Positions 1 through 64,000 of a stretch of 64,000 nucleotides of DNA are shown here, one piece after another. A model generated the notes under the pieces. That model searched no databases, was not told where the DNA came from, and worked only from the letters and a program-made list of their open reading frames with translations. The DNA lies in NCBI RefSeq assembly GCF_003344965.1, contig NZ_CP031194.1, forward strand, positions 5,580,001-5,644,000, in the 5' to 3' direction. The stretch comes from Streptomyces paludis (lineage in GTDB: Bacteria > Actinomycetota > Actinomycetes > Streptomycetales > Streptomycetaceae). A program made the position numbers and the translations under genes. Within the stretch, counting starts at the first letter, position 1. Each line of letters begins with the position of its first letter.

Positions 1-36
1 GTCCCGGTGACCGTATCGACGTCAGGAGGGAACTGA
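1..36 (+). CDS. 3' end of an upstream gene (possibly cslA)
   Basis: An open frame enters from the left edge and closes with TGA at 34-36, three bases before the glxA start; the glxA ribosome binding site (GGAGGG) lies inside this tail. Only about 11 codons are visible, so the product cannot be read. In Streptomyces the gene immediately upstream of glxA is usually cslA, a family 2 cellulose synthase-like glycosyltransferase, and the tight spacing fits that operon; this identity is inferred from context only. Confidence 0.35.
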   Translation, partial: VPVTVSTSGGN

Positions 37-39
37 CCC

Positions 40-2034
40 ATGCAGCAGCGGAACGCGCGGCGGAACAAGCCGCGGTACCGGCCGTCGGGGAAGCTGCGGA
101 AGACGCTGCTGGGCGGTGGCGCCCTCGTGGTGCTCCTCGGCCTCAACGCCCCCGCCGCCTACTCCTTCGCCGCCGAGAAGTACCACGCGTACAAGATCGC
201 CCAGCCCGGCTACAAGCAGCGCTACGGCTCCTGGTCGATGCTCGACGTCCCCAAGAAGTTCCGTACGAACGCGATCCACGCGGCCCTGCTGCACAGCGGC
301 AAGGTGCTGATCGTCGCGGGCTCCGGCAACAACCAGCGGAAGTTCGACGAGGGCTCCTTCGACACCATCCTCTGGAACCCGGCCGACAACTCCTTCAAGC
401 GGATCCCCACCCCCGAGGACTTCTTCTGCGCCGGCCACTCCCAGCTCCCCGACGGACGGCTGCTGGTGGCGGGCGGCACCGCGCGCTACGAGGTCCTCGA
501 CGGCGAGGTCAGCCGGGCCGGCGGCGGTATGCGCGTCAAGAACGAGAGCCCGGACCGGGCCCACACGTTCAAGAAGGGCACCCGCTTCCGCTCCCCGTCG
601 GGCATCGAGTACGTCTCCACCACCGACGTCACCGTCCCCAAGGCCAAGAAGGAGTTCCAGGTCGGCTACGGCAAGAGCGGCCGGATGCTGCCCTGGCGGA
701 CCAAGATCACGGCCGGCGAGGCCCGGGTCTTCGTGGAAGCCGTCGACAAGGGCCCCCAGGCGCTCACCACCCAGGCCGCCCAGTACGAGATCCTCGGCCT
801 CAAGGGCAAGGACGCCGACAACCTCTACGGCCTCGCGCAGAAACTCACCACCGAGAAGCAGGACTTCCAGGGCATCAAGTCGGCCTACGAGTTCGACCCC
901 AGGGCCGAGAAGTACGTCCCCGTCGACCCGATGCGCGAAGCCCGCTGGTACCCCACCCTCGTCACCCTGGACGACGGCAAGGTCCTCGCCGTCTCCGGCC
1001 TGGACGATGTCGGCGCCGTGGTCACCGGCGACAACGAGCTGTACGACCCGGCGACCAAGAAGTGGTCCCCGGGCCCCGCCCGCTACTTCCCCACCTACCC
1101 CGCGCTCTTCCTCACCAAGGGCGGCAAACTCTTCTACTCCGGCTCCAACGCCGGTTACGGGCCCGCCGACAAGGGCCGGCAGCCGGGGCTCTGGGACCTG
1201 AAGCGGAACACCTTCACCAAGGTCGACGGGCTCACCGACGCCGACCAGACCGAGACCTCCGCCTCCCTGATGCTGCCCCCGGTCCAGGACCAGCGGGTGA
1301 TGCTGCTGGGCGGCGGCGGGGTCGGCGAGTCGCCCCGGTCCACCGCCCGTACGGCCATCGTCGACCTCAACCGCGACAGCCCCGCCTTCACGGCCGGCCC
1401 GAAGCTGCCGCAGGGCACCCGCTACCTCAGCAGCGTGCTCCTCCCCGACGACACGGTCTTCACCACCGGCGGCTCCTCCGGCTACCGGGGCCGCAGCGCC
1501 AGCGACATCCTCAAGGCGCAGTTCTACGACCCCAAGGCCAACGTCTTCCGGCCGGCCGCCGACCCCACCGTCGGCCGCAACTACCACTCCGAGGCGCTGC
1601 TGCTCCCGGACGGCCGGGTCGTCACCTTCGGCTCCGACCCGCTCTTCAACGACGCCGACAACACCAAACTCGGCACCTTCGAACAGCGGGTGGAGATCTA
1701 CACCCCGCCCTATCTCCAGGGCGACAAGGGCAAGAAGGAGAACCGCCCGTCCCTCGGCTCCGGTCCCGACCGGCTCGACGCCAAGGGCCGCGCCACCTTC
1801 CGCACCCCCCACCCGGAGCGCATCGCGAAGGCCCGTCTGATGCGCCCCAGCGCCGTCACCCACACGACGGACGTGGAACAGCGCTCCGTTGACCTCAAGA
1901 TCGGCAAGGCCAAGGGCGCGGTGACCATCGAGGCGCCCAATGACCGGGCGATGGTGCCCCCGGGCTGGTACATGCTCTTCGCCACGGACACGGCGGGCGT
2001 CCCGTCGGAGGCGAAGTGGATCCAGGTCACATGA
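40..2034 (+). CDS. glxA: GlxA-type copper radical oxidase
   Basis: 664 aa, related to galactose oxidase. In Streptomyces GlxA acts outside the membrane on a glycan made at hyphal tips by CslA and is needed for tip polymer deposition and morphology (family knowledge). The N-terminus is basic, with one hydrophobic anchor at about residues 22-46, followed by kelch-type beta-propeller repeats (LPDGRLLVAGG, LDDGKVLAVSG, LPDGRVVTFG) and a C-terminal immunoglobulin-like domain. Active-site residues can be placed by motif against galactose oxidase: Cys130 (FFCAGH) and Tyr304 (ARWYPT) as the thioether-linked pair, Tyr515-His516 (RNYHSEA) and His608 (VTHTTD) as copper ligands. Start chosen at ATG 40 because GGAGGG at 25-30 sits at good distance. 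Its 3' end converges with the GH6 gene. Confidence 0.93.
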   Translation: MQQRNARRNKPRYRPSGKLRKTLLGGGALVVLLGLNAPAAYSFAAEKYHAYKIAQPGYKQRYGSWSMLDVPKKFRTNAIHAALLHSGKVLIVAGSGNNQRKFDEGSFDTILWNPADNSFKRIPTPEDFFCAGHSQLPDGRLLVAGGTARYEVLDGEVSRAGGGMRVKNESPDRAHTFKKGTRFRSPSGIEYVSTTDVTVPKAKKEFQVGYGKSGRMLPWRTKITAGEARVFVEAVDKGPQALTTQAAQYEILGLKGKDADNLYGLAQKLTTEKQDFQGIKSAYEFDPRAEKYVPVDPMREARWYPTLVTLDDGKVLAVSGLDDVGAVVTGDNELYDPATKKWSPGPARYFPTYPALFLTKGGKLFYSGSNAGYGPADKGRQPGLWDLKRNTFTKVDGLTDADQTETSASLMLPPVQDQRVMLLGGGGVGESPRSTARTAIVDLNRDSPAFTAGPKLPQGTRYLSSVLLPDDTVFTTGGSSGYRGRSASDILKAQFYDPKANVFRPAADPTVGRNYHSEALLLPDGRVVTFGSDPLFNDADNTKLGTFEQRVEIYTPPYLQGDKGKKENRPSLGSGPDRLDAKGRATFRTPHPERIAKARLMRPSAVTHTTDVEQRSVDLKIGKAKGAVTIEAPNDRAMVPPGWYMLFATDTAGVPSEAKWIQVT

Positions 2035-2103
2035 GGCACGTACGGGATGCATGGGACGTACGGGACGTACGGGCGCGGGCGGCGCCGCCCGCGCCGCCCG
2101 CCG

Positions 2104-3162
2104 TCAGCCCTTCGCCCGGCGGGCCAGGCCGAGCGCGTACTCCGGCCACCAGGTCCCGGCCGCCGGGCCGCCCCGGCACGGGCCGTCCGAATCGCCGGGG
2201 CGCTTGATCCAGAGGAAGGCGTCCACCAGCTCGTTGCCGGTGTTGGTGGTGGGCGGCGAGCCCAGGGCCCGCCCCGGCGGATTGCACCACGCCTGGTCGC
2301 GTTCGCCGGAGAGCGGGCCCGCGCCGTTGCGGCTGGTGTCGATCGTGAAGTGCGCGTCGTCCAGCAGCGAGGAGAGCTGGGTGCCGTACGTCTTGACCGT
2401 GTCGTTCGTCTGGAAGTTCGACACATTGAGGGAGAAGCCGTCGGCCGCGCCGACGCCCGCCCGCCGCAGCGCCCCGGCGAGCTTGTCCGGGTCGGTGACC
2501 CAGGCGGGGTTGCCGGCGTCCAGATAGACCCGGGTGTGCGGCTGCCGCTTGAGCCGGTCGATCGCCCCGGAGAGCAGCTCGTACCGCTCGCCCTGGTTCT
2601 CGTCCGGGGTGCAGCCGTCCGTCAGATGCGGTACGGCGTCGGGCTCCAGGATCACGATGGCGTCCGCGTCCCCGATCGCGTCGGCGAAGGCGCCGATCCA
2701 CCCGCGGTACGCGTCGGCGTCGTGCGCGCCGCCCGCCGAGTAGAGGCCGCAGTCGCGGTGCGGGATGTTGTACGCGACGAGGACCGCCGTGCGCCGGGCG
2801 GCCTTCGCGCCCCGTACCGCCTTGTGGATACGCGGCTCCGGGTCGTCCCCGGCGGGCCAGGCGGCGACCGCGCGCTCCGCGACGCGCCGCAGGATCCTGG
2901 CGTCGTCCCCGCGCCCCTGCTTCTCCCATGCCTTGACCTGGCGGGCCGCGTCGCTGTCCGGGTCCACCCAGAAGGGCGACGCGACGGCCGGAGCGGCCTC
3001 GCCCAGCACCCCGGCGGAGCCGGTCCGCCCGGACGGCTCCCGGCGGTCGCCGACGGGCGACGGGTCCGGGGAGACGGCGGAACAGCCGGCCAGGGCCAGC
3101 CCGAGGAGGGCCGCCACGAGGGCGGTCGCGGTGCGGGAGCGGTGCGGTCTGCGGCCGGACAT
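2104..3162 (-). CDS. Secreted GH6 endoglucanase lipoprotein (CslZ-like)
   Basis: 352 aa. The signal peptide ends in a lipobox LAGC with Cys27, so this is probably a lipoprotein on the outer face of the membrane. The remainder is a glycoside hydrolase family 6 domain: HRDC with Asp137, ILEPDAVPHL with the likely catalytic acid Asp175, DTSRNG, and WIKRPGDSDG with Asp326 at the position of the conserved late Asp. GH6 enzymes are inverting beta-1,4-glucanases. Position next to glxA, tail to tail, matches the Streptomyces cslA-glxA-cslZ locus, where the hydrolase is thought to trim or remodel the cellulose-like polymer. The active-site reading is from motif comparison with fungal Cel6A; substrate here is inferred. 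Confidence 0.9.
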   Translation of the reverse strand: MSGRRPHRSRTATALVAALLGLALAGCSAVSPDPSPVGDRREPSGRTGSAGVLGEAAPAVASPFWVDPDSDAARQVKAWEKQGRGDDARILRRVAERAVAAWPAGDDPEPRIHKAVRGAKAARRTAVLVAYNIPHRDCGLYSAGGAHDADAYRGWIGAFADAIGDADAIVILEPDAVPHLTDGCTPDENQGERYELLSGAIDRLKRQPHTRVYLDAGNPAWVTDPDKLAGALRRAGVGAADGFSLNVSNFQTNDTVKTYGTQLSSLLDDAHFTIDTSRNGAGPLSGERDQAWCNPPGRALGSPPTTNTGNELVDAFLWIKRPGDSDGPCRGGPAAGTWWPEYALGLARRAKG

Positions 3163-3258
3163 CCATACCCCTCAAAGAAGGCTGGGGAGCGACGGGGAGC
3201 GCACATGGGGCTGGGGCGCGCACGGGAATGGCAAGACCGGCATATCGTTACATAACGC

Positions 3259-4257
3259 TCAGTCGGTTCCGGGATGCGACACCGCGAGGGCGATCCCCAG
3301 CGGCGTCCGCTCGTACAGCACCTGGTGTCCGTACCGCCGCGAGGTCAGCAGCCCCGCCTCGCGCAGCACCGACAGATGCTCCGACACGGAGGAGGCCGCG
3401 AGCCCGAGCAGCCGCGCGAGCGCGGTGGTGGAGGCCGGCGCGTCGAGCGCGCACAGCACCTGGGCCCGCGCGCGGCCCAGCAGCCGGGCGAGCGCCTCGG
3501 GCGTACGGTCGGACGGCTCCGTCCACAGGCCGCCGACGCCGCGCACCGGATAGACCACGGCCGGCTGCCACGGCGGCCGGAACCCGCTCACCACCCGGGG
3601 CCAGCAGAAGACGCTCGGCATCAGCACGAGCCCGTCGCCGCCGAGCACGCGCGCGTGGCTGCCGTTCACCCCGGTGATGGTCAGGGTGGACCCGCCGGTC
3701 CAGCTCAGCTGCGGGCTCAGCTCCCCGATCAGCCGCTCGAAGCCGCCTTCCGCCCACCGCCGCGAACGGTAGGCCACATCGGCCTCCAGCAGGGTGCGCA
3801 GCCGGGGCCACTCCGGCTCGACGAGCACCCGCCACGCCCGCTCCAGCAGCCCGGCCAGCTCGGCCACGGCCCGCGCCGGATCCGCCAGCATCGCCCGCCC
3901 GGCGGGGCTGTCCGTGGCGCCCGGGGTGTCGGCGAGCGCCAGGGCGATATCGGCCCGGGCCGTCTCCGGGTCGGTGGCGCGGACGGCCGCGATCTCGTCC
4001 TCGAAGAGGGCCCCGGGCCCCGGCGGGACCTGGCTGAGGAAGTCGGGGTTGTGGCCGAACTCCGGCATCAGCAGATGCAGCGGGCGCAGCTCCAGACTGT
4101 CGGCGGCGGCCCGGATCCGGCGCAGCCAGGGCAGGTGGTAGCCGTGCCGTTCGGGCCGGGCGAGGGTGCGTACGGCCTCCTGGGTCTCCCAGAGCGGTGA
4201 GACGGCGAAGCGGCAGCGGAGCAGATCGCTCTCGGCGAAGTGGAGATGGAAGGGCAC
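3259..4257 (-). CDS. ArsR-type transcriptional regulator with DUF5937-like N-terminal region
   Basis: 332 aa. The last 80 residues form a winged helix of the ArsR type (LARLLGLAASSVSEHLSVLREAGLL, then a RYGHQVLYERT wing). The first 240 residues resemble the DUF5937 region found in front of such helices in actinobacteria, whose function is unknown. The frame stays open far upstream, but that part is antisense to the MFS gene; GTG at 4257 was chosen because it begins the conserved PFHLHFAESDLLRCRF stretch and leaves a 111-bp divergent intergenic region. It is transcribed away from the MFS gene, so it probably represses that exporter; the inducer is unknown. Confidence 0.85.
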   Translation of the reverse strand: MPFHLHFAESDLLRCRFAVSPLWETQEAVRTLARPERHGYHLPWLRRIRAAADSLELRPLHLLMPEFGHNPDFLSQVPPGPGALFEDEIAAVRATDPETARADIALALADTPGATDSPAGRAMLADPARAVAELAGLLERAWRVLVEPEWPRLRTLLEADVAYRSRRWAEGGFERLIGELSPQLSWTGGSTLTITGVNGSHARVLGGDGLVLMPSVFCWPRVVSGFRPPWQPAVVYPVRGVGGLWTEPSDRTPEALARLLGRARAQVLCALDAPASTTALARLLGLAASSVSEHLSVLREAGLLTSRRYGHQVLYERTPLGIALAVSHPGTD

Positions 4258-4368
4258 GGTGGCGGACGCTCTCGGACGGGGGAGAAGGGGAAGGCCGTTG
4301 CGGGCCGGAAGATTCGGTTCGGGCCGAAAGTCTATGGCCGGGCGCGGTCGCTCCCTCAGTCTGTGGCC

Positions 4369-5673
4369 ATGTCCAAGAACGCATCCCCCGGCGGGTACCG
4401 GGCCGTCTTCGCCGTGCGCGAGTTCCGTTATGTCTTCGCCGCGCATCTGCTCTCGCTGCTCGGGGTGGTCGTGAGCGAGATCGCGCTGACCTATCTCGTC
4501 TACGTGCTCACCCGCTCCCCGCTGCTCAGCGCGCTCACCTTCGCCCTCGGCATGCTGCCGTACCTCATCGGCGGGACCCTCTTCGCCGGGGTGGCCGACC
4601 GCTATCCGGCCCGGCGGGTGCTGGTGGTCTGCGATCTGCTCTGCGCCGTCTGTGTCGGGCTGATGGTGCTGCCCGGCACCCCGATCGCGGGGCTGCTGGC
4701 GCTGCGCTGTGTGGTCGCCGCCGTCGCGCCGGTCTTCACCGGGACCAGGATGGCCGCGCTCACCGACATCCTCGGCGACGGCGACCCGTACGTACTGGGG
4801 CGTTCGCTCCTGCGGCTCGTCTCGCAGGGCGCGATGCTCGCCGGGTTCGGGGTGGGCGGGGTGCTGCTGGCCGTGGTGCCCGCGCGCGGGGCGATCGCCA
4901 TCACGTTCGGCACGTTCCTCTGCTCGGCCGCGCTGCTGCGCTTCGGGACGCGGGCCCGGCCGGCCAGGAGTACGGGCAACGGCGGTGCGCTGCTGGGGGA
5001 TTCGCTGGGCGCTGCCCGGCTGCTGCTCGGTGACCGCCGGACGCGGGCGCTGCTGCTGCTCTTCTGGGTCCCGGCCATGTTCGCGGTCGCCCCGGAGGCC
5101 CTTGTCGCGCCGTACGCCGACTCCCTGGGGGTGGGTCCCGCGGCGCTGGGGCTGCTGATGTGCGCGATTCCGGTGGGGCACATCGGGGCGGAGCTGTACG
5201 TCGGGGCGCGGCTCTCGCCGCGGGCCCGGGGCCGGATCGTCCTGCCGATCGCCGCCACCGGGCTGCTGCCCCTGCTGGTGTACGCGGCCGAGCCCGGCCT
5301 CGGCTGGGCGCTGGCGGCGCTCGCGCTGTCCGGGGTGGGGGCCGCGTATGTCGTCGGTCTCGACCGGTGGTTCGTGGACGCGGTCCCCGAGGAGCTGCGC
5401 GGCCGGGCGATGACCCTGCTCACGGCGGGTCTGATGACGATCCAGGGCCTCGGTATGGCGCTGGCCGGTCTCGCCGCCGAGTTCTTCCCGGTCCATCAGG
5501 TGGTGGCCGGGGCCGGCGTGCTCGGGACGCTCTGCTGCCTCGTGCTCGTACGCGAGGTACGGCAGGTACGGCGGACCGCCGGGGCGGGGGCCGTGGTATC
5601 CGGGTCCGGGGCGTCCGCGGCCGGGGTGGCCGAAGGGCGAGACGGGGCTGATCACTCTGTGGCCAGTGGGTAA
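4369..5673 (+). CDS. MFS efflux transporter
   Basis: 434 aa with about 12 hydrophobic segments, of the drug-exporter MFS type with a GVADRYPARRVLVVCD motif A loop between helices 2 and 3. Start ATG 4369 (MSKNASPGG) is preferred over an upstream in-frame ATG at 4240, which would overlap the divergent ArsR gene. The C-terminal tail after the last helix is low-complexity Gly/Ala/Ser. It is divergent from the ArsR-type regulator at 3259-4257, a common regulator/exporter arrangement. The MarR gene downstream starts only 10 nt after the stop. Substrate cannot be told from sequence. Confidence 0.87.
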   Translation: MSKNASPGGYRAVFAVREFRYVFAAHLLSLLGVVVSEIALTYLVYVLTRSPLLSALTFALGMLPYLIGGTLFAGVADRYPARRVLVVCDLLCAVCVGLMVLPGTPIAGLLALRCVVAAVAPVFTGTRMAALTDILGDGDPYVLGRSLLRLVSQGAMLAGFGVGGVLLAVVPARGAIAITFGTFLCSAALLRFGTRARPARSTGNGGALLGDSLGAARLLLGDRRTRALLLLFWVPAMFAVAPEALVAPYADSLGVGPAALGLLMCAIPVGHIGAELYVGARLSPRARGRIVLPIAATGLLPLLVYAAEPGLGWALAALALSGVGAAYVVGLDRWFVDAVPEELRGRAMTLLTAGLMTIQGLGMALAGLAAEFFPVHQVVAGAGVLGTLCCLVLVREVRQVRRTAGAGAVVSGSGASAAGVAEGRDGADHSVASG

Positions 5674-5683
5674 GGTCGACGGC

Positions 5684-6190
5684 GTGTCAAAGCCGCTCAG
5701 TCTCCCCTTCGACCCGATCGCGCGCGCCGACGAACTCTGGCGGCAGCGCTGGGGACCCGTCCCCTCGATGGCCGCGATCACCTCGGTCATGCGCGCGCAC
5801 CAGATCCTGCTCGCCGGGGTCGACGCGGTCGTCAAACCGTACGGACTGACCTTCGCGCGGTACGAGGCGCTGGTGCTGCTGACCTTCTCCAAGGCGGGCG
5901 AACTGCCGATGTCGAAGATCGGCGAGCGGCTGATGGTGCATCCGACGTCGGTCACCAACACCGTGGACCGGCTGGTCACGGCCGGTCTCGTCGACAAGCG
6001 CCCCAACCCCGCCGACGGCCGCGGCACCCTCGCCTCGATCACCGACAAGGGGCGCGAGGTGGTCGAGTCGGCCACCCGGGATCTGATGGAGATGGACTTC
6101 GGGCTGGGGGCGTACGACGCGGAGGAGTGCGCGGAGATCTTCGCGATGCTCCGTCCGCTGCGGGTCGCGGCGCGGGACTTCGAGGAGTAG
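5684..6190 (+). CDS. MarR-family transcriptional regulator
   Basis: 168 aa. A MarR winged helix is clear: PMSKIGERLMVHPTSVTNTV as the recognition region, followed by LVDKRPNPADGRG, the usual beta-hairpin wing with Asp and Arg. Start GTG 5684 (VSKPLSLPFDP) is preferred; a GTG at 5666 in the same frame would overlap the end of the MFS gene. It precedes a DUF3817 membrane protein. The target is unknown; the MFS gene just upstream and the genes just downstream are the natural candidates. Confidence 0.87.
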   Translation: MSKPLSLPFDPIARADELWRQRWGPVPSMAAITSVMRAHQILLAGVDAVVKPYGLTFARYEALVLLTFSKAGELPMSKIGERLMVHPTSVTNTVDRLVTAGLVDKRPNPADGRGTLASITDKGREVVESATRDLMEMDFGLGAYDAEECAEIFAMLRPLRVAARDFEE

Positions 6191-6277
6191 GCGAGCGCGG
6201 AAGCAGCGGCAGGGGAGCGGGAGAGCGGTGGCAGGGGCGGGCGAAGATCGTCCCATGTGCCCCGTTAGGCTCGCCCC

Positions 6278-6604
6278 ATGAAGTCAAATGTGCTGTCGCG
6301 CTACCGGGTGATGGCGTACGTCACCGCCGTATGGCTGCTGGTCTTCACCGTGGCGATCATCCTGAAGTACGGGTTCGACACCGGTGACACGATGCTGATC
6401 TCCCAGATCCACGGCGTCCTGTACATCGTCTACGTGGTCTTCGCGTTCGATCTGGGCTCCAAGGCCAAGTGGTCGTTTGGGAAGCTGCTCTGGGTGCTCG
6501 CCGTGGGCTGTATCCCCGCCGCGTCGTTCTTCGTCGAGCCGAAGATCACCCGGGAGATCCGGCCCCTGCTGACCGACCGCGCTCCGGTGGCGGCCGAGGC
6601 GTAG
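6278..6604 (+). CDS. DUF3817 small integral membrane protein
   Basis: 108 aa with three hydrophobic segments (about residues 10-30, 42-60, 68-86), matching the DUF3817 family of actinobacterial membrane proteins: MAYVTAVWLLVFTVAIILKY near the start and the HGVLYIVYVVFAFDL core. No function is established for the family. It lies between a MarR regulator and the acyl-CoA mutase gene; the 96-bp gap after it contains the palindromic site at 6669-6692, so it is probably not co-transcribed with the mutase from one promoter. Confidence 0.84.
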   Translation: MKSNVLSRYRVMAYVTAVWLLVFTVAIILKYGFDTGDTMLISQIHGVLYIVYVVFAFDLGSKAKWSFGKLLWVLAVGCIPAASFFVEPKITREIRPLLTDRAPVAAEA

Positions 6605-6668
6605 GGCGCGCGGCCCCTTCCCCCTCCCTCCGCCCGCGCGGTGAACGCGTGGGCGGTTTCCCATCGAC

Positions 6669-6692
6669 ATTTACTAGGACGTCCTAGTAAAT
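6669..6692. promoter_or_regulatory. 24-bp perfect palindrome, probable operator of the mutase gene
   Basis: The core reads TTACTAGGACGTCCTAGTAA (6671-6690) and pairing extends two more bases on each side, with no spacer. It ends eight bases before the start codon of the mutase at 6701, so a bound dimer would block transcription or initiation. Perfect 24-bp symmetry in GC-rich DNA is very unlikely by chance and the centre is notably AT-flanked. The binding protein is not known; the nearby MarR gene is one candidate. Confidence 0.75.
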
Positions 6693-6700
6693 TTGAAAGC

Positions 6701-8437
6701 ATGAACACCGAAGCGACCGGCGCGGCCGACATCACCGACGCGATCGACGCGATCGAGGAGGGCCGCCGCCGCTGGCAGGCCCGCTACGACAAGGCCCGCA
6801 AGCGCGACGCGGACTTCACGACGCTCTCCGGCGATCCGGTGGAGCCGGTCTACGGGCCCCGGCCCGGTGACACGTACGAGGGATTCGAGCGGATCGGCTG
6901 GCCCGGCGAGTACCCGTTCACCCGCGGTCTCCACCCGACCGGCTACCGCGGCCGGACGTGGACCATCCGCCAGTTCGCCGGCTTCGGCAACGCCCTCCAG
7001 ACCAACGAGCGGTACAAGAAGATCCTCGCCAACGGCGGCGGCGGACTCTCCGTCGCCTTCGACATGCCCACGCTCATGGGCCGCGACTCCGACGACCCGC
7101 GCGCCCTCGGCGAGGTCGGCCACTGCGGGGTCGCCATCGACTCGGCCGCCGACATGGAGATCCTCTTCGGCGACATCCCGCTCGGGGACGTCACCACCTC
7201 CATGACGATCAGCGGCCCGGCGGTCCCGGTCTTCTGCATGTACCTCGTCGCGGCGGAGCGCCAGGGCGTCGACCCGGCCGTCCTCAACGGCACGCTCCAG
7301 ACCGACATCTTCAAGGAGTACATCGCCCAGAAGGAGTGGCTCTTCCAGCCCGAGCCCCATCTGCGGCTGATCGGGGACCTGATGGAGCACTGCGCCGTCG
7401 CCATCCCCGCCTACAAGCCGCTCTCCGTCTCCGGCTACCACATCCGCGAGGCGGGCGCGACGGCCGCGCAGGAGCTGGCGTACACCCTCGCGGACGGCTT
7501 CGGCTATGTGGAGCTGGGGCTGAGCCGGGGCCTGGACGTGGATGTCTTCGCGCCCGGCCTCTCCTTCTTCTTCGACGCGCACCTCGACTTCTTCGAGGAG
7601 ATCGCCAAGTTCCGCGCGGCCCGCCGGATCTGGGCGCGCTGGATGCGGGACGTGTACGGCGCCCGGACCGACAAGGCGCAGTGGCTCCGCTTCCACACCC
7701 AGACCGCCGGTGTCTCGCTCACCGCGCAGCAGCCGTACAACAACGTCGTACGGACGGCCGTGGAGGCCCTGTCGGCGGTCCTGGGCGGCACGAACTCGCT
7801 GCACACCAACGCGCTCGACGAGACCCTCGCCCTGCCCAGCGAGCAGGCCGCCGAGATCGCGCTCCGCACCCAGCAGGTGCTGATGGAGGAGACCGGCGTC
7901 GCGAACGTGGCCGACCCGCTCGGCGGCTCCTGGTACGTGGAGCAGCTCACGGACCGGATCGAGGCCGACGCCGAGAAGATCTTCGAGCAGATCAAGGAGC
8001 GCGGCCGGCGCGCCCACCCGGACGGGCTGCACCCCATCGGCCCCGTCACCTCCGGGATCCTGCGCGGTATCGAGGACGGCTGGTTCACCGGCGAGATCGC
8101 CGAGTCGGCGTTCCAGTACCAGCGCGCGCTGGAGAAGGGGGACAAGCGGGTCGTCGGCGTCAACGCCCACCACGGCTCGGTCACCGGCGACCTGGAGATC
8201 CTGCGCGTCAGCCACGAGGTCGAGCGCGACCAGGTACGGGTGCTGGGCGAGCGCAGGGCCGCCCGCGACGACGCCCGGGTCCGTACGGCGCTCGCGGAGA
8301 TGCTGACGGCGGCCCGTACGGGCGCCAACATGATCGCCCCGATGCTGGCGGCGGTCCGGGCGGAGGCGACGCTGGGCGAGATCTGCGGCGTCCTGCGCGA
8401 CGAGTGGGGCGTCTACACGGAGCCGCCCGGCTTCTAG
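6701..8437 (+). CDS. icmA: Acyl-CoA mutase large subunit, isobutyryl-CoA mutase type
   Basis: 578 aa, the substrate-binding TIM-barrel half of an adenosylcobalamin acyl-CoA mutase, without a C-terminal B12-binding domain. Two specificity residues decide the type: Phe92 in TIRQFAGF and Gln210 in YIAQKEW. Methylmalonyl-CoA mutase has Tyr and Arg there, 118 residues apart; isobutyryl-CoA mutase has Phe and Gln, also 118 apart, and the spacing here is exactly 118. The predicted reaction is interconversion of isobutyryl-CoA and n-butyryl-CoA, linking valine catabolism and polyketide starter supply. A separate small cobalamin-binding subunit (IcmB) is required and is not in the window. ATG 6701 is chosen over upstream starts because the palindromic site lies just before it; the SD is weak (GAAAG). 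Confidence 0.92.
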   Translation: MNTEATGAADITDAIDAIEEGRRRWQARYDKARKRDADFTTLSGDPVEPVYGPRPGDTYEGFERIGWPGEYPFTRGLHPTGYRGRTWTIRQFAGFGNALQTNERYKKILANGGGGLSVAFDMPTLMGRDSDDPRALGEVGHCGVAIDSAADMEILFGDIPLGDVTTSMTISGPAVPVFCMYLVAAERQGVDPAVLNGTLQTDIFKEYIAQKEWLFQPEPHLRLIGDLMEHCAVAIPAYKPLSVSGYHIREAGATAAQELAYTLADGFGYVELGLSRGLDVDVFAPGLSFFFDAHLDFFEEIAKFRAARRIWARWMRDVYGARTDKAQWLRFHTQTAGVSLTAQQPYNNVVRTAVEALSAVLGGTNSLHTNALDETLALPSEQAAEIALRTQQVLMEETGVANVADPLGGSWYVEQLTDRIEADAEKIFEQIKERGRRAHPDGLHPIGPVTSGILRGIEDGWFTGEIAESAFQYQRALEKGDKRVVGVNAHHGSVTGDLEILRVSHEVERDQVRVLGERRAARDDARVRTALAEMLTAARTGANMIAPMLAAVRAEATLGEICGVLRDEWGVYTEPPGF

Positions 8438-8461
8438 GTCACTCTGCGGCATATCGGGCAA

Positions 8462-8480
8462 TAGCTCTCACGCAGAGCTA
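8462..8480. promoter_or_regulatory. Inverted repeat, probable MarR operator
   Basis: TAGCTCT and AGAGCTA form perfect 7-bp arms around a 5-nt spacer, ending 11 bp before the start of the MarR gene at 8492. Size and position are typical of an autoregulatory MarR site that would control the whole marR-ABC exporter operon. Confidence 0.65.
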
Positions 8481-8491
8481 AACTGGACGGC

Positions 8492-8947
8492 GTGGCCATC
8501 GAGGATTTCCCCGACTCGCTCGCCGCCGTGCTGGCGGGTTTCCAGCGCACCGTACGGCGGCGGCTGCGCTCCGGCCTGGCAGCCCCGCCCCTGCGGGGCG
8601 CGCAGGCCGAGCTGCTGCGGCTGGTGGCGGACCGGCCGGGGATCCGGGTGTCGGACGCGGCGGCGGAGCTGTACCTCGCCGGCAACTCGGTCTCCACCCT
8701 GGTCAATCAGCTCGGCCGGGCCGGGTATCTGCGCCGCGAGACGGACCCCGCCGACCGGCGCTCCGCCCGGCTGCTGCCCACCGAGGAGGCCGTGGCGCGG
8801 CTGGCCCAGTGGGAGGCGCGCCGCTCCGCCCTCGTACGGGAGCAGCTGGCGCGGCTCACCGAGGAGGACCGGACGGCCCTCGCCGCGGCGCTGCCCGCGC
8901 TGCGCCGGCTCGTCCGGAACATGCGTGAGGAAACGGAGAACCCATGA
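8492..8947 (+). CDS. MarR-family regulator of the adjacent ABC exporter
   Basis: 151 aa. Winged helix of MarR type: GIRVSDAAAELYLAGNSVST as the helix-turn-helix, then YLRRETDPADRRSARLLPT as the wing with the conserved Asp-Arg-Arg. Starts at GTG 8492. Its stop codon overlaps the start of the ABC ATPase gene by 4 nt (8944-8947), so the regulator and exporter are translationally coupled. The inverted repeat at 8462-8480 is the probable autoregulatory site. The inducer is probably a small lipophilic compound exported by the pump (inference). Confidence 0.9.
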   Translation: MAIEDFPDSLAAVLAGFQRTVRRRLRSGLAAPPLRGAQAELLRLVADRPGIRVSDAAAELYLAGNSVSTLVNQLGRAGYLRRETDPADRRSARLLPTEEAVARLAQWEARRSALVREQLARLTEEDRTALAAALPALRRLVRNMREETENP

Positions 8948-9822
8948 CCGCCATCACCGGGGGGACCACCGCGCCGGACGAGCCCGCCGAGGCCGTCGGC
9001 TGCCGCGGACTGACCTACACCTTCGGCGAGACCAGGGCCGTCGACGGCCTCGATCTCTCGGTCGGCGCGGGCGAGGTCTTCGGACTGCTCGGGCCGAACG
9101 GCGCCGGCAAGACCACCGCGATCCGCTGTGTCACCACCCTGCTGCCCGTCCCCGCCGGCGTCGTCCGTGTGTTCGGGCACGACGCGGCGAAGGAGAAGAT
9201 GGCCGTGCGCCGGCTGCTCGGCTACGTACCCCAGCAGCTCTCCGCCGACGCCGCGCTGACCGGCCGCGAGAACGTCTCGCTCTTCGCCCGGGTCTTCGAC
9301 GTCGCCCGCCGCGAGCGCGCCGAACGCGTCGCGCAGGCGCTGGCCGCCGTGGATCTGACCGGCGCCGCCGACCGGATGACCACCACGTACTCCGGCGGCA
9401 TGATCCGCCGGCTCGAACTCGCGCAGGCGCTCGTCAGCGCGCCCCGGCTGCTGATGCTGGACGAGCCGACGATCGGTCTGGACCCCATCGCCCGTACCAG
9501 CGTGTGGGAGCACATCACCGCCGTACGGCGCGCCACGGGCATGACCGTTCTGGTCACCACGCACTACATGGACGAGGCCGAGCAGTACTGCGACCGGGTC
9601 GCGCTGATGCACCGCGGCCGGGTCCACGCCCTCGGCACGCCGGACGAGCTGCGGGCCGCGCTGCGCGAGCGGCGGCTGGCCGCCGGCACCGCCGGCGAGA
9701 AGGACCCCGTACCGACGCTGGAGGACGTCTTCCGGGACGTCGCCGGCAGCGGTCTGGAGGAGGAAGGAGGCGTCTTCCGCGATGTCCGGAGCACCCGCAG
9801 GACCGCGACCCGCGTCGGCTGA
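8944..9822 (+). CDS. ABC exporter ATP-binding protein (DrrA-like)
   Basis: 292 aa. Walker A GPNGAGKTT at residues 50-58, Q-loop PQQ near 96-98, signature YSGGM at 149-153, Walker B LLMLDEP at 169-175, H-loop VTTHYMDEAE. Closest in style to the DrrA daunorubicin-resistance ATPases, which pair with a separate DrrB-type permease. The start overlaps the marR stop by 4 nt; the 3' end overlaps the permease start by 41 nt in another frame. The last 40 residues after the nucleotide-binding domain follow the usual DrrA pattern (PTLEDVFRDVAG). Confidence 0.93.
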   Translation: MTAITGGTTAPDEPAEAVGCRGLTYTFGETRAVDGLDLSVGAGEVFGLLGPNGAGKTTAIRCVTTLLPVPAGVVRVFGHDAAKEKMAVRRLLGYVPQQLSADAALTGRENVSLFARVFDVARRERAERVAQALAAVDLTGAADRMTTTYSGGMIRRLELAQALVSAPRLLMLDEPTIGLDPIARTSVWEHITAVRRATGMTVLVTTHYMDEAEQYCDRVALMHRGRVHALGTPDELRAALRERRLAAGTAGEKDPVPTLEDVFRDVAGSGLEEEGGVFRDVRSTRRTATRVG

Positions 9823-10624
9823 GACGAATCTGCTGCTCGTACCGCCGCAGGCCCGTACGGGCTGGCGCGTGCTGCCCGCCCGGGTCGTGGCGATGTGCGT
9901 GGTGGAGCTGCAGAAGCTGCGCCACGACCGTACCGAGCTGTACACCCGGGCCGTGCAGCCCGCGCTCTGGCTGCTGATCTTCGGCGAGACCTTCACCAGG
10001 ATCAAGGCCATCCCCACGGGCGGTATCCCCTATATCGATTATCTCGCGCCCGGCATCATCGCCCAGTCCGCGATGTTCATCGCGATCTTCTACGGCATCA
10101 TGATCATCTGGGAGCGGGATGCCGGGATCCTGACCAAACTGCTGGTCACCCCCACCCCCAGAGCGGCCCTGATCAGCGGCAAGGCATTCGCCTCGGGGGT
10201 CAAGGCGCTGATCCAGGCGGTCGTGGTGATCGTCATCGCCGCGGCCCTCGGGGTGGGGCTGACCTGGAATCCGCTGCGGCTGCTCGGGGTGGCCGTCGCG
10301 GTCGTCCTCGGCTCGGCCTTCTTCTCCTGTCTGTCCATGACGGTCGCGGGCATCGTGCTCACCCGCGACCGGCTGATGGGCATCGGACAGGCCATCACCA
10401 TGCCGCTCTTCTTCGCTTCCAACGCGCTCTATCCGGTGGCGATCATGCCGGGCTGGCTCCAGGTCGTCAGCCGGGTCAACCCGCTGAGCTATCAGGTCGA
10501 CGCGCTGCGCGGGCTGCTGCTCGGTACGCCCGCGCATCTGGCGCTGGACTTCGGGGTGCTGCTGGTGGCGGCGGTGCTGGGGATCGTGGCCGCCTCGTCC
10601 CTGCTGGGCAGGCTGGCGCGCTGA
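9782..10624 (+). CDS. ABC-2 type exporter permease (DrrB-like)
   Basis: 280 aa with six hydrophobic segments, an ABC-2 membrane protein. The conserved amphipathic start (VVELQKLRHDRTELYTRAVQP), the YIDYLAPGIIAQSAMF stretch and the NPLSYQVDALRGLL motif before the last helices are typical of DrrB-like permeases. A strong ribosome binding site (AGGAAGGAGG, 9761-9770) lies inside the ATPase gene. Together with the ATPase it should form an exporter for a hydrophobic compound; the substrate cannot be read. Confidence 0.92.
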   Translation: MSGAPAGPRPASAETNLLLVPPQARTGWRVLPARVVAMCVVELQKLRHDRTELYTRAVQPALWLLIFGETFTRIKAIPTGGIPYIDYLAPGIIAQSAMFIAIFYGIMIIWERDAGILTKLLVTPTPRAALISGKAFASGVKALIQAVVVIVIAAALGVGLTWNPLRLLGVAVAVVLGSAFFSCLSMTVAGIVLTRDRLMGIGQAITMPLFFASNALYPVAIMPGWLQVVSRVNPLSYQVDALRGLLLGTPAHLALDFGVLLVAAVLGIVAASSLLGRLAR

Positions 10625-10678
10625 TCCCGTCGGAAGTCGTTGCCCGGCGGCCGGGGTTGGGCGGCGGCTTCGCCCGGG

Positions 10679-11305
10679 TCAGGTCGGCCGTCCGGGCGGG
10701 GTGAGCGCCCGCAGACCGCCCAGCAGCAGGGACGTGAAGGCGCGGGCCCAGTTCTCGTCCACCGGTTCCGCGCTGACCAGCGTGCGGTGGACGACCGCGC
10801 CGGCGATGACGTCGAAGATCAGGTCGGCGGCGCGGGCCGCCGTCACCGGGTCGGGCTCGCGCGGGAGTTCACCGCGGCGCTGGGCGCGCTCGCGGCCCAG
10901 CAGGACCAGCCGCTTCTGCCGGTCGACGATCGAGTCACGGATCCGGCCGCGCAGCGCCGGGTCCCGGGTGGACTCGGCGATCACCGCCATCAGCGAGGTC
11001 TTGGCCTCCGGGTGCTCCAGCACCGCCGCGAGCTGGAGCACCACGCCCTCCACATCGGCGGACAGGCTGCCGCGGTCCGGCAGTTCCAGGGTGTCGAAGA
11101 GGACCGCGACCGCGTCCACGACGAGTTCGTTCTTGCCCGCCCAGCGCCGGTAGAGCGTCGTCTTGGCGACTCCCGCGCGGGCGGCCACCTCGCCCATCGT
11201 CAGCTTCGACCAGCCCAGCTCGCCCAGCGTCTCCCGGGTCGCGGCCAGGATCGCGGAGTCGGCTCCGGCGCTGCGCGGGCGGCCCGTACGGCGCGGTGCG
11301 TCCAT
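10679..11305 (-). CDS. TetR-family transcriptional regulator
   Basis: 208 aa. N-terminal TetR helix-turn-helix (LTMGEVAARAGVAKTTLYRRW) with a C-terminal ligand domain of the TetR_C type (VIAGAVVHRTLVSAEPVDENW). The start is taken at ATG 11305 (MDAPRRTGRPRS, the usual basic lead-in); an ATG at 11317 in the same frame is possible, and neither has a clear SD, so the transcript may be leaderless. It converges with the ABC permease gene. A short palindrome TACCG-CT-CGGTA at 11317-11328 overlaps the start region and suggests autoregulation. Confidence 0.9.
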   Translation of the reverse strand: MDAPRRTGRPRSAGADSAILAATRETLGELGWSKLTMGEVAARAGVAKTTLYRRWAGKNELVVDAVAVLFDTLELPDRGSLSADVEGVVLQLAAVLEHPEAKTSLMAVIAESTRDPALRGRIRDSIVDRQKRLVLLGRERAQRRGELPREPDPVTAARAADLIFDVIAGAVVHRTLVSAEPVDENWARAFTSLLLGGLRALTPPGRPT

Positions 11306-11316
11306 GACGGTGACCA

Positions 11317-11328
11317 TACCGCTCGGTA
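11317..11328. promoter_or_regulatory. Short palindrome, probable TetR operator
   Basis: TACCG and CGGTA arms around a 2-nt spacer, immediately upstream of the tetR start. The ACCGNNCGGT pattern is a common TetR-family half-site arrangement in actinobacteria, so autorepression is likely. Confidence 0.5.
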
Positions 11329-11520
11329 CGTCCGGTGCGCCCCATTCGGTGCGGGCTTGTGTGAGCCAGTTCACCGGGGAGAAACCGCCCGGGTTCCGGA
11401 CCCGGAAGTTACGCTACGACCCGTAGCGTAAGCCGGTGTTCGGCCCGTGCCGGGTCCGGGCCGGCCGGTGGCGCGCGGACCGCTTTTCTCAAGCGAGCGC
11501 GGAGGGGGGAGGATGTACTC

Positions 11521-12504
11521 ATGCAGCCTAGGAACATGTCCATGAGCGGCGTCGTCGACCTCGCCGCGGTGAAGGCGGCCGGTGAGGCCAAGGCGAAGGC
11601 GGAGCAGGCCCGTGCCGAGGCGGCCCGCACGGGCGGTGCCGCCGCCGTACCCCCGTCCAGCCTGGTGATCGACGTCGATGAGGCGGGCTTCGAGCGCGAT
11701 GTCCTCCAGCGGTCCACCGAGGTCCCGGTCGTCATCGACTTCTGGGCCGAGTGGTGCGAGCCGTGCAAGCAGCTGAGCCCCGTACTGGAGCGGCTGGCGC
11801 GGGAGTACGCCGGCCGTTTCGTCCTCGCCAAGATCGATGTCGACGCCAACCAGATGCTGATGCAGCAGTTCGGGATCCAGGGCATCCCCGCGGTCTTCGC
11901 GGTGGTGGCCGGCCAGGCGCTGCCGCTCTTCCAGGGCGCGGCGCCCGAGGCCCAGATCCGGGCCACACTCGATCAGTTGATCCAGGTCGGTGAGGAGCGC
12001 TTCGGCCTCACCGGGATCGCGGTCGACGCGGACGCGGGCGAGGCGGACGGCGGTTCGGAGCCCGTGCCGGCGCCCGTACCGGAAGGTCCTTACGACGCGC
12101 TGCTGTCCGCGGCCGTGGACGCGCTGGACGCCAACGACTTCGCCGGCGCCTCGGCGGCGTACCGCGAGGTGCTCTCCGCCGACCCCGGCAACACGGAGGC
12201 CAAGCTCGGCCTCGCCCAGGCCGAACTCCTCGCGCGCGTCCAGGGCTTGGACCCGGTGGCGGTACGGAAGGACGGCGCCGAGCGGCCGGACGATGTCGCG
12301 GCGCAGTTCGCCGCCGCCGATCTCGACCTGGTCGGCGGACATGTGGAGGACGCCTTCGGCCGGCTGGTCGAGGTCGTGCGCCGGACGTTCGGGGACGACC
12401 GGGAGGCGGCGCGGGTACGGCTGCTGGAGCTGTTCGAGGTCATCGGCGGTGACGATCCCCGGGTGACCGCGGCGCGTTCGGCGCTGGCGCGGGTGCTCTT
12501 CTAG
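11521..12504 (+). CDS. Thioredoxin-fold/TPR co-chaperone-like protein (YbbN/CnoX-like)
   Basis: 327 aa in the cytoplasm. After an Ala/Lys/Glu-rich lead, a thioredoxin domain covers about residues 48-165 with an intact WCEPC centre (Cys79, Cys82) and the cis-Pro loop GIQGIPAVF. Residues 190-325 are helical TPR-like repeats (ANDFAGASAAYREVLSADPGN is the clearest). The YbbN/CnoX family acts as a co-chaperone that can protect or transfer substrates to chaperones; many members have lost the CxxC, whereas this one keeps both cysteines and could be redox active. ATG 11521 follows a GGAGG-like run. It stands alone, divergent from tetR. Confidence 0.88.
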   Translation: MQPRNMSMSGVVDLAAVKAAGEAKAKAEQARAEAARTGGAAAVPPSSLVIDVDEAGFERDVLQRSTEVPVVIDFWAEWCEPCKQLSPVLERLAREYAGRFVLAKIDVDANQMLMQQFGIQGIPAVFAVVAGQALPLFQGAAPEAQIRATLDQLIQVGEERFGLTGIAVDADAGEADGGSEPVPAPVPEGPYDALLSAAVDALDANDFAGASAAYREVLSADPGNTEAKLGLAQAELLARVQGLDPVAVRKDGAERPDDVAAQFAAADLDLVGGHVEDAFGRLVEVVRRTFGDDREAARVRLLELFEVIGGDDPRVTAARSALARVLF

Positions 12505-12646
12505 GCGCGGCGAGGTTCTCGGACCGGACCCGTCGGGCGCTGCGGATCTTCGCATCGCTAGGGTGTCGGTCGCGCCGGTCTTGCCGGCGCCGCCGGATCC
12601 GTGGCTCCAGCACGGGTCTGGCGAAGTCATACCGGCAGCGGCCGTT

Positions 12647-12665
12647 TTTGCCAAAACTTGGCAAA
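12647..12665. promoter_or_regulatory. Inverted repeat TTTGCCAA/TTGGCAAA
   Basis: Perfect 8-bp arms with a 3-nt spacer. The flanks (GCAGCGGCCG before, CGCGGCTGCT after) are partly complementary too, so the site could also fold as an RNA hairpin and serve as the terminator of the thioredoxin/TPR gene. No T-run follows. Confidence 0.45.
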
Positions 12666-12676
12666 CGCGGCTGCTG

Positions 12677-12821
12677 TTACTCGCAGTAAATCAACTCCCC
12701 AGTTCTGTCCCGCTATGGGCGACCTTCACCGCTTGTGTCGCACCGGCCGGCGGCACCCTGTGTGGCGGCGTGATGCCAACGGGTCGCCGGCCGGTTATCG
12801 GGCCGTTACTAGCCAGTAACG
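12677..12821. promoter_or_regulatory. Two related palindromes TTACT...AGTAA
   Basis: TTACT-CGC-AGTAA at 12677-12689 and CGTTACT-AGCC-AGTAACG at 12804-12821 share the same half-site and lie 130 bp apart. Repetition of one palindromic half-site in a long promoter region suggests two binding sites for the same dimeric regulator. Confidence 0.5.
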
Positions 12822-13170
12822 AACCCCCTTGTGTCATCGGCGTGAATGCACCACGATCAGCGACGCTCGGTCCAGTTCCGCACCGGCACGACAGCCTGTC
12901 GCGCCCGTCGGATCCGGTGCCCCACCGAGTGGTCCGGCGGCAGTGCCGCCGGTCCGGACAGGGGGGTTCCCGCCGTACTGGCGGGGCCTGTCCAGAGGTT
13001 GCGCGAACGCGTGGCCCAGTGGTTGTCGCTCGGGGGTGATCGCCAGTGCTTCGGAACGCGGTCAGCGCCTCCGGAACGGGCGCTCTCCTTCCCGAGGACG
13101 TAGCACTTCTCCCATCCCGGGACCGGTTTCCACCCGATCCGGAGATGTACGTCCGAGAAGGAGGACATTC

Positions 13171-13800
13171 ATGGAGTCCCAAGTTCGTGGCGGGACCAGA
13201 TGGAAGCGGTTCGCCGTAGTCATGGTGCCCAGCGTGGCCGCGACGGCCGCGATAGGCGTATCACTGGCACAGGGGGCGCTGGCGGCGTCCTTCAGTGTGT
13301 CGGGTCAGAACTTCAAGGTCACCGCGGCGAAGCTGGTCGGCCACGACTTCGTCCAGTACGGAGCCGTCGCCGAGGGGGTCGACGCCAAGGGCGACAGGGC
13401 GGCCCACCCGGTCGCGGTCTCCGGATTCAAGTCGGCCGAGATCACCTCGATGTGCCAGTCGGTGGTCACCCCGGTGCCGATACTCGGTACGAGCGTGACG
13501 CTGGTGCTCAACGCCGGTAACAAGGGCAAGAACATCACCGCCGACAACCTGTACCTCGACGTCGAGTCCCTTGAGGGCGACGCGGTCTTCGAGGACATCA
13601 ACATCGGTATCGCGGCGGGTTCGAACAAGCTCTACAAGGGTTCGGACGCGGGCAAGTTCGGCTTCGGTCAGGAGTCGAGAGTCGCCACGCTGACCAAGGT
13701 GAAGCAGACCGCGTGGGCCACCACGGCGGGCACCTTCCGGCTTCCCGACCTGAACCTCTCGCTCAAGGTCGGTGACCCGAAGAAGTACGAGTGCTATTAG
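13171..13800 (+). CDS. DUF6230 family secreted/surface protein
   Basis: 209 aa. Hydrophobic N-terminal segment (about residues 11-38, ending GALAASF) acts as signal peptide or anchor; the rest is a beta-rich domain with two cysteines, one at the very C-terminus (KKYECY). The family is found widely in Streptomyces; some members carry an unproven cholesterol esterase label, and I see no esterase serine motif. The start at ATG 13171 has a strong SD (GAAGGAGG, 13157-13164). It is followed by a DUF6114 gene, the usual partner, and a secreted low-complexity protein, so the three probably work together at the cell surface. Function unknown. Confidence 0.87.
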   Translation: MESQVRGGTRWKRFAVVMVPSVAATAAIGVSLAQGALAASFSVSGQNFKVTAAKLVGHDFVQYGAVAEGVDAKGDRAAHPVAVSGFKSAEITSMCQSVVTPVPILGTSVTLVLNAGNKGKNITADNLYLDVESLEGDAVFEDINIGIAAGSNKLYKGSDAGKFGFGQESRVATLTKVKQTAWATTAGTFRLPDLNLSLKVGDPKKYECY

Positions 13801-13904
13801 GCGCTCGCGGTGGGCGGGCCGAAGAGTCCTCGGACCACTCGGCCCGCCCGGCCCCGCCTTCCGACCGTAATACCGCTTACCGTTTTACCAGGGAGCTGTT
13901 TTCC

Positions 13905-14453
13905 ATGAGCGCCGAGTCCACAGGTTCCCGCGGATTCTCCTACTGGCGGCTCCGGTTCCGAGCCTGGCGGGGTACCCGGCCGTTCTGGGCGGGGCTGTTC
14001 ACTCTTCTCGGCGGGCTGCCGATCGCCTACTTTCCCTACGCACAGCTGCAACTCGGCAACCTCACGCTGGCCATGTCCACCACGGCCGGCGCCGGTTCGC
14101 TGATCATCGGTGTCCTGCTGGTGACACTGGGGCTGACGATGTGGTTCCAGAGCGTCGTCCGCGTCTTCGCGGGAGTCGCCGCGATCCTGCTGGCGCTCGT
14201 GTCGATCCCGGTCTCCAATATCGGCGGCTTCCTGCTGGGCTTCCTGCTCGCCCTGGTCGGCGGAGCGCTCTCCATCTCCTGGATGCCCGGCACACCCGTG
14301 GAGCCGGACTCCGAGCACGGCACCCCCCACGACGAGCTGGACCCAGACGGGCCCGGCGCCTCGTACCTTCCCGGTCCGCGCGACAGGGAGAGCCTGAACG
14401 TGACGGATACGACGACTGCTCAAGCCAACGGCGGGAGGAACAGTGCGGGGTGA
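13905..14453 (+). CDS. DUF6114 integral membrane protein
   Basis: 182 aa with four hydrophobic segments between about residues 24 and 128 (LFTLLGGLPIAYFPYAQL, SLIIGVLLVTLGLTMWF, VFAGVAAILLALVSIPVS, GGFLLGFLLALVGGALSISW), then a charged Glu/Asp/Pro tail in the cytoplasm or outside. It matches the DUF6114 family, regularly encoded just after DUF6230 in Streptomyces. ATG 13905 is 104 nt after the DUF6230 stop with GGGAG upstream. Its 3' end overlaps the next gene by 11 nt, indicating coupling. Function unknown. Confidence 0.86.
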   Translation: MSAESTGSRGFSYWRLRFRAWRGTRPFWAGLFTLLGGLPIAYFPYAQLQLGNLTLAMSTTAGAGSLIIGVLLVTLGLTMWFQSVVRVFAGVAAILLALVSIPVSNIGGFLLGFLLALVGGALSISWMPGTPVEPDSEHGTPHDELDPDGPGASYLPGPRDRESLNVTDTTTAQANGGRNSAG

Positions 14454-15786
14454 CGACGCGCAGCGCAGCGCGGCCGGAGGCGATGCCACCCGGGTGAAGA
14501 AAGGGCCGCGGCACGCGGCCCCCAGAAAGTCGCTCCTGACCAAGCTCCAGATACCCGCGGGCAAGGCGATGGCCCTGGCGGCGATGCCCACGGCGGTCAT
14601 GGTGGGCATGGGCCTCACGCCCCGGCTCGCGATGGCCGACGACAAGGAGATCCCCTTCGCGCCCGGACCGTGTGTGACGCGCTCGGACGAGCCGGACGCC
14701 TCGGCGTCCTCCAGCCCCGCTCCCACGCCGACGTCCACCTCCTCGGCGTCTCCCACCTCTTCTCCCACGGCTCCCACGTCCAGTCCCGCTCCGCCCTCGT
14801 CCTCCGCCGCGCCGTCGCCGTCCGCCTCGGCACCGGACCCGGACGAGGACAGGGAGCAGGCCCCGCTGCCGTCCGGATCGGCGGACGCTTCGGCGCCGCC
14901 CGAGCCCGAGCCGACCGCCTCGTCGGACAATCCGCTCGACCCGCTGGGACTCGGGGTCGCGCTGAACGGACTCCTCGGCGGTGGCGAGGCCGAGGACAGC
15001 AGCGGTACGGAGGCCATCGCCCCGGCGGCGGAGAAGAGGAAGGAGTCCGCCGCCGAGGAGTCCGCCGAGGAGTCCGCCGCCGAGGACGCCAAGAAGGCCG
15101 ACGATGCCGCCGCCAAGGCCGCCGAGGACGCGATCAGGAAGGCGGCGGAGAGGGTCGGCGCCACCGTCGAGGAACTGGCCGAGGAGGCCAAGGGACTCGG
15201 CACCCGCGCCGACGACGACATCCCGGCCGCCGCCACCGGCACCTCGACGGCCGGCACCACGGCCGGCGCCACGGGGACGGGCACCACCTCCGGCAAGGAG
15301 CCCTTCCCCTGCCCCACCCCCGACCCGGCCGCCCTGGCCGCCGCCGAGCGCGAGCGGGGCATCCCGCTGCTGCCCGACGAACCCTGGCAGCTCGACAGCA
15401 GTCTGCTCACGCTCAGCGGCCTGTACTACCACGGCATCGTCGAGGTCAGGACGGGCGGCGGCAAGACCAAGAAGGCGCTCAAGTTCACCGCGACCTCGCT
15501 CGACATCAAGGACCTGCACCAGACCGCCGGCTATCCGCTCGGCATGACGGCCCATGTCCAGGGACGTACCGGCTCCACCTCCACGATCCGCGGTGGCGAG
15601 GTGACGATGTACACGGAGGAGCTGAAGGGCAATCTCTACGGCATCATCCCCGTCACCTTCAGCCCGGCGACCCCGCCGCCGCTGAACCTCCCCTTCGTCT
15701 TCTTCACCCAGGCGCATGTGATCCAGGCCGGCCAGTTCGGCGGCACCCTCACCATCCCCGGCCTCCGGAACTACCTCACCGGCTGA
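14443..15786 (+). CDS. Hypothetical secreted protein with long Ser/Pro/Ala linker
   Basis: 447 aa, not recognised. A basic N-terminus (KKGPRHAAPRKS) leads to a hydrophobic segment near residues 42-66 ending in LAMADD, a likely signal peptide. Residues 80-150 are a Ser/Pro/Thr/Ala linker, about 185-250 an Ala/Glu/Lys-rich, probably helical stretch (AAEESAEESAAEDAKKADDA), and about 300-447 a folded beta-rich domain (LTLSGLYYHGIVEV to GQFGGTLTIPGLRNYL). The start is GTG 14443, inside the end of the DUF6114 gene, so the two are coupled. The layout suggests a wall-spanning surface protein; this is inference. Confidence 0.75.
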   Translation: MRGDDAQRSAAGGDATRVKKGPRHAAPRKSLLTKLQIPAGKAMALAAMPTAVMVGMGLTPRLAMADDKEIPFAPGPCVTRSDEPDASASSSPAPTPTSTSSASPTSSPTAPTSSPAPPSSSAAPSPSASAPDPDEDREQAPLPSGSADASAPPEPEPTASSDNPLDPLGLGVALNGLLGGGEAEDSSGTEAIAPAAEKRKESAAEESAEESAAEDAKKADDAAAKAAEDAIRKAAERVGATVEELAEEAKGLGTRADDDIPAAATGTSTAGTTAGATGTGTTSGKEPFPCPTPDPAALAAAERERGIPLLPDEPWQLDSSLLTLSGLYYHGIVEVRTGGGKTKKALKFTATSLDIKDLHQTAGYPLGMTAHVQGRTGSTSTIRGGEVTMYTEELKGNLYGIIPVTFSPATPPPLNLPFVFFTQAHVIQAGQFGGTLTIPGLRNYLTG

Positions 15787-15825
15787 GGACCCGGCGGCGG
15801 CGTCACCGCCCGGCCCGCGAGAAAC

Positions 15826-15869
15826 GGGACGGCCCGTACCTCCCCGGCGAGGGTGGTACGGGCCGTCCC
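15826..15869. terminator. Bidirectional terminator hairpin
   Basis: Perfect 15-bp arms GGGACGGCCCGTACC / GGTACGGGCCGTCCC with a 14-nt loop, placed between two converging genes (secreted protein and pyk). No T-run on either side, as is usual in high-GC actinobacteria. Confidence 0.85.
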
Positions 15870-15904
15870 GCGCGCGCGTTCCGTGTACGGGAAGCGCGGC
15901 GGGG

Positions 15905-17335
15905 TCAGGCGCGGTCCTTGCCGCCCAGGTGGTGGACGCGGACCATGTTCGTCGTACCGGGGACTCCGGGCGGGGAGCCGGCGGTGATGATCATCGAGTC
16001 GCCCTCGCCGTACCGCTGGAGCTTGAGCAGCTCCTCGTCGACCAGGTCGACCATCGCGTCCGTGCTGTCCACCAGCGGCACCACGAACGGCTCCACGCCC
16101 CAGCTCAGCGCGAGCTGGTTGCGGGTCGACTCGTCGGTGGTGAAGGCCAGGATCGGCTGGGCCGCGCGGTAGCGGGAGAGCCGGCGGGCCGTGTCGCCGG
16201 ACTGGGTGAAGGCGACCAGCGCCTTGGCGCTCAGGAAGTCCGCGATCTCGCAGGCGGCGCGGGCGACCGAACCGCCCTGCGTACGCGGCTTCTTGCCCGG
16301 GACCAGCGGCTGGAGGCCCTTGGCGAGCAGTTCCTCCTCGGCCGCGACCACGATCTTCGACATCGTCTTGACGGTCTCGATCGGGTACGCGCCGACCGAC
16401 GACTCGGCGGAGAGCATGACCGCGTCCGCGCCGTCCAGGATCGCGTTCGCGACGTCGGACGCCTCGGCGCGGGTCGGCCGGGAGTTGGTGATCATCGACT
16501 CCATCATCTGGGTCGCCACGATCACCGGCTTGGCGTTGCGGCGGCACAGCTCGATCAGCCGCTTCTGGACCATCGGGACCTTTTCGAGCGGATACTCGAC
16601 GGCCAGGTCACCGCGGGCCACCATGACGCTGTCGAAGGCCGCGACGACGGCCTCCATGTTCGCCACCGCCTGCGGCTTCTCGACCTTGGCGATGACGGGG
16701 ACCCGGCGGCCCTCCTCGTCCATGATCTTGTGGACGTCCAGCACGTCGTGCGCGTCGCGGACGAAGGAGAGCGCGACCATGTCGGCGCCCATCCGCAGCC
16801 CGAAGCGCAGGTCCTCGATGTCCTTCTCGGACAGGGCCGGGACATTGACCGCCGCGCCCGGCAGGTTGATGCCCTTGTGGTCGGAGATCACCCCGCCCTC
16901 GATGACGATGGACCGGACCCGGGGGCCCTCGACCGCGACGACGCGCAACTCGACGTTGCCGTCGTTGATCAGGATCTGGTCGCCCTTGGAGACATCGCCG
17001 GGCAGACCCTTGTAGGTGGTGCCGCAGATCGACTTGTCGCCGGGGACATCCTCGGTGGTGATGGTGAACTCGTCACCGCGGACCAGCTCGACGGGTCCCT
17101 CGGCGAAGGTCTCCAGACGGATCTTGGGGCCCTGGAGGTCCACGAGCACGCCGATGGCGCGGCCGGTGTCGGCCGCCGCCTTCCGGACGCGGTGGTACCG
17201 CTCCTCGTGCTCCGAGTGGCTTCCGTGGCTCATGTTGAGCCGGGCCACGTTCATGCCGGCCTCGATGAGCGACTTCAGCTGCTCGTAGGAGTCGACGGCG
17301 GGGCCCAGTGTGCAGACGATTTTGGAACGGCGCAT
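15905..17335 (-). CDS. pyk: Pyruvate kinase
   Basis: 476 aa, the normal length. Converts phosphoenolpyruvate and ADP to pyruvate and ATP in glycolysis. Motifs: MRRSKIVCTLGP start, NMSHG, DLQGPKIR, LSFVRDAHDV, VIAKVEKPQAV (catalytic Lys), MVARGDLAVE (metal-binding Asp), ATQMMESM, and the C-terminal domain with FTQSGDTARRLSRYR. An in-frame ATG three codons upstream (17344) exists, but 17335 has AGGAT at suitable distance and matches the family start. It is the last gene of a minus-strand block pta-ackA-pyk, 74 bp after ackA, so a separate promoter is possible. The same gene order is found in Streptomyces coelicolor (from memory). Confidence 0.97.
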   Translation of the reverse strand: MRRSKIVCTLGPAVDSYEQLKSLIEAGMNVARLNMSHGSHSEHEERYHRVRKAAADTGRAIGVLVDLQGPKIRLETFAEGPVELVRGDEFTITTEDVPGDKSICGTTYKGLPGDVSKGDQILINDGNVELRVVAVEGPRVRSIVIEGGVISDHKGINLPGAAVNVPALSEKDIEDLRFGLRMGADMVALSFVRDAHDVLDVHKIMDEEGRRVPVIAKVEKPQAVANMEAVVAAFDSVMVARGDLAVEYPLEKVPMVQKRLIELCRRNAKPVIVATQMMESMITNSRPTRAEASDVANAILDGADAVMLSAESSVGAYPIETVKTMSKIVVAAEEELLAKGLQPLVPGKKPRTQGGSVARAACEIADFLSAKALVAFTQSGDTARRLSRYRAAQPILAFTTDESTRNQLALSWGVEPFVVPLVDSTDAMVDLVDEELLKLQRYGEGDSMIITAGSPPGVPGTTNMVRVHHLGGKDRA

Positions 17336-17409
17336 GAGGCGCATCCTATCGGTTTGTTTCCGTGCGGAATTTTCCGTCTGGTGGAAAGTACAAATGGGCG
17401 GGGTGCCGC

Positions 17410-18699
17410 TCAGGCGATAGGTGTTCGAACGTCGCCCACGAGTGCGAAGGTCTGCTGCGCGATCTCCAGCTCCTCATCGGTCGGTACGACGGCCACCACC
17501 ACCCGGGAGTCCGCCGGCGAGATGACCCGCGGCTCGTCGGAACGTACGGCATTGAGCCCCGCGTCCACCGCCAGGCCCAGCGTTTCCAGCCCCGCCACGG
17601 CAGCTTCCCGTACCGGCGCCGCGTTCTCGCCCACACCCGCCGTGAAGACCACCGCGTCCACCCGCCCGAGCACCGCGCTGTACGCGCCGATGTACTTCCG
17701 CAGCCGGTGGATATAGATGTCGAACGCCAGCCGCGCCGCCGGGTCGCCCTCGTCCACCCGGCGGCGGATCTCGCGCATGTCGTTGTCCCCGCAGAGGCCG
17801 ACCAGACCGCTCTTCTTGTTCAGAAGTTCATCGATCTCGTCCACGGACATCCCGGCCACCCGCTTGAGATGGAACGTCACCGCCGGATCGATGTCCCCCG
17901 ACCGCGTCCCCATCACCAGCCCCTCCAGCGGGGTCAGCCCCATCGACGTGTCCACACAGCGCCCGCCCTCGACGGCCGACGCCGACGCGCCGTTGCCCAG
18001 ATGCAGCACGATCACATTGACCTCGGACGGGTCCTTGCCCAGCAGCTCGGCCGTCCGGCGCGAGACATACGCGTGCGACGTGCCGTGGAAGCCGTAACGC
18101 CGGATCCGGTGCGCGTCCGCCGTCGCCACATCGATCGCGTACCGGGCCGCGTGCTCCGGCATCGTCGTGTGGAACGCCGTGTCGAAGACCGCGACCTGCG
18201 GCAGATCGGGGCGCAGCGCCTGCGCGGTACGGATCCCGGTCAGGTTCGCCGGGTTGTGCAGCGGCGCCACCGGCACCAGCCGCTCGATCTCGGCCAGCAC
18301 CTCGTCGTCCACCACGGTCGGCTCGCTGAACCGCAGCCCGCCGTGGACCACCCGGTGGCCGATCGCCGCCAGCTCGGGGGAGTCGAGACCGAGCCCGTCG
18401 CGCGCCAGCTCGGCGGCGACCGCCTCCAGCGCCGCCGCGTGGTCGGCGATCGGCTCCGTACGCTCACGCTTCTTGCCGGCGGTCGCGGCGTCCGGGCCCG
18501 CGAGCGGGGTGTGCACCAGCCGCGACGACGCCTCGCCGATGCGCTCGACCAGCCCGGCCGCGAGCCGGGCGCCGTCCCGCATGTCCAGCAGCTGGTACTT
18601 CACCGACGAGGAACCGGAGTTGAGGACGAGGACACGGGTGGCATGCGAAGTCACTGGCTGCTTGCTCTCTGCTGAGGTGGGTGGGAGGGCGGCCGTCAC
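17410..18699 (-). CDS. ackA: Acetate kinase
   Basis: 429 aa. Interconverts acetyl phosphate + ADP and acetate + ATP; with Pta it links acetyl-CoA to substrate-level phosphorylation. Motifs of the acetokinase family: VLVLNSGSSSVKYQL, HRVVHGG, VFDTAFHTTMP (catalytic Asp), RRYGFHGTSH, VLHLGNGAS, and VFTAGVGENA. The GTG at 18699 overlaps the pta stop (GTGA), indicating coupling. A GTG at 18654 (VTSHATRVLVLN) would give a protein starting nearer the conserved core and is an alternative; the first 15 residues are not conserved in the family. Confidence 0.96.
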   Translation of the reverse strand: MTAALPPTSAESKQPVTSHATRVLVLNSGSSSVKYQLLDMRDGARLAAGLVERIGEASSRLVHTPLAGPDAATAGKKRERTEPIADHAAALEAVAAELARDGLGLDSPELAAIGHRVVHGGLRFSEPTVVDDEVLAEIERLVPVAPLHNPANLTGIRTAQALRPDLPQVAVFDTAFHTTMPEHAARYAIDVATADAHRIRRYGFHGTSHAYVSRRTAELLGKDPSEVNVIVLHLGNGASASAVEGGRCVDTSMGLTPLEGLVMGTRSGDIDPAVTFHLKRVAGMSVDEIDELLNKKSGLVGLCGDNDMREIRRRVDEGDPAARLAFDIYIHRLRKYIGAYSAVLGRVDAVVFTAGVGENAAPVREAAVAGLETLGLAVDAGLNAVRSDEPRVISPADSRVVVAVVPTDEELEIAQQTFALVGDVRTPIA

Positions 18700-20777
18700 G
18701 CGGACTCGCCCTGCGCCTGGATCGCGGTGATCGCGACCGTGTTGACGATGTCCTGCACCAAGGCGCCGCGCGACAGGTCGTTGACCGGCTTCCGCAGCCC
18801 CTGGAGCACCGGGCCCACGGCCACGGCGTTGGCCGAGCGCTGCACGGCCTTGTAGGTGTTGTTACCGGTGTTCAGGTCCGGGAAGATCAGCACGGTCGCC
18901 TGCCCGGCGACCTCCGAGTCCGGCAGCTTCGTCGCGGCCACCGACGGCTCCACGGCCGCGTCGTACTGGATCGGGCCCTCGATCCGCAGATCCGGCCGGG
19001 CCGCCCGCACCCGCTCGGTCGCCTCACGCACCTTGTCGACGTCCGCGCCCGAGCCCGAGGTACCGGTCGAGTACGAGAGCATCGCGATCCGCGGCTCCAC
19101 CCCGAAGCGCGCGGCGGTCGCGGCGGACTGCACGGCGATGTCGGCGAGCTGCTCCGCGTCCGGATCCGGGTTGACCGCGCAGTCCCCGTACACCAGCACC
19201 TTCTCGGCGAGGCACATGAAGAAGACCGACGAGACGATCGACGCGTCCGCCCGCGTCTTGATGATCTCGAACGCCGGACGGATCGTCGCGGCCGTCGAGT
19301 GGACCGAGCCCGACACCATGCCGTCGGCCAGGCCCTCCTCCACCATCAGCGTGCCGAAGTAGTTCGCGTCCGCCACCACGTCGTACGCCAGCTCCACCGT
19401 CACGCCCTTGTGCGCGCGCAGCTTCGCGTACCGCTCGGCGAAGCCCTGGCGCAGCTCGGAGACGGCCGGGTCGATCAGCTGGGTCGTGGACGACGACAGA
19501 TCGATACCGAGATCCGCCGCCTTCTTACGGATGACATCGGTGTTCCCGAGCAGCGTCAGATCGCACACATCGCGGCGCAGCAGCACATCGGCGGCGCGCA
19601 GCACCCGCTCCTCGGTGCCCTCGGGCAGCACCACCCGGCGCCGGTGCGCCCGCGCCTGCTCCAGCAGCTCGTGCTCGAACATCATCGGGGTCACCCGGCC
19701 GCTGCGCGCCACCGAGAGCCGTCCCAGCAGCACCGCGGTGTCCACGTACCGCTCGAAGAGACCGAGCGCCGTCTCCGCCTTGCGCGGGGTCGCCGCGTTC
19801 AACTTCCCTTCCATCCCGAGGAGTTCGGTCGCGGTCGGGAAGGAGCGGCCCGGTACGGAGATGACCGGCGTACCCGGTGCGAGCCGCGCGGCCAGCGTGA
19901 GCACCGCGTCGTCCGGCCGTTCGTCCAGCGTCAGCAGGACGCCCGCGATGGGCGGCGTACCGGCGGAGTGCGCGGCCAGCGCGCCCACCACGAGATCGGC
20001 CCGGTCGCCGGGGGTGACCACCATGCAGCCGGGGGTCAGCGCGTTCAGGAAGTTCGGCAGCATCGCCCCGCCGAAGACGAAGTCCAGCGCGTCCCTGGCC
20101 AGCCCCGAATCGTCACCGAGCAGCACCGTGCCGCCCAGCGTCTGGGTGATCTGCGCGACGGTCGGGGCGGCCAGCGCCGGCTCGTCGGGCAGCACGTAGC
20201 AGTCCACCGGGAGCTGCGCCGAGAGCCGCTCGGCGATCGCCGTACGGTCCTCGGCGGCGACCCGGTTGACGACCATGGCCAGCACCTCGCAGCCCAGCAC
20301 CTCGTAGGCGCGGTGGGCGTTGCGGGTCTCGGCCCGTACGGACTCGGCGGGCTGGCCCTTGCCGCCCACCACGGCTATGACGGAGGCGCCGAACTCGTTC
20401 GCCAGCCGCGCGTTCAGCGACAGCTCGTCGGGCAGCTGCGTCGCCGCGAAGTCCGTCCCGAGCACGAGCACCACCTCGTACTCCCGCGCCACCCGGTGGA
20501 ACCGCTCCACCAGCCGCGACACCAGCTCGTCGGTGCCCCGCTCGGCCTGGAGCGCGGACGCCTCGTGGTAGTCCAGCCCGTACACCGTCGCCGGATCCTG
20601 CGACAGCCGGTAGCGGGCGCGCAGCAGATCGAAGAGCCGGTCGGGACCGTCGTGCACCAGCGGACGGAAGACCCCCACCCGGTCCACCTGGCGGGTCAGC
20701 AGCTCCATGACCCCCAGCTCCACGACCTGCCGGCCGTCCCCGCGGTCGATCCCGGTCACGTACACGCTGCGCGTCAC
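18696..20777 (-). CDS. pta: Phosphate acetyltransferase
   Basis: 693 aa, a long-form Pta: N-terminal P-loop-like (dethiobiotin synthetase fold) domain starting VYVTGIDRGDGRQ, a middle DRTGG-type domain, and the C-terminal PTA_PTB catalytic domain (GRVTPMMFEHELLEQA to YDAAVEPSVAATKLPDS). Makes acetyl phosphate from acetyl-CoA. The start at GTG 20777 is fixed by CAGGAG six bases upstream; the frame is open further but without an SD. The 4-nt overlap with ackA indicates a pta-ackA operon. The region upstream carries a long imperfect inverted repeat (20802-20868). Confidence 0.96.
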   Translation of the reverse strand: MTRSVYVTGIDRGDGRQVVELGVMELLTRQVDRVGVFRPLVHDGPDRLFDLLRARYRLSQDPATVYGLDYHEASALQAERGTDELVSRLVERFHRVAREYEVVLVLGTDFAATQLPDELSLNARLANEFGASVIAVVGGKGQPAESVRAETRNAHRAYEVLGCEVLAMVVNRVAAEDRTAIAERLSAQLPVDCYVLPDEPALAAPTVAQITQTLGGTVLLGDDSGLARDALDFVFGGAMLPNFLNALTPGCMVVTPGDRADLVVGALAAHSAGTPPIAGVLLTLDERPDDAVLTLAARLAPGTPVISVPGRSFPTATELLGMEGKLNAATPRKAETALGLFERYVDTAVLLGRLSVARSGRVTPMMFEHELLEQARAHRRRVVLPEGTEERVLRAADVLLRRDVCDLTLLGNTDVIRKKAADLGIDLSSSTTQLIDPAVSELRQGFAERYAKLRAHKGVTVELAYDVVADANYFGTLMVEEGLADGMVSGSVHSTAATIRPAFEIIKTRADASIVSSVFFMCLAEKVLVYGDCAVNPDPDAEQLADIAVQSAATAARFGVEPRIAMLSYSTGTSGSGADVDKVREATERVRAARPDLRIEGPIQYDAAVEPSVAATKLPDSEVAGQATVLIFPDLNTGNNTYKAVQRSANAVAVGPVLQGLRKPVNDLSRGALVQDIVNTVAITAIQAQGESA

Positions 20778-21152
20778 GTGTGCACTCCTGTCCCTGCTCG
20801 TGGGACATCGCACGACGGGACCGGGGCGACGGGGGTCCCCCGCGGCCCGGTGGCCCGTGGGATGTCCCGCATCTGATGAACGACGAATCCCGTGAGGGTG
20901 GCAATGCGCGGCAAAGCGCGCCAATGCCCCCTTGACAATACCTCCGGAGATAGTTAATGCGCCCGGGGAGTGGGCAGGGGAACGGGACGGAGGACCGACA
21001 AGTGGCCGGGGTCACGCCCGGAGGGAAGCGTGGGAGGATCGGAGCCGGCGTACGGGCGGGGCGCAGACCCCGGCGGCCCGTACCCGCCGACACCCGTACG
21101 TGCACACTGGCGAGCACGAGCGAGCACACGAGCGAGCAGGAGACACAGCACG
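20778..21152. promoter_or_regulatory. Divergent control region between pta and pfkA
   Basis: 375 bp without a gene. On the pta side, GGGACATCGCACG (20802-20814) and CGTGGGATGTCCC (20856-20868) form 13-bp arms with one mismatch around 41 nt that include a smaller GGGACC/GGTCCC hairpin; in RNA this would be a folded pta leader. On the pfkA side, TTGACA at 20932-20937 is a good -35, with weak -10 candidates about 16-17 bp later in the AT-rich stretch TAGTTAATG; a transcript from there would have a leader near 190 nt. Confidence 0.55.
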
Positions 21153-22178
21153 ATGCGTATCGGAGTTCTCACGGCAGGCGGCGACTGCCCCGGCCTGAAC
21201 GCGGTGATCCGCTCGGTCGTGCATCGCGCCATGACCGGGCACGGAGACGAAGTCGTCGGCTTCGAGGACGGTTTCAAGGGCCTCCTCGACGGCCACTTCC
21301 GCCCGCTCGACCTCGACGCCGTCAGCGGCATCCTCGCGCGCGGCGGCACGATCCTCGGCTCGGCCCGGCTGGAGCGCGGGCGGCTGCGCGAAGCCGCCGA
21401 GAACTGCGCGGAGCTGGCCCACCGGTACGGGATAGACGCGCTCATCCCGATCGGCGGCGAGGGCACGCTGACCGCCGCGCGGCTCCTCTCCGACGCCGGA
21501 ATGCCCGTGGTGGGCGTCCCGAAGACCATCGACAACGATATCTACTCCACCGACCGCACGTTCGGATTCGACACCGCGGTCACCGTCGCGACCGAGGCCA
21601 TCGACCGCCTCAAGACCACCGCCGAGTCCCACCAGCGCGTAATGGTCGTCGAGGTCATGGGCCGGCACGCGGGCTGGATCGCGCTGGAGTCCGGCATGGC
21701 CGGCGGCGCGCACGGCATCTGTCTGCCGGAGCGGCCCTTCGAGGTCGAGAGCCTCGTCAAGATGGTCGAGGAGCGCTTCTCCCGCGGCAAGAAGTTCGCC
21801 GTCATCTGCGTCGCCGAGGGCGCGCACCCGGCGCCGGGCTCCATGGAGTACGGCAAGGGCGAGATCGACCAGTTCGGCCACGAGCGCTTCCGGGGCATCG
21901 GCAACGTCCTCGCGGCGGAGCTGGAGCGCCGCCTCGGCAAGGAGGCCAGGCCGGTCATCCTCGGCCACGTCCAGCGCGGCGGCACCCCGACGGCGTACGA
22001 CCGCGTCCTCGCGACCCGCTTCGGCTGGCACGCGGTGGAGGCGGCGCACCGGGGCGAGTTCGGGCGGATGACGGCGCTGCGGGGCACGGCGATCGAGATG
22101 GTGCCGCTGGCCGAGGCCGTGACGCAGCTGAAGACGGTGCCGGAGGACCGGATGTTCGAGGCGGAGTCGGTCTTCTGA
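21153..22178 (+). CDS. pfkA: 6-phosphofructokinase
   Basis: 341 aa, group A phosphofructokinase: fructose 6-phosphate to fructose 1,6-bisphosphate in glycolysis. Motifs: GVLTAGGDCPGLNAVIR, PIGGEGTLTAARLL, PKTIDNDI, MGRHAGWIAL, HVQRGGTPTAYDR. In the GGEGT loop the second variable position is Gly, which fits an ATP-dependent rather than pyrophosphate-dependent enzyme, with Lys in PKTIDND noted as a caution because that Lys is seen in PPi enzymes as well. ATG 21153 has CAGGAGA upstream. Divergent from pta, completing a central-carbon cluster. Confidence 0.96.
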   Translation: MRIGVLTAGGDCPGLNAVIRSVVHRAMTGHGDEVVGFEDGFKGLLDGHFRPLDLDAVSGILARGGTILGSARLERGRLREAAENCAELAHRYGIDALIPIGGEGTLTAARLLSDAGMPVVGVPKTIDNDIYSTDRTFGFDTAVTVATEAIDRLKTTAESHQRVMVVEVMGRHAGWIALESGMAGGAHGICLPERPFEVESLVKMVEERFSRGKKFAVICVAEGAHPAPGSMEYGKGEIDQFGHERFRGIGNVLAAELERRLGKEARPVILGHVQRGGTPTAYDRVLATRFGWHAVEAAHRGEFGRMTALRGTAIEMVPLAEAVTQLKTVPEDRMFEAESVF

Positions 22179-22204
22179 GGCGGGTGCTTTTTACTCTCTG
22201 AGGC

Positions 22205-22248
22205 GGGCGCTTCCGGGGCGGATGTCTCGATCCGACCACGAAGCGCCC
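22205..22248 (+). terminator. Probable terminator of pfkA
   Basis: GGGCGCTTC / GAAGCGCCC outer arms (9 bp) enclose 26 nt that contain a second hairpin CGGAT/ATCCG, starting 27 bp after the pfkA stop. Confidence 0.55.
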
Positions 22249-22288
22249 CTCGGGGAACGCCCGCTCACCGGCCCGCGTCCTCGGAGGT

Positions 22289-22723
22289 ATGACGGTGTAT
22301 GAAGATCCTTTCGAGAGCGACAGCGAGGAGGTACGGCCCGGCCCGCTGTGGCGCCACGCGCTGTGGGCGGTCGGGATGGCCGTGGCCGGCGTGGGCCTGG
22401 GATGGGCCGGCGCGCTGTTCCGTATCGGACCCGAGGAGTACGGGCTGCCCGCCGCCGCGCCCGGACCCGTCTGGGGCTATCTCGCCGCCTGGACCGTGAT
22501 CGGGCTGACGGCGGCAGCCGTGCTGCGGGCCGCCGCGGCCCGGGTCCCCGTCTACGCCCCGGGGCGGGTCGCGCTGGGCCTCACCCTCATGGGCACGCGC
22601 CTCTCGCTGGGCTGGCGGCCGGAGCCGCCCGCGCTCGGCGCCCTGGCCGCGGTGGTGCTGGTGGCGGCGGTGTTCTGGAGCGCGTTCGCGCTGCGCGGGG
22701 AGCTGCGGCCGGCCCGGCGGTGA
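22289..22723 (+). CDS. Small four-helix membrane protein, unknown
   Basis: 144 aa, not recognised. An acidic start (DPFESDSEEV) precedes four hydrophobic segments at about residues 23-43, 59-80, 89-104 and 116-134, ending in a short basic tail. SD GGAGG directly before ATG 22289, with only one base of spacing, so translation may be weak. It stands alone between pfkA and the two-component regulator. No conserved motif suggests a function. Confidence 0.7.
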   Translation: MTVYEDPFESDSEEVRPGPLWRHALWAVGMAVAGVGLGWAGALFRIGPEEYGLPAAAPGPVWGYLAAWTVIGLTAAAVLRAAAARVPVYAPGRVALGLTLMGTRLSLGWRPEPPALGALAAVVLVAAVFWSAFALRGELRPARR

Positions 22724-22780
22724 CGCCTCAGCGGGCCGCGGGAGCCGGTGATGCTCCGCGACCGCTGGAGTCGGCCCTGC

Positions 22781-23482
22781 TCAGCGGGCCGCGGGCAGCC
22801 AGCGGTACTGGAGTTCCGGGCGGCCCACCTGGCCGTACTGCGGGCTGCGGGCCGCGCGGCCGTTGGTGACCAGGTGTTCCAGATAGCGGCGCGCCGTGAT
22901 GCGGGAGATACCGACCCGGCTGCCGGCCTCGGCCGCCGTCAGCCCGCCGGCCGCGTCGCGCAGGGTACGGGTGACCGCCTCCAGCGTCGGCGCGCTCAGC
23001 CCTTTCGGCAGGGAGGACGGCTGCGGGGCACGCAGCGCGCCCAGGGCACGGTCCACCTCCTCCTGCCCGCTCGCCTCGCCCGCCGCACCGCGGAACTCCG
23101 CGTAGCGGTCGAGCCGGTCGCGCAGGGTCGCGAAGGTGAAGGGCTTCAGCACGTACTGGACGACGCCCAGCGACACCCCCTCCCGTACGACCGCGAGATC
23201 CCGCGCCGAGGTGACGGCGATGACATCCGCCTGGTGCCCGGCCGCGCGCAGGCTGCGCAGCAGCTGGAGGCCGTGGCCGTCGGGGAGATAGAGGTCGAGC
23301 AGGATCAGATCGATCTCCGTACGGTCCAGCAGCCGGCCCGCCTCGACGCGCGAGTGCGCCACACCCGCCACGGTGAAGCCCTTGACCCGGCCCACGTACA
23401 GCTGGTGCGCGTCGGCCGCGACCGGGTCGTCCTCGACGACCAGGACCCGGATGGCCGGCCCGGTGGGACGCACCGCGTTCAT
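22781..23482 (-). CDS. Response regulator, CitB/DpiA type
   Basis: 233 aa. The receiver domain carries the acidic pair near residues 18-19 (VVEDDP), the phosphorylation site Asp63 (LILLDLYLPDG), the conserved Thr in IAVTSARD and Lys in YVLKPF. The C-terminal part (TAAEAGSRVGISRITARRYLEHL) is the winged helix of the CitB family, not LuxR or OmpR. Its ATG overlaps the stop of the histidine kinase by 4 nt. With the kinase it should control the dicarboxylate symporter gene transcribed divergently at 25247. Confidence 0.93.
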   Translation of the reverse strand: MNAVRPTGPAIRVLVVEDDPVAADAHQLYVGRVKGFTVAGVAHSRVEAGRLLDRTEIDLILLDLYLPDGHGLQLLRSLRAAGHQADVIAVTSARDLAVVREGVSLGVVQYVLKPFTFATLRDRLDRYAEFRGAAGEASGQEEVDRALGALRAPQPSSLPKGLSAPTLEAVTRTLRDAAGGLTAAEAGSRVGISRITARRYLEHLVTNGRAARSPQYGQVGRPELQYRWLPAAR

Positions 23483-25110
23483 GAGGACACCTCGGCGGTG
23501 GCGGTACGGCCCGTACGGTCGCCCAGTGGCAGCCGTACGACGAACTCGGCACCGCCCGGCGGTTCCTGATCGCGCGTCAACTCCACTGTCCCGTGCGCCC
23601 GGTGGACCGCCTGCCGGACCAGGGCGAGGCCCAGACCGCGCCCCGGCCCCCGGGTCGACCAGCCGCGCAGGAAGACCTCCTCCCGGTCGCCCGGGTCGAC
23701 GCCGGCCCCCGTGTCCCGTACGGCCAGGAGCAGTTCACCGCCGTCCGCCAGCGCCGTCACGGTGACCCGCGCGCCCTCACCGCCCTGCGCCGCGTCCACC
23801 GCGTTGTCGATGAGATTGCCGAGGATGGTGACCAGATCGCGCGCGGGCAGGGTCGGCGGCAGCACACCGTCGTCGATCCGGCTGTCCTCGGCCAGCACCA
23901 GCTCCACCCCGCGTTCGTTCGCCTGCGCCGCCTTGCCCAGCAGCAGTGCGGCCAGGACCGGTTCACCGACCGCGCCCACCACCCGGTCGGTGAGGTCCTG
24001 GGCCAGCTCCAGTTCGGCCGTCGCGAACTCCACCGCCTCCGCCACCCGGCCCAGCTCGATCAGCGAGACCACCGTGTGCAGCCGGTTGGCCGCCTCGTGC
24101 GCCTGCGAGCGCAGGGCCTGGGTGAAGCCGCGCTCCGAGTCCAACTCGCCCGACAATGCCTGAAGTTCGGTGTGGTCGCGCAGGGTGATCACCGTACCGC
24201 GCCGCTCACCGCCGACCACCGGGCGGGTGTTCACGACCACGATCCGGTCATCGGTCATATGCACCTCGTCCACCCGCGGCTCGGAGGCGAGCAGCGCCCC
24301 GGTGAGCGGTGCGGGCAGGCCGAGCTCGGCGACCGGCCGGCCCACCGCGGACTCGTCGAGGCCGAGCAGCTCCCGGCCGCCGTCGTTCATGAGGGCGATC
24401 CTGCGCGCGCCGTCGAGCATCAGCAACCCCTCGCGCACGGCGTGCAGCGCGGCCTGGTGGTAGTCGTGCATCCGGCTCAGCTCCGCCGCGTTCATCCCAT
24501 GGGTGTGCCGGCGCAGCCGCGCGTTGATCACGTACGTACCGAGCCCGCCGAGCACCAGCGCCGCGCCCGAGGCCAGCGCCAGCACCTTGACCTGCTGGGT
24601 CACCTCGGTCGAGATCCGGTCCACGGTGATCCCCACGCTGACCAGCCCGATGATCCGGCCGCCGGCCGCCGGGTCCTTGATCGGGGTCACCGCCCGGACG
24701 GACGGCCCGAGGGTGCCGGTGTACGTCTCGGTGAACGTCTTGCCGCGCAGCGCGGGGTCCCGGCGGCCCAGGAAGCGCATACCGATCTGGGCCGGGTCGG
24801 GGTGCGTCCAGCGGATCCCCTCCGGATTCATGATCGTGATGAAGTCGATGCCGGTGTCGTGCCGGACCTGTTCCGCGTACGGCTGGAGTTCGGCACTCGG
24901 ATCCGGAGTGTGGATCGCCTCCCGCACGGAAGGCGAGTCGGCCAGCGCGTGCGCCGTGGCCAGCACCTGCTTGCGCGCGGTGTCGTCCGTGTGCGCGCGC
25001 CCGGTGACATACGCGAACACCCCACAGCCCGCGACGACGGCCGCGACCAGCACGACCTGCATGGCGAAGAGCTGTGTGGCGAGAGAACGGGGACGGTGCG
25101 GCAGGTGCAT
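23479..25110 (-). CDS. Sensor histidine kinase, CitA/DcuS type
   Basis: 543 aa. Membrane helix at about 12-34, an extracytoplasmic Cache/PAS sensor (residues 38-172, with the RWTHPDPAQIGMRF signature of carboxylate sensors), second helix near 176-196, cytoplasmic PAS (about 215-312), then a Spo0B-like dimerisation helix with the phospho-acceptor His338 in RSQAHEAANRLH and an HATPase domain (NLIDNAVDAA, DTGAGV, GRGLGLALV). Likely senses C4-dicarboxylate or citrate. Start ATG 25110 leaves the usual short basic lead; a GTG at 25137 is an alternative. Neither has an SD. It overlaps the response regulator by 4 nt. Confidence 0.92.
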   Translation of the reverse strand: MHLPHRPRSLATQLFAMQVVLVAAVVAGCGVFAYVTGRAHTDDTARKQVLATAHALADSPSVREAIHTPDPSAELQPYAEQVRHDTGIDFITIMNPEGIRWTHPDPAQIGMRFLGRRDPALRGKTFTETYTGTLGPSVRAVTPIKDPAAGGRIIGLVSVGITVDRISTEVTQQVKVLALASGAALVLGGLGTYVINARLRRHTHGMNAAELSRMHDYHQAALHAVREGLLMLDGARRIALMNDGGRELLGLDESAVGRPVAELGLPAPLTGALLASEPRVDEVHMTDDRIVVVNTRPVVGGERRGTVITLRDHTELQALSGELDSERGFTQALRSQAHEAANRLHTVVSLIELGRVAEAVEFATAELELAQDLTDRVVGAVGEPVLAALLLGKAAQANERGVELVLAEDSRIDDGVLPPTLPARDLVTILGNLIDNAVDAAQGGEGARVTVTALADGGELLLAVRDTGAGVDPGDREEVFLRGWSTRGPGRGLGLALVRQAVHRAHGTVELTRDQEPPGGAEFVVRLPLGDRTGRTATAEVSS

Positions 25111-25137
25111 GAAACAAGAATGCCTGGCCTGATTCAC

Positions 25138-25153
25138 ATGAACGAAATGAACG
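25138..25153. promoter_or_regulatory. Direct repeat ATGAACG, possible response-regulator site
   Basis: ATGAACG-AA-ATGAACG gives two 7-bp direct repeats with a 9-bp period in the region between the divergent kinase and symporter genes. It could be a binding site for the CitB-type regulator; supported only by position and repetition. Confidence 0.35.
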
Positions 25154-25246
25154 TAAGGGTGACCGGCGTCACAGCCTGATGGATAGTCCTCGGGACCCCC
25201 CGGGACAGGGACGGGGGGATTCGCAGTGACGAGTCAAGGAGGACCC

Positions 25247-26623
25247 GTGGCCGCAAGGCGGGACCGTACCCACTATCTGTACATCGCGGTGATCGCAGCC
25301 GTCGTGCTGGGCATTCTGGTGGGCTTCGCGGCTCCTGGTGTGGCCGTCGAACTGAAGCCGCTCGGTACCGGCTTCGTGAACCTCATCAAGATGATGATCT
25401 CGCCGGTCATCTTCTGCACCATCGTGCTGGGCGTCGGTTCCGTCCGGAAGGCCGCCAAGGTCGGCGCGGTCGGCGGGCTCGCCCTCGGCTACTTCATGGT
25501 GATGTCCACCGCCGCGCTGGGCATCGGCCTGGTCGTCGGCAACATCCTCCAGCCGGGCGCCGGTCTCCACCTCACCGAGGCCACCAAGGGCGCGGGCGCG
25601 GCCCAGGCGGCGGGTGCGAGCGAGTCCACCACGGACTTCCTCCTCGGGATCATCCCGAAGACGATGGTGTCGTCCTTCACCGAGGGCTCGGTCCTCCAGA
25701 CCCTGCTGATCGCGCTGCTCGCGGGCTTCGCCATCCAGGCGATGGGCAAGTCGGGCGAGCCGATCATCAGAGGCATCGGCCATATCCAGCGCCTCGTCTT
25801 CCGTATCCTCGGCATGATCATGTGGGCCGCGCCGGTCGGTGCCTTCGGCGCCATCGCGGCGGTCGTCGGCGAGACCGGTCTCGACGCGCTGAAGTCGCTC
25901 GCGATGATCATGATCGGCTTCTACGTCACCTGCGCGCTCTTCGTCTTCCTGATCCTGGGCGCGCTGCTGCGGCTGGTCTCGGGCGTCAACATCTTCTCGC
26001 TGCTCAAGTACCTCGGCCGCGAGTTCCTGCTGATCCTCTCCACCTCGTCGTCCGAGTCGGCGCTGCCGCGCCTCATCGCGAAGATGGAGCACCTGGGCAT
26101 CAGCAAGCCCGTCGTCGGCATCACCGTCCCGACCGGCTACTCCTTCAACCTCGACGGCACGGCCATCTATCTGACGATGGCGTCCCTCTTCATCGCCGAG
26201 TCCATGGGCGACCCGCTGGCCATCGGCGAGCAGATCTCGCTGCTGCTCTTCATGATCGTCGCCTCCAAGGGCGCGGCGGGCGTCACGGGCGCCGGTCTGG
26301 CGACGCTGGCCGGCGGTCTCCAGTCGCACCGGCCCGAACTGGTCGACGGTGTCGGCCTGATCGTCGGTATCGACCGCTTCATGAGCGAGGCGCGTGCCAT
26401 GACGAACTTCGCGGGCAACGCGGTCGCGACGGTGCTGATCGGTACGTGGACCAAGGAGATCGACAGGTCCCGCGTGGACGAAGTCCTCGCCGGGAAGATC
26501 CCGTTCGACGAGAAGACGCTCGTGGACGACGGCCACGGCCACGGCCCGGTGGAGGACACCCCGGAGCCGGCCGCCGCGCCCGCCGCTCCCGTATCCACCG
26601 AAAAGGCCCAGGCCGGGGTCTGA
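25247..26623 (+). CDS. dctA: C4-dicarboxylate:cation symporter (DctA family)
   Basis: 458 aa, DAACS family. Imports succinate, fumarate, malate or related acids with protons or sodium. Family motifs: LIKMMISPVIFCTIVLGV, STSSSESALPRL (the serine-rich re-entrant loop), GYSFNLDGTAIYLTMA, ASKGAAGVTGAG and IGIDRFMSEARAMTNFAGN-type substrate site. A strong SD (AAGGAGG, 25236-25242) favours GTG 25247; GTG 25226, seven codons earlier, is also possible. The last 40 residues are a His/Ala/Pro-rich tail not found in the core family. Divergent from the CitA/CitB-type system, which is the likely regulator. Confidence 0.94.
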   Translation: MAARRDRTHYLYIAVIAAVVLGILVGFAAPGVAVELKPLGTGFVNLIKMMISPVIFCTIVLGVGSVRKAAKVGAVGGLALGYFMVMSTAALGIGLVVGNILQPGAGLHLTEATKGAGAAQAAGASESTTDFLLGIIPKTMVSSFTEGSVLQTLLIALLAGFAIQAMGKSGEPIIRGIGHIQRLVFRILGMIMWAAPVGAFGAIAAVVGETGLDALKSLAMIMIGFYVTCALFVFLILGALLRLVSGVNIFSLLKYLGREFLLILSTSSSESALPRLIAKMEHLGISKPVVGITVPTGYSFNLDGTAIYLTMASLFIAESMGDPLAIGEQISLLLFMIVASKGAAGVTGAGLATLAGGLQSHRPELVDGVGLIVGIDRFMSEARAMTNFAGNAVATVLIGTWTKEIDRSRVDEVLAGKIPFDEKTLVDDGHGHGPVEDTPEPAAAPAAPVSTEKAQAGV

Positions 26624-26670
26624 CACCCCCCACCCCAGGGCCCGCCAGGCCCTGATCCCGGCCCTTCCCC

Positions 26671-26711
26671 CGACCGGCCCGTACGGAGACGCCTTCCGTA
26701 CGGGCCGGTCG
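26671..26711 (+). terminator. Terminator of the symporter gene
   Basis: Perfect 17-bp arms (CGACCGGCCCGTACGGA and its complement) with a 7-nt loop, beginning 48 bp after the stop codon. Confidence 0.88.
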
Positions 26712-26916
26712 GCTGTGTTGCGCGGGGGCGCGGGGTGCGGGCGCGGGGGCAACGGGGGTGCGGGCTCGCGTATGTACGGGGTCCGCGGGGGTGTGTGGTG
26801 AGGCGGGGGCGATATGGGGCGGTGGGGATACGATCGTATGTACAGCCGTCGCGGCCCCCGTTACCTAGCGTTCTCCCGGGGTCACTCGTCGGCACCCGTC
26901 AGGGAGGTTCCTCACC

Positions 26917-27372
26917 ATGACTTCCGCTACGCGCTTGCTGACAGGACTTCCGGCCGACCGCGGCGACATGCTGATGAGGCTGTCGCGCCATGTCTTCTTC
27001 CCCCAGGACGAACGGATCTTCGAGGAAGGCAGCCAGGCGGACACGTTCTGGATCATCCACACGGGCACGGTGGCGCTCGACCTGTACATACCGGGCCGGC
27101 GCCGGGTGACCGTGGAGACCCTCGGCGTCGGGGATCTGCTGGGCTGGTCCTGGCTGTTCCCACCGCATCAGTGGCACTTCGGGGCCGAGGCGTTCAGTCC
27201 CGTACGGGCCCATGAGTTCGACGCGGCGGCCGTACGGTCGCTGTGCGAGGACGATCCGGTCCTCGGTTACGCGCTGACCCGTACGGTCGCCCAGATCCTC
27301 GGCCTCCGGCTGGAGGCGGCCCGTACCAAACTGCTCGATCACTACATGGTCCACGGCGGCGACGGGCTGTAA
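26917..27372 (+). CDS. Stand-alone cyclic nucleotide-binding domain protein
   Basis: 151 aa, essentially one Crp-type cNMP-binding beta-barrel (about residues 25-120: FFPQDERIFEEGSQADTFWI, GTVALDLY, LGVGDLLGWSWLFPPHQWHF) and a C-terminal helix. No helix-turn-helix follows, so it is not a classical Crp regulator. The phosphate-binding cassette lacks the usual Arg-Ala after Gly-Glu (here GDLLGWSWLF and SPVRAHEF), so nucleotide binding is uncertain. SD GGGAGG precedes ATG 26917. It converges with the P450 gene, 21 bp away. Possible role as a ligand-sensing partner protein; unknown. Confidence 0.82.
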   Translation: MTSATRLLTGLPADRGDMLMRLSRHVFFPQDERIFEEGSQADTFWIIHTGTVALDLYIPGRRRVTVETLGVGDLLGWSWLFPPHQWHFGAEAFSPVRAHEFDAAAVRSLCEDDPVLGYALTRTVAQILGLRLEAARTKLLDHYMVHGGDGL

Positions 27373-27393
27373 CCGCCCTGGAACGGGCAGGCG

Positions 27394-28644
27394 TTACCAG
27401 GCCACCGGCAGCTCCAGCGGGAAGCGCCGGATGGTCCGCGTGTCCCAGCGGACCTCCTCGGGCGCCACCGCGAGCCGCAGCCCCGGGAAGCGCGCCAGCA
27501 GCAGGCCGATCGCCGTCTCCAGCTCCGCCATGGCGAGCGGGACGGCGATACAGCGGTGCCCGCCCCACCCGAAGGTCATGTGCGGGGTGGGCGGCCGGTC
27601 GAGGTCGATGGTGTCCGGGTCCGGGAAGCGCTCGGGGTCGCGGTTGGCCGTCAGATACGAGACATGGACGAAGTCGCCCGCCCGGATCCGTACGCCGTCG
27701 ATCTCGGCGTCCTTCAGGGCGACGCGCGGAATGCCGACCCCGTTGCGGAACGGGATGTAGCGCAGCAGCTCGTCCAGCGCCCGGGAGAGCGCCTCGGGCG
27801 GCGCGCCCCTGAGGCGGCCGGCCAGCTCGGGGCGGGTGAGCAGCAGATACGAGATGTCGCTGATCTGGCAGGTGGCGGTGTCGTGGCCGCTGAGCATCAG
27901 GGTCTCGGCCATGACGGCCAGCTCCTGGTCGTCGAACATGTCCTCGCCGTCGCGGGCGGCGGCCAGGACGCTGAGCAGATCGTCCGCCCGCTGCCCCTGA
28001 CCGACCGTGCGCCGGCGCGCGGTCGCCAGCTCGTGGAAGTAGCCGATGATCTCGGCCTTCGCCGCCGCCGCGTCCTGGCGGCTGTCGGGCGTCATGGCCA
28101 GCATCCGGAGCGCGGACGCCTGGAGCCAGGGCCGGTCGGGCGCCGGGATGCCCAGCAGCTCGCAGATGGTCTCCTGCGGGAGCCGCTCGGAGAGGTGGTG
28201 GACGAGGTCGGCGGGCTGCCCGTGCGCGGCCATCTCGTCCAGCAGCCGGTGGGCGATGGCCTCGATGGCGGGCCGCATCGCGTCCACGCGGCGCTTGGTG
28301 AACGCCTGGGAGGTGAGCCGGCGCAGTCTGCTGATCCGGGGCGGGTCGATGACGTTGATCGACTCGGGGGAGACGATCGGCTCCGGCGTCATCCGCGGGA
28401 AGTCCTTGCCGATGATCGCCGCGCGGCTGAACGTACGGGCATCGGTCGTCACCTGCCGTACGGCGTCGAACCCGGTGACCAGCCAGGCGTCCGCGGCACC
28501 GTACGACAGCCGGATCCGGGTCACGGACCCCCGCGCCATGAGGTCGGCGAGGGCGGGGTCGAAGTCCAGGGACTGGTTGAAGTCGAAGGGGCAGGTGGGG
28601 GGTGTCGGGTCGTCGGTGGTGGTGTCGGCCTGGGTGTCGGTCAT
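27394..28644 (-). CDS. Cytochrome P450
   Basis: 416 aa, soluble bacterial class P450. I-helix LMLSGHDTATCQ (SGHDT in place of AGxDT), K-helix ELLRY (ExxR), and haem loop FGWGGHRCIAVPLA with the axial Cys365. The residue two after the Cys is Ala rather than the usual Gly. The start at ATG 28644 (MTDTQADTTTDD) is taken because upstream codons run into the divergent promoter. No ferredoxin or reductase gene is adjacent, so redox partners must come from elsewhere. It is divergent from the HTH-Clp_N gene, whose operators lie about 95 bp away; substrate unknown. Confidence 0.93.
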   Translation of the reverse strand: MTDTQADTTTDDPTPPTCPFDFNQSLDFDPALADLMARGSVTRIRLSYGAADAWLVTGFDAVRQVTTDARTFSRAAIIGKDFPRMTPEPIVSPESINVIDPPRISRLRRLTSQAFTKRRVDAMRPAIEAIAHRLLDEMAAHGQPADLVHHLSERLPQETICELLGIPAPDRPWLQASALRMLAMTPDSRQDAAAAKAEIIGYFHELATARRRTVGQGQRADDLLSVLAAARDGEDMFDDQELAVMAETLMLSGHDTATCQISDISYLLLTRPELAGRLRGAPPEALSRALDELLRYIPFRNGVGIPRVALKDAEIDGVRIRAGDFVHVSYLTANRDPERFPDPDTIDLDRPPTPHMTFGWGGHRCIAVPLAMAELETAIGLLLARFPGLRLAVAPEEVRWDTRTIRRFPLELPVAW

Positions 28645-28739
28645 GGGGGGATGCGTACCTCTCCCGCGCGAGGTCCATGCGCGAAGGCGGATGAAGCGCT
28701 TCAAATGGGTACGGAGGGAGGCGACAGCCACGGTAGATC

Positions 28740-28786
28740 GACAACCCAGGGTTGACGATTGAGTGACCGTCAACCTATGGTTGACG
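28740..28786 (+). promoter_or_regulatory. Leaderless promoter with two tandem operators for the HTH-Clp_N gene
   Basis: TTGACG (28752-28757) and TATGGT (28776-28781) form a -35/-10 pair with an 18-bp spacer; the start of transcription would fall at or next to the A of ATG 28788, and there is no SD. Two palindromes of one type overlap the hexamers: CGTCAACC-TAT-GGTTGACG (28768-28786, perfect 8-bp arms) and GACAACCC-A-GGGTTGAC (28740-28756, one mismatch). Their centres are 29 bp apart. This is a classic autorepressed promoter. Confidence 0.75.
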
Positions 28787-28787
28787 C

Positions 28788-29531
28788 ATGACGAACCCCT
28801 TGCAGGATCCTCACTCCGTACGCCTCGACGACCTCATCCAGGCAATCAAGAAGGTCCATACCGATGCGCTTGAGCAGCTCTCCGGTGCGGTTATCGCCGC
28901 AGATCACCTGGGTGATGTGGCCGATCATCTCATCGGCCATTTCGTGGACCAGGCCCGTCGTTCCGGTGCCTCCTGGACCGAGATCGGCCGCAGCATGGGA
29001 GTCACCAAGCAGGCCGCCCAGAAGCGCTTCGTCGCCAAGGACGGCACGGCCGACCTGAACGCCGGCCAGGGCTTCAGCCGCTTCACCGACCGCGCCCGCA
29101 ACATCGTGGTCGCCTCGCAGATCGAGGCCCGCAAGGCGCACAACCAGGAGATCACCCCCGAGCACCTGGTGCTCGGCCTGCTGGCCGAGCCGGAGGGGCT
29201 CGCCGCGAAGGCGATCGTCGACCAGGGCATCACCCTGGACGCCGTACGTCAGGCCGCGACCCAGGCGCTCCCGGCACGGGCCGAGGGCGATGTGCCCGAG
29301 CTGATCCCGTACGACGCCGGCGGGAAGAAGGCGCTCGAACTCACCTTCCGGGAGGCCCTGCGGCTGGGCCACAACTACATCGGTACGGAGCACATCCTGC
29401 TGGCCCTGCTGGAACTGGAGGACGGCACGGGGGTGCTGGCCGGCCTGGGCGTCGGCAAGGCGGCGGCGGAGGAGTGGATCGAGGCGGAGCTGAGGACGAT
29501 CATCGCGGCGATCGAGAAGACGGGGGAGTGA
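28788..29531 (+). CDS. HTH and double Clp N-terminal domain protein, no ATPase
   Basis: 247 aa. Residues about 58-82 (GASWTEIGRSMGVTKQAAQKRF) look like a helix-turn-helix. Residues about 92-165 and 168-240 are two Clp_N repeats (RARNIVVASQIEARKAHNQE and GKKALELTFREALRLGHNYI, each with an EHLVLGLL/EHILLALL core). There is no AAA+ module, so this cannot unfold proteins itself. In Clp ATPases this domain binds substrates and adaptors, so the protein may be a regulator or adaptor that feeds on Clp substrates. The tandem operators over its leaderless promoter suggest it represses itself. Divergent from P450. Confidence 0.88.
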   Translation: MTNPLQDPHSVRLDDLIQAIKKVHTDALEQLSGAVIAADHLGDVADHLIGHFVDQARRSGASWTEIGRSMGVTKQAAQKRFVAKDGTADLNAGQGFSRFTDRARNIVVASQIEARKAHNQEITPEHLVLGLLAEPEGLAAKAIVDQGITLDAVRQAATQALPARAEGDVPELIPYDAGGKKALELTFREALRLGHNYIGTEHILLALLELEDGTGVLAGLGVGKAAAEEWIEAELRTIIAAIEKTGE

Positions 29532-29617
29532 GAGCGGGCGGGGCCGGGGGCGCTTGTCTGCACGCGCCCGGCTCCGCTCCGTTCCGTTCCTGCCGCGCGG
29601 TGCCTCCGCCGTGGCCG

Positions 29618-30622
29618 TCACCCCCGGCGGAGGATCTCCATGGCCAGCGCTTCGGAGTGCTTCCAGGTGCCCGCGGTGGCGAGGACGTCGCCGCTGTTGA
29701 ACACCGAGTCCTGGCCGCTCGTGGCCCGGTCGTACAGCGCCTTCACGTCCCGGCCGAAGTAGGGGCTGTACGACACGTCGTCGGTGTCCCCGCCGGTCTT
29801 CCAGCCGCCGATCACCCCGACGATTCCCCACCCGGACACCCGCTTGACGAGGAACGGCCCGCCGGAGGAGCCGCCCGAGTAGGCCGCGCACTCGATCCGG
29901 AGGAAGGACCCCGGAATGCCGGGCGTCGGGCTGTCGAACCGTTCGGTTCTGTCGGTGCAGTCGAGCGGATGCCGCTGGTTGGCCGGATAGCCGACGAGCC
30001 GTACGGGATAGTGCGCGTATCCGGCGTCGATCATCAAGTCCGCGCCGCCAACCACGTCTTGGACGTTCTTTCCGTCACGCGGCTCCAATCGCGCGAAATT
30101 GAAATCCAGCGTGGCGGCGGCGTTGCGGCCCTTGGTCAGATACCGCTGGTTGAGGAAAACGCCGCCCGGCTTGACGGAAAAGGAGCCGTAGGGCTTCTTT
30201 CCGTCGTCGTACTGCGGAACGAAGGCGAGGTTCGGCCGGGCGGATGTCCCGTCGAAACAGTGGGCCGCGCTCATGACGAGGTTCTTTCCCGGACTGTTGA
30301 CCACGGTCCCGCCGCAGAAATGCCCCGATCCCTTCGCGTCACTCCAGAAGAACGTCCCCACGATCGGCAGCCCCTCGAACGGCCGACTGGGTGACCGGGC
30401 CGCCGGGTTACGGGCTTCCGCGTTGCGGGCTTCCGCCTGCTCCGTATCCCCGGTTGGCACGGGCTGGGCGGCCCGCATACGGGAGGCGGTCCAGTAACGG
30501 TCGGTGGACCCGTCGGACGATGAGGAGTGGTGGCCGGACGGAGTGGCATGAGCGGCCGGGAACGGCAGAAAGAGGAACAGAGCACCACCCAGGAACAGGG
30601 CCGGTGTCCTGACGTTTCGCAT
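29618..30622 (-). CDS. Secreted trypsin-like serine protease
   Basis: 334 aa. Signal peptide about residues 1-26 (ALFLGGALFLFLPFPAAHA), a low-complexity propeptide to about residue 85, then a chymotrypsin-fold domain. The triad is visible: His121 in MSAAHCFDG, Asp173 in TLDFNFARL, Ser253 in GGSSGGPF; Cys103/Cys122 and Cys222/Cys245 could form disulfides. Closest in style to the V8/glutamyl-type trypsin-like proteases of Streptomyces. ATG 30622 has CAGGAG nine bases upstream. It is divergent from the small peptide/methyltransferase unit at 30736; whether it processes that peptide is speculation. Confidence 0.9.
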   Translation of the reverse strand: MRNVRTPALFLGGALFLFLPFPAAHATPSGHHSSSSDGSTDRYWTASRMRAAQPVPTGDTEQAEARNAEARNPAARSPSRPFEGLPIVGTFFWSDAKGSGHFCGGTVVNSPGKNLVMSAAHCFDGTSARPNLAFVPQYDDGKKPYGSFSVKPGGVFLNQRYLTKGRNAAATLDFNFARLEPRDGKNVQDVVGGADLMIDAGYAHYPVRLVGYPANQRHPLDCTDRTERFDSPTPGIPGSFLRIECAAYSGGSSGGPFLVKRVSGWGIVGVIGGWKTGGDTDDVSYSPYFGRDVKALYDRATSGQDSVFNSGDVLATAGTWKHSEALAMEILRRG

Positions 30623-30735
30623 GGCTGACGTCTCCTGTGAGTCCCTTGAGCGCCTTGAGGGCCTTGAGCGCCTGCGGTGCAAAGCGCCGAGCGGTGCACG
30701 ATCCTACGGCTGTGGCGGCCGGGGAGAAGGGATTG

Positions 30736-30873
30736 ATGGCCAAAGTCACGCTTGGCGACTACTCGCCAAGCTGTAGCGACCTGGCTGGGCGCGCTGCTTC
30801 AATCGAGCCGGATCCGAAGGGCGGATCTCCTGGGAGTGGATCTCCCGAAGGTGACGGAAATCGATGCACGTGA
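30736..30873 (+). CDS. Candidate RiPP precursor peptide (imiditide-like) A
   Basis: 45 aa. It starts MAKVTLGDYS and has a C-terminal half rich in Gly, Ser and Pro, ending GSGSPEGDGNRCT, with a single Asp-Gly near the end; Asp-Gly is the bond most prone to aspartimide formation. SD GGAGAAGG (30723-30730) lies 5 bases before ATG 30736. The stop overlaps the methyltransferase start by 10 nt, so the two are coupled. In the other PIMT unit (33392-33538) a tiny Asp-Gly-bearing gene also precedes the enzyme. Caution: a perfect inverted repeat CTTGGCGA-CTAC-TCGCCAAG (30751-30770) lies in the early codons and could mean that this stretch is an operator and the frame is accidental. A GTG at 30637 would extend it antisense to the protease and is rejected. 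Confidence 0.55.
   Translation: MAKVTLGDYSPSCSDLAGRAASIEPDPKGGSPGSGSPEGDGNRCT
30751..30770. repeat. Perfect inverted repeat inside candidate precursor A
   Basis: 8-bp arms with a 4-nt CTAC loop, about 94 bp before the methyltransferase start. It is either an operator for this unit and the divergent protease, or an RNA hairpin within the peptide coding sequence. Confidence 0.5.
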
Positions 30874-32069
30874 CTTCAGCGTCCCCAGTCGAACGCCGCG
30901 CCCGCGAGGAAATGGCGCGGCACCTGATCGACATCGACGTCCTCACCAAGGAGTGGGCCGAGGCGTTCCGGGCCGTGCCCCGCTCGCGATTCCTCCCGGA
31001 CCCGTTCTGGGCGTACGACATGGAGAGCGGCCGTAGCGACTCGGTGCGGCGCGCGGCGGGGGAAGACGCCTGGGCGCGGGCCGCGTACGCGAACGTACCG
31101 CTGGTCACGCAGTGGGACGACGGGCAGCACTCAGGCACGGAGTCGGGCGCGCGGGCAACCAGTTCGGCGAGCATGCCCTCGGTGGTCGCCGCCATGCTGC
31201 GCGACCTCGACGTCCGCGACGGTATGCGCGTACTGGAGGTTGGCACCGGCACCGGCTGGAACGCCGGTCTCCTCGCCCATCGTCTCGGCGGCGAGAACGT
31301 CGTCAGTGTCGAGATCGACCCGGCCGTCGCCGCCCGCGCCTCGGCCGCGCTGAAACGCGCGGGACTCGACCCGCTCGTGATCGAAGGCGACGGCCGCGAC
31401 GGCTGGGCGCCCGGTGCGCCGTACGACCGGGTGATCGCCACCGCCGGCGTACGGGACCTCCCGCCGCGCTGGCTGGAACAGACACGCCCCGGTGGGATCG
31501 TCCTCGCGCCCTGGGGGACCCATTACAGCAACCAGGACGCTGTGGTCCGGCTGACGGTTGGCGAGGACGGCCGTGCTCACGGACCGTTCCTCTCGATGGT
31601 CGAATTCATGAAGCTGAGGGATCAGCGGCTCGACTGGAACCGGTTCGGTGGACACGTACGGGACTTCCCCGGCGACGCGGACGTCTCCAGGACATCCCTG
31701 ACACCGGCGGATCTCGGCGACCGCTACGACACCCCGAACTTCGTGGCCGGCCTCCTCGTCCCCGACTGCGCCCACGTCCTCAACGACGGCCCCTCCGGCG
31801 AACCCGGCGACGCGAAAGCGTGGTTCTTCGACTTCGGCAGCCTCTCCTGGGCGGCCGTCGTCTTCACCCCGGGCGACCCGGAGGCCACCGTCCACCAGTC
31901 GGGACCGCGCCGTCTCTGGGACGAGGTCGAGCGGGCGCTGACCTGGTGGATCGGCGTCGGCAGACCGGAGTTCGACCGGTTCGGACTCACGGTGGACGGT
32001 GACGGCACCACGCGACCGTGGCTGGACGGCCCGGAGAATGTCCTGCCGTCCTGCCGTCCGCTCGCCTGA
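30864..32069 (+). CDS. PIMT-type O-methyltransferase, RiPP-associated, copy A
   Basis: 401 aa. The core is a protein-L-isoaspartyl methyltransferase-like fold: RAVPRSRFLP near residue 37, WDDGQHSGTESGARATSSAS (loop near the substrate site), SAM motif RVLEVGTGTG at 122-131, VVSVEIDP. It is much longer than housekeeping PIMT (about 210 aa). The C-terminal extension ends with Trp361-Trp362, then GRPEFDRFGLTV at 366-377. This tail is typical of enzymes that methylate Asp in RiPP precursors to form aspartimide (lasso peptides, graspetides, lanthipeptides, imiditides). No lanthionine synthetase, ATP-grasp or lasso cyclase is nearby, so it resembles the stand-alone imiditide arrangement. Its 3' end is 26 bp from that of copy B. 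Confidence 0.9.
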   Translation: MHVTSASPVERRAREEMARHLIDIDVLTKEWAEAFRAVPRSRFLPDPFWAYDMESGRSDSVRRAAGEDAWARAAYANVPLVTQWDDGQHSGTESGARATSSASMPSVVAAMLRDLDVRDGMRVLEVGTGTGWNAGLLAHRLGGENVVSVEIDPAVAARASAALKRAGLDPLVIEGDGRDGWAPGAPYDRVIATAGVRDLPPRWLEQTRPGGIVLAPWGTHYSNQDAVVRLTVGEDGRAHGPFLSMVEFMKLRDQRLDWNRFGGHVRDFPGDADVSRTSLTPADLGDRYDTPNFVAGLLVPDCAHVLNDGPSGEPGDAKAWFFDFGSLSWAAVVFTPGDPEATVHQSGPRRLWDEVERALTWWIGVGRPEFDRFGLTVDGDGTTRPWLDGPENVLPSCRPLA

Positions 32070-32095
32070 AGGGCATCGCCTGAGAGCGGGGGGCC

Positions 32096-33340
32096 TCACA
32101 CCCGCCAGGACCCCTCGCCCGGCCGGTCCAGCCAGGCCCGTTGCCCGTCCGCGCCGACCGTCAGCCCGAACCGTTCGAACCCCGGCCGCCCCGCCCGGTC
32201 CCACCACCGGAACGCCGCCTCGACCTCCGTCCACAGCGCACGCGGCCCCGACTGGACGACCGCGAACTCGACCGCGCCCGGGACGACATCGGCGGTGGCC
32301 CACGACGCGGTGTCGGCGCTGTACAGCCACAGGGTGTACGCGCCACCGCCGTCGGCCCCGCCGGTGCCGTCCGCCTCGCCCGCGCCGTCCGCCTTCTCGC
32401 CGTACCGCTCGGCACGCCAGAAAACGCCCGGCACCCGGAGCCCGATGACGAACTGGGCGAGCCACCCGCCGGTCTCGGCGGGCGAGAGCGAGGTGGTACT
32501 CCGCACCCCGTCGGCGGGCCAGGCCCGGCCCCTCAGATACGCGGCGAACGGCGGCCTCGGCAGGCGCTGTTGACGCAGCCGCATAAAGGCGGACGAGCGC
32601 GTGAAGGACCCCGAGGCCACCCCGTCCGCCACGATCAGCCGGACGACCGCCTCGCCGCCGTATTCCGTTCCCCAGGGCGCGACGATGATCCCGCCGTCCT
32701 CCGTCTGCCGGACCCAGTCGTACGGCACGTCCCCGACCGAACAGGTCGCGACGGTCCGGCTGTACGGGCCCCCGGCGCCATGCCCGAGCCTGCCGTCACC
32801 GACCACGACGGCCGCCTCCAGCCCGGCCCGGCGCAGATTCGCGACGGCGGCGCGGGCGACCGTCGCGTCGTACTCGACACTGACCACGTTCCCGCCGCCG
32901 AGGCGGTGGGCGAGCAGCCCGGCGTTCCAGCCGGTGCCGGTGCCGATCTCCAGGGCCCTGCCGCCGTCCCGTACGGCGGTCACTTCGAGGTCCGCAAGCA
33001 TGGAGAACACCATGCGCGGCATGGAACTGGAACTGGTGGGCCTGGTCCCGAGCCCATCACCCCGGTGCCGCCCGTCGTCCCACTGCGTCGTCAGCGGGAC
33101 ATCGGAATACACGGCGGCCCGCCAGGCGACGGGGTCCTTGGCGCGGTCGACGAGCGCGGTCTGCCGGCTCCCGTCCGCGACACCCGGCCAGATCCTGTCC
33201 GGCACGAACAACTCCCGGGGAACTGCCCGGAACGCCGCCAACCAGTCCTCGGCCAGCGCGCCGGCGTCCACGAGCACGGAGGCGAGCGCGTGGGGGGCCC
33301 CGGGGCCTTGGGAGCCCATCTCTTGTGTACGTGACGTCAT
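32096..33340 (-). CDS. PIMT-type O-methyltransferase, RiPP-associated, copy B
   Basis: 414 aa, homologous to copy A over its whole length: RAVPRELFVPDRIWPG, PLTTQWDDGRHRGDG, SAM motif RALEIGTGTG at 128-137 followed by WNAGLLAHRLGG, which is identical in copy A. The C-terminal tail has Trp379-Trp380 and GRPGFERFGLTV at 384-395. An Asp/Gly/Ala-rich insertion (about residues 318-332) is not in copy A. ATG 33340 has GAGGAAG upstream. The candidate precursor gene ends 51 nt upstream on the same strand. Same proposed role as copy A: methyl ester formation on a specific Asp of the partner peptide, with spontaneous closure to aspartimide. Housekeeping repair of isoaspartate is the alternative but does not explain the tail or the paired small genes. 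Confidence 0.9.
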   Translation of the reverse strand: MTSRTQEMGSQGPGAPHALASVLVDAGALAEDWLAAFRAVPRELFVPDRIWPGVADGSRQTALVDRAKDPVAWRAAVYSDVPLTTQWDDGRHRGDGLGTRPTSSSSMPRMVFSMLADLEVTAVRDGGRALEIGTGTGWNAGLLAHRLGGGNVVSVEYDATVARAAVANLRRAGLEAAVVVGDGRLGHGAGGPYSRTVATCSVGDVPYDWVRQTEDGGIIVAPWGTEYGGEAVVRLIVADGVASGSFTRSSAFMRLRQQRLPRPPFAAYLRGRAWPADGVRSTTSLSPAETGGWLAQFVIGLRVPGVFWRAERYGEKADGAGEADGTGGADGGGAYTLWLYSADTASWATADVVPGAVEFAVVQSGPRALWTEVEAAFRWWDRAGRPGFERFGLTVGADGQRAWLDRPGEGSWRV

Positions 33341-33391
33341 GACTTCCTCGCTTCTGCGCCCGTGGTTCCGGTGCGGGTGGCGCTCCGCCCC

Positions 33392-33538
33392 CTACTTGCC
33401 GGTCGCCGGACCGGAACCGTCACTGCTGTTACCGCCTTCGTCCGACCCGCCCCCACCGTGCTTCGCGCCGCTGTTCGAGTCGTCCTGCTGGCTCCCGCCC
33501 TGGCCGTCGCCGGCGCCGCCGCTGTGCTGACCACCCAT
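33392..33538 (-). CDS. Candidate RiPP precursor peptide (imiditide-like) B
   Basis: 48 aa, found by translating the complement by hand. Extremely rich in Gly, Ser, Asp and Gln with no hydrophobic stretch; starts MGGQHSGGAGDGQGG, contains QQDDSNSG, and ends GNSSDGSGPATGK. Two Asp-Gly and one Asp-Asp-Ser site are present. SD GGGAG lies 7 bases before ATG 33538, and the methyltransferase copy B begins 51 nt after the stop, so this is a peptide-enzyme pair. The composition, lack of Cys and small size are not those of a folded protein. No protease cleavage motif is obvious. Precursor role is inferred from the pairing and from the known stand-alone PIMT RiPP systems. Confidence 0.68.
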   Translation of the reverse strand: MGGQHSGGAGDGQGGSQQDDSNSGAKHGGGGSDEGGNSSDGSGPATGK

Positions 33539-33671
33539 GTCGGTCTCCCTGTCGTGGAAGCGGATCGCCGGTGCGATCCGCTGTCACCACGACGTTAGGG
33601 AGCGTCGCCGGGCAGCGGCTGGGCGATTGCGCCGGATTGCGCCCAGAGGCAGGCGAGTTGGCGCGGATCGC

Positions 33672-34511
33672 TCACGGCACGGCCACCTGCGCGCGTGCCC
33701 GCACGATAAGGCGGTGCGCCTGGTGGCCGTACAGGGCTGATCCCTGGAGCAGGCGCCAGAGCTTCGTGTAGAAGGCGACCTCCTCCGGGGAGTCGAGCCA
33801 CAACTCCGCGTTCCAGGTGTCGGCGACGACCAGTCGCTTATCGATGTTCCAGAACCCGTGCTTCGGGGAGAACGGCGTACGGGCGCCGAACGGGATCACG
33901 CCCAGAGAGACCGTCTTCAGGCCGATCAGACCGACCAGCCGGTCCAACTGCGCGGCCATCCCCTCCGGGCCGCACCGCGCAACGTGCAGTGCCGCCTCCC
34001 AGACGATCGCGTGGAAAGCACGACCGGGCTGGTACAGGGCTTCCTGGCGTTTCATACGTGCCCGTACGCCGTCCTCGATGTCCCTCGGAGTGCCGAGCCG
34101 GTCCGACACGTCGGTCAGCACGCCTCGGGCGTACTCGGGGGTCTGGAAGATGCCGGGGACGATGGCGGACTCGAAGAGGTGAATCGTCTCGGCCCGGGAC
34201 TCCTGGAGGACATGGGCCTCCTGAACCGCGCGGTGCCCCGCCGCGAGCTGCCGCCGCCAGCTGCGGTACGTCGTCTCCAACCCGCGCAGCCGGCCTCGTA
34301 ACTCTCCGGCCGCACCAGGGGCCACCGCGCGCGCCCACGCCTCGACATCGACCTCGGTGGCGGTCTGCTTCCCGTTCTCCAGCCGGCTGACCTTGGAAGG
34401 CTGCCAGGCCAGCCGGAGCGCCATCTGCTTGCCGTTGAGCCCGGCCTCGACGCGCAGTTCCCGCAGCCGCGCACCGAGCGCCTCACGGGCCTGCTGAAAA
34501 TCGGTGCTCAC
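33672..34511 (-). CDS. XRE-family regulator with DUF5753
   Basis: 279 aa. Helix-turn-helix at about residues 10-60 (LGARLRELRVEAGLNGKQMALRLAW is the usual lead, QPSKVSRLENGKQ the recognition helix), then a DUF5753 domain (FESAIVPGIFQTPEYAR to WRLLQGSALYGHQAHRLI). Starts at GTG 34511, overlapping the DUF6879 stop by 4 nt. In Streptomyces such regulators pair with small DUF397 or DUF6879 proteins in many copies per genome. The gene is 133 bp upstream of candidate precursor B on the same strand, so it may control the peptide-methyltransferase unit or belong to an independent module. Confidence 0.9.
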   Translation of the reverse strand: MSTDFQQAREALGARLRELRVEAGLNGKQMALRLAWQPSKVSRLENGKQTATEVDVEAWARAVAPGAAGELRGRLRGLETTYRSWRRQLAAGHRAVQEAHVLQESRAETIHLFESAIVPGIFQTPEYARGVLTDVSDRLGTPRDIEDGVRARMKRQEALYQPGRAFHAIVWEAALHVARCGPEGMAAQLDRLVGLIGLKTVSLGVIPFGARTPFSPKHGFWNIDKRLVVADTWNAELWLDSPEEVAFYTKLWRLLQGSALYGHQAHRLIVRARAQVAVP

Positions 34512-35044
34512 ACAAGCGAAGCTACCTCGGCCAAAAACCCTTCACGCCGCGTCGCGTGGTGCCAGGCGGCGTCCCTGAACCGGCAGTACCGCACAATGTG
34601 CGCCGGGTCCTCGATCAACTCGGAGCCGAGATACTCGTCTTCGTCGTCGAAGTGGAGCAGAAGCGCCCGGCGCGAGTCGAAGAGCCAGAAGTCCTCCGTC
34701 GGCAGTGCGAGGGCCTCGGCCCGAGGGCGCCACATGTTCCGGATGTCCTCGCCCGCGGCATTGTTGCTCGCTGCCGCGGCCAGCAGGAACAACTGCCCCT
34801 GTGTGGGCGGCCGGTCGACGACGCGGACCCGCTCGACGCGCTTGCCCAAGCCCGTCTGAACGCGGATGTTGGTACCCCAGGGGCGGTTGCTGTCGTCGGG
34901 CAGGGGTTCCCCTGCGACGAAGCGGGCGTACTTCTCGACGGCGCGGTCGGAGGCGTACCCGCGCCGTGTCTCCAGCCGCCAGGCAGTGTGTTCGAAGTCG
35001 GTGAAGTAGTCACCGAAAGTGGAGTCATCGATGAACTGCGGCAT
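34508..35044 (-). CDS. DUF6879 family protein
   Basis: 178 aa, cytoplasmic, no membrane segment. The family is recognised by the lead TFGDYFTDFEHTAWRLETRRGY, the RVRVVDRPPTQGQLFLLAAA stretch and FWLFDSRRALLLHFDDEDEYLG. These proteins sit next to XRE-DUF5753 regulators across Streptomyces and are thought to modulate them; there is no proven biochemistry. ATG 35044 has AAGGAG upstream; the frame is open further but antisense-like. Overlaps the XRE gene by 4 nt and lies 5 bp after the 69-aa gene, so the three form one operon. Confidence 0.87.
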   Translation of the reverse strand: MPQFIDDSTFGDYFTDFEHTAWRLETRRGYASDRAVEKYARFVAGEPLPDDSNRPWGTNIRVQTGLGKRVERVRVVDRPPTQGQLFLLAAAASNNAAGEDIRNMWRPRAEALALPTEDFWLFDSRRALLLHFDDEDEYLGSELIEDPAHIVRYCRFRDAAWHHATRREGFLAEVASLV

Positions 35045-35049
35045 GGGAG

Positions 35050-35259
35050 CTACTCCTTGGGAGCGAAGCGGGTGAGCAGGTCGCGGGGGACGACGACGAA
35101 GGACTCGCCGTCGAGGACGTTGTCCAGCTGAGCGACGTCGTCGGGGTCGACGAGGGTGTAGCCCTGGACGATGATGTCGCCGCTGTCGAGGTCCTCGTAC
35201 AGCGTGGGGCACTTGCCGTCGTCGGAGGTGGTGCCGAGCAGCTTCAGGCTGCGGGCCAT
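35050..35259 (-). CDS. Small acidic protein of the XRE/DUF6879 operon, unknown
   Basis: 69 aa, starts MARSLKLLGTTSDDGKC. Strongly acidic in the middle (LYEDLDSGD, LVDPDDVAQLD) and ends VVVPRDLLTRFAPKE. Not recognised by domain, but small proteins of this size and charge are commonly the first gene before DUF6879. ATG 35259 is chosen because AAGGAG is 8 bases upstream; an in-frame region 55 codons longer has no SD. The DUF6879 gene starts 5 bp after its stop. Confidence 0.75.
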   Translation of the reverse strand: MARSLKLLGTTSDDGKCPTLYEDLDSGDIIVQGYTLVDPDDVAQLDNVLDGESFVVVPRDLLTRFAPKE

Positions 35260-35425
35260 GTCCTGACTCCTTGTCGGGGTACTTGGCATACGTGGTGCAG
35301 TCGGTGGAACGTCAGCCATCAGGTTGCGCTGGATGACGTTGCCCGGCACAGGAATTGCGCGGGATTGCGATTCGGGGCGGTGCGCGGGCGCGATATTCGC
35401 GGCCTGTGGGGCGCGCGAGGTCACG

Positions 35426-35515
35426 TCAGTGGCGGCGCCACAGGGCCAGGACGAGGGAGCCGCCGACCGCGGTGATGGCCAGGACGTGGAGGGCCTGGGC
35501 CTTGAAGGGGGTCAC
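35426..35515 (-). CDS. 29-aa single-helix membrane peptide
   Basis: Starts at GTG 35515, whose last two bases are shared with the TGA of the preceding 191-aa gene (GTGA overlap), and ends at 35426. Sequence is one hydrophobic helix (ALHVLAITAVGGSLVLALW) with a C-terminal RRH. The GTGA coupling and the clean helix argue for a real gene. Role unknown; third gene of the HATPase operon. Confidence 0.55.
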   Translation of the reverse strand: MTPFKAQALHVLAITAVGGSLVLALWRRH

Positions 35516-36087
35516 TGGGGCGGCTCCTGTGTCCTGGGGTGCGGGGGAGGCGTCGGTCCGAGCTGGAGCGGCGCGGCGATGTCGCGGGTCGTGACGGCCA
35601 GCGCGCGCATCAGCTCGTACGCGTGAAGGGGCGGGGGCGGTGTGTTCTGGCCGTCCCAGTCCTGGCAGAGGGCGAGCAGCCGGTGGGCGTCCCGGTGGAG
35701 CGCGTTGCCTTCGGGGGTGGCGCTGTCGTGGTGGCGGAGCAGGAGTTGCAGGTGGCGCCGGAGTTTGGACGTGGTGGCGTCGACCCAGGCCCGCTCGGGC
35801 AGATCGATCCGGAGCGCGAGCGCGGCGGTGACGGTGTGCGTGAGGGTCAGGAAGTCGATGGGGTGGGCGTGGTCCGGGGCGGTGGAATCCGGCGCGTACG
35901 TCGCACTCGGCGTGCCGGTGCCGGTGCCGGTGCCGGTACCGGTGCCCGTGCCCGCGTCCGCGCCCTGCGTGGCGGACGGCCGTCGGCCCAGCGCGGCGAG
36001 GAGGCGGCGCAGCGTCCCCGCGTCCGTGGCGAAGCGGAGGGGGCGGCGGGACCAATGCGAGCCGGGTACGCGGCGGTTGGCGGTCAT
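35512..36087 (-). CDS. Hypothetical protein of the HATPase operon with Gly-Thr repeat
   Basis: 191 aa, cytoplasmic, not recognised. A run of Gly-Thr dipeptides near residues 44-60, coded by a GGTGCC/GGTACC-type microsatellite (35915-35955), is followed by a helical region with many His (RRHLQLLLRHHD, HRDAHRLLALCQDWD) and a Pro-rich tail. Its ATG 36087 overlaps the stop of the HATPase gene by 4 nt, and its stop overlaps the 29-aa peptide gene. Such proteins follow RsbW-like ATPases beside XRE-DUF397 regulators in Streptomyces; function unknown. The repeat may vary in length between strains. Confidence 0.75.
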   Translation of the reverse strand: MTANRRVPGSHWSRRPLRFATDAGTLRRLLAALGRRPSATQGADAGTGTGTGTGTGTGTPSATYAPDSTAPDHAHPIDFLTLTHTVTAALALRIDLPERAWVDATTSKLRRHLQLLLRHHDSATPEGNALHRDAHRLLALCQDWDGQNTPPPPLHAYELMRALAVTTRDIAAPLQLGPTPPPHPRTQEPPQ

Positions 36088-36539
36088 GTCGTCCGTGCTT
36101 CCCGCGGTGTGTTCACCGCGACCGTGCACCACGTACGCGTCCCCCGCCGCCCCCAGCTCCGCGCGAGCGCGGCCACCAGGAACATCCCCCGCCCGCTCTC
36201 CTCGTCCACCCCGGCCCGCCGGACGGCCACGCGTGCGGGCGACCGGTCGTCCACCTCGATCCGTACGGTGTCGGGCCGGTCGTACGACAGTGAGAACCGG
36301 ACACGGTCACCGCCCCCGTGCACCACGGCGTTCGTGACGATCTCGCTGATCAGCAGCTGTACGGTCTCGACGGCCTCGTCCCCCATGTCCCCCTGCCGCA
36401 ACAACGCCCCTGCCGCGCGGCGAGTTTGCTCGACACGGCGGGCGTGCGGTGCGAAGGACATGGTGAGGCGCAGGGCGATGTCCCGTATCCCGACGGGGGT
36501 GGGTGGGACGGGTGTTGTGGTGTGTGTCGGGAGGGGCAT
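36084..36539 (-). CDS. HATPase_c protein, RsbW/anti-sigma-like
   Basis: 151 aa. A GHKL ATP-binding fold: N-box ISEIVTNAVVHGGG (Glu66, Asn70), G1 box around Asp97 (VDDRSP), G2 box GRGMFLVAAL (116-125). No histidine-kinase dimerisation domain, so it belongs with the small SpoIIAB/RsbW-type proteins that bind sigma or anti-anti-sigma factors, or with the orphan versions beside XRE-DUF397 pairs. ATG 36539 has AAGGA upstream. First gene of a three-gene overlapping minus-strand operon, divergent from the XRE gene at 36802. Confidence 0.88.
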   Translation of the reverse strand: MPLPTHTTTPVPPTPVGIRDIALRLTMSFAPHARRVEQTRRAAGALLRQGDMGDEAVETVQLLISEIVTNAVVHGGGDRVRFSLSYDRPDTVRIEVDDRSPARVAVRRAGVDEESGRGMFLVAALARSWGRRGTRTWCTVAVNTPREARTT

Positions 36540-36801
36540 CGCAGGTCCTTACCGTCGATCTCTCGGCTCACTGAATGCGGTCATTCGGACGCATTGGGTG
36601 AGTTACGGGTATAGCCTCGCACCAGTACCGGGGTTCGCGGGAGCATTCTGGTGGAATTCTGCGATCAAGTTTGTCCGTGAACTTCCCTCCTTGGCAGGGG
36701 TGTTCACGGCAGCGGGCAGAGCTTTCCGCTCTGACGCAGAACGTTCCTTGCGGACCCCGAAGCGACACCGACACACTGGGCAATACCGGGGAGGACAGCG
36801 G

Positions 36802-37680
36802 ATGATCACGGACATTGAGTCGGCAACACCTGCTCTGTGCCGCCTGCAACTCGGAAGCGAATTACGCAGACTGCGCTTGGAAGCGGGGCTGACATCGCGG
36901 CAAGTCGTGAGGAAGCTGCTGTGGAGCCCATCAAAGCTGACCAGGCTGGAGACGGGGGAGAACGCCGCTGTTGAACCCTCCGACATCATGGCGCTCTGTC
37001 AGATCTACGCCGCGGAGCCCGAGACATGCGAGCTGCTGAAAGGCTATGCGGCTGTCACCAAGACCAAGCGTGACTGGTGGCAGTCGGCCGAGTATCGACC
37101 GGTCATCAACCCGGGCTTCAAAGCGTTTCTCGGCTTGGAGGCCACGGCCACAGGACTGCATGCCTACGAGTCCGAGTACGTCCCCGGACTGCTTCAGACA
37201 GAGGAGTACGTCCGTGTGATCTATGGGCGTGCGCATCAGGGCCTCAGCAGGGAGGACATCGACCGCATGGTCGACCTGCGTATGACGCGACAAGCGGTGC
37301 TGCAACGGAAATCGCCGCTCAAGCTTACGGCGATCATCAATGAGGCCGTGCTGTACAGGCAGGTGGGTGGTCGCGCTGTGATGCGGGCGCAGCTTGCACA
37401 CATTGCCGAGGTCGCCTCAGCGCCCAACGTTCGTGTGCAGGTTGTTCCCTTCAAGTTGGGGCACCACCCCGGGATGAACGGTGCTTTCATGATCTTGCAG
37501 TTCCGCGATCAGGTGACTCTCAAGCCGATCGTCTACTTCGAGAACCTGGCTGATGCCTGGGTGAGTCGGCACGAGAGGGACGTGGAGCGGCATGAGGACG
37601 CCTTTAACGACCTACAAGCCTTCGCTCCGGGGCCGCAGGAGTCACTGGACATGATTAAGAAGGCAATGAAGGAGCTTTGA
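36802..37680 (+). CDS. XRE-family regulator with DUF5753, second copy
   Basis: 292 aa. Helix-turn-helix at about residues 14-62 (LGSELRRLRLEAGLTSRQVV, SPSKLTRLETGEN), then DUF5753 (YESEYVPGLLQTEEYVRVIY, INEAVLYRQVGGRAVMRAQL). ATG 36802 has a strong SD (GGGGAGG). GC content and codon use are visibly lower and less biased than in neighbours, which may reflect later acquisition. Followed by two small DUF397 genes, the classic partners. The 262-bp region upstream is the divergent promoter shared with the HATPase operon. Confidence 0.91.
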   Translation: MITDIESATPALCRLQLGSELRRLRLEAGLTSRQVVRKLLWSPSKLTRLETGENAAVEPSDIMALCQIYAAEPETCELLKGYAAVTKTKRDWWQSAEYRPVINPGFKAFLGLEATATGLHAYESEYVPGLLQTEEYVRVIYGRAHQGLSREDIDRMVDLRMTRQAVLQRKSPLKLTAIINEAVLYRQVGGRAVMRAQLAHIAEVASAPNVRVQVVPFKLGHHPGMNGAFMILQFRDQVTLKPIVYFENLADAWVSRHERDVERHEDAFNDLQAFAPGPQESLDMIKKAMKEL

Positions 37681-37685
37681 TCTCG

Positions 37686-37904
37686 ATGACCTACACGGCT
37701 GACATGCTCACCGGCGCCGACTGGTTCAAGTCCAGCTACAGCAACGACCAGGGCAACGCTTGCGTCGAAGGCGCCCACCTCGTCGGCGGCGCCATAGCTG
37801 TCCGCGACTCCAAAACTCCCCGGGGGCCCGCCCTGATCCTGGCCGGGAGGCCATGGGCCACCTTCGTGGGCGCGCTCGGTGCTGGCGAGTTGGGCGCGCG
37901 ATGA
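37686..37904 (+). CDS. DUF397 protein, first of a tandem pair
   Basis: 72 aa. Core WFKSSYSNDQGNACVEGAHL followed by IAVRDSKTPRGPALIL is the DUF397 signature (BldB-related small regulators). DUF397 proteins partner XRE-DUF5753 regulators and can act like antitoxins or modulators. ATG 37686 lies 5 bp after the XRE stop; SD AAGGAG is within the end of that gene. Its stop overlaps the next DUF397 by 4 nt. Confidence 0.88.
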   Translation: MTYTADMLTGADWFKSSYSNDQGNACVEGAHLVGGAIAVRDSKTPRGPALILAGRPWATFVGALGAGELGAR

Positions 37905-38101
37905 CCGGTGCCGGCTGGTTCAAGTCCAGCTACAGCAACGCGCAGGGAAACGAGTGCCTCGAAGGCGCTTACCTTGACCGCGGCGCCATCGCCGTCCGCG
38001 ACTCCAAGCGCCCCGAAGGCCCCGCCTTCGTCTTCGCCGCCCCCGCCTGGGCCGCCTTCGTCGGTGGCATCGACGCGCTCGCCGGCGGGGCGCACCCGTA
38101 G
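37901..38101 (+). CDS. DUF397 protein, second of a tandem pair
   Basis: 66 aa. WFKSSYSNAQGNECLEGAYL then IAVRDSKRPEGPAFVF; about 60 percent identical to the first copy by eye, so the pair arose by tandem duplication. The ATG overlaps the stop of the first copy (ATGA). No further gene of the module follows; 272 bp then separate it from the subtilisin gene. Confidence 0.88.
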   Translation: MTGAGWFKSSYSNAQGNECLEGAYLDRGAIAVRDSKRPEGPAFVFAAPAWAAFVGGIDALAGGAHP

Positions 38102-38373
38102 GTCCCGCGCCGCACGGCTCCGCACGGCGGGGTGCGGTGGTGATCGCTACCGCACCCCGACCGCGTCCGGTAGGCGCGCGCGAAAGAAAGTGATCGCGTG
38201 GGAGAACCGGTTCGGGTTGGCGGTCGTCTTACCGCCCGAAGTTCGCCAAGGACCGGGCTCCGTCCCAACTGTGCTCGCGTACAAGAGAGTTGCCAGCGCT
38301 GTGTGTCGCGCGCGGGCCCGGTGGTTGGCGTGTCGGGAGCCCTGTTCGGGTCGGTGCTTCAACAGTTGGGGAA

Positions 38374-41300
38374 GTGTTGCGTACTCACAGAAAGAGAGCG
38401 GGCGCGGCCATGGTGGCCGCCCTGCTCACCGCCGGGCTGGTATCGGGTGCCACCACGCACACCGCAACCGCGTCCGGGACCGGCGACGCCGGGACGGCCG
38501 GAGTGGCGGGGCCGCGGGCGGCGGCCGGTGGGTCCGTCACCCTGATCACCGGTGATCAGGTCCGGATGGACGGCAAGGGCCGGGTCACACGGGTGGAGCC
38601 CGGCAAGGGCCGCGAGGGCACGCGGATGCACATCAAGGCCGTTGGGGACGAGACGTACGTCCTGCCGGCCGACGCCGCCCGGCTGGTGGCCCAAGGGACG
38701 CTGGATCAACGGCTGTTCAATGTGACGGCGCTGCTGGAGGCCGGGTACGGCGACGAGCGGCGGGCCTCGCTCCCGCTGATCGTGTCGTACGGGAAGAACG
38801 CGGCCCGCAAGGCGGAGGCCAAGGCCGCCATCGCCGACGCGGATGTCGCCGTACGCCGTACGCTCCCGGCGATCGGCGGCGAGGCGCTGACCGCGCCGAA
38901 GGAGGAGGCGGCCGAGGTCTGGGACGCGCTGACCGAGCCCACCGACGTGCCGAACGAGGCCCGGGAGACCGTGCCCGGTATCGAGCGGGTGTGGCTGGAC
39001 GGCAAGCGCACGGCGTTGCTGGACAAGAGCGGCGCGCAGATCGGCACATGGAGCGCCTATCAGGCCGGCTACACCGGTGTGGGCGTCAAGGTCGCCGTCC
39101 TGGACTCCGGGGTCGACCAGACGCACCCGGATCTCGCGGGTGTCTCGATCGCCCGCAAGGACTTCTCGGGCTCGGGCAACACCGTCGACCACTTCGGTCA
39201 CGGTACGCATGTCGCGTCGACCATCGCGGGTTCGGGTGCCAAGTCCGGCTGGAAGTACCTCGGGGTCGCGCCCGGCGCGAAGATCATCGACGCCAAGGTC
39301 CTCGACGACGGCGGGGTGGGCGAGGACTCCGGGATCATCGCGGGTATGCAGTGGGCCGCCGACCAGGGCGCCCGTATCGTCAACCTCTCCCTCGGCTTTC
39401 CGGACGCCCCGGGGATCGACCCGCTGGAGGCGGCGGTCAACAAGCTGTCCGCCGAGAAGAACGTCCTCTTCGTCGTCGCCGCCGGCAACGAAGGTCCGGA
39501 CGGGGGAACCGTCCGTAGTCCCGGCAGCGCCGCCGCCGCGCTCACGGTGGGCGCGGTGGACAGAGAGGACCGGATCGCGGACTTCTCCAGTACGGGCCCG
39601 ACGGCCGACGGCTCGCTGAAGCCGGACATCACGGCGCCCGGTGTGGACATCGTCGCCGCGAAGTCCACCAAGGCCGACATGGGCGGCTCGACCGTCGACG
39701 GTTACGTGTCCCTGTCCGGTACGTCGATGGCCGCTCCGCATGTCGCGGGCGCCGCCGCGATCCTCGCGCAGCAGCACCCGGACTGGAGCGGCCAGCGCAT
39801 CAAGAAGGCGCTGGTCTCCTCGGCCAGGCCCGGCGCGGGACAGAGTGTGTACCAGCAGGGCACCGGCCGCGCCGACCTGACGGCGGCGATCACGCAGACC
39901 GTCCTCAGCGAGCAGACCGGCGTGAACTTCGGCACCCACACATGGCCGCACACCTACGCCCTGCCGGTCACCAAGGACATCACGTACAACAACACCGGGA
40001 CGGCGCCCGTCACGCTCGATCTGTCGCTGGAGACGGCCGGTCCGGGCGGCAGGGCGGTCCCGGACGGCTTCTTCATGCTCGGCGCCACGAAGATCACCGT
40101 CCCGGCCAACGGCAGGGTGGCCGTCCCTCTCCGGGCGAACATCAACATCGGCGCCGTCGACGGCGCCCTCACCGGTACCGTCGTCGCCAAGGCCACCGAC
40201 GGCTCCCAGAGCGTCCGCACGACCTTCGGCGCCGTACGCGAGGTCGAGTCGTACGACATCACGCTGAAGTTCATCGACAACAACGGCAAGCCCTCCAAGT
40301 CGTCGGCCTCGGTCTACGGTCACAACGACCTCTTCCGGACCGAGGCGACGGCCACCCGCGGCGACGGTACGGTCACGGTCAGGCTTCCCAAGGGCTCCTA
40401 CACGCTCAACGCCTCGGTGGAGACCGGCGCGGATCTCGCCCTGCTGGTCCAGCCCAAGCTGATCGTCACCGAGAGCACCACCGTCACCTTCGACGCCCGC
40501 GAGGCCAAGCCGGTGAGCATCACCGCGCCGGACTCCGCCGAGCTGCGCGAGGCGTATGTGAGCTTCGATGTGAACACGAACAACGGCGCGTTCAACTTCT
40601 GGCTCATGGACAGCTTCGACGGGGTGCGCGTCGGCCATGTCGGCCCCCAGGTCCCGAAGGCGCTGCTCAACGCGCAGGTCGGTGGCACCTGGCAGAAGGG
40701 CGGCACCAGCTACAACCTGGTCTACAACCGCACCGGTTCGTTCTTCAAGGGGTTCAGCCACAAGGCCACCATGAGTGAACTGGCCCTGGTGAACGTCAAG
40801 TTCGGCTCCTCCGCCAAGAACCGCAGGGGCGATCTCTCACCGACCTGGACCTCACCGTCGGTGAGCCGGAGCGTCGGTACGATGACCAGCACGTTCGCCC
40901 TGCCCGCCACGGTCAAGGCGTATGTCACCACGCCCGATGGCTTCACCTGGCACTTCGGGGCCCGCCAGCTCGACAGCAAGGACGCCGACACCGAGCTGGA
41001 GCTCCAGTCCGTGGTGCCCAAGGTCTACGAGGCGGAGAAGTCGTACGGGGAGACGTTCAACGTCGGTGTGTTCAGCCCGAAGGTGCTCGACACGGGCGTC
41101 AAGCGGTTCCGTAACGGCATGGAGTTCTGCGTATCCGAGTTCACCGACGGGGTCGGCCATCTCGGCACCTCGACGGTCTCCAACCAGCGCTCCACGGTCG
41201 TGGTCAACGGGAAGACGACCGTCTTCGACGATCCGTACGTGCTGTGCGGGACCGCCGAGGGGCTTCCCGCCGAGTCCGCCACGATCAGGATGAGTACGGA

Positions 41301-41718
41301 AGCGACCCGCCCCACATCGGTCGCGGGTGTCTCGACCCGGCTCGTCGCGGCCTGGACGTTCACCTCGAAGGAGGTCACGGGCAGCGCCCCCGCGAATCTG
41401 CCGATCAACTTCGTCCGCTTCACGCCGAGTCTGGATCTGACCAGCACCGCGAAGGCCGGTGAGACGGTCACGTTCCCGCTCCATGTGCGGGGTCCGGCAC
41501 AGCACAACCTCGGGTCGCTGACCGTCCAGGTCTCCTACGACGGCGGCAAGGTGTGGACCAACACACCGGTCACCTACGGCACGGGCACGGACGGCAGGCA
41601 CCACATCACCCTGACCCACCCGACGACCGCCACCTCGGTCTCCCTCAAGGCGAAGCTCACGGACACGAGCGGCAACGCCTACGACGTGACGATCGAGAAG
41701 GCGTACCTGCTCAACTAG
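38374..41718 (+). CDS. Large secreted subtilisin-family (S8) protease
   Basis: 1114 aa. Signal peptide with RTHRKRAGAAMVAALLTAGL; propeptide to about residue 215; S8 catalytic domain about 225-515 with Asp244 (VLDSGVDQTHPD), His276 (HFGHGTHVASTIAG), the oxyanion Asn in AAGNEG and Ser451 (SGTSMAAPHVAG). The remaining 600 residues are beta-rich domains without a recognised name. Exported to break down proteins outside the cell. The start is uncertain: GTG 38374 (frame open to 38290) is used because a basic region must precede the hydrophobic core; ATG 38410 would remove it. A strong terminator follows. Confidence 0.92.
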   Translation: MLRTHRKRAGAAMVAALLTAGLVSGATTHTATASGTGDAGTAGVAGPRAAAGGSVTLITGDQVRMDGKGRVTRVEPGKGREGTRMHIKAVGDETYVLPADAARLVAQGTLDQRLFNVTALLEAGYGDERRASLPLIVSYGKNAARKAEAKAAIADADVAVRRTLPAIGGEALTAPKEEAAEVWDALTEPTDVPNEARETVPGIERVWLDGKRTALLDKSGAQIGTWSAYQAGYTGVGVKVAVLDSGVDQTHPDLAGVSIARKDFSGSGNTVDHFGHGTHVASTIAGSGAKSGWKYLGVAPGAKIIDAKVLDDGGVGEDSGIIAGMQWAADQGARIVNLSLGFPDAPGIDPLEAAVNKLSAEKNVLFVVAAGNEGPDGGTVRSPGSAAAALTVGAVDREDRIADFSSTGPTADGSLKPDITAPGVDIVAAKSTKADMGGSTVDGYVSLSGTSMAAPHVAGAAAILAQQHPDWSGQRIKKALVSSARPGAGQSVYQQGTGRADLTAAITQTVLSEQTGVNFGTHTWPHTYALPVTKDITYNNTGTAPVTLDLSLETAGPGGRAVPDGFFMLGATKITVPANGRVAVPLRANINIGAVDGALTGTVVAKATDGSQSVRTTFGAVREVESYDITLKFIDNNGKPSKSSASVYGHNDLFRTEATATRGDGTVTVRLPKGSYTLNASVETGADLALLVQPKLIVTESTTVTFDAREAKPVSITAPDSAELREAYVSFDVNTNNGAFNFWLMDSFDGVRVGHVGPQVPKALLNAQVGGTWQKGGTSYNLVYNRTGSFFKGFSHKATMSELALVNVKFGSSAKNRRGDLSPTWTSPSVSRSVGTMTSTFALPATVKAYVTTPDGFTWHFGARQLDSKDADTELELQSVVPKVYEAEKSYGETFNVGVFSPKVLDTGVKRFRNGMEFCVSEFTDGVGHLGTSTVSNQRSTVVVNGKTTVFDDPYVLCGTAEGLPAESATIRMSTEATRPTSVAGVSTRLVAAWTFTSKEVTGSAPANLPINFVRFTPSLDLTSTAKAGETVTFPLHVRGPAQHNLGSLTVQVSYDGGKVWTNTPVTYGTGTDGRHHITLTHPTTATSVSLKAKLTDTSGNAYDVTIEKAYLLN

Positions 41719-41739
41719 GTACAGTCCTGGCGAACTTGG

Positions 41740-41782
41740 CGCCGGAGTGCCCGCAGGGTGGTTCCCTGTGGGCACTCCGGCG
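41740..41782 (+). terminator. Terminator of the S8 protease gene
   Basis: 19-bp stem with one G-U pair and a 5-nt loop, 22 bp after the stop, followed by TTTCGG. The strongest hairpin in the window. Confidence 0.9.
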
Positions 41783-42036
41783 TTTCGGCGTTCCGGCACT
41801 TCCACGGCTTGGCGGAGGCGGCCCGCAGTGCGGTCGGCGGGCGGATGGAATGCATTCGTCCGTTTATCACGTGCTCCGGAATGTCTTACTCCAATTAATG
41901 CCGCATGCAGGCATAAGTTCAATTCCGGCCATGTTCATGATCGGAATGGCCTGCTCCGTGCTTTCCCCGCCCGAGCGTGCCCGATGAAGATCTCTTCTTG
42001 TTGAGCCCATCCAACCAGAACAACTAGGGGATCTTT
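41783..42036. promoter_or_regulatory. AT-richer control region upstream of the sdpC-like gene
   Basis: 254 bp with clearly lower GC than the surroundings and no gene. It contains ATGCC-GCATGCA-GGCAT (41898-41914), an inverted repeat with a palindromic centre. Stretches such as CCAATTAATGCC are unusual in this genome and suggest a regulated promoter. Confidence 0.45.
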
Positions 42037-42663
42037 ATGATGCACAAGCGCATGATCACCGCGATCGCCGCAGTGGCCGCCCTCGGCGTCGCGGGGGTGA
42101 CCGCAGCGCAGGCGGTCGCCGCGCCGGCCGGTGTTTCGTCGATCGCGGTCTCCGCTTCGAGCGTGGCCGATGACGGGCGCGCGGTCTTCGCCGGGATCTT
42201 CTTCCTCCAGGGCGAGGTCGGCGCGGAACTGTCGAAGTCCCCGGCCTTCTCGGACCCGGCGGGGTGGATGGCCGAGAACGACACGGACGAGGCGCGGAGC
42301 GAGGTCGGGGCGCTGATCGAGGAGATCCAGGCGGGACAGCCGGGATTCTTCGGCGAGTTCGGGGACAGGATGCGCTCCGGCGACCCGCGCAAGGTCGAGA
42401 GCGCTCTGGACGAGGCCGGCGCTGTTCTGGCGGAGTACGTGGCCAAGACCGAGGGCGGGCTCAAGGACGTCGCCGCCGGTGACGGCCGGGGTCAGGGGCG
42501 CTGTGTGCTGAACGTCGCGGTGGCCGGCAACGTCGTCCTCGCGCTGAATGTCGTCAACGTCGCCAACGTCATCAACAAGGTCAACCTGTGGGTGGCCCCC
42601 GCCGACCAGGACCTGAGCAAGGAAGAGACGATCCGCGACCTGACCCAGCTTCTCGCCGCCTGA
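42037..42663 (+). CDS. SdpC-family antimicrobial peptide precursor
   Basis: 208 aa, like Bacillus SdpC (203 aa). Signal peptide to about residue 29 (AVAA), then the family hallmark AVFAGIFFLQGEVGAEL (49-65), an acidic helical region, and near the end a hydrophobic stretch (about 155-186: VLNVAVAGNVVLALNVVNVA) corresponding to the mature SDP toxin. SDP is cut out of SdpC and kills by collapsing membrane potential (known in B. subtilis, where a disulfide is formed). Only one Cys (Cys156) lies at the start of this stretch, so that internal disulfide cannot form here. SD AGGGG upstream. A hairpin separates it from sdpA and sdpB. Confidence 0.83.
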   Translation: MMHKRMITAIAAVAALGVAGVTAAQAVAAPAGVSSIAVSASSVADDGRAVFAGIFFLQGEVGAELSKSPAFSDPAGWMAENDTDEARSEVGALIEEIQAGQPGFFGEFGDRMRSGDPRKVESALDEAGAVLAEYVAKTEGGLKDVAAGDGRGQGRCVLNVAVAGNVVLALNVVNVANVINKVNLWVAPADQDLSKEETIRDLTQLLAA

Positions 42664-42770
42664 CGCTGGGCGTTCAGCTCTGACCAGCCGACCGGGCAGG
42701 CGCCTGTCCGGCCAGCCGTGAATCGGTGTCGGCGCCCAGGCAGCCCCCCCCACGCCGGTGCGCGACACAA

Positions 42771-42807
42771 GGCCGGGCCACCCTCGGTGCATGAGGGTGG
42801 CCCGGCC
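42771..42807 (+). terminator. Hairpin between the sdpC-like and sdpA-like genes
   Basis: 15-bp perfect arms GGCCGGGCCACCCTC / GAGGGTGGCCCGGCC with a 7-nt loop. It would give high sdpC and lower sdpAB expression from one promoter, or mark separate units. Confidence 0.82.
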
Positions 42808-42916
42808 GTTCCATTATCGCGGAAGCCGCCGGGCCGGCGCACCCTTTCGGCCTTCACAAAAAGGGATGTGGCGCCCCTCCGCGCCTTTTCGCTGAAATTC
42901 TTCTCATGGGATACGG

Positions 42917-43531
42917 ATGACTTCACGAATCAGCGAGAGATTTCCCCTTCGGACCGAAGAGCCGCAGACCACAGGGGTCCCCCGCGCATGGCTCACCGCC
43001 GTCGTCGCGGTGGGCGCCGTCGCCGTCCTCTACACCGCTCAGGCTCATGTTCCGAAGAACGTACTCACCCTGCCGGGACAGCAACAGGTCGCCGGTGGGG
43101 TGCACGCGGTGGCCCCCCAGGGGTGGGCCTTCTTCACCAAGTCACCCCGGGACCCCGAACTGGTCCCCTACCGGTACGCCGGCACGTCCTGGAAGACCGT
43201 CTCCATGGGGCCGCATTCCAGACCGTCCAACGCGTTCGGGCTCGACCGCGCGTCCAGGTCGCAGGGCATCGAGATGGCCCTGCTGCTCAACGAGGCGCCG
43301 GAGCTGAAGTGGACCGAGTGCGAGGACCATCCCGACGTGGAGACCTGCCTGGAATCCATCACCTCCGCCTCCGCCGACGGCCCCGCCCGTATCCGTAACC
43401 GGTCCCCGGAACCGACACTCTGCGGGACCGTGGCCATCGTGCAGGCCGAACCGGTGCCGTGGGCCTGGCGGGATCTGATGGATGCCACGCACACGCCCGG
43501 ACGCGCGGCCGTGTGGGAGGTGACGTGCTGA
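42917..43531 (+). CDS. SdpA-family toxin maturation protein
   Basis: 204 aa. One N-terminal membrane segment (about 25-46: AWLTAVVAVGAVAVLYTAQA), then the SdpA core around QGWAFFTKSPRDPELVPYR. SdpA is needed with SdpB to turn SdpC into active toxin in Bacillus. Bacillus SdpA is soluble, whereas this one looks anchored. Its last codons overlap the sdpB-like start by 1 nt (TGATG). Five cysteines in the C-terminal half (ECEDHPDVETC, TLCGTV, VTC) are unusual for the family. Confidence 0.85.
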   Translation: MTSRISERFPLRTEEPQTTGVPRAWLTAVVAVGAVAVLYTAQAHVPKNVLTLPGQQQVAGGVHAVAPQGWAFFTKSPRDPELVPYRYAGTSWKTVSMGPHSRPSNAFGLDRASRSQGIEMALLLNEAPELKWTECEDHPDVETCLESITSASADGPARIRNRSPEPTLCGTVAIVQAEPVPWAWRDLMDATHTPGRAAVWEVTC

Positions 43532-44562
43532 TGCGTGACGTGCTGATACGTACGATCCCCTTGCCGTGGACGAATGTGTACGGAGTCGCCCGTACCCTCG
43601 CCGCTCTCGGCACCGCCGGGACCCTTGCCTTCTCCTCCGCGCGTACTCTCTTCCGGCCGGTGGCGCTGACCGGTGAGTATCCGCTGTGCGAGGGCATCTC
43701 GGCGGCCGGTGTCTTCTGTCTCGCTCCGGACGGCCACACGGGTCTTACCTGGGCCAAGTGGCTCTGTGTGCTGCTGCTTCTGGCGGTCGCCTCGGGATGG
43801 CGGCCCCGGCTCACGGCGCTGCCGCACGCGTACATCTCCTTCAGTGTGTACACGGGAATCGCCATCGGGGACGGCGGCGATCAGATCACCAGTGTGGTCA
43901 CCCTGCTGCTGGTCCTGCCCGCGCTGGGCGACGGACGCCGGTGGCACTGGCAGACCGCGGGGCGTGAGCCGGACGCGCGGGAGAACGCGGGCACGGCGTA
44001 CCGCGGGGCGTGGGCACTCGTCGGTGTGACGGGTCTGGTGCTGCTGCGCGTGCAGATGTCGTTCCTGTACTTCCAGGCCGCGGTGGCGAAGCTGCCGCAC
44101 ACGGAGTGGGCCGACGGCACGGCCATGTGGTACTGGGGGACCAGCCTCTCCTTCGGCGCGCCGCCCTGGCTGGAGCCCCTGATGACGCCCATTCTCCGGC
44201 TGCCGCTGGGAGTCGCGCTGCTCACCTGGCTGCCCCTCGTTGTGGAGATGAGCCTGGCCGTCGCGCTGCTGCTGCCGCAGCGCCTGCGGTGGCCGGTGAT
44301 GGGCGCCGGTCTCGCCTTTCACCTGTCGATCGCGGTGGTGATGGGGCTGTGGAGCTTCGCGTTCGCGATGGCCGCGGGCATTGTCGTGCTGTGCTGCCCG
44401 CTCGGGGGCGTGCTGCGCCGTCGCGTTACCGGACCGGGCGGCCGGGCGGGCGGTCAGTGTGCGGGCGAGACGGAGGTGGGTGTGGTGGAGAGGCAGTTGG
44501 TGAAGGCCGAGAGTGTCTCCTCGTCGGAGAATCCCAGCTCACGGGCGAGTGCGACGGCCTGA
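43531..44562 (+). CDS. SdpB-family membrane maturation protein
   Basis: 343 aa with about seven or eight membrane segments of the HTTM / gamma-carboxylase-like type. Features of SdpB: NVYGVARTLAALGTAGTL near the start, ALPHAYISFSVYTGIAIGDGGDQ, YFQAAVAKLPHTEWADGTAMWYW, and VEMSLAVALLL. Acts with SdpA on SdpC. ATG 43531 overlaps the sdpA stop. The last 36 codons are hydrophilic and lie antisense to the convergent GntR gene (109-bp overlap), so the true protein may have evolved a longer tail; the fold probably ends near residue 300. Confidence 0.87.
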   Translation: MRDVLIRTIPLPWTNVYGVARTLAALGTAGTLAFSSARTLFRPVALTGEYPLCEGISAAGVFCLAPDGHTGLTWAKWLCVLLLLAVASGWRPRLTALPHAYISFSVYTGIAIGDGGDQITSVVTLLLVLPALGDGRRWHWQTAGREPDARENAGTAYRGAWALVGVTGLVLLRVQMSFLYFQAAVAKLPHTEWADGTAMWYWGTSLSFGAPPWLEPLMTPILRLPLGVALLTWLPLVVEMSLAVALLLPQRLRWPVMGAGLAFHLSIAVVMGLWSFAFAMAAGIVVLCCPLGGVLRRRVTGPGGRAGGQCAGETEVGVVERQLVKAESVSSSENPSSRASATA

Positions 44563-44837
44563 TTGAAGGTCTCGATGAGCAGGGCGTGCGAGCGGGGTGC
44601 GGTGGTGATCACCACCGCACCCCGGCCGGGCCGCAGATCGATCAGTCCTTCCGCCTTCAGCGCCTGGTAGCCGCGGAGAACGGTGTGGACATTCACACCG
44701 AGCGACTTCGCCACCTCGCGCGCCGCCGGGAGCCGGTCGCCCGAACGGAGCTGGCCTTCGGCCATGGCGCGCCGTACGGAGCTTGCCACCTGGTCCGACA
44801 GCGGCACCCGGGACGTGGGATCGATCTTCACGAGCAT
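44454..44837 (-). CDS. GntR-family (YtrA type) regulator
   Basis: 127 aa. Winged helix of GntR: RVPLSDQVASSVRRAMAEGQ, GDRLPAAREVAKSLGVNVHT, YQALKAEGLIDLRPGRGAVV. The C-terminal part is short, as in the YtrA subfamily, which controls membrane-stress and bacteriocin-response operons. ATG 44837 has GGAG upstream and lies 2 bp after the stop of the PH-like gene. Last gene of a three-gene minus-strand operon that converges on the sdp system. Confidence 0.88.
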   Translation of the reverse strand: MLVKIDPTSRVPLSDQVASSVRRAMAEGQLRSGDRLPAAREVAKSLGVNVHTVLRGYQALKAEGLIDLRPGRGAVVITTAPRSHALLIETFNQAVALARELGFSDEETLSAFTNCLSTTPTSVSPAH

Positions 44838-44839
44838 CT

Positions 44840-45367
44840 TCAGCTCCGTCGTTGTGCGCGCGCTAAAAGGGCATTGACGAGGGCCGCGGCGCCGGTCGCG
44901 TTGTCGACCGTGATGACGAAGTCCCGGCCGTTGTCGAGCCTGAGCCACAGCGAGTCGCCGGTCCGCAGCGCGATGGCGTGCCGCCCGGGCATGACACGGT
45001 ACCCGAGCCCGCCCAGCTCCACGAGATTCGCCCAGCGGGCGGAAGCCGTACGGATCCGGTCCAGCCGGATACGGCGGCGGAGGACCGGCAGCACGGCGGG
45101 GGCGATCACCACGCCGTTGTCGTCCACCGACACCCGTACGGTGCCCATCAGGATCAGCGCCACGGCGAACGGGAGCGACGAGAAGAACCACGACGCGCTC
45201 GCCCCGCCGGGGTTCATGATCCCGCCGGTGACCCCCACAAGGGCCAGGACGGTGCCGGCCCCGGTCATCCACCGGGGGCCCGCGATCCGCGCCCAGACGG
45301 CTCTCTCGCCGTCCGCGAGAACGAGGGGGTGGGGGGTCTCCCTCTCGGGGGTTCTGTCTGTGTTCAC
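44840..45367 (-). CDS. Membrane protein with bacterial PH-like domain
   Basis: 175 aa. Two hydrophobic segments near residues 36-52 and 59-76 (GAGTVLALVGVTGGIM, FFSSLPFAVALILMG), then a beta-rich PH-like region (RVSVDDNGVVIAPAVLPVLRR, LWLRLDNGRDFVITVDN). GTG 45367 overlaps the stop of the upstream membrane gene by 4 nt. It lies in the YtrA-type operon beside the sdp genes; such PH/DUF1648-type proteins often accompany YtrA regulators. A role in toxin immunity is possible but unproved. Confidence 0.75.
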   Translation of the reverse strand: MNTDRTPERETPHPLVLADGERAVWARIAGPRWMTGAGTVLALVGVTGGIMNPGGASASWFFSSLPFAVALILMGTVRVSVDDNGVVIAPAVLPVLRRRIRLDRIRTASARWANLVELGGLGYRVMPGRHAIALRTGDSLWLRLDNGRDFVITVDNATGAAALVNALLARAQRRS

Positions 45368-45753
45368 ACCTGGGTCCTCCTTGCCAGTACGTAGCCGATT
45401 CCCGACGCGCAGGCGGCGGTGACGGCGGCGGCGGGCAGCTGCCCGGCCAACTGCCAGCCGGGCAGGGGCTGTTCGGACAGTCGCTGTGCGGTGGAGAGAT
45501 AACCGGTGAGACCGGCCAGGGCCCAGGCGAGTACGCAGTGTGCCTGCCGGCCGCGCAAGGTGCCCGCCATGAGATACACGGGATAGCCGAAGAACAGGGC
45601 CTCCACCAGGAACAGGGCACCCGTGGCCGGGGCGAGCCCTCCGGTCAGCGCGGTGTGGACGACCGCGGCGAGAAGGAACGGAGCGACGACGACCGAGGCG
45701 CGTGCCGCTCCGGACAGGGCCCAGACGCTGTTCCGGTCGGGTTGGGTACTCAT
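45364..45753 (-). CDS. Small integral membrane protein of the GntR operon
   Basis: 129 aa, about four hydrophobic segments (residues 19-38, 43-62, 71-88, 104-122). Not recognised: no clear SdpI signature, but the size and position fit an immunity or stress membrane protein. Strong SD GGGAGGTGA upstream of ATG 45753. First gene of the operon membrane protein, PH-like protein, GntR. Confidence 0.72.
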   Translation of the reverse strand: MSTQPDRNSVWALSGAARASVVVAPFLLAAVVHTALTGGLAPATGALFLVEALFFGYPVYLMAGTLRGRQAHCVLAWALAGLTGYLSTAQRLSEQPLPGWQLAGQLPAAAVTAACASGIGYVLARRTQV

Positions 45754-45818
45754 GACGGTTCATCACCTCCCGGGTTGTACATATCATTCCCCTCCAATGA
45801 GAACAACACATACAGCCG

Positions 45819-45883
45819 TCTCAACCAGTCATCTCGACCAGCTGTCTCGACCGGCTATCTCGGTCTGACCTCTCAACCGGCCT
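45819..45883. repeat. Five tandem 13-bp units (TCTC[AG]ACC...)
   Basis: Exact 13-nt period from 45819: tctcaaccagtca, tctcgaccagctg, tctcgaccggcta, tctcggtctgacc, tctcaaccggcct. The fourth unit is the most divergent. It runs from the intergenic space across the stop codon region of the lipoprotein gene (45873). On the other strand the element reads GGT[CT]GAGA at each period. Confidence 0.65.
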
Positions 45884-46331
45884 TCTGCCACTGGGTGTTG
45901 TCCGTGACGGAGAACTGGTTGACCTTGCCGTCGACGACCTGGACCGCGCGGTACGCGGTCGAGTCTCCCGTGCTGAACGACAGCAGTACCCACTGCCCGT
46001 CGGCCGACGCGTTGTTGCCGGAGGCGGGGGTGACATCCTCGGCCTTCAGTTCGGCCGTGGAGAGATCCTTCATGGCGTCGGGGGCGCTCGCCTTCTTTCC
46101 GCCCGCGCACACGCCGATCCCGCCGCCCCGGAGTTCGTTCGACTCCAGCGCGCAGGCTTCGGTCCACTTGGACTTGGCCGCGAACTTGAAGTGCTCTTCG
46201 GCCAGTTCGCTGTCATTGCCGCTTCCGGAGCAGCCGGAGGCTAATGCCAGAACGGCGAGGGTGCTCAGGGTCACGAGGGTGCGTCCGCGGTACGGAGTGT
46301 GTCCGGCGCGGGGCGTACGGGTTCTCTGCAT
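45873..46331 (-). CDS. Small secreted lipoprotein
   Basis: 152 aa. Signal peptide with lipobox LASGC (Cys34) after TLVTLSTLAVLALA, followed by a SGSGND linker and a small soluble domain with two further cysteines (ACALES, GVCAGG) that could form a disulfide. Function unknown; it looks like the lumazine/NTF2-like secreted proteins sometimes seen but cannot be assigned. ATG 46331 has AGGGAG upstream. The region before it carries TTGTTA-N11-TAACAA (46343-46365), a possible operator. Confidence 0.82.
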   Translation of the reverse strand: MQRTRTPRAGHTPYRGRTLVTLSTLAVLALASGCSGSGNDSELAEEHFKFAAKSKWTEACALESNELRGGGIGVCAGGKKASAPDAMKDLSTAELKAEDVTPASGNNASADGQWVLLSFSTGDSTAYRAVQVVDGKVNQFSVTDNTQWQKAG

Positions 46332-46342
46332 CACAACTCCCT

Positions 46343-46365
46343 TTGTTAGGGTAACGCTATAACAA
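46343..46365. promoter_or_regulatory. Inverted repeat TTGTTA/TAACAA upstream of the lipoprotein
   Basis: 6-bp arms 11 bp apart, about 12 bp before the lipoprotein start, in an AT-rich patch that also reads GTTATAGCGTTAC on the lipoprotein strand. Plausible operator or promoter; weak evidence. Confidence 0.35.
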
Positions 46366-46470
46366 GTAGAGTGATGCAGGCAATGACGCGTGTCGATCCG
46401 GAGGCGCCCCAAAGACGCCCCAGGGACGCCGTCCGGATCACACACACGAACGCCGCACGTCCTACCGCTC

Positions 46471-47244
46471 CTACCGCCCCAACCGCTCCGTCAGGAAGTC
46501 CTCCCAGGTCCGCTTCCCCACGGCGGCGTCCCGGAGCGACAGGTTGCCGCCGGCCCGGTAGGCGCGGCCGGCCTTTCCGGGGATACGGACCGGCACCGTC
46601 ATCCGGCGCTTGCCCCTGCCCCGCGCCCGCAGGTATCCGCGGGTCAGCTCGGCCATCCCGTACACCGTCGGCCCGGCCAGGTCGGGCACCCGGCCGGACG
46701 GCTCGCCGAGGCTCAGCTCCACCAGCCGGGCCGCCACCTCGCGCGAGTCGACCGGCTGGAAGCGCAGTCCGCCGGGCGACGGCACCACCGGCAGCTTTCC
46801 CATCGTCCGCACCACGGTCAGGACCAGGTCGTGGAACTGGGCGGCGCGCAGTGTGGTCCAGGGCAGGCCGGACTCGGCGATGGCCCGCTCGGCGTCGGAC
46901 TTGGCCTTGAAGTAACCGAGGGGTACGGCGTCCGCGCCGATGACGGAGATGTACACCACGTGCCGCACCCCGGCGCGCGACGCGGCCCGCACCAGGTTAC
47001 GGGTCGCCTCCGCATCGCCCTTGGGGCCGCCCGCGAGGTGCAGTACGGTCTCGACGCCGGCCACCGCGGCCTCGATGCCCTCGTCCTTGAGCAGGTCGCC
47101 GACCACGTACTCGACGCCGTCCGCGGACTCGTGGCTGTGCCGGGTGAGGATCCGCAGGTTGTGGCCGGCCGCCCGCAGGAGGGGGACGACATGGCCGCCC
47201 AGTGTTCCCGTGCCGCCGGTGACCAGGATGGTTGTTGACGTCAT
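46471..47244 (-). CDS. NAD(P)-binding SDR / epimerase-type protein (ECF41 partner)
   Basis: 257 aa. Rossmann start TTILVTGGTGTLGGHVVPLL, then a classic atypical SDR pattern (VVGDLLKDEG, VLHLAGGPKGD, VVYISVIGADAVPLGYFKAK, ESGLPWTTLRAAQFH). This is the NmrA/nucleoside-diphosphate-sugar-epimerase-like group. It is divergent from an ECF41 sigma factor; ECF41 factors are known to be encoded beside COE genes (carboxymuconolactone decarboxylase, oxidoreductase or epimerase), and this is the E/oxidoreductase member. GGAG 5 bases before ATG 47244. A promoter fitting ECF41 lies 50 bp upstream. Confidence 0.9.
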   Translation of the reverse strand: MTSTTILVTGGTGTLGGHVVPLLRAAGHNLRILTRHSHESADGVEYVVGDLLKDEGIEAAVAGVETVLHLAGGPKGDAEATRNLVRAASRAGVRHVVYISVIGADAVPLGYFKAKSDAERAIAESGLPWTTLRAAQFHDLVLTVVRTMGKLPVVPSPGGLRFQPVDSREVAARLVELSLGEPSGRVPDLAGPTVYGMAELTRGYLRARGRGKRRMTVPVRIPGKAGRAYRAGGNLSLRDAAVGKRTWEDFLTERLGR

Positions 47245-47293
47245 GGCTGCTCCAAGGCTTGTCTGTGGTCGGGATTTCCGGATCTGCCGCTAT

Positions 47294-47320
47294 GACCCCC
47301 GGCGACGAAGGAATGTGACA
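47294..47320 (-). promoter_or_regulatory. Probable ECF41-dependent promoter of the SDR gene
   Basis: Reading the minus strand: TGTCACA (47320-47314), 16 bp, GGTC (47297-47294). The published ECF41 motif, from memory, is TGTCACA at -35 with 16 bp to CGTC; this has a perfect -35 and three of four -10 bases. It points at the SDR start at 47244. Confidence 0.68.
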
Positions 47321-47321
47321 C

Positions 47322-48311
47322 GTGGACGCACAGGATTTGCTGGCAGCGCGTTTCGAGGAGCATCGGCCCCATCTGCACGCGGTGGCCTACCGGATGCTCG
47401 GCTCGGTCAGCGAGGCCGATGACGCCGTCCAGGAGGGCTGGTTGCGCGCCGACCGCGCCGGCACCGACGGGGTCGAGAACCTCGGTGGGTGGCTGACCAC
47501 GGTGGTGGCGCGCGTATGCCTGAACATGCTGCGCTCGCGCCAGAACCGGCGCGAGGAGTCTCTCGACGTACGGGTGTCCGATCCGGTCGGCGAACCGGAT
47601 TCCGGGGGCGACCCCGAGCGGGAGACGCTGCTGGCCGACTCGGTCGGGCCGGCGCTGCTCGTCGTGCTCGACACACTGACGCCGGCCGAGCGCCTCGCCT
47701 TCGTCCTGCACGACATGTTCGCCGTGCCCTTCGACGAGATCGCCCCGATGATCGAGCGGTCCCCGGCCGCGACCAGACAGCTCGCCAGCCGCGCCCGCCG
47801 CCGGATCGGGAAGGGCGGCGAGGGTGGTACGGGCGGTACGGGCGGCGAGGGCGGTACGGGCAGCGCGGGCGGTACGGGCAGCGCGGGCGGCGAAGGCGGC
47901 ACGGGCGGCAAGGGCGCTACGGGCGGTGCCTCCGGCGCCGATCTCGCTCGCCAACGTAAAGCCGTCGACGCCTTCCTGGCCGCCACCCGCGGCGGTGACT
48001 TCGACGCCCTGGTCGCCCTGCTCCACCCCGGCGTGGTGCTGCGGGCCGACAAGGCGGTCGTACCCACCCCCACCGCCCTTTCCCTCAGCGGCGCCCACAC
48101 CGTCGCGAAGGGCGCGATGGCCGCCATGGAGCGGGCCCGGTCCACCGGAACCGTACTGATCGACGGAGCGGTCGGACTGGCGATGGTCCGTCGTGGACGG
48201 TTGTTCCTGGTGCTCGTCTTCACGATCATGGACGACCTGATCACCGAGATCGACGTCATCGCGGAACCCGACCGGCTCGGCCGGCTCCACCTCGCCCTTC
48301 TCGACGGCTGA
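47322..48311 (+). CDS. ECF41-type RNA polymerase sigma factor with SnoaL-like C-terminal domain
   Basis: 329 aa. Sigma-2 region (HAVAYRMLGSVSEADDAVQEGWLR), sigma-4 (TPAERLAFVLHDMFAVPFDEI, RSPAATRQLASRARRRI), then a SnoaL_2-like domain (AVDAFLAATRGGDFDALVAL) that replaces the anti-sigma factor in ECF41. Between them, residues about 163-206 are a Gly/Ala/Thr repeat (GGTGG, GSAGG units) that is unusually long; most ECF41 have about ten residues here. GTG 47322 has AAGGA at good distance. Divergent from its probable target, the SDR gene. Confidence 0.92.
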   Translation: MDAQDLLAARFEEHRPHLHAVAYRMLGSVSEADDAVQEGWLRADRAGTDGVENLGGWLTTVVARVCLNMLRSRQNRREESLDVRVSDPVGEPDSGGDPERETLLADSVGPALLVVLDTLTPAERLAFVLHDMFAVPFDEIAPMIERSPAATRQLASRARRRIGKGGEGGTGGTGGEGGTGSAGGTGSAGGEGGTGGKGATGGASGADLARQRKAVDAFLAATRGGDFDALVALLHPGVVLRADKAVVPTPTALSLSGAHTVAKGAMAAMERARSTGTVLIDGAVGLAMVRRGRLFLVLVFTIMDDLITEIDVIAEPDRLGRLHLALLDG

Positions 48312-48324
48312 GTTCTGGCGCGCG

Positions 48325-48360
48325 CCCGCGCTCCCTCCCCGAAGCCGGAGGGGGCGCGGG
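48325..48360 (+). terminator. Terminator after the ECF41 gene
   Basis: CCCGCGCTCCCTCC / GGAGGGGGCGCGGG, 14-bp arms with one G-U pair and an 8-nt loop, 13 bp past the stop. Shared with the convergent ATPase gene. Confidence 0.75.
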
Positions 48361-48374
48361 CCCCGTAACACGTC

Positions 48375-49094
48375 CTACGGCTCCAGGATGTGCCGCAGAT
48401 ACGCCTGCGGTTCGGCGAGATAGCGGCGCCAGTGGTCCACCAGGCCCAGCTCCCCCCAGGCCACCCGGCGCATGCCGTGTTCGCCGACCTCGATGATGTC
48501 CGCGCCCGGGAGCGCGGTCAGCAGGGGGGAGTGTGTCGCGCAGATGATCTGGCCGCCCTCCTTGGCCAACCGGTCGATATGGCCGATCAGTTCGAGGCAG
48601 GAGGAGAAGGAGAGCGCCGCCTCCGGCTCGTCCATGACGTAGAGCCCGGCGTCCAGGAACTTCCCCCGGAACGCGGCGAGGAAGCCCTCGCCGTGGCTGA
48701 CCGAGTCCGGCGCGAAGCCCTCCCGGTCGAGGGCGTCCATCGCGGTCTCGGCGCGCAGGAAGAAGCCCTTGCGGGCCGACCAGCTGGTGACCATACGGCG
48801 CCCGCGCGGCGTCGCGTCGAACTTCATCCGCTCGCCGAGCGCCGACTTGTCGCGCGCGGAGGCGTAACGCCAGTCGTGGGAGCCGCCGTACGAATCGAGC
48901 CCGAACCCCTCGGCCAGCGCCTCGACCAGGGTCGACTTCCCGGAGCCGTTCTCACCGACCAGGAAGGTCACGGGCGCGGTGAACCGCAGCCCCTCTTCCA
49001 GTAGCTGCCGGACGCACGGCACCGACCAGGGCCAGGTGTCCTCGGTGTGCGGGTGGTGCGGGGAGAGATGGGCATACGCGCGTTCGACGATCAC
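48375..49094 (-). CDS. AAA ATPase of ABC/SMC-like type
   Basis: 239 aa. Walker A GENGSGKST (47-55), Walker B LYVMDEPEAAL (151-161), H-loop ICATHSPLLTALP. These small soluble ATPases (AAA_21/AAA_23 group) are close to RecF/SbcC/OLD proteins but lack a nuclease domain. Role unknown; DNA repair or antiphage roles occur in relatives but no partner gene is present. Start GTG 49094 fits the conserved lead ERAYAHLSPH. 55 bp upstream is the Nudix gene on the same strand. Confidence 0.85.
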   Translation of the reverse strand: MIVERAYAHLSPHHPHTEDTWPWSVPCVRQLLEEGLRFTAPVTFLVGENGSGKSTLVEALAEGFGLDSYGGSHDWRYASARDKSALGERMKFDATPRGRRMVTSWSARKGFFLRAETAMDALDREGFAPDSVSHGEGFLAAFRGKFLDAGLYVMDEPEAALSFSSCLELIGHIDRLAKEGGQIICATHSPLLTALPGADIIEVGEHGMRRVAWGELGLVDHWRRYLAEPQAYLRHILEP

Positions 49095-49149
49095 CCGACC
49101 AGTGTCCCTCAGGGCGATGCTCCGGGCGGGGCTCCGGGCCGGGCTCCGG

Positions 49150-49662
49150 TCAGTGGTGCCAGGGCAGCCGTACGGGGGTGGCGGGCACCCGGCCGGTGAG
49201 CAGGGTGGCCACCAGACCGTGCAGGCCGAACGGGTGGACGGGCTCGTCGCCCCGGCCCGCGGCGAGTTCGTCCAGGGACCACCAGTGGTGGCCCGCGTGG
49301 AGCGCGCGTTCGTCCGCGAGCTGCCCGCTGATGTCGACCCGGTGGGTGGTGACCCGGTAGTGGAAGAAGCTGTCCTGGCACGTTCCCGCGGCCCAGCCCA
49401 TGTCCGCGAAGCCGGAGGTCTCCGCGACCACCGGCCCGAGCGCGCCGGGCGCGACGGACAGGCCCGTCTCCTCGCGCAGCTCGCGCGCCGCCGCCTCGGC
49501 CAGGGTCTCGCCGTCCTCGACACCGCCGCCCGGGGTGCACCAGCCGTGGCCCCGCTCGGGGGCGCCCGCCGCGACGAGGAACTTGAGGAGCAGGACCCGG
49601 TCCGCCGCGTCGAGCAGTACGACACGGGCGGCCCGGCGGAGGGGTGTCTCCTGACTGGTCAT
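49150..49662 (-). CDS. Nudix hydrolase
   Basis: 170 aa. Complete Nudix box GGVEDGETLAEAAARELREE followed by TGL (46-68). It hydrolyses nucleoside diphosphate-X compounds; the substrate cannot be assigned, though the WCTPGGG lead and short size resemble the 8-oxo-dGTP/ADP-ribose group. ATG 49662 starts MTSQETPLRRAARVVLL. Upstream of, and possibly co-transcribed with, the AAA ATPase. Confidence 0.92.
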   Translation of the reverse strand: MTSQETPLRRAARVVLLDAADRVLLLKFLVAAGAPERGHGWCTPGGGVEDGETLAEAAARELREETGLSVAPGALGPVVAETSGFADMGWAAGTCQDSFFHYRVTTHRVDISGQLADERALHAGHHWWSLDELAAGRGDEPVHPFGLHGLVATLLTGRVPATPVRLPWHH

Positions 49663-49777
49663 CCGTCGATGCTATTGCTCCGCGCCGGCGTCGGGGGCGC
49701 TGTCGCAGGGAAGCGTTCTAGGGTGGCGTGGGCGGGGCGATCCCGTATCGGAGACGTGTGCGCGGGAGGTGGCTGTC

Positions 49778-51310
49778 GTGGCCGATGTGATCGTCGTGGG
49801 TGCCGGGCCCAGCGGGCTGCTGCTCGCGGGGGATCTCGCGGCGGCCGGGCACTCCGTGACGCTGGTCGAGCGCCGCGCCGAGCGCGTGGGCAATCTGACG
49901 CGGGCTCTGGTGGTCCACGCGCGGACGCTGGAGCTGCTGGACGCGCGAGGGCTGGCCGACGAGCTGGTGGCGTGCGGGAATCCGGTACGGAAGGCGCGGC
50001 TGCCGGCGGGCGGGTCGCTCGATCTGTCGCGGCTGCGCAGCCGGTTCCCGTTCATCCTGGTCGTCGGTCAGTACGAGGTGGAGCGGCTCCTCGAACGGCG
50101 GGCGCGCGAGGCCGGGGTGGGCTTTCTGTACGGGACGGAGGTGACCGGGCTCCGGCAGGACGCCGACGGGGTGGAGGTCGATGTGGACGCGGCGGCCGAC
50201 GCTGCCGAGCCCGATGAGGGCGCGGGCGCGAGGCCGGGGCGCCACCGCCGTACGCTCCTCGCCTCCTACGCAGTCGGCGCCGACGGGGCCTCCAGCATCG
50301 TCCGGCGCACCCTCGGGCTGCCCTTCCCCGGCTCCGCCGTGATCAGCTCCATGGTGCTGGCCGATGTCCGGCTGGCCGAGGAGCCGCCCGCGCCGATCCT
50401 CGCCGACGCGGACGCCGAGGGCGGCACATTCGCGCTGATCGCCACGTTCGGGGACGGCTGGTACCGCGTCATGAGCTGGAGCCGTGACCGCCAGCTGCCC
50501 GACAGCGCGCCCGCGGGTCTCGACGAGGTACGGGAGAACGCCCGGCGGGCCCTCGGCTCCGACTACGGCATGCACAGCCCGCGCTGGATCTCCCGCTTCC
50601 ACAGCGACGAACGGCAGGTCCCGCACTACCGCGTGGGGCGCGTCTTCCTCGCCGGGGACGCGGCGCACGTGCACTCCCCGGCGGGCGGCCTGGGCATGAA
50701 CACCGGCCTCCAGGACTCCGCGAACCTGAGCTGGAAGCTCTCCGCCGTGCTCGGCGGGCGCGCGGGCGGCAGGGTCCTCGGCGACGCGCTGCTCGACACG
50801 TACGACAGCGAGCGCCACCCCGTCGGCGCGGCGGCGCTCCGCGCCAGCGGGACCCTCATCCGGCTTGCCCTGACCGGGTCGCGGCCACTGCGCGGACTGC
50901 TGACGGCCGGCGCCCGGCTGGTCGCCCACGCCCACCCGGTCACCGACCGCGCGCTGACCAGGGTCTCCGGCATCGGCATCGCGTACCCGGCCCCCCGCGG
51001 CGCCCACCCGCTGACCGGCCGCCGCGCCCCGGATCTGGTGCTGCGCGGAACCCCCGGCCGGCTCTACGAGGCGCTGCGCGCCGGCCGGTTCGTCCTGGTG
51101 GGCCCCGCCGGGAACGCCGCCGTACGGGAGTCGGCCCGGGAGTCCGTACGGCCCGACGGGCCGGTGCTGTACGCCGAGTCCGCCCGCAACTCCCACCGCA
51201 CACTGCTGATCCGACCCGACGGCCACATCGCCTGGGCCTCCAACCACCCCGACCCCTCCGGCCTGCGCCGAGCCCTCACGGAGTGGGGCCTCGCCGGAAG
51301 CCACTCGTAA
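49778..51310 (+). CDS. FAD-dependent aromatic-ring monooxygenase (PHBH type)
   Basis: 510 aa. FAD-binding VIVVGAGPSGLLLAGDLA at the start, the second motif GADGASSIVRRTLGLPFPG, the third GDAAHVHSPAGGLGMNTGLQ, and a thioredoxin-like C-terminal tail ending near RTLLIRPDGHIAWAS, as in PheA/TfdB-type and polyketide-tailoring hydroxylases. Adds one oxygen to an aromatic substrate, using NAD(P)H. GTG 49778 is preferred (GGAGG 8 bases upstream) over 49769. It stands alone; no aromatic catabolic or polyketide gene is adjacent, so the substrate is unknown. A DUF6584 gene follows. Confidence 0.92.
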   Translation: MADVIVVGAGPSGLLLAGDLAAAGHSVTLVERRAERVGNLTRALVVHARTLELLDARGLADELVACGNPVRKARLPAGGSLDLSRLRSRFPFILVVGQYEVERLLERRAREAGVGFLYGTEVTGLRQDADGVEVDVDAAADAAEPDEGAGARPGRHRRTLLASYAVGADGASSIVRRTLGLPFPGSAVISSMVLADVRLAEEPPAPILADADAEGGTFALIATFGDGWYRVMSWSRDRQLPDSAPAGLDEVRENARRALGSDYGMHSPRWISRFHSDERQVPHYRVGRVFLAGDAAHVHSPAGGLGMNTGLQDSANLSWKLSAVLGGRAGGRVLGDALLDTYDSERHPVGAAALRASGTLIRLALTGSRPLRGLLTAGARLVAHAHPVTDRALTRVSGIGIAYPAPRGAHPLTGRRAPDLVLRGTPGRLYEALRAGRFVLVGPAGNAAVRESARESVRPDGPVLYAESARNSHRTLLIRPDGHIAWASNHPDPSGLRRALTEWGLAGSHS

Positions 51311-51369
51311 AGAACCGGCGGCGGCGAACCCCCTGGGCCCGGCCCGTCTCCGTACCCGATCATGGCCGC

Positions 51370-51909
51370 ATGGCACTGATACGCACCCTGGCCCGGGCCG
51401 ACGCGGACCTGGCCGCCGGACGGATCCCCATGGCGCGCCAGCGGTTGCGCGGGCTCGTCGCCTCCTACCCCACCGATCCGGCACCGCGCCGCGCGCTGGC
51501 CGAGGTCTACCGGCTGTACGACGACCCGGCGGAGGCCGGCCGGTGGATGTATCTCGAAGAGGACCGCGACGAGGCCGAGACCGCCGCCTTCGAGGCCCGG
51601 TACGAAGACCCGGCGCGCCGGATGCGGGCCCTCGCCTGGGCCGGGCCCGAGTCGCTCGCCGGATCCGCCGTCGCCGCCGAGCGGCTGGCGGCGGTCCGGG
51701 CCGCCTGCTCGGCGGCGGTCGGGCGCCCCGTCGAGTGGGGCGCCGTACCGCGTACCGGCGACCGCGTGTACGACAACGGCGCACAGCCGGCCGGGCCGCT
51801 CCTGCGGTTCATGGAGGACGCCGGGTGCTTTCTGCTGGTGTGCGTGCTGGTGGGGATCTGGCTGGTGGGCCTCGTCAGCCTCATCAGGCTCCTGGGCATC
51901 TTCGGCTGA
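51370..51909 (+). CDS. DUF6584 family protein
   Basis: 179 aa. Helical TPR-like part (ADADLAAGRIPMARQRLRGLVASYP, RRALAEVYRLYDDPAEAGRWMY) followed by one C-terminal membrane helix (about 157-174: LVCVLVGIWLVGLVSLIRL). The lead is the DUF6584 pattern. Function unknown. ATG 51370 lies 59 bp after the monooxygenase stop. A terminator overlaps its stop codon. Confidence 0.82.
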   Translation: MALIRTLARADADLAAGRIPMARQRLRGLVASYPTDPAPRRALAEVYRLYDDPAEAGRWMYLEEDRDEAETAAFEARYEDPARRMRALAWAGPESLAGSAVAAERLAAVRAACSAAVGRPVEWGAVPRTGDRVYDNGAQPAGPLLRFMEDAGCFLLVCVLVGIWLVGLVSLIRLLGIFG

Positions 51910-51942
51910 CGCCCGCCACCGTGGTGCGGCGGGCGTCAGCCG
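51903..51942. terminator. Terminator between DUF6584 and GH16 genes
   Basis: 15-bp perfect arms CGGCTGACGCCCGCC / GGCGGGCGTCAGCCG with a 10-nt loop; it covers the DUF6584 stop and lies before the convergent GH16 gene end. Confidence 0.82.
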
Positions 51943-51963
51943 GCCCGGGACAGGGGCAGCCGG

Positions 51964-53439
51964 TCAGCTGTACGGGATGCGTACCACTGACTGGTTGCCG
52001 GTGCCCACCGTGCTCGCGCCGCCGCCGATGGCGTTCCAGATCTCGATGCGGACCTTGCCGTTGACGAGGTTGCCGAGGGTTCCGGTGGCTGATTTGAGGC
52101 CCTGGGCCTGGGTGTAGTGCTCGTAGCCGGGGAGGGGGTCGGTGGCGAAGTACTGGTAGGTCTCCGTACGGTCCCAGACGCCGCTGCCCGTACGGTCGTA
52201 ACTCACCCTGACCTGAACGCCGTTGCCGACCGTCGTGCCCGCGTCGACGAAGAGGTCGAACTGGGTGGCGCCGCCGTTGTACGTGCGGGTGATGCCGCTG
52301 GAGGTGAAGACCTGCGGGTTGCGCGGGGTGCCGTCGGAGTTGACGCCGCCCGCGGAGGTGAGGGTCGCGGACGAGGCCGAGCCCGAGGAGTTGCCGAGCG
52401 CGGCGCCGGGCAGCGCGTAGAGGGTGGACGATCCGGTCGACGGCGGCGGAGTGGTGGTGCCGCCGCCACGGGTCCACACGCCGACGTAGTCGACCAGCAT
52501 GGAGTGGCCGGGGACGGTCGCGGCGGTCGGTGTCGGGCCGCCGAGCGCGTCGGGGAAGGCGCCGCCGATCGCCAGGTTGAGGAGGAGGAAGTACCCGGCG
52601 TGATCCGTCATGCTGGCCCAGGACGTCGCGTCCATCTGGTTCTGGCGGACGGTGTGGTACTGCTGGTCGTCCACGTACCAGCGCAGCTCGTTCGGGGTGA
52701 CCGAGCGGTCCCACTCGAAGCGGTAGGTGTGGAACGCCGACTGGCAGCTCGCCCCGGGACAGACGCGGCTGGCGCCGATGCCGGTGGTCTCGTTGCACGG
52801 GCCGCCCGGGTTGACGCCGCAGTGCAGCACGCCCCAGACGGAGTTGAGACCGTTGACGTTCTCCATGATGTCGAACTCGCCTATCGCGGGCCAGTTCCAG
52901 TAGTTGCCCCGGTACGGCGCGCCCAGGGCCCAGAAGGCCGGCCAGTAGCCGGCCGCCGCCGCGCCGGTGACGTTCGGCATCTGGAGCCGGCTCTCGATAC
53001 GGAGTGTGCCGCCGGCCGGGGCCTTGAAGTCGGCGCGCTTGGACTCGATCCGGCCGGAGGTCCAGTTCCCGGCGCTGTCGCGGAGCGCGGTGATACGGAG
53101 GTTGCCGTTGCCGTCGAGGCTGAGGTTGTCGGGGCTCGCGGTGTAGTTCTGGATCTCCCCCGTACCCCAGTTGGCGGGGCCGCCGGGGTAGCTGTGGCCG
53201 GTGTCCGTCTGCCAGTTGGCGGCGGAGGGGAGGGCGCGGTTCGCGCCGTTGAAGTCGTCGCTCCACTGGAGGTCCCAGCCGGGCACGGTCGGTACGGCCC
53301 CCTGCGCGGTCCCGGCGCCGCCGAGTCCGACGAGCCCGGCGAGGGCGACGGTCAGGGCGAGGGCGGCGGCGAGGAAGGGGGTGCGGTGGGCTGAACGGTG
53401 GGGGGTGGGGCGCGGGCGTTTCGTGCGGGTCGTTCTCAT
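51964..53439 (-). CDS. Secreted GH16 beta-glucanase with C-terminal CBM56-like domain
   Basis: 491 aa. Signal peptide to about residue 47 (LAAALALTVALAGLVGLGGAGTAQG cannot be quoted whole: core LALTVALAGLVGLG). Catalytic domain about 50-345 with GEFDIMEN at 187-194: Glu188 nucleophile, Asp190, Glu193 acid/base, the EXDXXE pattern of laminarinase-type GH16. A Thr/Pro linker (GGGTTTPPPSTGSS) leads to a 150-residue beta-sandwich that looks like a CBM56 beta-1,3-glucan binding domain. Predicted to cut beta-1,3-glucan outside the cell. ATG 53439 has CGGAGGTG upstream, and a LacI-type operator lies at 53525. Confidence 0.93.
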   Translation of the reverse strand: MRTTRTKRPRPTPHRSAHRTPFLAAALALTVALAGLVGLGGAGTAQGAVPTVPGWDLQWSDDFNGANRALPSAANWQTDTGHSYPGGPANWGTGEIQNYTASPDNLSLDGNGNLRITALRDSAGNWTSGRIESKRADFKAPAGGTLRIESRLQMPNVTGAAAAGYWPAFWALGAPYRGNYWNWPAIGEFDIMENVNGLNSVWGVLHCGVNPGGPCNETTGIGASRVCPGASCQSAFHTYRFEWDRSVTPNELRWYVDDQQYHTVRQNQMDATSWASMTDHAGYFLLLNLAIGGAFPDALGGPTPTAATVPGHSMLVDYVGVWTRGGGTTTPPPSTGSSTLYALPGAALGNSSGSASSATLTSAGGVNSDGTPRNPQVFTSSGITRTYNGGATQFDLFVDAGTTVGNGVQVRVSYDRTGSGVWDRTETYQYFATDPLPGYEHYTQAQGLKSATGTLGNLVNGKVRIEIWNAIGGGASTVGTGNQSVVRIPYS

Positions 53440-53524
53440 GGGGGAACACCTCCGGTGCGGTGCGGATGGTGCGGTGGGGATGGCGCAGTGGGGATGGTGC
53501 GGTGGGGGAGACTGCCGGTGAGCC

Positions 53525-53542
53525 GTTGAGAGCGCTCTCAAC
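53525..53542. promoter_or_regulatory. LacI-type operator of the GH16 gene
   Basis: GTTGAGAGCGCTCTCAAC, a perfect 18-bp palindrome with the central GCGC typical of LacI-family sites and close to the CebR box TGGGAGCGCTCCCA. It lies 85 bp upstream of the GH16 start. No LacI gene is in the window, so the repressor acts in trans. Confidence 0.82.
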
Positions 53543-53594
53543 CAGTCTTGTAGTGGCAGCGCGCCCACCCCGTCAATGGGCCCGAGGGGTCCGC

Positions 53595-53625
53595 TTGCCT
53601 TGACGCCCACGTCAAGTCCTACCGT
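53595..53625 (+). promoter_or_regulatory. MerR-type promoter with 19-bp spacer
   Basis: TTGCCT (53595-53600) and TACCGT (53620-53625) are separated by exactly 19 bp, the long spacer of MerR-activated promoters. Inside the spacer is CTTGACG-CCCA-CGTCAAG (53599-53616), 7-bp perfect arms. The start of transcription would lie next to ATG 53633. Confidence 0.72.
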
Positions 53626-53632
53626 CGGAGAC

Positions 53633-54112
53633 ATGCGCATCGGCGAACTGGCGGAGCGGGCCGGGACCACCACCCGCACGCTGCGGTACTACGAGTCACG
53701 GGGGCTGCTGCCCGCACGGCGTACGGGCAACGGCCACCGCACGTACGACGAGAGCGATCTGCGGCTGCTCCGGCAGATCAGGACCCTTCAGGACTTCGGG
53801 TTCGATCTGGAGGAGACCCGGCCCTTCGTGGAGTGCCTGCGCGCCGGGCACCCGGCCGGCGACGCCTGCCCCGCCTCGCTCGCCGTCTACCGCCGCAAGC
53901 TGACCGAGCTGGACGGTCTGATCGACCAGCTCCGTTCGGTACGGACCCAGGTCGCCGAACAGCTCGCGCAGGCGGAGGCGTTCAGGTCGGCGGCACCCGG
54001 CGTGGACGCGCTCGACACGGCGGCGGAACCACTGTGTGAGATGACCGCCGCCGTCGTCAGGGATCAGCGGGGGACGAAGGACAAGGGAAAGAAGGAAGGG
54101 GAAGCGAAGTGA
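53633..54112 (+). CDS. MerR-family regulator, redox-linked
   Basis: 159 aa. N-terminal MerR helix-turn-helix (MRIGELAERAGTTTRTLRYYE, then GLLPARRTGNGHRTYDE). Three cysteines in the effector half: Cys68, Cys79 and Cys135, compatible with metal or thiol sensing but not the SoxR CX2CXC cluster. The 3' end overlaps the thioredoxin gene by 4 nt (GTGA), so this regulator controls a thioredoxin made with it. ATG 53633 is preceded by the MerR-type promoter at 53595-53625, pointing to autoregulation. Confidence 0.9.
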   Translation: MRIGELAERAGTTTRTLRYYESRGLLPARRTGNGHRTYDESDLRLLRQIRTLQDFGFDLEETRPFVECLRAGHPAGDACPASLAVYRRKLTELDGLIDQLRSVRTQVAEQLAQAEAFRSAAPGVDALDTAAEPLCEMTAAVVRDQRGTKDKGKKEGEAK

Positions 54113-54471
54113 TCAAGATCGAGGGCGTCGACTCCGTGACGGACGCCGATTTCGAGGAGCGGGTGCTGCGCTCCGGCGGGCTGCCGGTCCTGGTGGAGTT
54201 CACCGCCGACTGGTGCCCGCCGTGCCGGCAGATCGCGCCCGTACTGAGCGCCGTCGCCGCCGAGGAGCGCGACCGGATCCGTATCGTCCAGCTCGACGTG
54301 GACACCAACCCGGCGACCACCGCGCGCTACGGCGTCCTGTCGATGCCCACGCTGATGGTGTTCCGCGCGGGCGAGCCCGTGAAGTCGATGGTCGGCGCGC
54401 GGGCGAAGCGCACGCTGCTGCGGGAGCTGGCGGACGTGCTGGAGGGCGGGCCGGAGGGCGGGCCGCGCTGA
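54109..54471 (+). CDS. Thioredoxin
   Basis: 120 aa, one thioredoxin domain with active site DWCPPC (Cys36, Cys39; Pro-Pro variant of the usual CGPC) and the cis-Pro loop LSMPTLMVF. Reduces protein disulfides. GTG 54109 overlaps the merR stop. The CPPC motif makes it less reducing than CGPC thioredoxin and suits a regulatory or specialised role; known in actinobacteria. Terminator follows. Confidence 0.93.
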   Translation: MIKIEGVDSVTDADFEERVLRSGGLPVLVEFTADWCPPCRQIAPVLSAVAAEERDRIRIVQLDVDTNPATTARYGVLSMPTLMVFRAGEPVKSMVGARAKRTLLRELADVLEGGPEGGPR

Positions 54472-54509
54472 CACGCGCCGCCGGACGGGTCATACGTCCG
54501 CTTTTGCCT

Positions 54510-54540
54510 GGTGGCGGGATCTCTGAGAGGTCCCGCCACC
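54510..54540 (+). terminator. Terminator of the merR-thioredoxin operon
   Basis: GGTGGCGGGA / TCCCGCCACC, 10-bp perfect arms around an 11-nt loop, 38 bp after the stop. Confidence 0.78.
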
Positions 54541-54664
54541 ACACCGTGCGTTATTAATTCATGGTTACGAGGTTTGACGGGGCTCCTGTGACTCTTGACG
54601 CGCCCCCTACAAGCATCCACACTCCTCCTCATGAACGGTCAAGAATCCACAGAACCGGGCGCCG

Positions 54665-55429
54665 ATGCTCCCCGCTGAACGGCATCGCCGGATCTGCGAG
54701 GCGCTGCGCGAGCAGCGGATCGTCTCTACCGAGGACTTCTCCCGGATGCTCGACGTCTCCCAGGAAACCGTCCGCCGCGACCTGGTGACCCTGGAGCGCC
54801 GCGGACTGCTCGTACGGGTGCACGGCGGGGCCACCAACACGCCGGGCGGCTTCGGGGAGGAAGCCCCGTTCGACGAGCGCTCCGGGATGGACCGGGGCGC
54901 GAAGGTCGCCATCGGGGTGGCCGCGGCGGCGCTGGTGCGGCCCGGTCAGACCGTGGTGATCGATGTCGGTACGACCGCGGTGGAGGTGGCCCGCGCGCTG
55001 CCCGCCGACTACCGCGGCACCGTCGCGACCTGCTCCCTGCTGGTCGCCGCCGAACTCTCCACCCGGCCCCGGGTGGAGGTCCTGGTCAGCGGTGGCCGGC
55101 TGCGCTCCGGCGATCTGGTGCTCTCGAACGCGCAGACCATGGCGTTCTTCGCGGATCTCCGCGCCGATGTGGCGTTCCTCGGCTCCGGGGGAGTGGACGC
55201 CTCGGCCGGACTGACCGATTTCCATCTGGACGAGGTGGCCACCCGGCGGCTGATCCTCTCCAACACCGTCCGCTCCTACATCCTGGCGGACGCCACCAAA
55301 TTCGGCCGGGTCGCCCCGCATCGCGTGTGCGGCCTGGAGGAGGTCGACGGGCTGATCACCGATGCCCGTCCGTCCCCGACGCTGGAGTCGGGTGTGGAGC
55401 GCTCGGGCGGCGTGGTCGTCGTCGCGTAG
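54665..55429 (+). CDS. DeoR-family transcriptional regulator
   Basis: 254 aa. N-terminal DeoR helix-turn-helix (RIVSTEDFSRMLDVSQETVRRDL, LERRGLLVRVHGGA) and C-terminal DeoR/RpiA-like sensor domain (VIDVGTTAVEVARAL, LSNTVRSYILADATKFGRV). This family usually senses phosphorylated sugars or polyols. ATG 54665 (MLPAERHRRICEAL) has a weak SD. It is 123 bp upstream of a catabolic operon that includes an FGGY kinase, so it probably represses it and is released by the phosphorylated substrate. The inverted repeat at 55481-55512 is the candidate operator. Confidence 0.91.
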   Translation: MLPAERHRRICEALREQRIVSTEDFSRMLDVSQETVRRDLVTLERRGLLVRVHGGATNTPGGFGEEAPFDERSGMDRGAKVAIGVAAAALVRPGQTVVIDVGTTAVEVARALPADYRGTVATCSLLVAAELSTRPRVEVLVSGGRLRSGDLVLSNAQTMAFFADLRADVAFLGSGGVDASAGLTDFHLDEVATRRLILSNTVRSYILADATKFGRVAPHRVCGLEEVDGLITDARPSPTLESGVERSGGVVVVA

Positions 55430-55480
55430 AGCCCCACCGCACCCCATCAAACCCCACTCGGGACCTCGGTAAGCGAAAAG

Positions 55481-55512
55481 TGGTCAGGCGACGCGGCTAC
55501 GTCACCTGACCA
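55481..55512. promoter_or_regulatory. 32-bp near-perfect inverted repeat, probable DeoR operator
   Basis: TGGTCAGGCGACG and CGTCACCTGACCA form 13-bp arms with one mismatch and a 6-nt centre. It lies 40 bp before the permease start, between the regulator and the operon it is expected to control. Confidence 0.75.
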
Positions 55513-55552
55513 TGATCGAAAAACCCTGCAATTCACCGCATAGGAGTCGATC

Positions 55553-57076
55553 GTGACCCAGTCTTCCACACCGTCCGAAAATACGACGGTCAACCCACCC
55601 GTTTCAGACATACCGCCAAGTAGCGGCGCCGACGGAGGCGCCACCGCCACCGTCGCCGCCGGCTACAAGCCCCAGTTCGCCCGGACGCTCAGCCGCTTCG
55701 AGTCCTTCGCGGTCGCGTTCTCCTTCATCTCCATCACCACCGGCCTCTTCACCACCTACGGCACCGTGCTCGGCTCCGCCGGCCCCGCCGGTATCTGGAC
55801 CTGGCCGCTGGTCACCCTCGGTACGGTCCTGGTGGCGCTCGTCTACGGCATGCTCGCCAGCCGTATCCCGATCTCCGGCTACAGCTACCAGTGGGCCAGC
55901 CGGCTTGCCTCGCCCGTGCTCGGCTGGTGGTTCGGCTGGGTGTCGTTCGCGTTCCTCGCGATCGTCGTGGTCGCCGTCGACTACGGGCTCACACAGGTCG
56001 CGCTCTTCCCGCTGCTCGACATCACGTACACCGCGACCGGCGGCGCCATCGGCACCGTCATCGTGCTGCTGCTCCAGATGACCCTGATCATCTGGTCCAC
56101 CCCCATCACCACCAAGATCAACAACCTGGCGGTGGGCGCCGAGATCATCGTCATGATCGGCCTCACCGTGCTGATCGCCGGCGCCGTGGTCTTCTTCGGC
56201 AAGGGCGACTGGAGCAACCTCGGTTCGTACGGCACGATCTCCGGTGACGGGTACTACGGATTCCTCGGCCCGTTCATGCTCTCCGCCCTGCTCGGCGCCT
56301 TCACCCTGGTCGGCTGGGAGTCGGCCGCCAACCTCGCCGAGGAGACCCACAACCCGAAGAAGGTCGTCCCGCAGGCCATGGTCCGCGCGATCCTGCTCAG
56401 CGGCGGTATCGGGATGCTCTTCCTCATCGTGATCACCGCGGGCGCCGGCAAGAACGTCGCCGCGCTCACCCAGGACTCGGCGCCCGTCGCCTCCATCATC
56501 GAGTCGACCGTCGGCAGCGCCGTCGCCACCGCCATGCTGGTCGTCGTCTGCATCGCCATCTTCGCCTGCGGCCTGGTCATCATGGTCAGCAACAGCCGGC
56601 TCGTGCACTCCATGGCCCGCGACGGCCGCGTGCCCTTCGCCGAGACCCTCAGCAAGGTGCCGCGTCCCACCGGCGGCCCGACCTTCGCCACGCTGACCGT
56701 CGCCCTCGCGTCCATCGGGATCGTCACCCTCTTCGCGGGCAACGAGGACGCGCTGCCGCAGCTGCTCGGCGCCGGCACCCTGATGCCCGCCATCCTGTAC
56801 GCGGGCACGGTCGTCCTCTTCATCGCCACCCGCAGCAAGTACACCCCCGCCGAGGACGACTTCCAGCTCGGCAAGTGGGAGAAGCCCGTGGTCATCGGCG
56901 CCTCGCTCTGGCTGATCACCGAACTCTGCATCTTCATGATCCCGTCGGACTTCCGCGGCGCCCAGCAGTACGCGCTGGGCACCCTGGTCATCGGCGGTGT
57001 CCTCTTCGCCATCGTCTGGTTCACGCGCAAGGAGCAGCTCGTGTCGCAGCCCAGCCTGGAAGCCGAAGAGCTGTGA
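55553..57076 (+). CDS. APC-superfamily permease
   Basis: 507 aa, 12 membrane helices. The start FARTLSRFESFAVAFSFISI with the GxG-like unwound first helix, and GWESAANLAEETHNPKKVVP in helix 6 region, mark it as an amino acid/choline or GABA-type transporter (AAT/ACT group). It imports an amine or amino acid with protons. SD TAGGAG before GTG 55553. The start of the kinase gene overlaps its stop. Unusual partner for sugar/polyol-type catabolism, suggesting an amino- or acid-bearing substrate. Confidence 0.88.
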   Translation: MTQSSTPSENTTVNPPVSDIPPSSGADGGATATVAAGYKPQFARTLSRFESFAVAFSFISITTGLFTTYGTVLGSAGPAGIWTWPLVTLGTVLVALVYGMLASRIPISGYSYQWASRLASPVLGWWFGWVSFAFLAIVVVAVDYGLTQVALFPLLDITYTATGGAIGTVIVLLLQMTLIIWSTPITTKINNLAVGAEIIVMIGLTVLIAGAVVFFGKGDWSNLGSYGTISGDGYYGFLGPFMLSALLGAFTLVGWESAANLAEETHNPKKVVPQAMVRAILLSGGIGMLFLIVITAGAGKNVAALTQDSAPVASIIESTVGSAVATAMLVVVCIAIFACGLVIMVSNSRLVHSMARDGRVPFAETLSKVPRPTGGPTFATLTVALASIGIVTLFAGNEDALPQLLGAGTLMPAILYAGTVVLFIATRSKYTPAEDDFQLGKWEKPVVIGASLWLITELCIFMIPSDFRGAQQYALGTLVIGGVLFAIVWFTRKEQLVSQPSLEAEEL

Positions 57077-58509
57077 CCGTCCTCACCATCGACCAGGGCA
57101 CCTCGGGGACCAAGGCCCTCGTCGTCGACCCGGTGGACGGCGTGGTCGCCGTCGCCGAGGTGCCCGTCACCCCGGTGTATCTGCCGGGCGGCGGGGTCGA
57201 ACAGGACCCCGAACAGCTGCTGGCCTCCGTCCTGGAGGCCGGCCGGCTGGCCCTGGAGAGGGCCGGCGGCCGGACCGTACAGGCCGTGGCCCTCGCCAAC
57301 CAGGGCGAGACCGTCCTCGCCTGGGACCGGCGCACCGGCCGGCCCCTCTCGCAGGCGATCGTCTGGCAGGACCGCAGGTCGGAGGCGCTCTGTACGGGCC
57401 TGGCCGACGACAAGGAGTGGGTCGCGCAGCGCACGGGGCTGGTCCTCGACCCGTACTTCTCCGCGCCCAAGATGGCCTGGCTGCGCGCGAACGTCACCCG
57501 CGGCGGGGTGGTCACCACCACCGACACCTGGCTCGTCCAGCAGCTCACCGGCGCCTTCGTCACGGACGCGTCCACCGCCAGCCGCTCGCTGCTGCTCTCC
57601 CTCGACTCCGTCGACTGGGACCCGGAGCTGACCGCGCTGTTCGGGCTGGACGGCGAGGAGCTGCCCAGGATCGTCGCCTGCGACGAGATCGTCGGCACGA
57701 CCACCGCGTTCGGCGGCGTGCTGCCCGTCGCCGGGCTGGTCGTCGACCAGCAGGCGGCCCTCCTCGCCGAGGGCTGCTTCACCCCCGGCACCGCCAAGTG
57801 CACGTACGGCACAGGGGCGTTCCTCCTCGCCAACACCGGGGACAAGGCGCTGCGCTCCACCTCAGGACTCACCTCGTCGGTGGCCTGGCGGGCCCGCGGC
57901 GAGACCCCGTACTGCGTGGACGGCCAGGTCTACACGGCCGCCTCCGCCGTACGGTGGCTCCAGGACCTCGGCTTCGTCGACACCGCCGCCGATCTGGACC
58001 GTACGGCCGCGAGCGACCCGGAGGGCGTGCTGTTCGTCCCGGCGCTGGCCGGTCTCGCGGCCCCCTGGTGGCGGCCGGACGCCACGGCGGCGCTCACGGG
58101 TATGACGCTCTCCACCCGCCGCGAGCACCTGGTGCTCGCGGTGCTCCAGGGCATCGCCGCCCAGGTCGCCGAGCTGGCCGGGCTGGTCGCGGCCGACCTC
58201 GGCGCGCCGCTGACCCGGCTGCGCGCCGACGGCGGACTCACCCGCAGCCGGGTGCTGATGCAGGCGCAGGCCGACCTGGCGCAGATCCCGGTGGACGTCT
58301 ACCCGTCGCAGCACGCCACCGCGCTCGGCGCCGCCGCCCTCGCGCGGCTCGCGATCGAGCCGGAGCTGGGCCTCGAAGAGGCGGTACCGGCGTGGACGCC
58401 CGGCGTCACCTTCGAACCGGTCTGGTCCGAGGACCGGGCCCAGGACCACCGCGCCCGCTGGCGGGCGGCGGTGGACGCCACACTCCCGCAGGAGGAGCCG
58501 CATGACTGA
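57073..58509 (+). CDS. FGGY-family carbohydrate kinase
   Basis: 478 aa. N-terminal TVLTIDQGTSGTKALVVD (phosphate loop), IVWQDRRSEALC, TTDTWLVQQLTGAFVTD, and VDQQAALLAEGCFTPGTAKCTYGTGAFLL in the second domain (quoted in part: CFTPGTAKCTYGTGAF). FGGY kinases phosphorylate glycerol, xylulose, ribulose and similar polyols or sugars. The motif pattern is nearest GlpK. GTG 57073 overlaps the permease stop by 4 nt; the 3' end overlaps the flavoprotein gene by 8 nt. Confidence 0.92.
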   Translation: MTVLTIDQGTSGTKALVVDPVDGVVAVAEVPVTPVYLPGGGVEQDPEQLLASVLEAGRLALERAGGRTVQAVALANQGETVLAWDRRTGRPLSQAIVWQDRRSEALCTGLADDKEWVAQRTGLVLDPYFSAPKMAWLRANVTRGGVVTTTDTWLVQQLTGAFVTDASTASRSLLLSLDSVDWDPELTALFGLDGEELPRIVACDEIVGTTTAFGGVLPVAGLVVDQQAALLAEGCFTPGTAKCTYGTGAFLLANTGDKALRSTSGLTSSVAWRARGETPYCVDGQVYTAASAVRWLQDLGFVDTAADLDRTAASDPEGVLFVPALAGLAAPWWRPDATAALTGMTLSTRREHLVLAVLQGIAAQVAELAGLVAADLGAPLTRLRADGGLTRSRVLMQAQADLAQIPVDVYPSQHATALGAAALARLAIEPELGLEEAVPAWTPGVTFEPVWSEDRAQDHRARWRAAVDATLPQEEPHD

Positions 58510-60046
58510 GCACAGCCCGCCCGCCGGCCCCGGAGCCCGGGGGGAGGTGAACGAGCAGGCGAATGAGCAGGTGAACGAGAGCGTGTACGACAAGGTGTAC
58601 GACGTGGCCGTGATCGGCGCCGGGGTCGTGGGCTCGGCGATCGCCAGGGACCTGTCGGGACACGACCTGTCCGTGGTCCTCCTCGACGCCCGCGACGACG
58701 TCGGCGACGGCACCAGCAAGGCCAACACCGCCATCCTGCACACCGGATTCGACGCCAAGCCCGGCACCCTCGAATCCCGGCTGGTCCGGCGGGGTTACGA
58801 GCTGCTCTCCGCGTACGCCGACGACACCGGCATCCCCGTGGAGCGCACCGGCGCCCTCCTCGTCGCCTGGACCCCGGAGGAGCAGGACGCCCTCCCCGGG
58901 CTGCGCGAGAAGGCCGTCGCCAACGGCTACGAGCACTGCGAACCCGTCACCGCCGAGGAGGTCTACCGGCAGGTCCCGGCCCTCGGGCCGGGCGCCCTCG
59001 GCGGCCTCACCGTCCCCGACGAGTCGATCATCTGCACCTGGACCACCACCCTGGCGCTGGCCACCGACGCCACGGCCCGCGGCACGACCGTGCTGCTCGG
59101 CCACCGGGTGGACGCCGTCGAGGGCGCGGAAGCGGGTACGGAAGGTACGGCGGCCGGCGAAAGCACGGCGGGTACGGAAGCGGCCCCCGGCGGTGACACC
59201 ACCACCCTGCGCACCTCGCGCGGCTCCGTCACCGCCCGCTGGGTCGTCAACGCGGCCGGGCTCGGCGCCGACGCGCTGGACGGCCTCTTCGGCCACCGGC
59301 GCTTCACCGTCACCCCGCGCCGCGGCGAACTGCTCGTCTTCGACAAGCTCGCCCGGCCGCTCGCGGACCGTATCGTGCTGCCCGTGCCCAGCTCGCTCGG
59401 CAAGGGCGTGCTGATCAGCCCCACCATCTACGGGAACGTGATGCTCGGCCCCACCGCCGAGGATCTCACCGACCGTACGGACACCGGCACTTCGGAGTCC
59501 GGCTTCGAATTCCTCCGCACCAAGGGCACCCGGCTGATGCCCACGCTGCTGGAGGAGGAGGTCACCGCCTCGTACGCCGGACTGCGCGCCGCGATCGACC
59601 ACGGCGACTATCTGATCGAGCCCAGCCCCGAGCAGCGCTATCTGCTGGTCGGCGGCATCCGCTCCACCGGGCTCACCGCGTCGCTCGCGATCGCCGAACA
59701 CGTCCGGGGCGTCCTCGCCGAGGCCGGCCTCAAGCTGGAGCCGCGCCTCGACCTGCCGGAGCCGCCGCGCATGCCCAACCTGGGCGAGGCGTACCTCCGG
59801 CCGTACCAGGACGCCGCGCTGATCGCCGAGGACAGCGCCTACGGGCGGATCGTCTGCTTCTGCGAGCGGGTCACCGAGGGCGAGATCCGCGACGCGTACC
59901 GCTCCCCGCTGCCGCCCGCCGGACTCGACGGGCTGCGCCGCCGCACCCGGGCGATGAACGGGCGCTGCCAGGGCTTCTACTGCGGAGCCACGGTCGACGC
60001 CCTCATGGCCACCAAGGGCGGCACCTGTCAGGAGGCAGCCAAGTGA
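58502..60046 (+). CDS. GlpA-like FAD dehydrogenase with [2Fe-2S] BFD domain
   Basis: 514 aa. FAD motif DVAVIGAGVVGSAIARDLSG, substrate region with ANTAILHTGFDAKPGTL typical of DAO-fold enzymes (glycerol-3-phosphate dehydrogenase GlpA, L-2-hydroxyglutarate oxidase). The C-terminal part has VCFCERVTEGEI and GRCQGFYC: four cysteines of a BFD-like [2Fe-2S] domain. An insertion rich in Glu/Gly/Thr/Ala near 205-228 is odd. Would oxidise a phosphorylated polyol or 2-hydroxy acid. The start overlaps the kinase by 8 nt, and its stop overlaps the next gene by 4 nt. The KIN-GlpA-HcnB order resembles the Thermotoga glycerol operon (from memory). Confidence 0.9.
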   Translation: MTEHSPPAGPGARGEVNEQANEQVNESVYDKVYDVAVIGAGVVGSAIARDLSGHDLSVVLLDARDDVGDGTSKANTAILHTGFDAKPGTLESRLVRRGYELLSAYADDTGIPVERTGALLVAWTPEEQDALPGLREKAVANGYEHCEPVTAEEVYRQVPALGPGALGGLTVPDESIICTWTTTLALATDATARGTTVLLGHRVDAVEGAEAGTEGTAAGESTAGTEAAPGGDTTTLRTSRGSVTARWVVNAAGLGADALDGLFGHRRFTVTPRRGELLVFDKLARPLADRIVLPVPSSLGKGVLISPTIYGNVMLGPTAEDLTDRTDTGTSESGFEFLRTKGTRLMPTLLEEEVTASYAGLRAAIDHGDYLIEPSPEQRYLLVGGIRSTGLTASLAIAEHVRGVLAEAGLKLEPRLDLPEPPRMPNLGEAYLRPYQDAALIAEDSAYGRIVCFCERVTEGEIRDAYRSPLPPAGLDGLRRRTRAMNGRCQGFYCGATVDALMATKGGTCQEAAK

Positions 60047-61368
60047 GCACGTCCCCCACCCCCGGGGCCGCCGACTACGAGGCGCTCGCCGCGGAGCTGG
60101 CCGTCACGGCCGCCGAGGCGTCCGCCCCCGAGCTGCTGACGCCCGACGTCGTGATCGTCGGCGCGGGCCCCGCCGGGCTCACCGCCGCCGCCGAACTCGC
60201 GCCGCGGTGCGGCACGGGCCGTGTCCTGGTCCTCGACCGGGAGGCGGCGGCGGGCGGCATCCCGCGCCACAGCGACCACACCGGTTACGGAATCCGCGAC
60301 CTCAAGCGGGTCGTCACCGGCCCGGCGTACGCCCGTACGCTCGTGGACCGGGCCCGCGCCGCGGGCGCCGACATCCGTACGGAGGCCACCGTCACCGGCT
60401 GGTCCGGCGAGCGCTCCCTCGAAGTCACCACCCCCTCCGGGCGGCTGCGCGTCGACGCCCGCGCGGTCGTCCTCGCCACCGGCGCCCGGGAACGCCCCCG
60501 GGCCGCCCGGCTGATCCCCGGCGACCGGCCGGCCGGCGTCTACACCACGGGCCAGCTCCAGAACCTCGTCCACCTCCACCACCGCGAGGTCGGCCGGCGG
60601 GCCGTCGTCGTCGGCGCGGAGCTGGTCAGCTGGTCCGCCGTCCTCACCCTGCGCGAGGCGGGGTGCCGTACGGTCCTGATGACCACCGAGTACGACACCC
60701 CCGACGCGTACGCGGCCTTCCACGTACCGGGCCGCGCCCTGCTGAAGGAGGCGGTGGCCACCGGCACCCGGATCACCCGGATCATCGGGCACGGCCGGCT
60801 GGAGGCCGTCGAGGTGGAGGAGACCGCCACCGGGGTGCGCCGCACCGTCGCCTGCGACACGCTGATCCTCACCGGCAGCTGGATCCCCGACCACGAACTG
60901 GCCCGCACCGCCGGGCTCGATCTGGACCCGGGCACCAAGGGACCGCTGGTGGACACCGCGCTGCGCACCAGCCGCCCCGGCGTCTTCGCCGCCGGGAACC
61001 TGCTGCACGCGGTCGACACGGCCGACATCGCCGCGCTGGACGGGCGGCATGTGGCACGGCACGTACGGCTCTGGCTCGACGGACACCAGCCGCACGAGAC
61101 CGCCGTACCGATCGTCGCGGACGAGCCGTTCCGCTGGGTCGCCCCGGGGCTGCTGCGCGTCGGCGACCCCGCACCGCCGCGCGACCGGCTGCTGCTGTGG
61201 ACCGAACGACTGGTCCGGGTACCCCGGGTGACGGTACGTCAGGACGGTCGGCTGCTGAACCGCCGGGTGATCCCCTGGCCAGCCGCGCCGGGCCGGGTGT
61301 TCCGTGTTCCCTGGAATCTGCTGCGGAATGTCGACCCGAAGGGCGGTCCGATCCGTATCGGACTCTGA
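60043..61368 (+). CDS. FAD/NAD(P)-dependent oxidoreductase (HcnB-like)
   Basis: 441 aa. FAD motif VVIVGAGPAGLTAAAEL near residue 37, then a GIPRHSDHTGYGIRD stretch, NAD motif VVVGAELVSWSAVLTL near 190, and RPGVFAAGNLLHAVDTAD (the closing FAD motif). These proteins are electron-transfer partners of GlpA-like dehydrogenases and hydrogen cyanide/opine oxidase subunits. GTG 60043 overlaps the flavoprotein stop by 4 nt. Last gene of the operon; terminator at 61380. Confidence 0.91.
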   Translation: MSTSPTPGAADYEALAAELAVTAAEASAPELLTPDVVIVGAGPAGLTAAAELAPRCGTGRVLVLDREAAAGGIPRHSDHTGYGIRDLKRVVTGPAYARTLVDRARAAGADIRTEATVTGWSGERSLEVTTPSGRLRVDARAVVLATGARERPRAARLIPGDRPAGVYTTGQLQNLVHLHHREVGRRAVVVGAELVSWSAVLTLREAGCRTVLMTTEYDTPDAYAAFHVPGRALLKEAVATGTRITRIIGHGRLEAVEVEETATGVRRTVACDTLILTGSWIPDHELARTAGLDLDPGTKGPLVDTALRTSRPGVFAAGNLLHAVDTADIAALDGRHVARHVRLWLDGHQPHETAVPIVADEPFRWVAPGLLRVGDPAPPRDRLLLWTERLVRVPRVTVRQDGRLLNRRVIPWPAAPGRVFRVPWNLLRNVDPKGGPIRIGL

Positions 61369-61379
61369 CCGGGACACGA

Positions 61380-61413
61380 AAAGGGGCCGGTGGCACTCGC
61401 CACCGGCCCCTTT
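61380..61413. terminator. Bidirectional terminator
   Basis: 15-bp perfect arms AAAGGGGCCGGTGGC / GCCACCGGCCCCTTT with loop ACTC, with A and T ends in both directions. It separates the flavoprotein operon from the convergent DUF2848 gene. Confidence 0.92.
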
Positions 61414-61431
61414 CCCGTGCCGGCGGGAGGC

Positions 61432-62118
61432 TCAGCCGATGGGCGCCGGCATCCGCACCACGTCGTAGGCGAGCCCGATCGTGTCGCCGGTGGCCGGGTC
61501 GCCCAGCTCGACCCGCCACCGGCCGGCGAACTGGTCGACGCCCTCGGTCATCGGGATCGTGCCCGAGATCAGCACCGTGCCCGGCACCAGATCGCCGCGC
61601 TCGCGCAGGACATCGGCCCAGTAGCCCGGGGTGAGCAGCTCCGCCAGGGTGCCGTCCTGGATGACGGTCTCCGCGCCGTCGTGGGTCACCCAGGCCCGGA
61701 GCGTCAGCTCGTCCAGCCGGTCCTGCACCTCGGCCAGCCGCCAGGCCCGCCGGGCGAGCACATCGGGGCCCGCGTTCTTGCTCCACGCCACCCCGTGCAC
61801 CTCCAGTTCCCGGTCGGTGTGGTCGCACGCGGCCGTCAGCAGCAGCTCCCCGTCCCCGTCCACCACCAGCGCCCACTCCGCCTCGCCCGAGGTACGGCCG
61901 TGCTGGACGCTGACCCGGTCCGTGTGCTGCGCGAGATACGGCGAGACCGGGTAGAGGGCGGGCGTCACGGCCGGCGCGGGCACCCCCAGCTCGGCGAGTT
62001 CGGCCACATGCGCGGCGACATCGGCCTGGCCGCGTCCGGCGTAACCGGCGTTGAGCACCTGGACGACATCGACGGACCGGGTGGTGCCGTCGGGGAGTTC
62101 AAAAGTCAGCAGCGCCAT
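61432..62118 (-). CDS. DUF2848 family protein
   Basis: 228 aa, cytoplasmic. Pattern of DUF2848: LNAGYAGRGQADVAAHVAEL, GVPAPAVTPALYPVSPYLA, VAWSKNAGPDVLA. No known reaction; the fold is thought to be like fumarylacetoacetate hydrolases, and the genes occur in catabolic clusters with amidases. ATG 62118 has GGAGAA upstream. Divergent from the MHS transporter and near a nitrilase-family gene, which suggests a joint role in amide or acid catabolism. Confidence 0.86.
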   Translation of the reverse strand: MALLTFELPDGTTRSVDVVQVLNAGYAGRGQADVAAHVAELAELGVPAPAVTPALYPVSPYLAQHTDRVSVQHGRTSGEAEWALVVDGDGELLLTAACDHTDRELEVHGVAWSKNAGPDVLARRAWRLAEVQDRLDELTLRAWVTHDGAETVIQDGTLAELLTPGYWADVLRERGDLVPGTVLISGTIPMTEGVDQFAGRWRVELGDPATGDTIGLAYDVVRMPAPIG

Positions 62119-62185
62119 GGGTGTTCTCCACATCGGTCGCGGTATCGGCGAGGTTAACTTTGCGCGGAAGGCTTGCGCATACGAC

Positions 62186-62196
62186 CTGTATACAAG
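62186..62196. promoter_or_regulatory. GntR-like operator CTGTATACAAG
   Basis: Core TGTATACA is an 8-bp palindrome and the site is close to TTGTATACAA, a common FadR-subfamily GntR box. It lies in the 124-bp region between divergent DUF2848 and MHS genes, 47 bp from the latter. No GntR gene of that type is next to it in the window. Confidence 0.5.
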
Positions 62197-62242
62197 AAGT
62201 ATGCCGGAAGGTCGACAGTGCGCCTCCCCAAGGACGGACATC

Positions 62243-63679
62243 GTGAAGAACAGCACAGGAACAGCCGCGGACACGGACGACGCGGGCAAGGACGACGCGG
62301 GTACGGACGGAAGTACGGGCGCGGACCTGAGTACGGCGGGCACGGGCGGCGGCCGGTCGGCCGTCCGCCGCGCCTTCTTCGCCAGCCTCACCGGCACGGC
62401 GCTGGAGTGGTACGACTTCGCCATCTACTCCGTGGCCGCCGCGCTCGTCTTCGGGGAGGTCTTCTTCCCCTCCGAGGACCCCGCCACCGGCACCCTGCTG
62501 GCCTTCTCCACCTACGCCGTCGGCTATGTCTCCCGCCCGCTCGGCGGATTCGTCTTCGGCCGCCTCGGGGACAAGATCGGCCGCAAGAAGGTCCTCATCG
62601 CGACCCTCGTCCTGATCGGTGTCGCCACCCTCCTCATCGGGCTGCTGCCCGGATACGCCACGATCGGCGTCGCCGCGCCCATCGCACTGGTCATCCTCCG
62701 TTTCGCGCAGGGCGTCGGTGTCGGCGGTGAGTGGGGCGGCGCCGTGCTGCTCTCCAGCGAGTTCGGCGATCCGCGCAAGCGCGGGTTCTACGCCTCGGCC
62801 GCCCAGATCGGCCCGCCCGCCGGCAACCTCATGGCCAACGGCGTACTCGCCCTGCTCGGCGCCGTTCTGACGGACGCTCAGTTCGTGTCCTGGGGATGGC
62901 GGGTGGCGTTCCTGCTCTCCGGTGTCCTCGTCGTCTTCGGGCTGTGGATCCGCGCGAAGCTCGAAGAGACCCCCGTCTTCCAGGCGATGGAGGCCGAGCA
63001 GACCCGCCCCGAGGCCCCGATCCGCGAGGTCTTCACCACCCACCCCCGCGCACTGACGGCCGCGATCCTCAGCCGGGTCGCCCCCGATGTGCTGTACGCG
63101 CTGTTCACCGTCTTCGTCCTGACGTACGCCACCACCGAGCTGGGCATGTCGCGCGGCTCGGCCCTCGGTGCCGTGCTCCTCGGCTCCTCCTTCCAGGTCT
63201 TTCTGATCCCGCTCGCCGGCGCCCTCTCCGACCGGATCAACCGGCGCCTGCTGTACGGGTGTTCGGCCATCGCCGCCGGTGTCTGGCCGTTCGTGTTCTT
63301 CCCGATGGTCGGCGGCGGGAGCTGGCCGCTGCTGGCGTTCGGTGTCGTGGTGGCCCTGGCCATCCACTCGCTGATGTACGGGCCGCAGGCGGCCTTCATC
63401 GCCGAGCAGTTCTCCCCGCGGCTGCGCTACACGGGCTCCTCGCTCGCGTACACCCTGGCCGGTGTCATCGGCGGCGCGGTGGCGCCGCTGCTGTTCACCG
63501 CGCTGCTCGACGCGTACGACTCGTGGCTGCCGCTGGGCCTCTATCTTGTGATCACGGCCGTGGTCACGATCATCGGACTGTCCCTGGGCCGCGACGCCGA
63601 CCCGGAGGAGGAGTCCACCGCCCCGGCCCCCGCCACCGAGCCCACTCCCGTGTCCGCCCCCGCACCCGCATCCGAGTAA
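62243..63679 (+). CDS. MHS-family MFS transporter
   Basis: 478 aa, 12 membrane helices, metabolite:H+ symporter family. Signatures: GTALEWYDFAIY after the lead, FGRLGDKIGRKKVLI (motif A), RFAQGVGVGGEWGGAVLL. MHS members import alpha-ketoglutarate, shikimate, proline/betaine or other acids. A 35-residue acidic low-complexity lead (TADTDDAGKDDAGT) and an Ala/Pro tail are additions. GTG 63243-type start: GTG 62243 has AAGGA 8 bases upstream; ATG 62201 is in frame but lacks an SD. The nitrilase gene begins 11 bp after the stop. Confidence 0.9.
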   Translation: MKNSTGTAADTDDAGKDDAGTDGSTGADLSTAGTGGGRSAVRRAFFASLTGTALEWYDFAIYSVAAALVFGEVFFPSEDPATGTLLAFSTYAVGYVSRPLGGFVFGRLGDKIGRKKVLIATLVLIGVATLLIGLLPGYATIGVAAPIALVILRFAQGVGVGGEWGGAVLLSSEFGDPRKRGFYASAAQIGPPAGNLMANGVLALLGAVLTDAQFVSWGWRVAFLLSGVLVVFGLWIRAKLEETPVFQAMEAEQTRPEAPIREVFTTHPRALTAAILSRVAPDVLYALFTVFVLTYATTELGMSRGSALGAVLLGSSFQVFLIPLAGALSDRINRRLLYGCSAIAAGVWPFVFFPMVGGGSWPLLAFGVVVALAIHSLMYGPQAAFIAEQFSPRLRYTGSSLAYTLAGVIGGAVAPLLFTALLDAYDSWLPLGLYLVITAVVTIIGLSLGRDADPEEESTAPAPATEPTPVSAPAPASE

Positions 63680-63690
63680 GGAACGGCCCC

Positions 63691-64000
63691 ATGCGCATCG
63701 CCCTGAGCCAGCTCACCACCGGTCCCGACCCCGGGCGGAACCTCGCACTCCTCCGGGCGGACGCCCGGCGCGCGGCCGACGGCGGCGCCCGCGCCGTCGT
63801 CTTCCCCGAGGCCGCGATGGCCTGCTTCGGGACGCCGCTCGCCCCGCTGGCCGAACCGCTCGACGGACCGTGGGCCACGGCGGTGCGCGGGATCGCCGCA
63901 GAGACCGGGCTGGTCGTCGTCGCCGGCATGTTCACCCCGGCCCCCGACGGCAAGGTCGCCAACACCCTGCTCGCCACCGGCCCCGGAGTGGAGGCGTCGT
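63691..64000 (+). CDS. Carbon-nitrogen hydrolase (nitrilase superfamily), cut at window edge
   Basis: First 103 codons only; the gene continues past the right edge. Starts MRIALSQLTTGPDPGRNL with the nitrilase-superfamily lead and the first catalytic residue Glu40 in VVFPEAAM. SD AAGGA 8 bases before ATG 63691. The Lys and Cys of the triad lie outside the window, so the sub-branch (amidase, ureidopropionase, nitrilase) cannot be decided. In operon with the MHS transporter. Confidence 0.87.
   Translation, partial: MRIALSQLTTGPDPGRNLALLRADARRAADGGARAVVFPEAAMACFGTPLAPLAEPLDGPWATAVRGIAAETGLVVVAGMFTPAPDGKVANTLLATGPGVEAS

Follow-up and report, generated by a model that had tools for sequence, protein, structure and literature searches.

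The closest described systems are the imiditides, or type I pamtides, exemplified by NmaA-NmaM and SpaA-SpaM. In these actinobacterial systems a precursor of ~45 aa lies directly before a peptide aspartyl O-methyltransferase (PAMT) with an extra C-terminal domain and a WXXXGXP motif, and no cyclase is found nearby; the locus described here is alike in these respects. SpaM and NmaM are reported to modify a single Asp within a linear peptide and to yield species of +14 and -18 Da, with hydrolysis of the products restoring the original mass (PMC10787088, PMC13001092); for SpaM, the isoAsp product is described as not directly confirmed (PMC10787088). A review ascribes the specificity of imiditide PAMTs to charge contacts (PMC13001092), and the published mean composition of type I pamtides is 17.3% Gly, 16.8% Pro and 10.2% Asp (PMC10787088). 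Among the open-licence papers listed by literature searches, the titles and opening parts of abstracts tell of no paired or convergent PAMT loci.

We analyzed a 64,000-nt stretch (the window; positions 5,580,001-5,644,000 of a single-contig, 8.45-Mb genome) in which an earlier note had described a double imiditide locus with two small peptides, each paired with its own methyltransferase. The relevant features are as follows:

30736..30873, + strand: pep1 ORF, 45 aa; probably what is left of a family A precursor that has lost its front part
30836..30873, + strand: probable family A precursor tail that was kept; overlaps the PIMT1 translation start
30864..32069, + strand: PIMT1, 401 aa; intact PAMT from the family A side; no cognate precursor recognizable
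32096..33340, - strand: PIMT2, 414 aa; PAMT with C-terminal domain, partner of pep2
33392..33538, - strand: pep2, 48 aa, rich in Gly, Ser and Asp; family B precursor of an imiditide (type I pamtide)
33672..34511, - strand: XRE-DUF5753 regulator upstream of pep2 (PF19054 and PF13560)
34508..35032, - strand: DUF6879 protein (PF21806), member of a gene trio
35050..35424, - strand: 35050 ORF, third member of the trio, with no Pfam match

The layout given in the note was reproduced in full: all coordinates hold, PIMT1 (401 aa) and PIMT2 (414 aa) converge, pep1 overlaps the PIMT1 ATG by 10 nt, pep2 and PIMT2 are separated by 51 nt, and an SD-like GGAG precedes both peptides. Both are rich in Gly and Ser (17.8% and 15.6% in pep1, 37.5% and 16.7% in pep2) and carry Asp-Gly close to the C-terminus. 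PIMT1 may start at GTG 30870, which would create a GTGA overlap of the kind seen at a related locus, L013. Judged by sequence, pairing, enzyme clades, gene order and the start of a DNA match, all of which were observed, the best explanation, to which we give a probability of about 78%, is a working pep2-PIMT2 imiditide system beside a broken PIMT1 locus in which pep1 has lost its leader and core. Of the double locus, then, the pep2-PIMT2 pair is supported and the pep1-PIMT1 pair is not.

Both enzymes are of the RiPP type rather than housekeeping enzymes, as had been proposed. They share the Trp-Trp and GRPxFxRFGLTV signatures, and the WXXXGXP motif is present as W-DRA-GRP in PIMT2 and W-IGV-GRP in PIMT1. 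The best-scoring family model for both is the graspetide-associated PAMT (TIGR04188; 331.8 bits for PIMT1, 286.8 for PIMT2), against at most 112.3 and 81.3 bits for the best housekeeping PIMT model. The locus nonetheless differs from the graspetide systems, since neither enzyme reaches the curated TIGR04188 cut-off of 380 and no ATP-grasp protein was found among the 29 ORFs scanned. It differs likewise from the FxLD system, whose methyltransferase (TIGR04364) is a related PIMT-type enzyme: PIMT1 and PIMT2 score 129.6 and 80.2 bits where the cut-off is 320, and the same ORFs hold no lanthipeptide enzyme. More broadly, the reported lack of another RiPP class enzyme was borne out for these 29 ORFs (13.8-48.3 kb), among which Pfam matched no ATP-grasp, lanthipeptide, lasso or YcaO protein. 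A model of PIMT2 aligns with Thermotoga maritima PIMT (1DL5) across model residues 15-406; that enzyme is deposited as a protein-L-isoaspartate methyltransferase, and no precursor peptide is named for it in the literature excerpts consulted. The PCMT domain of PIMT1 and PIMT2 would suit protein-repair PIMTs flanked by small ORFs that arose by chance, but we regard this as very improbable given the scores above (at most 112 and 81 bits for housekeeping models versus 332 and 287 for TIGR04188) and given that the pep2 family is conserved and adjoins a PAMT at 26 of the 26 places described below. Searching proteins with PIMT2 (8000 candidates scored) gave 431 matches at E <= 1e-100, the best 120 of which were named Streptomyces, Kitasatospora and Yinghuangia.

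To place both small ORFs among their relatives, we collected loci of PIMT1 and PIMT2 homologues (E <= 1e-100) from 199 genomes and added 17 loci of named genomes. At 59 of the 64 distinct loci outside the window, the enzyme is directly preceded by a small, intact peptide that has an SD-like sequence; 32 of these peptides belong to family A (31 assigned by script and L029 manually), the other 27 to family B. Six further enzyme matches had no locus and stand outside the 64. Family A peptides are Pro-rich, with the pattern ...PGxPWxPP..PPxPDG..., and PDG occurs in all 32 of those upstream of PIMT1 relatives, a count that was not blind in that the class rule sought either PDG itself or a Pro/Trp core followed by PDG or PGG. 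An unfiltered ORF listing revealed no other peptide type at family A loci. Family B peptides follow the pattern ...QDDSxSGxKHGGGGSDEGGNTSDGxGP.... In the core blocks of both families most changes are silent, with pN/pS of 0.36 for family A (23 of 31 genes) and 0.32 for family B (27 of 28 genes, pep2 included). The enzymes divide in the same way: in a quickly built 70-enzyme tree, the family B side (SH-aLRT 99) comprises 28 rows including PIMT2 (27 accompanied by a family B peptide, the remaining one by its deleted form), and the family A side (92) comprises 37 rows, within which PIMT1 clusters with L065 and L066 (99). Five paralogues from the window's own genome lie apart from these on long branches. 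Enzyme tree side and peptide family agree.

pep2 proved to be part of a conserved precursor-enzyme pair. It scored 61.1 bits against a family B profile built without it, a score equaled by none of 1000 shuffles, and its resemblance to the family is clearly above chance. Run in six frames over the 199 genomes, the family B profile matched 26 places, spread over 21 genomes of which the window's is one, and a PAMT, whole or broken, lies directly downstream at all 26; the family A profile matched 41 places in 30 genomes, with a PAMT downstream at 27 of the 30 loci fetched, and the three misses were the weakest matches among those 30 (E 1.2e-4 to 4.4e-4). This first test is partly circular, the profiles having been made from PAMT-adjacent peptides in largely the same genomes. 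In a second, less circular sample of 147 genomes from the same order, considering loci not fetched before, a PAMT lay downstream of five of five family B and eight of eight family A matches, although one of the eight (L230) is probably L069 again. All matches in the second sample came from the window's genus, one of five genera sampled. Searches with pep2 itself gave only seven candidates among 5.8 billion proteins compared by shared words, and no match among plasmids.

By these sequence comparisons, pep2-PIMT2 is a sound type I pamtide (imiditide) pair of a known class, with modification predicted. The two genes form a precursor-PAMT cluster with no primary enzyme of another class among the 29 ORFs; the enzyme has the C-terminal domain and WXXXGXP motif, and the 48-aa precursor is rich in Gly and Asp and has a highly conserved Asp. 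In an alignment without L081 and pep2, all 26 other family B members have Asp at the position of Asp20, and 22 of the 26 have it at that of Asp40; these two residues are candidates for the modified position. pep2 lacks Cys, and with it the two CxxCxGxG motifs of cysimiditides (type II pamtides). It has a single Pro, the 16.8% published for type I pamtides being a mean rather than a stated requirement. Family B as a whole (29.8% Gly, 3.6% Pro and 12.7% Asp in 28 peptides including pep2) is Gly/Ser-rich and Pro-poor relative to that mean (PMC10787088), the one published value used in this comparison, and its enzymes form their own branch. By extension from SpaM and NmaM, pep2 would be translated and recognized by the C-terminal domain of PIMT2, which would use SAM to methylate one Asp side chain; the methyl ester would then close to an aspartimide, and this may hydrolyze to isoaspartate. 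The pair offers a clearly bounded, testable imiditide system, useful for learning how PAMTs choose linear peptides.

Because PIMT1 belongs to the family A enzyme clade, a Pro-rich family A peptide is expected in the pep1 slot. pep1 lacks the PGxPWxPP...PDG core of such a peptide, including the conserved Asp within PDG, and so does not look like the second working precursor that had been proposed. It scored 5.0 bits against the family A1 profile, as did 23 of 1000 shuffles or better, and its match to family A is not above chance. It has two Cys and no CxxCxGxG motif, unlike type II pamtide precursors. Its GC3 of 0.56 is below that of 31 family A ORFs (0.65-0.95) and 27 family B ORFs (0.76-1.00), with the precursors of the nearest relatives low as well (0.65 in L066, 0.74 in L065). 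A protein search with pep1 by shared words returned zero candidates among 5.8 billion proteins, though tiny ORFs are often unannotated.

We then compared the DNA before PIMT1 with that of five relatives, using dinucleotide shuffles as the reference. In Streptomyces scopuliridis (L066), an in-register match of 25 nt covers 30836-30860, reached by 1 of 500 shuffles; it begins at about the last 12 of the 45 pep1 codons. Streptomyces sp. MnatMP-M17 (L065), with L066 the nearest named relative of PIMT1, scored 18.0 in the same test (242 of 500 shuffles as high), L012 matched over 12 nt but not in register (7 of 500), and L013 and L014 had no match to the DNA ahead of PIMT1. When the PIMT1 start was included, the match spanned 30836-30925 with L066 and 30850-30918 with L065. 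As controls, L065 aligned over the entire precursor with both L066 and L012 (0 of 200 shuffles each), and L066 aligned with L013 over the precursor core (5 of 200). The simplest reading of these alignments is that pep1 lost its leader and core or had them replaced, with the exact breakpoint placed by L066, the one relative that defines it. A simple frameshift was considered and rejected, as the family A profiles give no score in any frame of 30561-30900. For the origin of the 5' part of pep1, we searched 392 genomes and obtained matches in 11 others; ten are confined to ~30638-30681 (CCTTGAG repeats), and that of L091 (74% identity) ends at ~30717, short of pep1. A plasmid search for its source gave no match, and three overlapping ORFs at this position have no Pfam match.

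Some features speak against decay of pep1. Its frame is open, an SD-like sequence precedes it, its length (45 aa) and position are right, and it keeps Asp40-Gly; with PIMT1 conserved, pep1 could be a fast-evolved but functional precursor, in which case both pairs would work and yield two products, as the note had supposed. We consider this unlikely, given a peptide without the PDG that all 32 family A members carry, with a profile score no better than shuffles, the lowest GC3 of the ORFs compared and no homologue found, and given that the L066 match is limited to its tail. Two products from this locus are correspondingly unlikely, pep1 having no family A core, and the PIMT1 locus has probably lost its precursor.

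A replacement precursor elsewhere in the genome was sought with the family A profile. With 36 of 96 candidates scored, nothing passed E <= 0.001; a looser search to E 10, scoring 150 of 327 candidates, yielded 13 weak matches, the best of which (E 0.0555) contains an inner stop. By comparison, a family A-type PIMT1 homologue was present in 26 further genomes (29 less the window's own and less G039 and G051, where the homologue is a family B enzyme), and 25 of these also have a family A profile match. In G165 and G180 the match lies away from the PIMT1 homologue, and in G089 the profile missed the visible peptide of L017, so it is not fully sensitive.

PIMT1 itself appears intact. Pairwise dN/dS against seven relatives was 0.21-0.31 (0.21 with L065), and of 148 sites that do not vary in ten relatives, PIMT1 differs at six, other enzymes differing at 0-12. 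Against all eight outgroups, its branch exceeds those of L065 and L066 in length by a factor of about 1.15-2.3. So low a dN/dS would be odd for an enzyme that has no substrate, and the data allow either a recent loss of the precursor or a function kept on another substrate. PIMT1 might, for example, modify pep2 or some other cellular peptide in trans, leaving the pep1 tail as a translational coupler only; purifying selection with no family A substrate detected, and the overlap of that tail with the PIMT1 start, would fit such a role. It would also mean two PAMTs of different clades serving one substrate, which is hard to square with the match of enzyme side to peptide family across the rest of the tree and with the charge contacts held to make imiditide PAMTs specific (PMC13001092), and we judge it quite unlikely.

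Loss of a precursor with survival of its enzyme, the reading we prefer for PIMT1, is indicated by pep1 and has look-alikes among the five loci that lack an intact precursor. At L061 the family B core is missing and the tail alone remains before a long enzyme ORF; at L068 a frameshifted family A peptide, possibly a sequencing error, precedes a long enzyme ORF; and at L035, L036 and L078 no precursor was recognized upstream of the enzyme. If enzymes can outlive their precursors in this way, a small ORF before a PAMT needs comparison with relatives before it is called a precursor.

Gene order in the nearest relatives suggests how the layout may have arisen. L065 has the order P450, pepA-PIMT1, p35512 homologue, HATPase and XRE; L066 likewise has P450-pepA-PIMT1, with a p35512 homologue that is more distant, but does not share HATPase and XRE. 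p35512 has a DUF6415 match below the Pfam cut-off. PIMT1 and p35512 are ~170 bp apart in L065 versus 3.4 kb in the window, where the interval holds PIMT2, pep2, XRE-DUF5753, DUF6879 and the 35050 ORF; on the other side, the window has a Clp_N and a trypsin-like gene between P450 and pep1, relatives of the latter being at most 65% identical. This comparison, for which two relatives inform the left side and a single one the right, suggests insertion of the pep2-PIMT2 unit, together with XRE, DUF6879 and the small gene, behind PIMT1, and of the Clp_N/trypsin-like pair ahead of pep1. In the presumed order of events, PIMT1 would once have been part of a second imiditide locus with a precursor of the other family; the two insertions would have followed, and pep1 would have lost its leader and core, its last ~12 codons remaining in overlap with the PIMT1 start. 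The order p35050-DUF6879-XRE-pepB-PAMT recurs, whole or in part, at L116, L118, L155/L221, L156/L215, L157 and L161/L213. The XRE, DUF6879 and 35050 genes occur together at all 30 loci fetched for the XRE gene (the window's included); we rejected the idea that this trio is specific to pamtides, as a PAMT lies within the 1.5-kb flanks at just 5 of the 30. XRE-DUF6879 also stands before a family A pair at L166, L176/L200 and L180.

The XRE-DUF5753 regulator and DUF6879 genes upstream of pep2, the precursor ORF before PIMT2, form a trio with a small protein gene, and this arrangement was present in all 30 fetched loci, 5 of which carried a peptide aspartyl O-methyltransferase (PAMT) gene within the 1.5-kb flanks of the trio.

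33672-35424, minus strand: XRE-DUF5753, DUF6879 and small protein trio, examined for co-occurrence among fetched loci

In protein P0006 (56 aa), an HTH start is fused with a family B (Gly/Ser/Asp-rich) peptide tail; the protein perhaps arose by deletion between a regulator and the adjoining precursor.

Damaged precursors resembling pep1, the ORF before PIMT1, lie upstream of long PAMT ORFs at L061 (genome G048) and L068 (Wenjunlia tyrosinilytica), with the core missing or a frameshift. The 5' part of pep1, which is the unmatched part, contains a perfect inverted repeat.

30750-30771, within pep1: 9-bp inverted repeat, 4-nt loop

The genome to which the window belongs carries two additional PAMT-like genes, each preceded by a 36-aa peptide; these peptides share GKPDTxESDGH and represent a third peptide kind.

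G000:C1:2957109: PAMT-like gene L003
G000:C1:2649246: PAMT-like gene L004

An sdpCAB-like operon lies some 9 kb away from the imiditide locus; in it, SdpA (TIGR04034) and SdpB (TIGR04033) both scored above cut-off and the SdpC-like product (TIGR04032) scored 80.3 bits, below its cut-off of 99.2.

42037-44562, plus strand: sdpCAB-like toxin peptide operon
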